A stretch of DNA of 31,191 bases from Agrobacterium fabrum (GTDB lineage: Bacteria; Pseudomonadota; Alphaproteobacteria; Rhizobiales; Rhizobiaceae): NCBI GenBank assembly GCA_003241215.1, contig QFOL01000013.1, forward strand, positions 1 through 31,191, given 5' to 3'. Shown piece by piece: positions 1 through 31,191 of the stretch; position 1 is the stretch's first letter, and each line of letters opens with the position of its first letter. The notes below the pieces were generated by a model. It was given only the letters and a program-made list of their open reading frames with translations. It was not told the origin of the DNA and searched no databases. Both the position numbers and the translations under genes were made by a program.

Positions 1-573
1 ACCATCCTCCTGGCTGAACCAGTAGAACAAGCCGTCCTCTTCGAAACGGCGGGTGAGATAATCGAGATCGGTCTCATTCCATTGCACGCTGTAGTGCTGT
101 GCGGGCGGAGGCGAGACGATGCCTGAGGTATCGGGCGCTGGAATGCCGTGTTCGGAAAACAGCGTCTCGACGACCTCCACCGCCGTCTTGTCCATCCAGA
201 TACGGCAATCGGAACGGCGCGACAGAAGCCACATTTGCGGGCGGATCGTCAGCGCATAGGAGCGCATGCCGCGTGTGATCGGCGGACCTTCATGCAGTTC
301 CGTCACCAGGCCGTTGAACGGGCGGCGAACACCGCCGCCATCGCCGTCGCCCTGGCTTATTTCGATGGAGATATCGACCAGCCGCCCGATCAGCTCTTCG
401 GGCTTGACCGCTTCCTTCTTGGCCCGCACGGTCAGGCGAATGTCGAAGAGCTGCGATACGCCCTCCTCCACGGACAGGCGCTCCGGAAGAAGCTGATCCT
501 CGCCGAGTGGCGAAGACACCTTCAGAACGCGGCTCGCCTGAACGAAATCGGAAAAAGACGGCTGGTCGTTCAT
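1..573 (-). CDS. vgrG: VgrG (TssI) spike protein, N-terminal part, cut by window edge
   Basis: This is the first 191 codons of a T6SS spike protein; the rest lies beyond the left edge. VgrG trimers cap the Hcp tube and carry effectors. The start is the ATG at 573, with an AGGAG ribosome site about 7 bases upstream, just after the amidase gene. The translation begins MNDQPSFSDFVQASR. Near residue 175 it reads QWNETDLDYLTRRFEEDGLF followed by YWF, the family's well-known 'NETD.dfl.RllEeeGi.YyF' motif of the gp27-like domain. It lies 13 bases after the amidase stop and is the fifth gene of the clpV-hcp-tai-tae-vgrG operon. Effector genes often follow vgrG in this family, but they are outside the window. 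Confidence 0.95.
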   Translation of the reverse strand, partial: MNDQPSFSDFVQASRVLKVSSPLGEDQLLPERLSVEEGVSQLFDIRLTVRAKKEAVKPEELIGRLVDISIEISQGDGDGGGVRRPFNGLVTELHEGPPITRGMRSYALTIRPQMWLLSRRSDCRIWMDKTAVEVVETLFSEHGIPAPDTSGIVSPPPAQHYSVQWNETDLDYLTRRFEEDGLFYWFSQEDG

Positions 574-586
574 GGGATACTCCTAA

Positions 587-1087
587 TCAGGACCCGCGGC
601 TGGACTGCAGGGGCCAGAACCAGATCGTTTCCGAATTGTAGTAGCAGGCCGATGCGCACTGGGTGGCTTCCGAACCGCCCCGCACGAGATCGATATGACC
701 GCCTCCGGTGTAGCCGGGGATATTGTTGAACGCCACGACGCCGTTGCGCGCGCCGATGCCGTTGCGCGCCGTCGCGGGCGTGAAAGGTTCCGGTTCGCCG
801 AGATAGCTCGTCCGCTTCATCAGGTTGGCAAGGCGGCGCATGTTCACCTCTATGCCCTTTCCGGCATAGGGGCCTTTCTGGATGCGGTGCGAGGCGGGCA
901 CTATGTTGATGCCCGACTTCACGAAAGCGATGCTGACGCGGATGGCGCAGGTATTGTGATAGTTCGGATTGCCGATGAAATCGTCCCAGCCGATTTCCGT
1001 GAACAGATCACGCTGGCTGAGATAGTTCGGATGCGACGGGTCGCTGCTCGGATAATTCTTATAGAGAGTGTCAAAGTTAACACGCAT
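587..1087 (-). CDS. tae: Tae4-type T6SS amidase effector (peptidoglycan hydrolase)
   Basis: This is a small toxin of the Tae4 family (NlpC/P60-like fold) that cleaves peptide crosslinks of peptidoglycan in the periplasm of target bacteria. With the ATG at 1087 it has 166 residues. The catalytic Cys is C47 in NTCAIRVS and the catalytic His is H131 in GGGHIDLV. The C-terminal pair C144/C148 followed by IWFWPL is typical of Tae4. There is no signal peptide, as expected for a protein delivered by T6SS. A GTG at 1099 would add four residues and overlap the immunity stop (TAGTG), but the ATG has the better GGGA ribosome site. It lies directly after its immunity gene and before vgrG, so delivery by that VgrG or by Hcp is likely (inference). 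Confidence 0.93.
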   Translation of the reverse strand: MRVNFDTLYKNYPSSDPSHPNYLSQRDLFTEIGWDDFIGNPNYHNTCAIRVSIAFVKSGINIVPASHRIQKGPYAGKGIEVNMRRLANLMKRTSYLGEPEPFTPATARNGIGARNGVVAFNNIPGYTGGGHIDLVRGGSEATQCASACYYNSETIWFWPLQSSRGS

Positions 1088-1098
1088 GGTTCGTCCCA

Positions 1099-1488
1099 CT
1101 AGTTACTTTTCTGCTCACAGGGAAAGGAGACCTTGAGCGCCTCCCGCACGAGAGTGGCTGCCTGTTCATCCAGTTTTTCCGCGGGGATATCGCCGAGATA
1201 GGTGTAGATCCGGTCGGTGAGTTCATGGGGCGCCACGGCGCCCGCACCGCACCAGTCCGATCCGCTTGTCAGATCGGCCACACCGGCGATATAGGCGCTC
1301 GATTTTGCGACGGAAACCAGCCGCCGCATTTCCGGATCGGACACCTCGGGGGCAAGCTTGCCCTCGATGGCCTGCTTGAGTTCGGCACCGGAGAATATCC
1401 ATGTCCGTTCCTCGGCACCCGCCGGCGAAAGACCGGACAGGGCCAGAACAACCGGCACGGAAACAAAAAACGCATATAGGGAGCGCAT
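1099..1488 (-). CDS. tai: Tae4 immunity protein (Tai4 / Rap1a-Tai family), periplasmic
   Basis: This is the predicted antidote to the adjacent amidase, acting in the periplasm by blocking the effector. The ATG at 1488 gives 129 residues beginning MRSLYAFFVSVPVVLALSG, a clear Sec signal peptide with cleavage expected after SPAGA (about residue 25). Upstream in-frame codons to 1572 would bury the signal peptide and have no ribosome site, so they are rejected. The mature part has the Rap1a/Tai pattern: YIAGVADL, a Cys at 80 (DWCG), a helix ending VREALKVSFPC with Cys 124, and probably one disulfide. It precedes the toxin gene, so the antidote is made first. Hcp lies upstream, separated by a hairpin. 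Confidence 0.9.
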   Translation of the reverse strand: MRSLYAFFVSVPVVLALSGLSPAGAEERTWIFSGAELKQAIEGKLAPEVSDPEMRRLVSVAKSSAYIAGVADLTSGSDWCGAGAVAPHELTDRIYTYLGDIPAEKLDEQAATLVREALKVSFPCEQKSN

Positions 1489-1559
1489 GATAAACCCGCC
1501 TCGTCCAACGTGGATGAGAAACATCACGATGTGAGCTGCAAAACTGCAATGAAAAGGTT

Positions 1560-1585
1560 CCGGTGCCGGCAAATACCGGCACCGG
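1560..1585 (-). terminator. Intercistronic stem-loop after hcp
   Basis: A perfect 10-bp inverted repeat, CCGGTGCCGG and CCGGCACCGG, encloses a 6-base loop 12 bases beyond the hcp stop. On the minus strand it is followed by a short T-rich run (AACCTTTTC). It could be a partial terminator, or a 3' stabiliser that keeps hcp mRNA more abundant than the downstream tai-tae-vgrG message. The bases are clear; the role is inferred. Confidence 0.6.
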
Positions 1586-1597
1586 GTCGCGTCGCGA

Positions 1598-2074
1598 TCA
1601 AGCCGCCTTGGTTGTCGCCAGATCGTAGGAGGCGATCATCGGAGACTGCGGCGAGTTGTTGTCGTCGAACGGCGTGTACTTCACTTCCATCTTGGTGAAG
1701 TTGAGCTTGATGGTTTCCACCGGCCGGTCACCGCTGGAATCCACCGAGTAGCTGGCGATGAGCGTGTTCGTCAGCAGATACTCGATATAGGTGTTGCCGG
1801 GATTGCCGGTGGTCACCAGATGGATGGTTGCAAGCTTGCCAGTGCGGCCGGCGCAGGCTTCCTGGAAAAGCTTGGTGGAAGAAGAATCGCTGACCTTGGT
1901 CAGGATGACTTCCGAAATGGTCGGTTCGGATGCTTCGCGGTTTGCAGCAGAACCGGCAGACGTGTTCATGTTGCGCGCCACGTTCCAGTGAATGGCTTCA
2001 ATGTCCATCCACTTGCGGTGTTCCTCATGCGTGGCGTCGCCCTGGATACCGTCAATCTGCAGATAAATTGGCAT
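1598..2074 (-). CDS. hcp: Hcp (TssD), T6SS inner tube protein
   Basis: Hcp forms hexameric rings that stack into the expelled inner tube and is the secreted hallmark of T6SS. The 158-residue length is typical. The N-terminus MPIYLQIDGIQGDATHEEH, then WMDIEAIHWNV, and the later VKYTPFDDNNSP are characteristic of the DUF796/Hcp family. The ATG at 2074 has AGGAG 8 bases upstream. It is the second gene of the minus operon, 57 bases after clpV, and is followed by a strong hairpin that may protect its transcript. There is no C-terminal toxin extension. Confidence 0.97.
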   Translation of the reverse strand: MPIYLQIDGIQGDATHEEHRKWMDIEAIHWNVARNMNTSAGSAANREASEPTISEVILTKVSDSSSTKLFQEACAGRTGKLATIHLVTTGNPGNTYIEYLLTNTLIASYSVDSSGDRPVETIKLNFTKMEVKYTPFDDNNSPQSPMIASYDLATTKAA

Positions 2075-2131
2075 GCTGTAAGCTCCTGTAGCTGAAATGA
2101 CCTCTTGCTTCGAGGCCGCGTTACCCTTCGT

Positions 2132-4786
2132 TTAATGCCGCATGCGTCGGGTAGCCCCATCCGACGCGGCAACTTCATCCACCCCACCTTTTTCGGTTGC
2201 GGCGAATTCATCTGTTTCCCCAGCCGCTTCGGCACGAATGCCGAACCTGTTTTCACCAAAATCGACAACGATCTTGCCCACGCGTTCTCCCGCGATGACT
2301 TTTTCGAGGAAAAAGCTGGAAAGAGGCGGCAGGAGATCCTTGCCGATCATGATTTCGATGGCGCGTGCGCCAATTTCACTTGCACCGGCGCGCGCCACCA
2401 ATGCGTCGCGCGCGGCATCGGACAGGGTCAGGTCGGCGCCGTATGTTGCGAGAACACGCTCCCTGATCTTGCCGATCTGCATATCCACGATCCTTGCAAG
2501 TTCTTCCGCGCCGAGCGGCATGAAGGGCAGGATGATCGTGCGCCCGAGGAATGCGGGCTTGAACTGTCTGGTCAGCTCCGGCATCAGCAGCGCTTCCAGC
2601 GCCTCGCCCTCCGGCATCGTATCCGGATCGGCGGAGAGCGCGGCCAGCAGTTCCGAACCGGTATTGGCCGTCATGAAGATCGTGGTGTTCTTGAAATCGA
2701 CATCGCGGCCTTCGCCATCGCGCAGCACGCCCTTGTCGAACACCTGATAGAAAATATCCTGGACGCCGGGATGCGCCTTGTCGATCTCATCGAGCAGGAG
2801 AACGCCGAACGGCCGGCGGCGCACCGCTTCCGTCAACACGCCGCCTTCGCCGAAACCGACATAACCGGGCGGCGAACCGAGAAGCAGCGAAACCTTGTGC
2901 TCCTCCTTGAACTCCGACATGTTGATCGTCGTCAGATGGCTGTTGCCGCCATAGAGCAGATCAGCGAGCGACAGCGCCGTCTCGGTCTTTCCCGTTCCGG
3001 ACATGCCGACGAGGAAGAACACGGCGGGCGGGCGGCGCGGATCGGACAATCCGGCACGGGCGGTGCGCATGGCATCGGCAATGCGGGTAATTGCAGCATC
3101 CTGCCCTACGACCCGCTGGCGCATGCGCGCATCCAATGTGCGCGCGCTTTCGATCTGGTCGGCCAGAAGCTTACCGAGCGGAATTCCGGTCCAGCGCGAT
3201 ACGACGGATGCAATCGCTTCACGGTCGACCACCGTCGGCACAAGTCTTTCGGCATTTGCCGGTTTGGTCTCAGCCGCAGGCCGCAGGCGCGACACATTCG
3301 ACGCGCCGGTTTCAGACGGCTGCTCTTCGCCGAGTTCAGCCATTTCCGCATCGTACCGGCCGCGCAGATCGTCGATCCCGCTCTCGAGCTTCTCGACTTC
3401 GTCGCGTATCGACTGGATACGGCTTTGCATCTCTTGGTCCTGCGGTTCACGCAGAAGCCAGTTCAACTCATCCGTCAGAAGACGCCGCTCGCTTTCCATG
3501 GCGCGCAGCCGTTCCGGCAGGGTCTGCCGCGCCAGCGAAACGGCGGCCGCCGCCGTATCGAGAAGGCTGACCGCCTTGTCCGGCAATTGCCGCGCCGGCA
3601 TGTAACGCGCCGATAATTGCACCGCCGCCACAATCGCCTCGTCACGAACGATAACGTTATGATGGCTGACGAAGCTATCGGCGACACCGCGCAACATGCG
3701 GATCGCGGTCGTCTCATCCGGCTCGCGCACATGCACGGGCTGGAAACGACGCGTCAGCGCCGCATCCTTTTCGAAATATTTCTTGTATTCGCTCCAGGTC
3801 GTCGCCGCGACGGTGCGCACTTCTCCCCGTGCGAGAGCGGGCTTGAGAATATTGGCCGCATCGCCCTGTCCGGCGGCACCGCCCGCGCCGACAAGGCCAT
3901 GCGCCTCGTCGATGAACAGGATGACCGGTTCGGCCGAGCGTTTTACCGCATCGATCACGCCATGAAGGCGGCGCTCGAACTCGCCCTTCACGCCGGCGCC
4001 GGCCTGCAGCAGCGAAATATCGAGGTTCAGCAGGCGGACGTTGCGCAATTTTTCCGGCACGTTGCCGGAAGCGATTTCCAGCGCCAGCGCTTCGGCGACC
4101 GCCGTTTTGCCGACCCCGGCTTCGCCCACCAGAATAGGGTTGTTCTGGCGGCGGCGCGTCAGAATATCAACGAGTTGGCGCAGTTCATCGTCGCGCCCGA
4201 TCACCGGATCGACCTTGCCGTTGCGGGCGTCGGCGGTCATGTCCTGGGTGTAAAGGCGCAGAAAATCGTTCTGGCCGGCGGCCGGCGCGGCACCCGCCGC
4301 CGCGGAAGGAACCTCTTTTCCGCCGCTATCCTCGACGGAACTGCGAAGCCGTTCGAGCGCCGCACGATCCATCGCCTTCAGCGACGGAAATGCCGAGCGG
4401 ACGAAAGAACGGAGCGAGGTTTCCTCGTCCATCGCCAGAAGCAGGTCGCAAAGCGTCACGCGGTCGCGCCCGGCCTCCAGCGACGCGAGAACCCATGCCT
4501 CGCGGCCCGCCGTCAGAACGTTCTGGGAGAGCGACAAGGCCTCGCCGTCACCGATCACGGCCTCTTCGAGGCTGCGGCCGATTTCCGCCTGCAATACCGG
4601 AAGTGGAATTTTTAATTCTTCGAATGTTTTCGCATAGATGCCGGCATCTGCAACCGCCAGCAGCCAATGCGGGATATCCACGTATCTGTGCCCCATACGC
4701 ACCGCGACGGAAGCCGCAGCTTCGAGGGTGACGCGCAGGTCAGGCTCAAGCGCTTCAATGAGGCGATTGAGATCGATATGCGACAT
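2132..4786 (-). CDS. clpV: ClpV (TssH) AAA+ ATPase, T6SS sheath disassembly
   Basis: This cytoplasmic AAA+ unfoldase of the ClpB/Hsp100 class extracts and recycles contracted TssB/TssC sheath. From the ATG at 4786 (AGGAGG 8 bases upstream) it has 884 residues starting [15 protein letters not shown]; an in-frame codon at 4813 adds nine residues but lacks a ribosome site. Domains in order: Clp-N repeats (1-150), AAA1 with Walker A GEAGVGKT (221-228) and Walker B ILFIDEAH (289-296), a coiled middle region (about 420-490), AAA2 with Walker A GMSGTGKT (594-601) and Walker B VLLLDEID (662-669), then a ClpB-type C-terminal domain. The [12 protein letters not shown] pore/sensor stretch of ClpB proteins is present. 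It is the first gene of the minus operon and divergent from tssA. Confidence 0.97.
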
Positions 4787-4811
4787 GCAATGAGCCTCCT
4801 GCCCCGGGTTC

Positions 4812-4833
4812 ATTCCACAACGTGACGTGGAAT
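4812..4833. promoter_or_regulatory. Dyad ATTCCAC-N8-GTGGAAT in clpV leader
   Basis: A 7-bp perfect inverted repeat with an 8-base spacer (AACGTGAC) lies 26 bases upstream of the clpV start codon, just beyond its ribosome site. The half-sites face each other on one helix face, as in a dimeric regulator's operator, and they could also form a leader hairpin. The regulator is unknown. Confidence 0.4.
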
Positions 4834-4890
4834 AACTATGATGATGAAACCGGGTTGTCCACCCCGAAGTTTATTTTTTATCGGGTTAGA

Positions 4891-4937
4891 TTAGACAATA
4901 GACGCCACAATTTAGACACATTTTGAATAAGTCTGTC
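4891..4937. promoter_or_regulatory. TTAGACA direct repeats (21-bp period) in divergent T6SS control region
   Basis: TTAGACA occurs at 4891-4897 and 4912-4918, exactly 21 bp (two helical turns) apart. A TAGAC lies between them at 4899-4903, and the inverse-related GTCTGTC is at 4931-4937. The whole 221-bp gap between clpV and tssA is AT-rich and must hold both operon promoters; I could not assign -35/-10 boxes with confidence. Tandem sites in phase are typical of OmpR-class regulators. In A. tumefaciens the ChvG/ChvI two-component system (OmpR-class ChvI) is known to activate T6SS in acid, so ChvI is a candidate, by inference only. Confidence 0.35.
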
Positions 4938-5007
4938 TGATCAATAGCCTCACGTAAGGGAAGTAACTACGAAAAATCCATTACAATTTTCTGGGGATAG
5001 ACTACTC

Positions 5008-6063
5008 TTGGATACGCAGCATGTTAAAAGAGATATAGAAATTTTGGGGAATTGCGGAGATAATATCCGCAACGATTCAAGAACCCGTGAAATATACTAT
5101 AGAATTAAGGATGAAAGAAACCAGGCGCGCACAGAAGAGCGCGCTGCATCCCCCCAGGATAACTTAAAGATCTCCAGTAGCTGGGACAGCGTCAGCAATC
5201 TTGGATTGCAGATTATATATTCCGAAAGCAAGGACATAGAAATATTGGCGTGGCTTGCCGAAGCAAGCCTGCGGCTGCGCGGCTTTCCTGGACTGCGCGA
5301 AATCTATGAGCTTTGTAATGATCTTTTTTACAACCACTGGGACTCATTGCGCTCAATCAGCGACGACAATGATGAGGAAAAATTTGCACCTTTTGCGGGA
5401 TTGAACGGCATCGGCACCGAGGGAACACTTGTTCAGCCGCTCCGGCTTGCACCGCTGATCCCCGGAGGGAAATTTGGAGAACACAGCCTCTGGGATTTCC
5501 AGCTGGCCCAGCGACCGAACGAGAGCAAGCGGCGCGAAGAACTGTATCGGCTGGCATCCGAAGCGGGCGTTGCCGCCATGTCTTCCCATCTGGCCGAGGT
5601 AAACGCCTGTCTCTCCAGCTTCGACGCCATCATGGCGGTTCTTTCCGAACGTTGCGGCCAGTCCGCACCCCCCAGTTCAAACATCCGCAACACGCTCATC
5701 GAAGCCGCCGCCGCCATCCGCACGCTCGGCGGACGCGAGCAGGAGCCGGCCCCGGTTGAGCAGCCGGCAACGGCTGTTGCGGGCACTGATGAGGGCCGGC
5801 AGCCGGCCGTTCAGGCCTCCGCAGCCGCGCCGGAAGGCATATCTTCACGCGATGAAGCGTTTGAAACTCTTCTTTCGGTTGCGCGTTACTTTCGCCGGAC
5901 CGAACCGCATTCGCCGATATCGCTCTCCATCGAAACGCTGGTTCGCAGAGGGCGCATGGATTTTTCCGAACTGCTGGCGGAGCTTCTGCCCGAAACGCAG
6001 GCCCGCAATGCAGTTCTGACGGCCGCCGGGATCAAGCCCGGCGGAGACAACAACGGAAAATAA
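5008..6063 (+). CDS. tssA: TssA (ImpA), T6SS baseplate/sheath-assembly protein
   Basis: TssA proteins initiate or cap polymerisation of tube and sheath at the baseplate. The 351-residue product has the ImpA N-terminal domain (about residues 50-170), including AWLAEASLRLRGFPGLREIY and FYNHWDSL, followed by a variable Ala/Pro-rich linker (about 245-275) and a short helical C-terminus. It starts with TTG at 5008, preceded by GGGGA 10 bases upstream; no in-frame ATG occurs in the N-terminal domain. The first roughly 350 bases are AT-rich with ATA, AGA and TTA codons, unlike the rest of the operon. It is the first gene of the plus operon, divergent from clpV. Confidence 0.92.
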   Translation: MDTQHVKRDIEILGNCGDNIRNDSRTREIYYRIKDERNQARTEERAASPQDNLKISSSWDSVSNLGLQIIYSESKDIEILAWLAEASLRLRGFPGLREIYELCNDLFYNHWDSLRSISDDNDEEKFAPFAGLNGIGTEGTLVQPLRLAPLIPGGKFGEHSLWDFQLAQRPNESKRREELYRLASEAGVAAMSSHLAEVNACLSSFDAIMAVLSERCGQSAPPSSNIRNTLIEAAAAIRTLGGREQEPAPVEQPATAVAGTDEGRQPAVQASAAAPEGISSRDEAFETLLSVARYFRRTEPHSPISLSIETLVRRGRMDFSELLAELLPETQARNAVLTAAGIKPGGDNNGK

Positions 6064-6071
6064 CGAGGCAA

Positions 6072-6090
6072 GGGACGGAAACGCCGTCCC
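6072..6090 (+). terminator. Stem-loop between tssA and tssB
   Basis: A 7-bp stem, GGGACGG and CCGTCCC, with loop AAACG begins 9 bases after the tssA stop. No T-tract follows, so it is more likely an mRNA processing or stabilising element than a full terminator. Confidence 0.45.
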
Positions 6091-6130
6091 GTAACAGTCA
6101 GCCATGCCAAGGGGCATCAAGGAGGTTGAA

Positions 6131-6637
6131 ATGGCAAGTGTACACGAAAAGCTGGAACGGGTTCGCAAGCCCCGCGTCCACATCAAATACGAAGTCGAAA
6201 CCGAAGGCGCGATGGTGGTCAAGGAACTGCCCTTCGTCGTCGGCGTTCTCGGCGATTTCTCGGGCAATCCGACCCAGCCGCTGAAGCCGTTCGGCGAACG
6301 CAAGTTCGTTCAGATCGACCGTGACAATTTCGACGAGGTGATGCGCCGCATGACGCCTGGCCTGAACATTTCCGTTGCCAACACGCTGCAGAAAGACGGC
6401 ACGGACATGCAGGTCAACCTGAAATTCGAAAGCATGGACGATTTCGAACCCGGCGCCGTCGTGCAGCAGGTTCCTGCCCTCAAGGCGCTTCTGGACGCCC
6501 GCAACGAGCTGCGCGACCTGCTTTCCAAGGCCGACCGTTCGGAAGATCTGGAACGGATGCTGGAAGATATTCTGCAGAACAAGACCGATCTCGCAACGCT
6601 GGTTTCCGAACTGAAGGAAAAGAACGGCGCGAGCGAA
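6131..6637 (+). CDS. tssB: TssB (VipA/ImpB), T6SS contractile sheath small subunit
   Basis: TssB pairs with TssC to form the contractile sheath around the Hcp tube. From the ATG at 6131 (AAGGAGG five to six bases upstream) the product is about 169 residues, [18 protein letters not shown]. The family motifs are clear: [39 protein letters not shown] and the helical C-terminal part that contacts TssC and ClpV. The in-frame ATG at 6104 would add nine residues but lies upstream of the strong ribosome site. It is separated from tssA and tssC1 by spacers with stem-loops, unlike the tightly packed genes further downstream. Confidence 0.96.
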
Positions 6638-6671
6638 TAATCGCCCGTGCGGAGGAACACCTCCCCGAACG

Positions 6672-6717
6672 GCCCCGCTGCGGGGCTTCAACTGTTCAAG
6701 CGGCATTTAAAAGCCGC
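6672..6717 (+). terminator. Two small stem-loops between tssB and tssC1
   Basis: GCCCCG-CTG-CGGGGC (6672-6686) and GCGGC-N8-GCCGC (6700-6717) lie in tandem in the 95-base gap before tssC1, the second ending about 18 bases before the ATG. Neither has a clear T-tract. They are likely intercistronic RNA elements that set relative mRNA stability, by inference from position. Confidence 0.4.
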
Positions 6718-6735
6718 ATGTGGAAGGACTGAAAC

Positions 6736-8217
6736 ATGAGCGCTGAAAGCCTGCTGAAAAGCGAAGCACAGGCAACGACCGCCGAAGACCAGGGACTGCT
6801 GTCCAAGGTGGTTGCCGCAACCCGCCAGACCGAACCGGACCGCGCGCAAAATCTTCTGCGCACGCTGACCGACCAGGCGCTGAAGGGAACGGTCAAATAT
6901 GACCGCAACCTCACCGTCACCCTCAACCATGCGATTGCCGAACTGGACCGGACGATTTCCGAACAGCTCGCCGCCATCATGCAGGCGCCGGAATTCGCCA
7001 AGCTCGAAGGCACCTGGCGCGGGCTCAACTATCTCGTCAAGAATTCCGAAACGAGCGTCAACCTGAAGATCCGCGTCATGAACGCCGGCAAGCGGGAACT
7101 GGCGCGCGATCTGGAAAAGGCCGTGGAATTCGACCAGTCCCGCCTGTTCAAGGCGATCTACGAAGACGAATTCGGCACCCCCGGCGGCGAACCGCTCGGC
7201 GCGATCATCGGCGATTACGAATTCGACAATTCCTTCGATGACGTGCAGCTGCTGCAGGGCGTCTCGTCGATTGCGGCGGCGGCTTTCGCGCCGTTCATCT
7301 CGGCGGCAAGCCCGCATATGTTCGGTTTCGAGGATTATCGCGATCTCGCCCGTCCGCGCGATCTGGAGAAGATCTTCGATACAGTGGAATATGCCAAGTG
7401 GCGCAGCTTCCGCGAAAGCGACGATTCCCGTTTCGTCACGCTCGCTTTGCCGCGTGTTCTGGCGCGCATGCCCTATGGCCCGAAAACCAACCCCATCGAC
7501 GATTTCGCCTATGACGAAACCAGGGGTGCGGTGAATGGCGACCTGCAACATGACGAATATTGCTGGATGAACGCCGCCTATGTCATGGGAACGAAGCTGA
7601 CCGACGCTTTTGCAAAGAGCGGCTGGTGCACGGCGATCCGTGGCGCGGAAAATGGCGGCCGGGTGGAAAATCTGCCCATGCACGTCTTCTCCAGCGATGA
7701 CGGCGATCTCGATCTCAAATGCCCGACGGAAGTGGGCATTACCGACCGCCGCGACGCCGAACTCGGCAAGCTCGGCTTCCTGCCGCTCTGCCACTACAAG
7801 AACACGGATTATGCGGTGTTCTTCGGCGCCCAGACCGCGCACAAGCCGAAGCTTTACGACAAGCCCGAAGCCACGGCCAACGCCGCCGTTTCGGCTCGCC
7901 TGCCCTATATCATGGCCACGTCGCGCTTCGCGCATTATCTCAAGGTCATGGGCCGCGACAAGATCGGCTCCTTCATGGAGGCGTCCGATTGCGAAGTCTG
8001 GCTCAACCGCTGGATCGCCAACTACGTCAACGCCAATGACGAGGCGGGCGAAGAAAGCCGCGCCAAATATCCGCTGCGCGACGCCAAGGTGACCGTGCAG
8101 GAAGTGCCGGGCAAACCCGGCGCCTACAATGCGGTCGCATGGATGCGGCCCTGGTTGCAGATGGAAGAACTGACGACCTCGCTGCGCATGGTCGCCCGTA
8201 TTCCGTCCAAGAACTGA
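6736..8217 (+). CDS. tssC1: TssC (VipB/ImpC), T6SS sheath large subunit (TssC41-like)
   Basis: This is the large sheath subunit that builds the contractile outer tube with TssB. It has 493 residues and starts at the ATG at 6736 with GAAGGA 7 bases upstream. Conserved motifs include LEGTWRGLNYLV (90-101), FDQSRLFKAIYEDEFGTPGG, GAIIGDYEF, SRFVTLALPRVLARMPYG and the C-terminal TVQEVPGKPGAYNAVAWMRP. The long N-terminal arm (residues 1-85) that links sheath neighbours is present. In A. tumefaciens the corresponding TssC41 is, as I recall, the partner stabilised by TssB. A strong hairpin starts 7 bases after the stop, separating it from the tssC2 paralogue. Confidence 0.97.
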   Translation: MSAESLLKSEAQATTAEDQGLLSKVVAATRQTEPDRAQNLLRTLTDQALKGTVKYDRNLTVTLNHAIAELDRTISEQLAAIMQAPEFAKLEGTWRGLNYLVKNSETSVNLKIRVMNAGKRELARDLEKAVEFDQSRLFKAIYEDEFGTPGGEPLGAIIGDYEFDNSFDDVQLLQGVSSIAAAAFAPFISAASPHMFGFEDYRDLARPRDLEKIFDTVEYAKWRSFRESDDSRFVTLALPRVLARMPYGPKTNPIDDFAYDETRGAVNGDLQHDEYCWMNAAYVMGTKLTDAFAKSGWCTAIRGAENGGRVENLPMHVFSSDDGDLDLKCPTEVGITDRRDAELGKLGFLPLCHYKNTDYAVFFGAQTAHKPKLYDKPEATANAAVSARLPYIMATSRFAHYLKVMGRDKIGSFMEASDCEVWLNRWIANYVNANDEAGEESRAKYPLRDAKVTVQEVPGKPGAYNAVAWMRPWLQMEELTTSLRMVARIPSKN

Positions 8218-8224
8218 ACCCGGA

Positions 8225-8246
8225 CCGGGGTGGTCCGCCACCCCGG
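8225..8246 (+). terminator. Strong 9-bp stem-loop between tssC1 and tssC2
   Basis: CCGGGGTGG pairs perfectly with CCACCCCGG across a TCCG loop, which fits the UNCG tetraloop pattern. It starts 7 bases after the tssC1 stop, and GC-rich sequence rather than a T-run follows. It is best read as a 3' stabiliser or processing barrier that lowers expression of downstream genes relative to tssB/tssC1 (inference). Confidence 0.55.
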
Positions 8247-8272
8247 CCCCGTTCTTCACCCGGAGCCCGCTC

Positions 8273-9667
8273 ATGGCGCATCAGTCCTTTCCGGACGCCC
8301 GCATTTTTGCCGACCAGCTCATCGCCCTCATCGACGATGCTCTGACCGGCCAGGTGAACGCCATTCTCCATCACCCTGATTTTCAGGCGATGGAAGCGAG
8401 ATGGCGCGGGCTGGCCATGGTCGTTCGCGAAGCTGGCCGCGGCGCCGACGTCAAGGTGAAGCTGCTGAACGCCAGCTGGCGCGATCTTGCCCGCAACACG
8501 GAACGCGCCACCGACTTTGACCAGAGCCATCTTTTCGAAGTCGTCTATAATCGCGAATTCGGCATGCCGGGCGGCGAGCCGGTCGGCCTGTTGATCGGCG
8601 ACTACGCCTTTTCCCCCGATGATCTTCAGGGCGCCGATTCCATCACCACGCTGTCGCAGATCGGCATGGTGGCTGCGGCCGCCTTCTGCCCCTTCGTCGC
8701 GGCGGCAGCACCTTCCGCCGTCGGCCTGCAGGATTTCGCCGAACTCAGCCGGGTTCACGACTTTTCCTCGCTGAAGCAGGAGAAATCGCGGCTGCGGTGG
8801 AATGCGCTGCGCGCACGCGACGATTCCCGCTTTGTCGGCCTTGTCGCGCCGCGCATTTTGCTGCGCTCTCCCTACAGGCCCTATGCGCGCGGACGCGATG
8901 ACGGTTTTCCATTCCGCGAGCATGTGGCGGAAAGCGGCGAGACCCTGCTGTGGGGCAATGCCGCCTTCGCTTTTGCAACGGTGGTGGTGCGCAATTTCGT
9001 CGATTCCGGCTGGTTTGCGGATCTGCGCGGCGTGACGCAGGATGCCGTGGACGGCGGCATGCTCTCTTCCCGGCAATTGCCGCCGCTCGATCTAGGTATC
9101 GAAAGCAACGGTCTTTCCGCGCAGCCACCCGTCGAAGTGCAGCTGACGACCGGGCAGGAACAGCAATTTTCCGATCTCGGCATCGTGCCCGTCTCCACCA
9201 CTTACCTCTCCGGCATGGCGATCTTCAACGCCAACCAGTCCCTGCATGCGCCCGGCCATTATTCCAGCGAAGCGGCAAGGCAGAACGCCCGCCTCGCGGC
9301 CATGCTGCAATATGTGCTGTGCGCCTCCCGGTTCTCGCATTACCTCAAGGTCATCATGCGCGACGATATCGGCCAGCTGAGCGACGCCTCGACGATAGAG
9401 CGCAAACTGGAAGGCTGGCTTTCCTCCTACACGCTCGGCAATGACGATGCGGAAGCGGCGCTGCGCACACGCTACCCGCTGCGCTCCGCCGGGATCAACG
9501 TCTTCGAGGTTCCCGGCAAGCCAGGAACATTCTCCTGCACCGTGCGCCTTCAGCCGCATTTCCAGCTCGATGACGTCTCCACGAGCTTCCACCTCATTGC
9601 CGAAACCATGATGCCGCCCGCCGCCGCATCCCGGTCTCCGGCCGAGCCGCAAAGGATACCCGCATGA
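8273..9667 (+). CDS. tssC2: Second TssC-family protein (ImpD/TssC40-like)
   Basis: This is a 464-residue paralogue of the preceding sheath protein. It shares ARWRGLAMVV (42-51), FDQSHLFEVVYNREFGMPGG, LLIGDYAF, SRFSHYLKVIMRDDIG and FEVPGKPGTFSCTVRLQPH. It begins about 50 residues later than TssC1 in the alignment, so it lacks the N-terminal arm, and has a Pro/Ala-rich C-terminal tail. The ATG at 8273 has GGAG 7 bases upstream. Its stop overlaps the tagJ start (ATGA), so the two are translationally coupled. Two tandem tssC genes are typical of Rhizobiaceae imp clusters. The exact role is unsure; a minor sheath or baseplate-end subunit is possible. Confidence 0.9.
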   Translation: MAHQSFPDARIFADQLIALIDDALTGQVNAILHHPDFQAMEARWRGLAMVVREAGRGADVKVKLLNASWRDLARNTERATDFDQSHLFEVVYNREFGMPGGEPVGLLIGDYAFSPDDLQGADSITTLSQIGMVAAAAFCPFVAAAAPSAVGLQDFAELSRVHDFSSLKQEKSRLRWNALRARDDSRFVGLVAPRILLRSPYRPYARGRDDGFPFREHVAESGETLLWGNAAFAFATVVVRNFVDSGWFADLRGVTQDAVDGGMLSSRQLPPLDLGIESNGLSAQPPVEVQLTTGQEQQFSDLGIVPVSTTYLSGMAIFNANQSLHAPGHYSSEAARQNARLAAMLQYVLCASRFSHYLKVIMRDDIGQLSDASTIERKLEGWLSSYTLGNDDAEAALRTRYPLRSAGINVFEVPGKPGTFSCTVRLQPHFQLDDVSTSFHLIAETMMPPAAASRSPAEPQRIPA

Positions 9668-10488
9668 CGCTGCGCGACGATATTTCCCGCCTTCTCGACG
9701 ATGACCGGCTGCAGGACGCGATCGGTCTTGCGCGCGAACACGTCAAAACGAAGCCCACCGACAAGGATGGCCGCCATTTCTATATCGACCTGCTGGTCCT
9801 TGCCGGCGACTACGAGAAGGCCGATGCGCAATGCAATCTGGCCGCAACATTCTCGCCGCAGGAAAGCGTCGGCTTTTCTCTCTTTCGCCATCAGTTGCGC
9901 GCCATGGCCGCACGCAATGCGTGGTTCGAGAACGGCGCGGTGCCGGATTTTCCCGGCGGTCCGTCCGAACTCGATCAGCTGGCTATCCGGGCGAATATCG
10001 CCGCACGCAGCGGCGATGCGGATGCCGCCAGAACCGTACTGGCTGAACTCGATGATAAACGCGGCAATGTGCCAATTGGCCATAATGGCGCGACCGCCGC
10101 CGACATTCGCGATCTGGACGACCGGGTTCCCCACGCGCTGGAGGTGCTGACCAATGGCGGCCGCTACCTCTGGATCGATTACGGCCGCGTAGAAAGCCTC
10201 ACCATCGACCCGATGAGCCGCCCGCGCGACCTCGCTTTCCGCGGGGCTGAGCTGACGTTGCGCGACGGCGCGGTCGCATCCGTGCTGCTTCCGGCGATCT
10301 ATCACGGTGCCAAGGACGATGTCGGCCTCCTCCTCGGCCGGGAAACCCGATGGAGCGAGGAAGACCAGCCTCTGGCAACCGGGCAAGGCCAGCGCTGCCT
10401 GCTGATTGGCGACGATGTGGTGCCGTTCCACGAGATCGGCTCCCTTTCCGCCGCCTCCGACGATGAAAGGCAGATCGCCCGTGGTTGA
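9664..10488 (+). CDS. tagJ: TagJ / ImpE-family T6SS accessory protein
   Basis: This 274-residue protein belongs to the ImpE (SciE) family. In other species members bind the sheath subunit TssB and/or ClpV and modulate sheath disassembly. The N-terminal half is a TPR-like helical region (LDDDRLQDAIGLAREHVKTK and FYIDLLVLAGDYEKADAQ), and the C-terminal part is beta-rich, with YLWIDYGRVESLTI and LPAIYHGAKDD. The ATG at 9664 overlaps the tssC2 stop by ATGA, and its own end overlaps the start of tssE. It is the expected gene at this place in Agrobacterium imp operons. Confidence 0.88.
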   Translation: MTLRDDISRLLDDDRLQDAIGLAREHVKTKPTDKDGRHFYIDLLVLAGDYEKADAQCNLAATFSPQESVGFSLFRHQLRAMAARNAWFENGAVPDFPGGPSELDQLAIRANIAARSGDADAARTVLAELDDKRGNVPIGHNGATAADIRDLDDRVPHALEVLTNGGRYLWIDYGRVESLTIDPMSRPRDLAFRGAELTLRDGAVASVLLPAIYHGAKDDVGLLLGRETRWSEEDQPLATGQGQRCLLIGDDVVPFHEIGSLSAASDDERQIARG

Positions 10489-10990
10489 TCCGCTCGAGCA
10501 ATATCGCGCACGGCAGAGGACGCTGTCGCGCTCCGTTCTGGACCGGCTGCTCGATGACGCGCCGGATGCGGAAACGGATATGCTCGTCAGCCTGAAGGAT
10601 CAGGCGCGCGAGATGCGCGAGGTGATCCGCCGCGATCTCGAGGCATTGCTCAATACCCGCCGTAACCCCGCCGGCCCGCCGGCAGCTCTGAAAGAGCTTA
10701 CCGATGCGTTGGTGAGCTATGGCGTGGACGGTATTCTTTCGGCCAATCTGGTAACGGATGCCTCCAAGGCGCGGCTCGCACGCAGCATCGAGCGGCGGAT
10801 TTCCCTGTTCGAAACCCGCCTTGCCGACGTGCATGTGACGATCCTGAAAAACCGCACGGATGGCGACCGGGCGCTGCGCATGCGCATACAGGCAAGCTTC
10901 CGCCTTCAGGAAGGCATGCCGCCGATCAGCTTCGAATCCCGGATCGATCCGTCCACGCAGCGTTTCCTGGTGGAGGCGACGAATGGCTGA
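10481..10990 (+). CDS. tssE: TssE, gp25-like T6SS baseplate protein
   Basis: TssE resembles phage T4 gp25 lysozyme-like wedge proteins and nucleates sheath assembly at the baseplate. I choose GTG at 10481 (AAGG 10 bases upstream; 169 residues, MVDPLEQYRARQRTLSRSVL). An ATG at 10463 would add six residues with no ribosome site, and an ATG at 10406 lies deep in tagJ. The gp25 signature is clear: a helical lead, YGVDGILSANLVTDA, ARSIERRISLFETRLADVHV and the C-terminal strand LRMRIQASFRLQEG. It overlaps tagJ upstream and tssF downstream, indicating tight translational coupling. Confidence 0.92.
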   Translation: MVDPLEQYRARQRTLSRSVLDRLLDDAPDAETDMLVSLKDQAREMREVIRRDLEALLNTRRNPAGPPAALKELTDALVSYGVDGILSANLVTDASKARLARSIERRISLFETRLADVHVTILKNRTDGDRALRMRIQASFRLQEGMPPISFESRIDPSTQRFLVEATNG

Positions 10991-12764
10991 CGGCTTTCTC
11001 GAAAAATACAATGACGAACTCTTCGCGCTCCGAAAACGCGCATCGCGTTTTGCGGCGGCGTTTCCGAAGATCGCCGGCAGGCTGCGTATGACGGGCGATG
11101 TCGCCGACGATCCGCATGTCGAGCGGCTGATCCAGAGCTTCGCCTATTCCGCCGCCCGTGTGCGCCAGAAGCTGGACGACGAGTTTCCGGAACTGTCGGA
11201 CAGCCTCTTGGAAACGCTCTACCCGCATTATCTTGCGCCGATCCCGTCCATGAGCGTGGTTCAGTTCACCCCGAGCACGGCGCTCGCAACCGTGCAGACA
11301 CTTCCCCGGCACAGTGAAATCCTTGCCGAGCCGGTGGGCGGTGAAAGCTGCCGTTTTCGCACCACGCAGGCGGTGGAGATCGCGCCGCTGCAAATCGCAG
11401 CCGCAACGCTGTCCGGCCAGCCGATCGACGCGCCTTTTTCGGCCTCGTTTACCGGCGCCGCCAGCTGCCTGCGGCTTTCGCTGCGCAGCACGGCACCGCG
11501 CGGCGGCACTTTCCCGGAAATGGGCCTGACGAAGCTTCAGATTTTCCTGTCCGCCGCCTGGCAGCAGGCCACGGCGCTTTACGAGCTTTTGACCAATCAT
11601 TGCGTGGGCATTGCGCTTGCGCGGCACGCCGAGGACAGGGAAGCCGTTTTCCTGCCCGCCGGCAATCTCACGCCATCGGGTTATACGCGCGATCAGGCCA
11701 TGTTGCCCTATCCGGCCAACAGTTTTGACGGATACCGGCTTCTCACCGAATTCTTCGCGCTGCCGCAGAAATTTCTCTTTCTCGATATCGACGGGCTACA
11801 AAAATGGAGCGGCGGCGACTGCGAGCTTTATATCTATCTGGATGCGGCGGATACGCAGCTTGAGCGCATGGTGTCGGTCGGGGATTTCGTGTTGAACGCC
11901 TCGCCGGTCATCAACCTGTTCAAACAAAGCTGCGAACCGCTGAGCCTCGATGGCACGCGCACGGAATACCGGCTGCTGCCGGATGCACGGCGGCAGCGGA
12001 CCCGCGAAATCTATGCCGTCGAAAACGTCCAGCTGACCAGCCGCTCCGGACAGACGGAAAAGACCTCCCCGTTTTTCGGCCGCACCCAGCGCAACAATGG
12101 TGCAAACGTGTTCTGGCAGATACAGCGCCGTTTCGATGACGACGGTTCTTCCGATACGGACATCGCCTTCGTGGATCAGAAGCGCGGACCGCTTGGACCG
12201 CTCGACATGGTGGCGAGCATCGATACGCTGTGCATCAATCGCGAGTTGCCAAGCCAGCTCCCCTTTGGCGGCGGCCACCCCTTCCTGCAGCTTTCGACCG
12301 GTAACGAGGCGGTGAAATCCATCCATGCGCTGATGCCGCCGACGGCGGCGATCCGCGTCAACGAACGCTCGGCGCGTGAATGGCGGCTGATCTCGCATCT
12401 GCTCCTCAACCATCTCTCCCTCACCGACAGCGGCGGCGCGCCGCTGAAGGACATTCTCTCGCTTTATTCCTTCAGGGACAGCCCGGAGACCCGGCAGCTC
12501 GTGGAGGCGATCAGCAATGTCGAGGCGCAGAATTCCCACGCCCGGATCGGCTCAGCCATGGTGCCGGGAACGGATATCACCGTGGAGTTCGATCCCGCGC
12601 TGATAGCGCGGCCTGCCGCATTTGTTTTCGCCAATGTCCTCAATCATTTCTTCGGGCTCTACACCTCGATCAACAGCTTCACGCGGCTGACGGCGACGAT
12701 GCGCGGCCACTCCAAACCGATTGCCCGCTGGCCGGCCCGCGCGGCCGACCGGCCGCTGCTCTAG
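10983..12764 (+). CDS. tssF: TssF (ImpG/VasA), T6SS baseplate protein
   Basis: TssF forms the baseplate wedge with TssG and contacts TssK and the VgrG hub. Starting at the ATG at 10983, which overlaps the tssE end and has GGAGG 6 bases upstream, the product is 593 residues, MADGFLEKYNDELFALRKRA. Family marks include FLEKYNDEL..LR at the N-terminus, HVERLIQSFAYSAARVRQKLDDEFPELSDSL without its middle, LYPHYLAPIPSMSV, and the C-terminal FANVLNHFFGLYTSINSFTR. An upstream in-frame ATG at 10860 lies inside tssE and would add 41 unrelated residues. TssG follows after 9 bases. Confidence 0.96.
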   Translation: MADGFLEKYNDELFALRKRASRFAAAFPKIAGRLRMTGDVADDPHVERLIQSFAYSAARVRQKLDDEFPELSDSLLETLYPHYLAPIPSMSVVQFTPSTALATVQTLPRHSEILAEPVGGESCRFRTTQAVEIAPLQIAAATLSGQPIDAPFSASFTGAASCLRLSLRSTAPRGGTFPEMGLTKLQIFLSAAWQQATALYELLTNHCVGIALARHAEDREAVFLPAGNLTPSGYTRDQAMLPYPANSFDGYRLLTEFFALPQKFLFLDIDGLQKWSGGDCELYIYLDAADTQLERMVSVGDFVLNASPVINLFKQSCEPLSLDGTRTEYRLLPDARRQRTREIYAVENVQLTSRSGQTEKTSPFFGRTQRNNGANVFWQIQRRFDDDGSSDTDIAFVDQKRGPLGPLDMVASIDTLCINRELPSQLPFGGGHPFLQLSTGNEAVKSIHALMPPTAAIRVNERSAREWRLISHLLLNHLSLTDSGGAPLKDILSLYSFRDSPETRQLVEAISNVEAQNSHARIGSAMVPGTDITVEFDPALIARPAAFVFANVLNHFFGLYTSINSFTRLTATMRGHSKPIARWPARAADRPLL

Positions 12765-12773
12765 GAGACCGGG

Positions 12774-13778
12774 ATGGAACAGCAGACGCCAACCATGAAA
12801 GACCGGCAGGCCGCGCTTCTCAGCGACGATCCCGGCCGTTTTGAGCCCGCCACCGCGTTTCGCGTCGCCCAGCTGGTTGCGGCGGATGACGGGATTGTCG
12901 TCGGCGCCCATGGCGGAACACAGCCAACCCCGCTGGCGATCAGCGGTTTCAATTACAAACGCGGCCAGGCCGAACTAAAATCCGCCTTCGCGCCCATCGT
13001 CGGGCCGCTCGGTTCGCTGCCGCCGGCCTATGGCGAATTGCTGCAGCGGGAAGAGCGCAATCGCTCCGGTGCGCTGGCGAGCTTCTTCAATCTGTTCGCC
13101 GCAAGGTTCAGCGAGTTGTTTGTATCCGCGACGGAAAAATACCGCCTCGCAAGGGGATTGCGCTGGTCGGCCGAGCGGCAGGAGAACGGTTTTCGCAAAA
13201 CCCTGCTTGCACTCACCGGGTTCCGCACAGCCGGTCTGGTGGAAAAGGCGGGCGTGAGCGAAGATGCGCTCCTGCGGTTCAGCGGCCTTCTGGCCGGCCG
13301 CAACCGCAATGTTTCGGCCCTGACCTCGATGCTTTGCGAATTCACGGGACTTCCGGTGAATGTCGAACAGTTTCGCCGGCGATGGGTGGCTTTGCCGCTT
13401 CACGAACAAAGCCAGCTCGGACAGGCATCCGGGTTGAGGCTCGGACAGAACACAACGGCAGGAAGCGCTGTCGAAGATATGAGCGGCGGCTTCCGGATCG
13501 TGATCGGTCCCGTCGCCTACGCGGATTATCTGGCCCTGACGCCCGGGTCGAAGCGGCTTGCGGAGATATTTTCGCTGACACGCCTGTTCGTCGGAAGCGC
13601 CTTGCATTTCGATGTGCAGGTGATCCTGAAAAAGGAGGACATTCCCTTCTGCCGCCTCGGCCAGTCCGATGCCCCTGCCCGCCTCGGCTGGAACAGCTGG
13701 GCTCGCGTGGCGCCCGCAGAAAAAGACAGCGCCGATGCTGTGGTGACCGAGCGCGAAGGCTCGGCGATTTCCGTGTGA
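12774..13778 (+). CDS. tssG: TssG (ImpH/VasB), T6SS baseplate protein
   Basis: This is the 334-residue partner of TssF in the baseplate wedge. The ATG at 12774 has AGGAG 7 bases upstream. The N-terminus (FEPATAFRVAQL) matches the family pattern in which TssG begins 'f.F.qavrlle'. It continues with YGELLQREERNRSGALASFF and LFAARFSELFVSA in the first 110 residues, and later MLCEFTGLPVNVEQFRRRWV and FRIVIGPVAYADYLALTPG. These stretches are recognisable for ImpH/VasB. It is followed 10 bases later by fha. Confidence 0.93.
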   Translation: MEQQTPTMKDRQAALLSDDPGRFEPATAFRVAQLVAADDGIVVGAHGGTQPTPLAISGFNYKRGQAELKSAFAPIVGPLGSLPPAYGELLQREERNRSGALASFFNLFAARFSELFVSATEKYRLARGLRWSAERQENGFRKTLLALTGFRTAGLVEKAGVSEDALLRFSGLLAGRNRNVSALTSMLCEFTGLPVNVEQFRRRWVALPLHEQSQLGQASGLRLGQNTTAGSAVEDMSGGFRIVIGPVAYADYLALTPGSKRLAEIFSLTRLFVGSALHFDVQVILKKEDIPFCRLGQSDAPARLGWNSWARVAPAEKDSADAVVTEREGSAISV

Positions 13779-13788
13779 GGGCATGGAT

Positions 13789-14988
13789 ATGAAGCTTGCA
13801 CTCAAGGACACACGAAATATCGGAGCCGCAAGAGCCAGTCAGTGGAGCTTCGAGCGCGGCCGCCGCGTCATCGGCCGGTCTCGCGATTGCGACTGGCAGA
13901 TCGACGACAATGAGCGGCGCGTTTCCAAGCTGCACTGCACGCTCAGCCGCGATGGCGAAGGTTTTACGATCCTTGACCAGAGCGCGAACGGCACGCTGGT
14001 CGATGGCCGTCTGCTGCTGGAAGGCGAAAGCGCGCGTCTCCGCGACGGTTCGCAGATCGATATTGGCGGGCAGGTTTTTCAGGTCGTCATCAGCGGCGAT
14101 GCCGAGCTGGATTTTTCCGATCCCGACGCGTCCCTGCGCATGAGTGACGAGCCGCTGACCATTTCGGCGATCCTTGCCGACATCGCCCCGAATGGCCGTT
14201 CGGCAGGCGGCGTGATGGGCAACACCGCCTCCGCCGACGAGTGGTCCGAAACATGGCGCGAGGGCGCGAAGCGGAAGGCGAAATCCATTTCACGAAATGT
14301 CGAGATCGGCTGGAGCGAACCGCCCGCAGCGCGTGGAATAGGCGCCGTTCTGCCTGATAACTGGGACGAGGAGCCGGTTGCAAGCAGCGAGCACGAACAT
14401 ACCGACGCACTGAACACGCCGGTCATGATCTCTCGTCCGGTTTCGGCCTCAGGTAACGAGGATTTCGACAGCGTCTTCCCGGAAACAGGCGAAGACCTGA
14501 CCCTGGAGAACCCATCAACTGCCGATGGTTCGACCGCGCAGGAGATCGGCGATCTTCTGACCGCGCTGGAGCAGGAAAGCGCCGATTGTCTGGCCATTCT
14601 CGACATTGAAGGCGAGCGCACCGGCCACGGTTCGTCAGCCTCCCTGAGCGAACGGGTGGAGACGCTCATCCGCCAGCAGCGGCGGCTCGCCGCCTCGCTT
14701 GAAACCCTGATCCACGGCTGCACGCAAAAGCTCGAGCCGAGGCTTCTCGAAGCCTCCGTCGATGCCGGCAACGATCTTCGTGCCAAAATCGAGCGCCGCG
14801 ACTGGCAGGGGCTGATCATGAAGACCGATTACTGGTCCACTTACAAAAAGCAATTTGAGGAAAACGGCCGTCCATTGCCGGTCAGGCAGTTCCTGCAGCG
14901 GGCAGCGCGCGGTGAGGCCGCGCCCACGCAGGAACCTGACGCGATAACGGCCGATGCAAAGGGGGTAAACAACCACGATGAGACATGA
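13789..14988 (+). CDS. fha: Fha, FHA-domain T6SS scaffold and phosphothreonine reader
   Basis: Fha is a cytoplasmic forkhead-associated protein that binds phosphorylated TssL and promotes T6SS assembly in A. tumefaciens. I use the ATG at 13789 (GAGGG 7 bases upstream) rather than 13783, which sits too close to the ribosome site; this gives 399 residues. The FHA domain is at about 5-105: VIGRSRDCDWQI holds Arg30, RVSKLHC holds Ser46 and His49, and SANGTLVDG holds Asn67. With this start, Arg30 and Ser46 fall at the numbers I recall for the pThr-binding residues of the C58 protein, supporting the choice. A low-complexity acidic linker (105-240) leads to a helical C-terminal T6SS Fha domain (about 245-375). 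Its end overlaps tssK by 11 bases. Confidence 0.94.
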   Translation: MKLALKDTRNIGAARASQWSFERGRRVIGRSRDCDWQIDDNERRVSKLHCTLSRDGEGFTILDQSANGTLVDGRLLLEGESARLRDGSQIDIGGQVFQVVISGDAELDFSDPDASLRMSDEPLTISAILADIAPNGRSAGGVMGNTASADEWSETWREGAKRKAKSISRNVEIGWSEPPAARGIGAVLPDNWDEEPVASSEHEHTDALNTPVMISRPVSASGNEDFDSVFPETGEDLTLENPSTADGSTAQEIGDLLTALEQESADCLAILDIEGERTGHGSSASLSERVETLIRQQRRLAASLETLIHGCTQKLEPRLLEASVDAGNDLRAKIERRDWQGLIMKTDYWSTYKKQFEENGRPLPVRQFLQRAARGEAAPTQEPDAITADAKGVNNHDET

Positions 14989-16318
14989 GAACCGTGTTGC
15001 CTGGAGCGAGGGCATGTTTCTTCGCGTTCAGCATTTTCAGCAATCCGACCGCTGGACCGAACGGCTGGTGCGCAACACCACGCGCAACCTCTCGCCTTAC
15101 CCGTGGGGCATCGCCGAAATCGGCGTGGACCGCAGCGCGCTGTCGATAGGGCAATTCGCCCTGTCAAACCTGCGCGGCGTTCTTCCCGATGGAACGCCCT
15201 TCGAAGCGCCTGAAGATTCCGACCTGCCGCCGCCGCTCGATCTCGACGAAAGCGTCAAGAACGCCGTTATCTATCTCGCCCTGCCGGCCCGGCAGCCGGG
15301 CAAGGCCGACATGTCCGCCAGCGGCCGCAACGATGCGAACAATGTGCGCTTCACCGCCTCCAGCTATGAGGTCTCCGACACGAATATCGAGACGGATTTC
15401 GTGGCCCCCATCGATGTCGGCCGTCTCAGCCTGAAATTCCTGAAAACCGGCGACGATCTTTCCGGTTACGATCTCATCGGTCTTGCAAGGGTCATCGAGG
15501 TTCGTTCCGACCGCGCGGTCATTCTGGATCCGGATTTCATTCCTCCGAGCCTGAGCTGCGCGGCGGCGCCCCGCCTCAACGAATTGCTGACGGAGCTTCT
15601 GGGGATCGTACGCCACCGCGCCCAGGCGATTGCCGAACGCATCGGCGATCCGACGATCAGGGGAACGGCGGAAGTGGGCGATTATTTCCTGCTGCAAATC
15701 CTCAACCGGGCCGATCCGCTGCTGGCGCATCGCTGCGCCAACGCCACGCGTTTTCACCCCATCCGTTTTTATGAAGACTGCATCCAGCTTGCCGGCGAGC
15801 TTGCAACCTTCACCACGGACAAAAAGCGGGCGACGGATTTCCCGCCCTATCGGCACGAGGACTTGAAAGCCACCTTCGGGGCGGTTTTCGACGATCTGCG
15901 CACATCGCTGTCAGCGGTTCTGGAACAGGCGGCCGTTGCGATCGAGCTGGTGGAGCGCCGCCATGGCGTCCGCGTCGGCACCATCCACGACCGCACGCTG
16001 CTGCGCGATGCCGGCTTCGTGCTTGCCGTGCGCGCGGATATGGCCGCCGAAGACATTCGCCGCCGCCTGCCGGCACAGATCAAGGTCGGGCCAGTGGAGC
16101 GGATTTCCGAACTGGTCAATGTGGCGCTGCCCGGCATTCCCGTGCGCTCCCTGCCGGTCCTGCCGCGGCAATTGCCCTATCGGTCCGGCACCGTCTATTT
16201 CGAGATCGACACGCAATCACCCCTCTGGAAGCAGCTTGAGACATCAGGCGCGATTGCCCTGCATCTGGCGGGCGAGTTCCCCGGGCTTGAGATGGAAATG
16301 TGGGCGTTACGCGAATGA
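14978..16318 (+). CDS. tssK: TssK (ImpJ/VasE), baseplate-to-membrane adaptor
   Basis: TssK trimers connect the baseplate wedges to the TssL/TssM membrane complex. The 446-residue product has the classic N-terminus: VAWSEGMFLRVQHFQQSDRW (family 'v.W.eGm.L.pqHFQ'), then the LSPYPWGIAEIGVDR shoulder region. It ends with a C-terminal domain containing YFEIDTQSPLWKQLE, LHLAGEFPGLEMEMWALRE. The ATG at 14978 overlaps fha, and the stop overlaps the tssL start (ATGA). This fits a strictly coupled fha-tssK-tssL-tssM block. Confidence 0.96.
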   Translation: MRHENRVAWSEGMFLRVQHFQQSDRWTERLVRNTTRNLSPYPWGIAEIGVDRSALSIGQFALSNLRGVLPDGTPFEAPEDSDLPPPLDLDESVKNAVIYLALPARQPGKADMSASGRNDANNVRFTASSYEVSDTNIETDFVAPIDVGRLSLKFLKTGDDLSGYDLIGLARVIEVRSDRAVILDPDFIPPSLSCAAAPRLNELLTELLGIVRHRAQAIAERIGDPTIRGTAEVGDYFLLQILNRADPLLAHRCANATRFHPIRFYEDCIQLAGELATFTTDKKRATDFPPYRHEDLKATFGAVFDDLRTSLSAVLEQAAVAIELVERRHGVRVGTIHDRTLLRDAGFVLAVRADMAAEDIRRRLPAQIKVGPVERISELVNVALPGIPVRSLPVLPRQLPYRSGTVYFEIDTQSPLWKQLETSGAIALHLAGEFPGLEMEMWALRE

Positions 16319-17817
16319 GCAAGGAAAAGCCCTCTTCCTGGCAGGATTTGCCGACGGTGGTCGAAATCACCGAGGAAAGCCGCCGACGCAACCAGAACGC
16401 CCGCAACATGGCGGCGATCCTCGAAGACATTGTCGAGACGGACGCGCCGGCCGGGCGGCCGAAGGCAGGCGCGGCCGCCATGCCGGTCGACCAGCTGCTC
16501 TCCGGTTTCCATTTCGGCGGCGGCGATCTGCCGACGCTCGTGCAATCGGCCGCTCCCCTTCTCAACCTCGCGCATCTCCTGCGCTTCAGCGATGCGGAGC
16601 CTGATACCGATCAGCTTCGCCGCGCCTGCGTTGAGGCGATCACCCGCTACGAGCGCGACCTCGCTTCCGCCCGCATCAGCCCCGAGCGGGCAAGGGCGGC
16701 GCATTATGTCGTCTGCGCCACGGTGGATGATGTGGTTCTGAGCAAACCCTGGGGCGTGCGGGCAGGCTGGGCGCGCTCCGGCCTTGTCTCCACCTTCCAC
16801 AATGATGTTACCGGCGGCGACCGGGTTTTCGACATTCTCGACCATTTCCATCAGTCACCCGGGGCCAACAAGGATCTGCTGCTGCTGATCTATCTGTGCC
16901 TGTCGCTGGCTTTCGAAGGGCGCACCCGCGTTTCGCCGAAGGGTGCGCTGGAGCTTTCCCGCATCCGCGACAGCCTCTACAAGACGCTGATCGGCCAATA
17001 CGGCACCTTCGAAAGGGAGCTTTCGCCGCACTGGAAAGGCGTCGAAGCCCGTCATACGCCATTGCGCACGATGGCGGCGCTGTGGACCCTGCTGTCCGTG
17101 ATGGCGCTTGCCTTCGCGCTTGGTTATCTCTTCTTCACGCTGTCGCTCAACAACGCATCCGATGTCACTTTCGAGAGGCTCGCCCATCTGCCGCCGAACG
17201 AGACGCCGAGCGTGCTGATCGCAAGCCCGCCCCAGCCACCGGCGCAGGTCGAAACGCCCAAGGTCGTGGAACCGCCGAAGACGGTGGAGCCACGGCAACC
17301 CTCCCGGCTTGAAAAGCTGATGGCCTTCCTTCAGCCGGAAGTCGAAAAGAAGCTTGTCACGCTGGCCGATGTGAACGGGCGGCTGCGCATTCGCATCAAT
17401 AATTCGGGCCTGTTCTCCACCGGCAGCGCCGATGTCAGCCCGCAGTTCCGCGATCTCATCCAGCGTATCGGCGGCGCGCTTGCGGCCGAAAAATTCCGCG
17501 CCGTCGTCATCGGCTATACCGATACCGTACCGATCAAGACGGTGGAATTTCCGTCCAACTGGCACCTTTCCGAAGCCCGCGCCAAGGCGGTCGGGGACAT
17601 TCTTTCACAATTCACCGGCCCGGAAGCGATCCTGACGGAAGGCCGTGCCGACAGCGACCCGATCGCCGACAACAAAACGGAGGAAGGCCGCCAGATCAAC
17701 CGCAGAACGGAAATCATGGTCCTGACCAATCCCGATGAAAAACTGAGTGACGCCGGCATTCTCTCGCCGACCATAGAGAACAGTTCGGGACAGCAGCCGC
17801 ACGAGGCACAGCCATGA
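16315..17817 (+). CDS. tssL: TssL (ImpK) with C-terminal OmpA-like domain, inner-membrane T6SS protein
   Basis: TssL is a bitopic inner-membrane protein of the TssJLM complex. The ATG at 16315 overlaps the tssK stop and gives 500 residues, MSKEKPSSWQDLPTVVEITE. With this start Thr14 lies in LPTVVEIT, the position reported to be phosphorylated by PpkA in A. tumefaciens; the longer in-frame start at 16300 would shift it. Order of parts: cytoplasmic DotU/IcmH domain (about 60-235), one membrane helix (252-277, TMAALWTLLSVMALAFALGY), a Pro-rich periplasmic linker (about 290-325), then an OmpA/peptidoglycan-binding domain with VIGYTDTVPI and SNWHLSEARAKAVGDIL near 395-435. The built-in OmpA domain anchors the complex to the cell wall. 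Confidence 0.96.
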   Translation: MSKEKPSSWQDLPTVVEITEESRRRNQNARNMAAILEDIVETDAPAGRPKAGAAAMPVDQLLSGFHFGGGDLPTLVQSAAPLLNLAHLLRFSDAEPDTDQLRRACVEAITRYERDLASARISPERARAAHYVVCATVDDVVLSKPWGVRAGWARSGLVSTFHNDVTGGDRVFDILDHFHQSPGANKDLLLLIYLCLSLAFEGRTRVSPKGALELSRIRDSLYKTLIGQYGTFERELSPHWKGVEARHTPLRTMAALWTLLSVMALAFALGYLFFTLSLNNASDVTFERLAHLPPNETPSVLIASPPQPPAQVETPKVVEPPKTVEPRQPSRLEKLMAFLQPEVEKKLVTLADVNGRLRIRINNSGLFSTGSADVSPQFRDLIQRIGGALAAEKFRAVVIGYTDTVPIKTVEFPSNWHLSEARAKAVGDILSQFTGPEAILTEGRADSDPIADNKTEEGRQINRRTEIMVLTNPDEKLSDAGILSPTIENSSGQQPHEAQP

Positions 17818-20800
17818 ATCCATTGAGCTATTTTTATACGATCCGATCCTATGTCGAGAGCTATGCCGCTCTCATCGGCCGCCGTTTCCTGTCGCTGTTA
17901 TGGGTGGTCGCGCTCTGCATCGTCATCTGGTTTTACGGCCATCTGGTCGCGCTGGGCGATTTCAAGCCCTTGGGAACGACACAGGCCCGGCTCATCGCCA
18001 TCGGCATCGTTCTCACCATATGGCTGATTTATATCGCCGTCACCATCTATCGCGGGCGCAAGCAGGACAAGGAACTCGTCGACAGTATCGAGCGCGAAGC
18101 CCTGGCCAACCGCCAGGCCGAAGTCGGCGAGATCCAGATGCGTCTCAAGGAAGCGCTGGCGCTGCTGCGGCGGGTCACGAAAAAGCGTTTTGGTTATATT
18201 TACGACCTTCCCTGGTACGTGATCTTCGGCGCACCCGGCTCCGGCAAGACGACGGCGCTCACCAATTCCGGCCTGCAATTTCCACTTGGAGATGCGCTGG
18301 GCGAAAACGCGGTAAAGGGCATCGGCGGCACGCGCAACTGCAACTGGTGGTTCGCCGATGAGGCGATCCTGATCGACACGGCAGGGCGCTACACGACCCA
18401 GGATGATCTCGACGGCTCGTCGAAAGCCGGATGGGAAGGCTTTCTCGGCCTTCTGAGGCGGTATCGCCGTTCGCAGCCGATCAACGGCGCATTGGTCACC
18501 CTGTCCATTCCCGATCTCCTCAGCCGCGATCCCGAGGAACAGCGGCAGGAACTGCGTTCCATCCGTCAGCGGCTGTCGGAACTCGATGAATATCTGCATG
18601 TGCGCGTTCCGGTTTATATCGTGCTGACCAAGGCCGATCTGCTGCATGGTTTCGTGGAATTTTTCGACGGTTTCAACAAGACCGATCGCCAGCAGGTATG
18701 GGGCACGACCTTCAAGCTGGATGAGAGTTACTCCGCCGAGAACCTGCCACAACGCCTGATAGAAGAGTTCGAACTGCTGCAACAGCGGGTCGATGCGATG
18801 CTGATCGAGCGCCTGCAGCAGGAGCAGAATGCCGAAACGCGCGGCCGCATCTTCCGTTTCCCCGCCGAACTTGCGCGGTTGAAAGACCGGCTCCATGAGG
18901 CCCTGACCGAACTTTGTGCACGGTCCCCGCTGATCGAAGCGCCGCTTTTGCGTGGCGTTTATCTCGCTTCGGGAACGCAGCCGGAAACGGAAAGGTCTCC
19001 CGCAGCATCCAGAACCCGCCGAAGCTATTTCCTGTCGCGGCTGTTCAAGGATGTCATCTTCCCCGAAGCCGCGCTGGTGATGCGCGACAAGCGCCTTTCC
19101 GGACGGCAATTGCTGGTGCGGCGCATCGCCTATGGTGTTTCGGCCGCCGCGGTCGCCATCGTCTTCACCGGCTGGATTTTCACCTATTTTGCCAATACGC
19201 AGGCGCTTGCCGAAGCGGATCGCAAACTTGGCGCTTATGAACAGCTCGTTCAGGGCATTCCCGTGCGCGATGTTTCGGACGCCGATTTTCTCCGCATCCT
19301 TCCGGCGCTCGACAATCTGCGCGACGTCAATTCCGGCTTTGCCCGCGAGAGAGTGTGGAATGTCAGCTTCGGGCTCGATCAGGAAGACAAGATCGCCGGA
19401 CGGCAGCGTGACGCCTATCAGCGCGCACTCAATGCCCTGCTCCTGCCGCGCATGATCGTGCAGCTCCAGAAACAGCTCAAGGACGAAAAGGATATCACGC
19501 GCACCTTCAATTCGCTGAAGCTCTATGGAATGCTTGGCGGCATGGGTGCGCTAGACCCCGATTTCCTGACCGTGCAGACACACCAGATGTTCGCATCCCT
19601 CTATCCCGGCGATGGAAGGGCGGCCGCCAGAGAAGCGCTCGACCAACATGCGAAAGCGCTGGCGGACGGCGTGCTCGCCCCGATTGAGCTCGATGCGCGG
19701 CTCATCGCAACTGCCCGTGAAACCATCCGCAATCAGGCTGTCGGTACGCGCGCCTATGATATTCTCGCCGGTCTTCCACAGGCGCGGGAACTGATGGAAT
19801 GGACACCAGCCACGGCCTTCGGCCCGCTGGGAGAGCGTGCCTTCGAGCGGCGCAGCAAAGCGCCGATGGCGGAAGGCATCGAAGGTCTTTTCACGGCGGA
19901 GGGATATCGCAGCGTCGTCATTCCGCAGGTCGCCCATGCGGCGCGCATCGCACTTTCCGAAGGGTGGGTACGCGGTTCCGATGATGCCATAAGGGGTGCC
20001 ACGGTCGAGCAGGTGGCACAGGCCGCGCTGCAAATCTATTTTGATCGCTTTGAGAAGAAATGGGCCGATACGCTGGCCGACCTTCGGGTCAAGCCGTCCC
20101 AGACCCTTGGCGACGCGGTGGAAACAACCCGCGCGCTTGCCAATGAACGCAATATCGTGGTGGAGGCTGCCAGGTCGATCGCGGAGGCGACCGATCTGCG
20201 CCCCGGAGCAAACCCCGCCGCCCTCGCCTCCGCCGCTGAAGGCGACGCGACCGCAGCCGTTCTGGCCGCCACGGTAAACGCGGCCGATCCCTATGCGAGA
20301 CTGCGCGACATGCTGGCGGCGAAAGGCGCGGCCACAACGGGCGAGCAGGCCAATGGCGGCAAGGCCGGCGGTTCGCCATCGGAACAATTGCTCGCACATT
20401 TCAAGATGCTGAACGAGCAGCTTGCCCGCTCGGCGACCACCTCCGATGAAGTCGCCAGAGTGTTCGACGTGGATAGTCAACTCACCAAGGCCAATCAGGA
20501 TCTGTTGCAGCAGGCCCGTGAGTTGCCGGCACCCCTCGATGTGTGGGTGGCGGGTGTGGCGGCAGATGTCGGCTCGCTTGCGGTCAAATCCGCCCGCAGC
20601 CGCATTGCCGAACTCTGGGCGGCCGATGCGGCATCCCTGTGCTCTTCCATCGTGACCGGGCGTTATCCTTTCGACAGGTCGTCTTCCCGCGATGTCGCCA
20701 TCGCGGATTTCACCCGTCTCTTCGGGCCAGCAGGGGTTTTCCAGTCCTTCTTCAAACAGCGAATGGAAGCCTTTGTCGACAAGACCACCAACCCCTGGAG

Positions 20801-21293
20801 CTGGAAAGGCACTTTCGGCGCCGCCGGCATTCCAAGCAGCGCCGTCGCCCAGTTCGAAAATGCCGACAAGATTTCGCGCGCATTTTTCCCGAATGGCAGC
20901 GAGACGCCGGCGGTGTCGATCAATGTCAAACCCGTTTCGCTCACCAATGCCTCCAGCGCGGTGATGCTGGAAATCGAAGGCGAGCGGGTGGTTTATTATC
21001 ACGGGCCCATTCAGGCGAAATCGATCACCTGGCCCTCGCGTGAAAACACGGCGAGCCTGTCGCGCATCGCCTTCCAGCCGGGCGGCTGGCAGCAAGCGAA
21101 AACCGAAAACGGCGACTGGTCGCCATTCCGGCTGTTCGACGGCGCCGACATCGAAAACCAGTCGGGCGACCTGCTGCGGGTGCGGTTTGCGAATGGCGCG
21201 CAGGCTGCCGAATTCGATATTCAGTTCGGCTCGGTTCTCAACCCGTTCAGGCTGGACGCCATCGCCGGCTTTGCCTGCCCCGCGCAATTTTAG
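17814..21293 (+). CDS. tssM: TssM (IcmF/ImpL), inner-membrane T6SS core protein
   Basis: TssM spans the inner membrane, and its large periplasmic part reaches toward the outer membrane to form the central channel of the membrane complex. The 1159-residue length is typical. Two N-terminal helices lie at about 25-45 and 60-80, a cytoplasmic NTPase-like domain follows with Walker A GAPGSGKT (139-146) and ILIDTAGRY, and a third helix lies at about 437-460 (VSAAAVAIVFTGWIFTYF). The rest is periplasmic IcmF-related domains, with a C-terminal beta domain ending FRLDAIAGFACPAQF. The intact Walker A suits A. tumefaciens TssM, for which ATP binding and hydrolysis have been reported. The ATG overlaps the tssL stop. 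Confidence 0.97.
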   Translation: MNPLSYFYTIRSYVESYAALIGRRFLSLLWVVALCIVIWFYGHLVALGDFKPLGTTQARLIAIGIVLTIWLIYIAVTIYRGRKQDKELVDSIEREALANRQAEVGEIQMRLKEALALLRRVTKKRFGYIYDLPWYVIFGAPGSGKTTALTNSGLQFPLGDALGENAVKGIGGTRNCNWWFADEAILIDTAGRYTTQDDLDGSSKAGWEGFLGLLRRYRRSQPINGALVTLSIPDLLSRDPEEQRQELRSIRQRLSELDEYLHVRVPVYIVLTKADLLHGFVEFFDGFNKTDRQQVWGTTFKLDESYSAENLPQRLIEEFELLQQRVDAMLIERLQQEQNAETRGRIFRFPAELARLKDRLHEALTELCARSPLIEAPLLRGVYLASGTQPETERSPAASRTRRSYFLSRLFKDVIFPEAALVMRDKRLSGRQLLVRRIAYGVSAAAVAIVFTGWIFTYFANTQALAEADRKLGAYEQLVQGIPVRDVSDADFLRILPALDNLRDVNSGFARERVWNVSFGLDQEDKIAGRQRDAYQRALNALLLPRMIVQLQKQLKDEKDITRTFNSLKLYGMLGGMGALDPDFLTVQTHQMFASLYPGDGRAAAREALDQHAKALADGVLAPIELDARLIATARETIRNQAVGTRAYDILAGLPQARELMEWTPATAFGPLGERAFERRSKAPMAEGIEGLFTAEGYRSVVIPQVAHAARIALSEGWVRGSDDAIRGATVEQVAQAALQIYFDRFEKKWADTLADLRVKPSQTLGDAVETTRALANERNIVVEAARSIAEATDLRPGANPAALASAAEGDATAAVLAATVNAADPYARLRDMLAAKGAATTGEQANGGKAGGSPSEQLLAHFKMLNEQLARSATTSDEVARVFDVDSQLTKANQDLLQQARELPAPLDVWVAGVAADVGSLAVKSARSRIAELWAADAASLCSSIVTGRYPFDRSSSRDVAIADFTRLFGPAGVFQSFFKQRMEAFVDKTTNPWSWKGTFGAAGIPSSAVAQFENADKISRAFFPNGSETPAVSINVKPVSLTNASSAVMLEIEGERVVYYHGPIQAKSITWPSRENTASLSRIAFQPGGWQQAKTENGDWSPFRLFDGADIENQSGDLLRVRFANGAQAAEFDIQFGSVLNPFRLDAIAGFACPAQF

Positions 21294-21317
21294 CGGCGGG
21301 GCGGCGCACCGTTTTTT
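21277..21317 (+). terminator. Possible attenuator at the tssM end
   Basis: GCCCCGC (21277-21283) can pair with GCGGGGC (21296-21302) around the tssM stop codon, and a TTTTTT run lies at 21312-21317. The run starts 9 bases beyond the stem, further than in a standard terminator, so this would be weak. It could lower expression of tagF-pppA and ppkA relative to tssM. Confidence 0.3.
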
Positions 21318-21330
21318 AAGGAGGGGATCT

Positions 21331-21375
21331 ATGATGAAAGCAACGACGAAAAGCACCGTGGTCAATAACGACTGA
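21331..21375 (+). CDS. 14-residue leader ORF coupled to tagF-pppA
   Basis: A mini-ORF encodes MMKATTKSTVVNND. It is preceded by TAAGGAGG (21317-21324), a full eight-base match to the 16S anti-Shine-Dalgarno sequence, 6 bases before the ATG. Its TGA overlaps the ATG of tagF-pppA (TGATG). The downstream gene has no ribosome site of its own, so its translation probably depends on ribosomes finishing this peptide. The peptide is basic and hydrophilic and matches nothing I recognise. I infer a translational-coupling leader; a functional micropeptide is less likely. That it is translated is well supported by the site quality but not proven. Confidence 0.6.
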   Translation: MMKATTKSTVVNND

Positions 21376-22781
21376 TGGCCAATCAGGCATCGAGGCCCAC
21401 GGAAACCGCAGCGGAAAGCGACCGCATCGGTTTCTTCGGCAAGGTCCCCAGCCATGGCGACTTCATCTCCGACGGGCTTGAACGGGAGCTGATCGGGACG
21501 TTTGACGACTGGCTGCGATCCGGCCTGCACGCCTGCGCGGACCTGTTTTCGGGCCAATGGCCCGCAATATTTACGTCATCGCCGCCCATACGCTTCATCA
21601 TCGAAAGCGGCATATGGGGCAACAGCGCCTATGCCGGCGTGCTGGTGCCCAGCGCAGACCGGGTGGGGCGTAAATATCCGCTTGCCATCATTGCCCAGCT
21701 CAATAGCTTCCGGAAACATCCGCGAACGCTCTATCTCGACGACACCTGGTTCATGGCCGCCGAGGCGCTGGCCGAAACATCCATGACGGGCGATTTCGAC
21801 ATGTCCCGGTTTAACACCTCCGTCAAGAAACTGCGCCTGCCGAAACCACGGGAAGAGGATGACGCGCCGGAAATGGTGCGCAGCCGCGCACCGACCAGCC
21901 TCTGGTGGCGCATCGATCCCGCCAGCCGCCGCGCCCGCGGTCTCAAATTCGACGGCAAACCGAAAGCTGCCGATTTCCTGCGCCTCTTCAGCGACATGGC
22001 AGGCAAGGGCGAAGAAGACGGCTCGACACCCGTACAGGCTCAGGAAAGTGCGAAACACAAAACTCCGCCCGTGATGACGCCCGCGCCCGCACCGCCAACC
22101 GAACAGCCGTCATCGGTCATCTACAGCTATGCCACGCACCCGGGAACACGGCTCTCCCTGAACGCGGATTCGCTCTTCGTTTCCCAGAGCCCTGCCCTCT
22201 TCGCCATGGCAGATGGACAGGGAGACACGCACAGCGCCGTGGAAGCCGCACGTCTGGCTACAAATATTCTTGCCGAGACGCCCGATGCCGAAAACCCCGA
22301 GGTGATGGCGCAGCAGATCAGGGGAAAACTCGGCACCGTCAACAGCCTGCTTCTTTCCCGGCAAGCCATGGGCGCCGACGGCAGGCCGATGGCGAGCGTC
22401 ATCATTGCCTCCATTATCGGCCGCCGGCTGAGTGTCCTGTGGTCCGGCGACGCGCGCGCCTATCTCCTGAAAAACGGAACCATGCATCAGCTTTCGCGCG
22501 ATCACGTCGTTGTCGGCATGAAAAGGCAGCTCGCGCAATGTGTCGGCCTTTCCCAGCAGTTCCGGCCGGATATCGTCGGGGAAGACTGGGGGTCGCAGGA
22601 CAGGCTGCTCCTGTGCAGCTATCCGCTGGTGCAAATCCTGAAGGAGCGGGCCATTGCCGAGATCGTCGGCAACACCCCGATCAAGGATTGCGCCAGCGCC
22701 CTGATCCAGGAAGCGCTGATCGAGGACGCACGCGAGAATGTCAGCGCCATCGTGATTGGAAACCGGCTTGAGCAAGGGTAA
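21375..22781 (+). CDS. tagF-pppA: TagF-PppA fusion, post-translational T6SS repressor with PP2C-like domain
   Basis: This 468-residue fusion joins TagF (about 17-210: IGFFGKVPSHGDFISDGL, SGIWGNSAYAGVLVPS, FMAAEALAETSM) to a PP2C-type phosphatase-like PppA domain (about 247-465) through a Pro-rich linker (230-246). Such fusions repress T6SS in Agrobacterium, with TagF reported to bind Fha. PP2C landmarks are present (RLSLNADS 259-266, MADGQGD 278-284, SGDARAYL 357-364), but several metal-binding positions differ: the usual SDG appears as SYP (415-417) and the final DN as EN (454-455). Phosphatase activity is therefore doubtful. The ATG at 21375 lacks a ribosome site and overlaps the stop of a 14-codon leader. 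It overlaps ppkA downstream. Confidence 0.93.
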   Translation: MANQASRPTETAAESDRIGFFGKVPSHGDFISDGLERELIGTFDDWLRSGLHACADLFSGQWPAIFTSSPPIRFIIESGIWGNSAYAGVLVPSADRVGRKYPLAIIAQLNSFRKHPRTLYLDDTWFMAAEALAETSMTGDFDMSRFNTSVKKLRLPKPREEDDAPEMVRSRAPTSLWWRIDPASRRARGLKFDGKPKAADFLRLFSDMAGKGEEDGSTPVQAQESAKHKTPPVMTPAPAPPTEQPSSVIYSYATHPGTRLSLNADSLFVSQSPALFAMADGQGDTHSAVEAARLATNILAETPDAENPEVMAQQIRGKLGTVNSLLLSRQAMGADGRPMASVIIASIIGRRLSVLWSGDARAYLLKNGTMHQLSRDHVVVGMKRQLAQCVGLSQQFRPDIVGEDWGSQDRLLLCSYPLVQILKERAIAEIVGNTPIKDCASALIQEALIEDARENVSAIVIGNRLEQG

Positions 22782-23673
22782 ACAATCCGGCGACGGGCCT
22801 GCCTACCCGCAGGTCGCCGAGCGCTTTTCCGATCTGTGGCAAACCATCCGCCATGACGGCACGCGGGAAAGGCCTGCCAAAGAACAGAAAGACCTGATCG
22901 ATCAGGTCCGAAATGCGCTGGACCGGAAAATCTCGCATTTTTCCGATGCGAAACCCGGCTGGATCGCTGACAGTTTTGCCCTTGAACGGATTGCCTACGA
23001 AAGCGAAAACACGCTGCTGCTGCAGGTGCGGCACCGCGATCTTGGCTCCCTTCACGCCCTGAAAACCACGCCGCCGGCGTTGAAAAACGACGCGGTGCTG
23101 CTGCAAAGATTACGCGAGGAGGCGCAACTCGGCCTGACATTGCGCCATCCTTGCCTGGTGGAAACATCGGCGCTGCTGAGACTGGCCGATGGCCGACCGG
23201 GCCTGTTACAGCCATGGTTTCCGCAATCATTGGCGTCGCTTGCATCACAGCGGCCGGTTAGCGCGCCGCAAGCCACCACAATCCTTCGCCGCCTGCTGGA
23301 AGGGCTGAGCGCCATGCATGCACGGGGATATGTCCACTGCGATGTCACGCCAGCCAATATTCTACTGGAGGACGGCGATTTCGAAACGGGCAGACTTGGC
23401 GATTTCGGCATCGCGCTGGAGATCGGCCAAAAACACGCGGATCGGGGCATGAGCTTTGCCGCCTCGCGCGAATTTGCAGCGCCGGAACGGATGCGGGACG
23501 CAACCGCAAAGCCGGATCAGGATATATTCTCCGTGGGGCGGCTTGCCCGGCGGCTTATCGCTACGGATGAGATGCGAACAACGCAAAGGCTGGCGGATTT
23601 TGCGGACGCCTGTTGCCAGGACGAACCCGCGTCGCGGCCGCAATCGGCAATGGAAGCGCTACAGCTTCTGTAG
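22768..23673 (+). CDS. ppkA: PpkA, short cytoplasmic Ser/Thr protein kinase of the T6SS
   Basis: PpkA phosphorylates TssL (Thr14 in A. tumefaciens) to trigger Fha binding and secretion. I place the start at TTG 22768 (301 residues; GGAAA 5 bases upstream); TTG at 22756 would add four residues, and no ATG is available. Hanks kinase motifs by this numbering: Lys99 in LHALKT, Glu118 in REEAQ, catalytic loop HCDVTPAN (190-197, Asp192 and Asn197 intact), DFG 212-214, and the APE-like AAPER near 240. The usual Gly-rich loop is not recognisable and the catalytic-loop Lys is Thr. Unlike the Pseudomonas protein it has no membrane helix or periplasmic sensor domain. It is the last gene of the imp operon and overlaps tagF-pppA. 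Confidence 0.92.
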   Translation: MSKGKQSGDGPAYPQVAERFSDLWQTIRHDGTRERPAKEQKDLIDQVRNALDRKISHFSDAKPGWIADSFALERIAYESENTLLLQVRHRDLGSLHALKTTPPALKNDAVLLQRLREEAQLGLTLRHPCLVETSALLRLADGRPGLLQPWFPQSLASLASQRPVSAPQATTILRRLLEGLSAMHARGYVHCDVTPANILLEDGDFETGRLGDFGIALEIGQKHADRGMSFAASREFAAPERMRDATAKPDQDIFSVGRLARRLIATDEMRTTQRLADFADACCQDEPASRPQSAMEALQLL

Positions 23674-23679
23674 CGCTTC
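23653..23679. terminator. Perfect 12-bp hairpin between convergent ppkA and the OPX gene
   Basis: GAAGCGCTACAG and CTGTAGCGCTTC pair perfectly across a 3-base CTT loop. The hairpin includes the ppkA stop codon and lies within the 11-base gap to the convergent gene. Neither side has a strong T-tract. It probably acts as a bidirectional transcript end or 3' stabiliser. Confidence 0.6.
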
Positions 23680-23684
23680 ATTGG

Positions 23685-24821
23685 TCAGTTGCCGCTGCCG
23701 GGAAGCGGTGCTGCCGCCGTCGGCACGCTCTTCTGGAACACGGTCAGGAGCTTGGCCGAATCCACCAGCGGTGCGTTGCTGGCATAGAGCACATCGCCCT
23801 TCTGCATCTGGAAGAGCTGCATGAGGGCAATGCTGGAAGCATCGCGCATATTGACGTGATAAATCACCGGCCGCATGGTTGTGGCCGTCGCAACCGGGCC
23901 TTTCGCGCCCGATGCGGTTGCCGACGGCACCTGAATGATCTCGTTGCGGAAAACATAGACATTGCGTGCGTCCGCGCGGTCATCCAGCAATCCGCCGGCG
24001 CGGCCGACGGCCTGCGCCAGCGTGAGTTTTCCGGCTTCGAACTGGAATTCGCCGGCACTCTTGAAAGCGCCGAGCGCGGTGTAGCTCGCTGCATCGCCAT
24101 CGATCATGATCTGATCGTCCGGCGACAGGCGGATATTCTGGCGGTCCTCCCGCATGACGCGGTCAAGCGGCGCGCTCGCCCTGTGCGAGCCACGAACGAC
24201 GGTGACCGTGGCGGCGCCCGGAGCGACGGTCGGGCCGCCGGCCTGATTGAGCGCATCGAGCACCCGCTCCTGACGGGCAGTGAGCGTTATTTTTCCGGGA
24301 TTTTTCACCGCACCGCTCAGCATGACGGCGCTCGTCGGCTTGTCAACGACGGTGACGACCGCCTGCGGGTTCACGGCCGATCCCTTCAGCCCGGCAACGA
24401 CCTGCGATTGCAGCCCCTCGGGCGTCGAATCCACCACCCGCTGCTTGCCGACGAAGGGGATATTCACCGAGCCGCTCTGATCAACGGTGAAGCTCCCGAG
24501 ATTAAGCGTCTTGCTTTGCGTCGGGGAGAAAAGCCCGTCTTCGCCGGTATCGAGCACGGTGATGTCGATCACGTCGCCGCGCCGCAATCTCTGGGCGTTG
24601 TAACCGGTGTTGCGAAGCGCGGTAAGGCCGGGACCCGAGGCGCTTTGCGGGCTGCCGGCGGACACCGTGGAAGCCGGCGCATTCGCCAGCTCGATGACTG
24701 GGATTTTTTCGTTGGTTCGAGGGAAGGTCGCAGATCGGATATTGCCTGCGGTCGGTCCGTCAGATGGCTTTGCACATGCACTCAGGAGAGCCACCAGCAA
24801 AACCGCCCCCAACTTCTTCAT
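23685..24821 (-). CDS. Polysaccharide export (OPX/Wza-family) outer-membrane lipoprotein
   Basis: This 378-residue OPX-family protein is predicted to help export surface polysaccharide across the outer membrane. The N-terminus MKKLGAVLLVALLSAC is a lipoprotein signal with a lipobox ending at Cys16. The Poly_export domain (about 70-165) reads YNAQRLRRGDVIDITVLDTG, FTVDQSGSVNIPFVGKQRV and ALTVVDKP-like VVTVVDKP, followed by SLBB-type repeats (VMLSGAVKNPGKITL near 168-182, and FKSAGEFQFEAGKLTLAQAV near 253-272). The ATG at 24821 has GAGGGG upstream. It converges with ppkA and no polysaccharide synthase or co-polymerase gene is next to it, so its pathway cannot be named. A T6SS role is not indicated. 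Confidence 0.88.
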   Translation of the reverse strand: MKKLGAVLLVALLSACAKPSDGPTAGNIRSATFPRTNEKIPVIELANAPASTVSAGSPQSASGPGLTALRNTGYNAQRLRRGDVIDITVLDTGEDGLFSPTQSKTLNLGSFTVDQSGSVNIPFVGKQRVVDSTPEGLQSQVVAGLKGSAVNPQAVVTVVDKPTSAVMLSGAVKNPGKITLTARQERVLDALNQAGGPTVAPGAATVTVVRGSHRASAPLDRVMREDRQNIRLSPDDQIMIDGDAASYTALGAFKSAGEFQFEAGKLTLAQAVGRAGGLLDDRADARNVYVFRNEIIQVPSATASGAKGPVATATTMRPVIYHVNMRDASSIALMQLFQMQKGDVLYASNAPLVDSAKLLTVFQKSVPTAAAPLPGSGN

Positions 24822-25092
24822 CCCTCATCCCCTCGATGATTCAACCTGACGCAGAGATAACATCCCGACACGTCATCGCAACAACTTTAGCGGTTGCAAT
24901 TTAGCGAAAACTTGTCTTCCAGAGAAAAGGTGTGACCATTCCGCAACCTTTTCCGAAGTGTTTCACCGGGAACCCCAACAATGTACCGATGAGAAATCAG
25001 TAGCCCGCGCCGGCCGATGACGACGACATTGGATGGAACGGTTTTGCGACGGGGGAGTTTGTTTTTTGCAAACCATGACAGGAGCAAGAACA
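24822..25092. other. Divergent intergenic region between OPX and PRC-barrel genes
   Basis: This 271-base gap has no gene. It holds the stress-type promoter for the plus-strand gene. Nearer the OPX gene it has a direct repeat of TTTAGCG (24886-24892 and 24900-24906, 14 bp apart) overlapping an inverted repeat GCAAC/GTTGC (24878-24882, 24893-24897), which may be an operator for the OPX gene. I see no clear promoter boxes for OPX. Confidence 0.4.
25035..25060 (+). promoter_or_regulatory. Putative EcfG/RpoE2-type general stress promoter
   Basis: GGAAC (25035-25039), a 17-base spacer and GTTT (25057-25060) match the alphaproteobacterial general-stress sigma consensus (GGAAC, 17-19 bases, TT). Transcription would begin a few bases later, leaving a short leader with AGGAG (25080-25084) before the ATG at 25093. 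PRC-barrel genes are common members of this regulon. No other intergenic GGAAC in the window has a suitably placed partner. Confidence 0.65.
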
Positions 25093-25389
25093 ATGGATCA
25101 CACCAATCACGTACGCCTGGTTGAAACGGAACTGACGCCGTCCGTTCTTGAAGGCGCCACCGTTTATGGTGCGGACGATCACAAGGTCGGCAAGGTCGAC
25201 CATGTCCACGGCGTCGGGGCCGGCAGCACCGCCATCATCGATGTCGGCGGTTTTCTTGGTATCGGCGCAAAGCCGGTCGCAGTACCGCTCAGCGATCTTG
25301 ATTTCATGCGGGATGAGGACGGCGATGTCCACGCGGTCACGTCATGGACCAAGGAACAGCTGAAGGACATGCCCGAGCATCGTCATTAA
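25093..25389 (+). CDS. Small PRC-barrel domain protein
   Basis: This is a 98-residue soluble protein with one PRC-barrel domain, a beta-barrel fold found in RNA-processing factors and stress proteins. The domain covers about residues 15-80: LEGATVYGADDHKVGKVDHV, STAIIDVGGFLGIGAKPVAV and VPLSDLDFMRDEDGDV are typical ('G..V.d..G.kIG.v..v', then 'lgig.k.v.vp.s.l'). The ATG at 25093 has AGGAG 8 bases upstream; the in-frame codon at 25033 would lie in the promoter and is rejected. A stress promoter precedes it and a strong terminator follows, so it is a single-gene unit. The exact function is unknown; protection under stress is inferred. Confidence 0.9.
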   Translation: MDHTNHVRLVETELTPSVLEGATVYGADDHKVGKVDHVHGVGAGSTAIIDVGGFLGIGAKPVAVPLSDLDFMRDEDGDVHAVTSWTKEQLKDMPEHRH

Positions 25390-25407
25390 CAGCATTGTCA
25401 TTCATTA

Positions 25408-25442
25408 AGAAGAACGCCCGGCTGTTTGCCGGGCGTTCTTCT
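25408..25442 (+). terminator. Rho-independent terminator after the PRC-barrel gene
   Basis: A perfect 15-bp stem, AGAAGAACGCCCGGC with GCCGGGCGTTCTTCT, has a 5-base loop TGTTT and is followed by GTTTTC. It begins 19 bases after the stop codon. It may also end the minus-strand sugar operon arriving from the right, since only 45 bases separate it from that operon's last stop. Confidence 0.88.
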
Positions 25443-25486
25443 GTTTTCGGGCAGGCGTTTGCGCGTCAGACTTCCCCCCGCGCACA

Positions 25487-26212
25487 TCAAACGGCGAGGA
25501 AACCGCCATCGACCGGCAATACGGCTCCGGAAATCATGCGGCTGTCATCCGACAGGAGCAGCGCGATGCTCTGAGCCACCTCTTCCGCTTCGGCGAACCG
25601 GTTGAGCGGATGGCGAACCATCATCGGCTGGCTTTTCGCCGGGTCGTTCCATGCTTCCGCAGCCAGTTCGGTAAGGGTGATGGTCGGCGCAACCGCGTTG
25701 ACGCGAATGCCGTGCGAGCCAAGCTCCTTGGCAAGAACGCGGGTCGCCCCTTCCAGCCCGGCCTTGGAGGCCGCGTAGCAGAGGTGATCCTGAAAACCGC
25801 GGTGACCGGCGATGGAGGTGATGTTGACGATGGCGCCGCCGCCGCCCTTCGCAACACGGGCGCGGGCAAATTCCTGACATGTGACCAAAGCCGCGCGCAG
25901 GTTGATGCCGAGAACGGCTTCATAACCCGCATCGCTCATATCCAGCACACTTTCGAGCACGTTGATGCCGGCGCTGTTGATCAGGAAATCGCAGGGGCCC
26001 GCTTCGGCCATGGCGGCGCGGGTGGCGGCGACATCGGCAAGATCGACGCGGATCGAACGGCCGCCGATCTCGCCTTTCAGGCTGTCGAGATCGGACTGGG
26101 TGCGGCTGATTGCCACCACTTCCGCACCGCGCGCGGCCATCAGGCGAGCGCAGGCGCGACCGATGCCTTTGCCTGCGCCGGTGATGATGACGGATTTTCC
26201 GGAAAACTGCAT
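25487..26212 (-). CDS. SDR oxidoreductase, L-xylulose reductase (DCXR)-like
   Basis: This 241-residue short-chain dehydrogenase uses NAD(P). TGAGKGIG (11-18) is the cofactor loop, NSAG is at 79-82, and the catalytic triad is Ser133, Tyr146 and Lys150 (CYAASKAG). ISRTQSDLDSL after the second strand, with Arg rather than Asp, suggests NADPH preference. The stretches VVAISRTQSDLDSL and RVNAVAPTITLTELAAEAW closely resemble animal dicarbonyl/L-xylulose reductase. In this operon it probably interconverts a pentitol and a pentulose (for example xylitol and xylulose), by inference. The ATG at 26212 has GAGG 5 bases upstream. It is the last gene of the minus-strand sugar operon. Confidence 0.88.
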   Translation of the reverse strand: MQFSGKSVIITGAGKGIGRACARLMAARGAEVVAISRTQSDLDSLKGEIGGRSIRVDLADVAATRAAMAEAGPCDFLINSAGINVLESVLDMSDAGYEAVLGINLRAALVTCQEFARARVAKGGGGAIVNITSIAGHRGFQDHLCYAASKAGLEGATRVLAKELGSHGIRVNAVAPTITLTELAAEAWNDPAKSQPMMVRHPLNRFAEAEEVAQSIALLLSDDSRMISGAVLPVDGGFLAV

Positions 26213-26263
26213 GGAAACCTCGTTAATTGCGGCCAGTATGGCCGGACGGTCTAAGTGTCTGGT

Positions 26264-27874
26264 TCAGGAATGGCTGGCGGATCGAATGGCGCGCGCCGCA
26301 TTCTGCAGCGCCAGAAACGCATCGTAACGCGACTGGTGAACCGTCTGAAAAGCGGGATCGGGCGTAGCACAGCTGGCGATCCGCGACATGGCGGGCATGG
26401 CGACCATCAGATCCGGATAGGTTCCGGCGGCAACCGCACCGAGCATGGCAGACCCGAGAAGTACGGGCTCTTCGCACTCGGTCAATTCGACGGGAAGACC
26501 GGTCGCATCCGCCAGCAACTGCCGGGCGAGCGGATGAGCGCCCGCCCCGCCGCTGACGCTGATGGTTTCCACTGGCGCGCCATTGCGGGCCTGCGTCTCG
26601 ATGATCTGGCGAAGCCCGTAACCGAGGCCAAGAAGCCCCGCCACATAAAGCGCGACGAGAGAATCCACGCCCGTCTCCATGCCGTAACCGGCAATGACCG
26701 CGCGGGCATGGGGATCGGCGAAGGGGGCACGGTTACCGAGAAACTCCGGCACCACATGAAAATCCTCGGCGATCTCCGCCGCAGCGGAAGCGGATCCGGC
26801 AAGGCCGAGCGCCCGGTCAGCGAGCCATACCGGCAAGGCTTTGCCTTCCTTGCCGGCAAGCGACTTCGCGTCCGCATACGCCGGATGCAACTGCACGAGA
26901 TAATCGATCGCAGCGCCGGCGGCGGACTGGCCGCCTTCATTGAGCCAGGCGCCGGGAACCATGGCGGAGTAATAGGGGCCCCAGACACCGGGCACGAAGG
27001 CGGGTTCGGCGGTGGTCGTCATGGTGCAGGATGAGGTGCCGAAAACATAACCGAGGCATCGCGACGCATCGCCGCCCGCAGCCACCGTGCCGACGCCGCC
27101 GGCATGGGCGTCGATCAGACCCGCCGCAACCGCGGTGCCCGCAACCAGACCCATGGCTTTTGCAGCGTCTTCCGTCAAACCGTTACCCAGCGCAGTGCCG
27201 GGATGGACGACGCTTTCACCGATGCGGCGAAAACCCTGCTCGGCAAGATCGCCAAGCCCGATGCGGGTGAAATACTCCGTATCCCAACGGTTCTCATGGG
27301 CCAGATAGGTCCATTTGCAGGTCACTGTGCAGGCGGAGCGATCAAGCACGCCCGAAGCCTTCCATGTCAGAAAGTCCGTGAGATCGAAGAAGTGCTCGGC
27401 CCGGGCATAGATGTCCGGCCTGTTTTCGCTGAGCCACAGCAGTTTCGGCGTCTGCATTTCCGGGGAAATACGGCCGCCGACATATTTCAGCACGGCGTGT
27501 TCGCCGGCATTGATGCGCTCCGCCTGTTCGACGGCGCGGTGATCCATCCAGACGATGATATCCCGCTCGGGATGATCGGGTGCGCCAACCGGCAGGGTCT
27601 CATCTTCCGGTCCACGCACCACCAGCGAGCAGGTGGCATCGAAACCGATGCCGGCGACCTCGGCGGGATCGATGCCGGCGCGGGAAACACTTTCCCGGAC
27701 GCTATCGCAAACCGCCTGCCATACTTCGCCGCTCGATTGTTCGGCAATGCCGCCATCCTCGCGATGCATGCCGATCGGGCGTTTGGCGGTGGCGAGAAGC
27801 TTTCCCGCGACATCGAAGACACCGGCCCGCGCCGAGCCGGTCCCGACATCGACGCCAACAAGATAGGAAGCCAT
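26264..27874 (-). CDS. FGGY-family pentulokinase, probable D-ribulokinase
   Basis: This 536-residue carbohydrate kinase is predicted to phosphorylate D-ribulose to D-ribulose 5-phosphate. The N-terminal phosphate loop is GVDVGTGSARAGVFD (7-21). GIGFDATCSLVV (75-86) and WMDHRA (109-114) are hallmarks of the D-ribulokinase branch rather than xylulokinase or glycerol kinase. The catalytic Asp is probably Asp255 in LIDAHAGGVG, and the ATP-binding SVSGGAGAHPLARQLLADA lies in the C-terminal half. The ATG at 27874 has AGGAG 8 bases upstream. It sits directly after ribitol dehydrogenase, so the pair makes a ribitol to D-ribulose to D-ribulose 5-phosphate route. Confidence 0.92.
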   Translation of the reverse strand: MASYLVGVDVGTGSARAGVFDVAGKLLATAKRPIGMHREDGGIAEQSSGEVWQAVCDSVRESVSRAGIDPAEVAGIGFDATCSLVVRGPEDETLPVGAPDHPERDIIVWMDHRAVEQAERINAGEHAVLKYVGGRISPEMQTPKLLWLSENRPDIYARAEHFFDLTDFLTWKASGVLDRSACTVTCKWTYLAHENRWDTEYFTRIGLGDLAEQGFRRIGESVVHPGTALGNGLTEDAAKAMGLVAGTAVAAGLIDAHAGGVGTVAAGGDASRCLGYVFGTSSCTMTTTAEPAFVPGVWGPYYSAMVPGAWLNEGGQSAAGAAIDYLVQLHPAYADAKSLAGKEGKALPVWLADRALGLAGSASAAAEIAEDFHVVPEFLGNRAPFADPHARAVIAGYGMETGVDSLVALYVAGLLGLGYGLRQIIETQARNGAPVETISVSGGAGAHPLARQLLADATGLPVELTECEEPVLLGSAMLGAVAAGTYPDLMVAMPAMSRIASCATPDPAFQTVHQSRYDAFLALQNAARAIRSASHS

Positions 27875-27921
27875 TTGCGATACTCCTCGGAGCGGATCAT
27901 CCGGTGCTTGAACAGATTTTA

Positions 27922-27954
27922 AGCGGCGGGACCGTTTCCGGTCTTTCCGCCGCT
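27922..27954 (-). terminator. Intercistronic hairpin between ribitol dehydrogenase and kinase genes
   Basis: AGCGGCGG/CCGCCGCT and the inner GACCG/CGGTC form a 13-bp stem with a 3-base bulge (TTT) and a TTTC loop, beginning about 11 bases after the dehydrogenase stop on the minus strand. TAAAATC follows. It may partly terminate transcription or stabilise the upstream transporter-dehydrogenase message. Confidence 0.5.
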
Positions 27955-27964
27955 CCAGAGATTT

Positions 27965-28696
27965 TTAAACGCGGTCGAAGTTGGTCGGCAAGACCAGCAT
28001 GTCACGGATGGTAACGGTGCGCTTGCGCGTCAGCATGTAGATGACGGCATCGGCCACTTCACTCGCATCGATGAGGCTGCCGGATTCCTTGGCCTTGCGG
28101 AGATTTTCCTCCGGCCAGTCGGCCAGAAGCGCTGAGACGACCGGGCCGGGAGACACCTGCGCGACGCGCACGCCGTGCGGGATCATCTGGCGGCGCATGC
28201 CCTGCACGAAGCTGGTGATCGCCCACTTCGAACCCGAATAGACCGGCTCCCAGTAGGTCGGGAAATGACCGGCGATCGAGCAGGTGACGACGATATCACC
28301 GGTCTTGCGCTCCGACATATGCGGCACGACGGCATGAACGTTCTTCATGACGGCGTTGACGTTGAGGTTCAGCATCTTGTCGATGGCTTCCGGCGTCGTT
28401 TCGGTGAGATCGCCGCCGATATAGGTGCCGGCATTGCAATAGAGAATGTCGATATGATCGACCTTCCCGAGGATTTCGGGGATCATCGCATTGCAGCTGT
28501 CGGCATCCAGAAGGTTTGTCACCTGCGGAATGGCGCGCTCGCCGAGCCTGGCGGCCAGATCATTCAAGGCTTTCTCGTTCCAGTCGACCATGACCACGGT
28601 AGCGCCCTGTTCCAAGAGTGCTTCCGTTGTGGCAAGCCCGATCCCGGATGCGGCGCCGGTGATGACCGCGATCTTGCCTTGCAGCGATTCAGACAT
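27965..28696 (-). CDS. Ribitol 2-dehydrogenase (SDR family)
   Basis: It oxidises ribitol to D-ribulose with NAD. The 243-residue product has TGAASGIG (13-20), an NAD-selective Asp38 (MVDWN), CNAG (87-90) and catalytic Ser140, Tyr153 and Lys157. Beyond general SDR motifs it closely matches what I know of enteric ribitol dehydrogenase: NAGTYIGGDL, WEPVYSGSKWAI, SPGPVVSALLADWP and the ending TVTIRDMLVLPTNFD. The ATG at 28696 has AGGAG 6 bases upstream. It lies between the permease and pentulokinase genes, which fits a pentitol uptake and catabolism operon. Confidence 0.92.
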   Translation of the reverse strand: MSESLQGKIAVITGAASGIGLATTEALLEQGATVVMVDWNEKALNDLAARLGERAIPQVTNLLDADSCNAMIPEILGKVDHIDILYCNAGTYIGGDLTETTPEAIDKMLNLNVNAVMKNVHAVVPHMSERKTGDIVVTCSIAGHFPTYWEPVYSGSKWAITSFVQGMRRQMIPHGVRVAQVSPGPVVSALLADWPEENLRKAKESGSLIDASEVADAVIYMLTRKRTVTIRDMLVLPTNFDRV

Positions 28697-28735
28697 TTAA
28701 TTCTCCTGCGTTTATGAAGATGTTTCCGGGCCGGC

Positions 28736-29713
28736 TCAGCGCCATTCGCGCCCGATATAGATGGCCAACAGAATGATGCCGCCCTTGATGACATCCTGCA
28801 GATAGGGGTTGATGCCCATCAGATTGAGGCCGTTATTGAGAATGCCGAGCAGCACCGCGCCAATCAGCGTGCCGAGGATGAGGCCCCTGCCGCCGGCAAT
28901 CGCCGTGCCGCCGAGAACGACCGCCGCAATAGCGTCCAGTTCGAAACCGACGCCGGCATTCGGCTGACCGCTCATCAGGCGACCGGTAAGGATGAGGGCG
29001 GCAAGTGCTGCGGTGACACCCGAGATACCATAGACGGCAAGCTTGACGCGCTGCGTCTTCACACCCGAAAGGCGGGCCGCCAGTTCGTTTCCACCGAGCG
29101 CATAGACATGGCGACCGAAAGCCGTGCGCTGCAACAGCACCCAGGCGACCGCATAGATCACCACCATGATGACGACCGGCACCGGAACGACACCGATACG
29201 GCCGACGCCGAACCAGGAAATCCAGCTCGGAATGCCGCTGACCGGATAACCGCCGGAATAGATGAGGCCGAGACCGCGCGCCATGCCCATGGTGGCGAGC
29301 GTAACGATGATGGCCGGCATCTTGCCCCAGGCGACCAGCGCCCCGTTGAAGATGCCGATGCCGAGACCGATGAAGAGGCCGGCAGGCAGGGCAACCGCGG
29401 GCGACAGGCCGGTATTCACCATAAGCCCGGCCGACAGCGTGCCGACAAGCGCCATGACCGCACCGACCGACAGGTCGATGCCGCCGGTAAGGATGACGAA
29501 GGTCATGCCGACGGCGAGGATGCCGACGACGGAAACCTGCCGCAGCACGTTCATGATATTGTTGAGGCTGAAGAAATTGTCGCTCGCAAGCCCCATCAGG
29601 ATCGATACGACGATGAGACCCGCCAGCGGCAGGGCGAGCGGCGAACGCAGCATGGCACTGAAGCTGAAACCGCCCATTTTCGCGGCAGTGCCGGTGTTTG
29701 CATCAAGCGACAT
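28736..29713 (-). CDS. Sugar ABC transporter permease (RbsC-like, CUT2 family)
   Basis: This 325-residue integral membrane permease imports a sugar or sugar alcohol. It has several hydrophobic helices, for example [18 protein letters not shown] near 25-45 and [21 protein letters not shown] near 68-88. The family motifs '[16 protein letters not shown]' and '[20 protein letters not shown]' are present. The ATG at 29713 has GGGAGG 7 bases upstream; an in-frame TTG at 29719 is less likely. It overlaps the end of the ATPase gene by 11 bases. The substrate-binding protein gene is not in the window. The ribitol genes behind it suggest ribitol or another pentitol as substrate (inference). Confidence 0.93.
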
Positions 29714-31191
29714 GTTCAACCCTCCCGGTGGTGGCGTTTGTCATTATTGTTTCTGAATTGATGTCTTCGCCCTCGACCGTGGCGACGATGCCGCCGGAAC
29801 GGAAGACGCAGACCCTGTCGGACATGCCGATCACTTCCGGCAGCTCCGAGGAGATCATGATGATCGAATGGCCCCTGGCGGCGAATTCGCGCATCAGCGA
29901 GTAGATTTCCGCCTTTGCGCCGACATCGATGCCGCGTGTCGGCTCATCGAAGATCAGCACGCGCATGTCATGGTTCAGCCAGCGGGCGATGACGATCTTC
30001 TGCTGGTTGCCGCCGGACAGCGTATCGACGCGGGCAAAGGGCCCCTGCGCCTTGACCTGCACCTGCGCCATGGCCTTCGTCGTATGCTCCAGTTCCTTTT
30101 TGAGATCGAGGAACCAGTGGGCCTTGCGGTATTTGCGATAATTGTTCAGCGAAATATTCTGCAGGATGGAGAAGCTGGTAATCAGCCCCTCCTCCTTGCG
30201 GCTTTCCGGCAGCAGGCCGATGCCGCGCATCAACGCCTCATCCGGGCCGGAAAAGCGCGTGTCCACACCGTCGACCTTGATCTTGCGGCGCGAGGCGGAA
30301 TGCGCGCCGAGCATGGCGAGAACCGTTTCCGTGCGGCCCGAGCCGACAAGCCCGGCAAAGCCGAGGATTTCGCCCTTTCGCAGCGCAAAGCGCGAGACGG
30401 GACCGCCCTTCTTCAATTGCAGCTCTTCGACTTCGATCACCTTTGCGGCGGAAGGATCGAGCTGCGGCTTCGGCGGGAAGCTCGCTTCGATGCGCCGACC
30501 GACCATCATCTCGACCAGACGGTCATTGTCGACCTCCGACGTCAGGCAGGAGCCGATCAGTTCGCCATCGCGCAGAACGGTGATGCGGTCGCAGATCTCG
30601 AATATTTCTTCGAGGTGATGCGAAATGAAGATGATCGCTACGCCCTGACGCCGCAGCTCGCGCATGACCTTGAAGAGATGCTCGGTCTCGGACGGCGTGA
30701 GCGTCGCGGTCGGCTCGTCGAGCACGAGAATGCGGGCATCCAGCGACAGTGCCTTGGCGATTTCGACAAATTGCTGCTGGGCAACCGAAAGGCGATGCAC
30801 CGGCACGTCGAGCGGAACATCCACGGCCAGACGGCTCATGATCTCGGCCGCGCGCTTGCGCATGGCGCCCTTGTTCAAAAGGCGGAGCGGCCCGCGAATC
30901 TCGCGGGCAAGAAACATGTTTTCAACGGCATTGAGATAGGGGATCAGGCTGAATTCCTGAAATACGATGCCGACGCCGGCGGTGATCGCCTCGTCATAAT
31001 TGGCAAAGCGGCGATCCTGCCCGTCGATGCGGATCGTTCCCTCCGAGGGCTGCAAAATGCCGCACAGGATCTTCATCAAAGTCGACTTGCCCGCGCCGTT
31101 TTCGCCCAGAAGCGCATGCACCTCGCCGGCGCGCGCCTCAAGGTCGACGCCGCGCAGGACTTCGATCTTGCCAAAGCTTTTTCTTATTCCA
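29703..31191 (-). CDS. Sugar ABC transporter ATPase (RbsA/XylG-like), start beyond the right edge
   Basis: This is a duplicated ATP-binding subunit of a CUT2 sugar importer. The reading frame stays open to the window edge ([20 protein letters not shown] before [13 protein letters not shown]), so the true start lies outside; the GTG near 31121 is internal. First half: Walker [10 protein letters not shown], signature [15 protein letters not shown], Walker [13 protein letters not shown]. Second half: degenerate Walker [10 protein letters not shown] (normal in this family), signature [15 protein letters not shown], Walker [15 protein letters not shown]. It is the first visible gene of the operon that continues into permease, ribitol dehydrogenase, pentulokinase and a second SDR. 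At least 495 residues are inside the window. Confidence 0.95.

Follow-up and report, generated by a model that had tools for sequence, protein, structure and literature searches.

A short open reading frame as a probable ribosome relay in front of the type VI secretion repressor gene tagF-pppA in Agrobacterium

The type VI secretion (T6SS) operon of Agrobacterium contains, between tssM and the repressor gene tagF-pppA, a mini-ORF that very probably is a coupled leader ORF, i.e., a translational relay that would feed tagF-pppA by termination-reinitiation, independent of the translation of tssM. The device consists of a Shine-Dalgarno (SD) sequence, an ATG, an open frame, and a one-base overlap with the start of tagF-pppA. 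It was found in all 28 distinct tssM/tagF junctions of the genus that were examined, which stem from 27 species genomes and from the window, as the whole analyzed stretch of 31,191 nucleotides is called here. The comparison of the junctions indicates that the device is kept and the peptide is free to change, i.e., that selection is on the device and not on the peptide. The peptide product is probably irrelevant.

All eight proteins of the window that were scanned were identified by Pfam (VipB, TssF, FHA, VasE, DotU with OmpA, IcmF, TagF with PP2C, and a protein kinase), and T6SS genes flank the mini-ORF. The closest named relative, found via TagF-PppA, is A. leguminum MOPV5 (97%). The genes and leader elements listed in this paragraph are located on the plus strand. 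The upstream gene tssM (17814..21293), recognized by its IcmF domains, ends with a TAG at 21291-21293 and is followed by a spacer of 81 nt (21294..21374), which contains the leader. The leader comprises the SD sequence TAAGGAGG (21317..21324) and the mini-ORF MMKATTKSTVVNND (21331..21375) with 14 codons and a TGA (21373-21375); its ATG is at 21331, and a second one in the same frame is at 21334. The A of the TGA is also the A of the tagF-pppA ATG (21375-21377), and the resulting motif TGATG spans 21373..21377. An earlier note on this DNA had described a 14-codon ORF with a strong SD sequence and a TGATG overlap at the start of tagF-pppA, and that description was exact. The gene tagF-pppA (21375..22781; Pfam TagF_N and PP2C) encodes 468 amino acids, in which the T6SS repressor is joined to a PP2C phosphatase domain. 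The kinase gene ppkA (22768..23673; Pfam Pkinase) has a candidate TTG start within the last codons of tagF-pppA, and therefore ppkA may in turn be coupled, so that the relay would perhaps feed ppkA too. The sequence around the ppkA start varies among relatives.

In the region 21272-21317, a GC-rich hairpin spanning the tssM stop was predicted for the window, and a run of six Ts is located three bases further; by eye, this run is shared with L001, L032, and L037 only. The terminator scan left the hairpin and the T run uncalled, and it yielded no terminator-like site in the region 20800-22000. Likewise, no sigma-70 consensus promoter near the tssM end was found in 20800-22000, and no Rfam family was matched in the window.

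The strengths of the ribosome sites were computed as duplex energies with the 16S tail. The values are -11.6 kcal/mol for the mini-ORF and -2.7 kcal/mol for tagF-pppA. A reference distribution was obtained from 676 genes on 800 kb of one relative with a crude gene caller of our own, and it leans toward strong values because the caller picked starts by SD strength; its median is -6.1, 13 genes have a site of -11.6 or stronger, and 56 have one of -2.7 or weaker. The claim of the earlier note that the mini-ORF has the best ribosome site in the window holds among the scored plus-strand gene starts, of which the next best (-10.3) is at 14978. It does not hold for bare sequence, because stronger SD-like stretches are present near 25807 and 10133, and further copies of AAGGAGG are found on the plus strand at 6119 and 13632. 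Therefore, the case is not rested on SD strength alone. By computed energy, tagF-pppA has no efficient site of its own, as the earlier note had also stated: the values range from 0.7 to -4.7 in the 28 junctions and are all weaker than the median of -6.1. A value of -4.1 or stronger was reached in only 4 junctions, and the weakest quarter of the 676 genes of the relative lies above -4.3. Local folding predicted the start region of the mini-ORF to be slightly more open than that of tagF (mean unpaired 0.49 versus 0.42, 18 of 28 junctions, p 0.02), which fits a relay but falls short of proving it.

The junctions were collected from 39 genomes of the genus, 28 of which gave a TagF-PppA match. G319 was left out because it has only a remote PP2C match (E 1e-4), and the remaining 27 together with the window make up the 28 distinct junctions; fourteen named loci duplicate junctions of the 27 genomes and were not counted separately. 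Each junction contains a short ORF with its own SD sequence and start. The SD energies of the in-frame ATG with the best SD range from -8.1 to -12.7, and this ATG is located at -41 (10 junctions), -44 (9), or -47 (9) relative to the tagF ATG, so that the lengths of the mini-ORFs (13-15 codons) vary by whole codons. The stop is TGA or TAA, and it ends on the A of the tagF start in 28/28 junctions, which results in TGATG or TAATG throughout. Five junctions have an additional in-frame ATG at -50; in some there are weaker ones further upstream, and others are found downstream with weaker SDs. The nearest relative (L001/L031) lacks the window's first ATG and keeps the frame through the second one, and in one species (L006) the device is retained despite a longer spacer of 134 nt. 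A part of the SD core is invariant among 14 aligned junctions. A broken mini-ORF beside an intact T6SS was not encountered among the 27 genus genomes examined.

The persistence of the device was compared with neutral expectation. To this end, a tree was built from the tssM end and tagF, of which the third codon positions were used, and the spacer was evolved along it to 28 leaves in 1,200 runs with two roots and three rates; an extant sequence served as root in each case, only substitutions were allowed, and a transition/transversion ratio of 2.5 was assumed. In none of the 1,200 runs was the complete device present in all 28 leaves, and the best result, 21/28, was obtained at quarter rate. 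The stop/start overlap alone was retained in all leaves in 6 of the 1,200 runs. These values have to be read with the facts in mind that the 28 junctions are related and not independent, and that the deep third-position branches are long. The interior 12 codons contain no stop in frame (0/336), compared to 11/308 and 15/308 in the other two forward frames; the reverse frames are also rather open (5/336, 6/308, and 10/308). When the ends were fixed, neutral runs with zero interior stops occurred, per 1,000 runs and for three roots, 16, 8, and 1 times at full rate, 103, 38, and 16 times at half rate, and 361, 189, and 108 times at quarter rate. The openness of the interior alone is only moderately unlikely under neutrality and is thus modest evidence.

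The peptide behaves very differently from the protein encoded downstream. For the same 11 pairs, pN/pS is 1.07 for the mini-ORF and 0.17 for the whole TagF-PppA (0.19 for tagF codons 2-16), with the limitation that the ratio of the mini-ORF rests on few synonymous changes, because its pS is low (0.17, compared to 0.32 for tagF); summed over the 11 pairs, 16.5 synonymous and 54.5 nonsynonymous differences were counted. The divergence at codon positions 1, 2, and 3 is 0.53, 0.64, and 0.49 for the mini-ORF, and 0.24, 0.17, and 0.51 for tagF. By inspection, the peptides share no common residue across clades past the start methionine. The earlier note had proposed that making the repressor depends on translation of the mini-ORF, and the device in 28/28 junctions together with a drifting peptide strongly supports such a dependence, as far as a comparison of this kind can.

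The device seems to be a property of the genus. The earlier note had suggested an alignment of the junction across related T6SS loci, and the frame and the overlap are indeed kept in 28/28 junctions within the genus, but the device was not found in 28 places outside of it. The latter check comprised 29 loci, i.e., 28 distinct places (L118 and L119 are the same); the family and the G290 genus were sampled in part, and the remote matches L023-L030 as well as matches without an extracted locus were set aside. In none of the 28 places does a mini-ORF whose SD is -8 or stronger end at the tagF start. The exception in kind is L016 from another genus, which has a 5-codon ATG-started ORF (MSERI) before tagF; its SD is -5.6 and the overlap is ATGA. 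In L009, L015, and L117 only TTG-started ORFs with SDs of -2.2 or weaker are present. Among the 13 loci L008-L020, 12 have their first candidate tagF start not more than 15 nt from the tssM stop, and therefore ribosomes translating tssM could feed tagF in these loci. In the 13 distinct places of the G290 genus (L007, L107-L119), the distance from the tssM stop to the first candidate start is 5-101 nt, and tagF has its own SD of -5.8 to -8.6 in 11/13 places, with weaker ones in L117 and L118. Accordingly arranged loci in other genera would supply tagF with ribosomes leaving tssM or via an SD of its own. In the genus under study about 80 nt separate tssM from tagF-pppA, and the mini-ORF would represent a supply that is independent of tssM translation. 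Two side observations were made by eye: the MSERI peptide of L016 resembles the TagF N-terminus of other genera and may thus be a frameshift remnant, and in L110-L114 and L116 the spacer of about 100 nt contains an inverted repeat past the tssM stop, followed by the tagF SD of -5.8.

A screen of both strands of the window retrieved only the tagF-pppA site. The screen over the 676 genes on the 800 kb stretch of the relative, which lacks tagF and for which the window served as positive control, returned 6 candidates, of which 5 lie outside other called genes and are distributed over 4 genes; the screen of the window was slightly different in that it was performed without gene calls. One of these 5, at 613343, is a numerical match (SD -11.9, own site 0.0), but the gene was called with a start 48 nt before the overlapped codon, which places the short ORF within that gene. 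Another candidate, an 11-codon ORF with an SD of -8.4 and a TGATG overlap, was seen in G327 (C1, around 239529; L078/L079), where it precedes a 309-codon gene with its own site of -5.8.

A relay of this kind might in addition be regulated: a trans-acting factor would then control translation of the mini-ORF and so switch the dose of TagF-PppA apart from the rest of the T6SS operon. Candidates are an sRNA that pairs with GGAGGGG, a protein that binds the RNA, or altered initiation or recycling. We consider this unlikely. There are precedents, namely iraD ORF27 with CsrA (PMC5574718) and uof-fur with RyhB (PMC11550727), and overproduced TagF-PppA is reported to abolish Hcp secretion in strain C58 (PMC3953482, PMC5995506). 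However, deletion of tagF-pppA is described to have no significant effect on Hcp secretion in C58, so that a lower dose of TagF-PppA may matter little under those conditions (PMC3953482). The partial invariance of the SD core in the 14 aligned junctions speaks for regulation, but conservation of the SD is expected of any relay. CsrA was found in only 1 of the 39 genus genomes (that of the window is not included), and that one, G314, is without a tagF-pppA match; control by CsrA as in iraD is therefore unlikely, given that csrA is absent from the 27 genomes with tagF-pppA. Moreover, the 14 junctions (out of 28) that were aligned have no conserved RNA structure and the window has no Rfam family, which leaves regulation unsupported. 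The term "regulatory leader" used in the earlier note is not supported, as no residues common to the clades, no conserved structure in these 14 junctions, and no regulator were identified. An attenuator, in which specific codons or a stalling nascent peptide govern downstream expression, is very improbable. The size and the position of the mini-ORF are those of a leader peptide, and the slightly more open start would be compatible with one, but the clades have neither common residues nor a common run of codons, and the pN/pS of 1.07 for the 11 pairs does not point to a conserved peptide or to regulatory codons. Alternative RNA structures or a terminator are not apparent either, since in 14 of the 28 junctions 3 pairs were predicted without covariation, and the terminator scan of 20800-22000 was empty.

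That an SD sequence, an ATG, and a stop precede an ordinary gene start by chance is scarcely credible in view of the device in 28/28 distinct junctions versus 0/1,200 neutral runs, and of the arrangement screen, which found no other site in the window. Equally remote is the explanation that the mini-ORF is the N-terminus of TagF-PppA, joined to it by a -1 shift or stop suppression, or that tagF starts in frame further upstream. A minor frameshifted fusion has been reported for uPPE2-PPE2 (PMC11260477), and the tagF frame is open well upstream of the ATG in several relatives. However, a TAA three codons before the ATG closes this frame in the window and in three near relatives, an upstream in-frame tagF start is present in only 4 of the 28 junctions and never with an SD of -8 or stronger, and the bases before the mini-ORF stop are not conserved, so that no kept slippery site was seen. 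For C58, the protein is given as amino acids 1-471, and its TagF domain begins at residue 11 (PMC5995506); this length agrees with a start at the overlapping ATG.

The relay therefore remains the preferred reading, and a plausible course of events can be outlined. Ribosomes would load at the strong SD of the mini-ORF, translate the peptide, and terminate at UGAUG; either this same ribosome or only its 30S subunit would then restart on tagF-pppA, the initiation site of which is presumably too weak for good ribosome loading. The -1 spacing of TGATG/TAATG belongs to the spacings that are enriched in close gene pairs, and short upstream ORFs that solely deliver a ribosome have been proposed (PMC12548453); descriptions of coupled translation include both this spacing and short relay ORFs (PMC12548453, PMC6728339). 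One point against the relay is that the downstream gene of a coupled pair typically carries its own SD (PMC6728339), and the SD of tagF-pppA is weak.

Several known systems share features with the mini-ORF. A downstream gene without an initiation region is likewise fed by ORF-11 of attI1 in class 1 integrons, a short ORF with a good SD, of which the SD and the ATG are reported to matter and amino acid changes to have a slight effect (PMC8876359); however, ORF-11 lies in a recombination site and serves any inserted cassette, whereas the mini-ORF precedes one operon gene with a genus-wide one-base overlap. In Escherichia coli, the stop of the short leader ORF27 overlaps the start of iraD and coupling has been shown (PMC5574718), but iraD has its own, sequestered SD and is controlled by CsrA, in contrast to the weak SD of tagF-pppA and the absence of CsrA from tagF-pppA-bearing genomes. 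Also in E. coli, uof precedes the regulator gene fur and affects its expression (PMC11550727); it is a target of RyhB and has rare codons, while no sRNA is known at the mini-ORF. In Mycobacterium tuberculosis, ppe2 has no SD and needs the overlapping uPPE2, mainly via termination-reinitiation (PMC11260477). The overlap there is AUGA and a B12 riboswitch is involved, unlike the UGAUG of the mini-ORF and the lack of an Rfam match in the window. Last, Salmonella has in mgtQ, between mgtC and mgtB, a short intra-operonic ORF that promotes translation of the gene after it, but mgtQ is reported to depend on acidic residues and stem-loops (PMC8092293), whereas neither conserved residues nor conserved structure were found for the mini-ORF.

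This leader was not described in the titles and abstracts of the open-access literature, among the matches listed, and among the matches listed no counterpart of a translational layer of T6SS control was found in the open-access literature either. The terms "start codon" and "ribosome" have no occurrence in the main text of PMC3953482 and PMC5995506.

The relay would explain how tagF-pppA is translated despite its poor SD. The mini-ORF represents a clean natural case of an ORF that is apparently retained for the act of translation rather than for its product, and the drift of the peptide is evident at codon level throughout the genus. By analogy, further short "leader peptides" may serve simply as ribosome relays. 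An expression construct starting at the tagF-pppA ATG would omit the mini-ORF, which is a site where the dose of the T6SS repressor could be set. A wider proposal, which we regard as tentative and rather doubtful, is that the genus has uncoupled its T6SS repressor from tssM and that a dedicated, peptide-independent relay sets the brake-to-machine ratio, perhaps switched by an sRNA or another factor at GGAGGGG. If this should be true, the uncoupled repressor with its dedicated relay would represent a translational layer of T6SS control.
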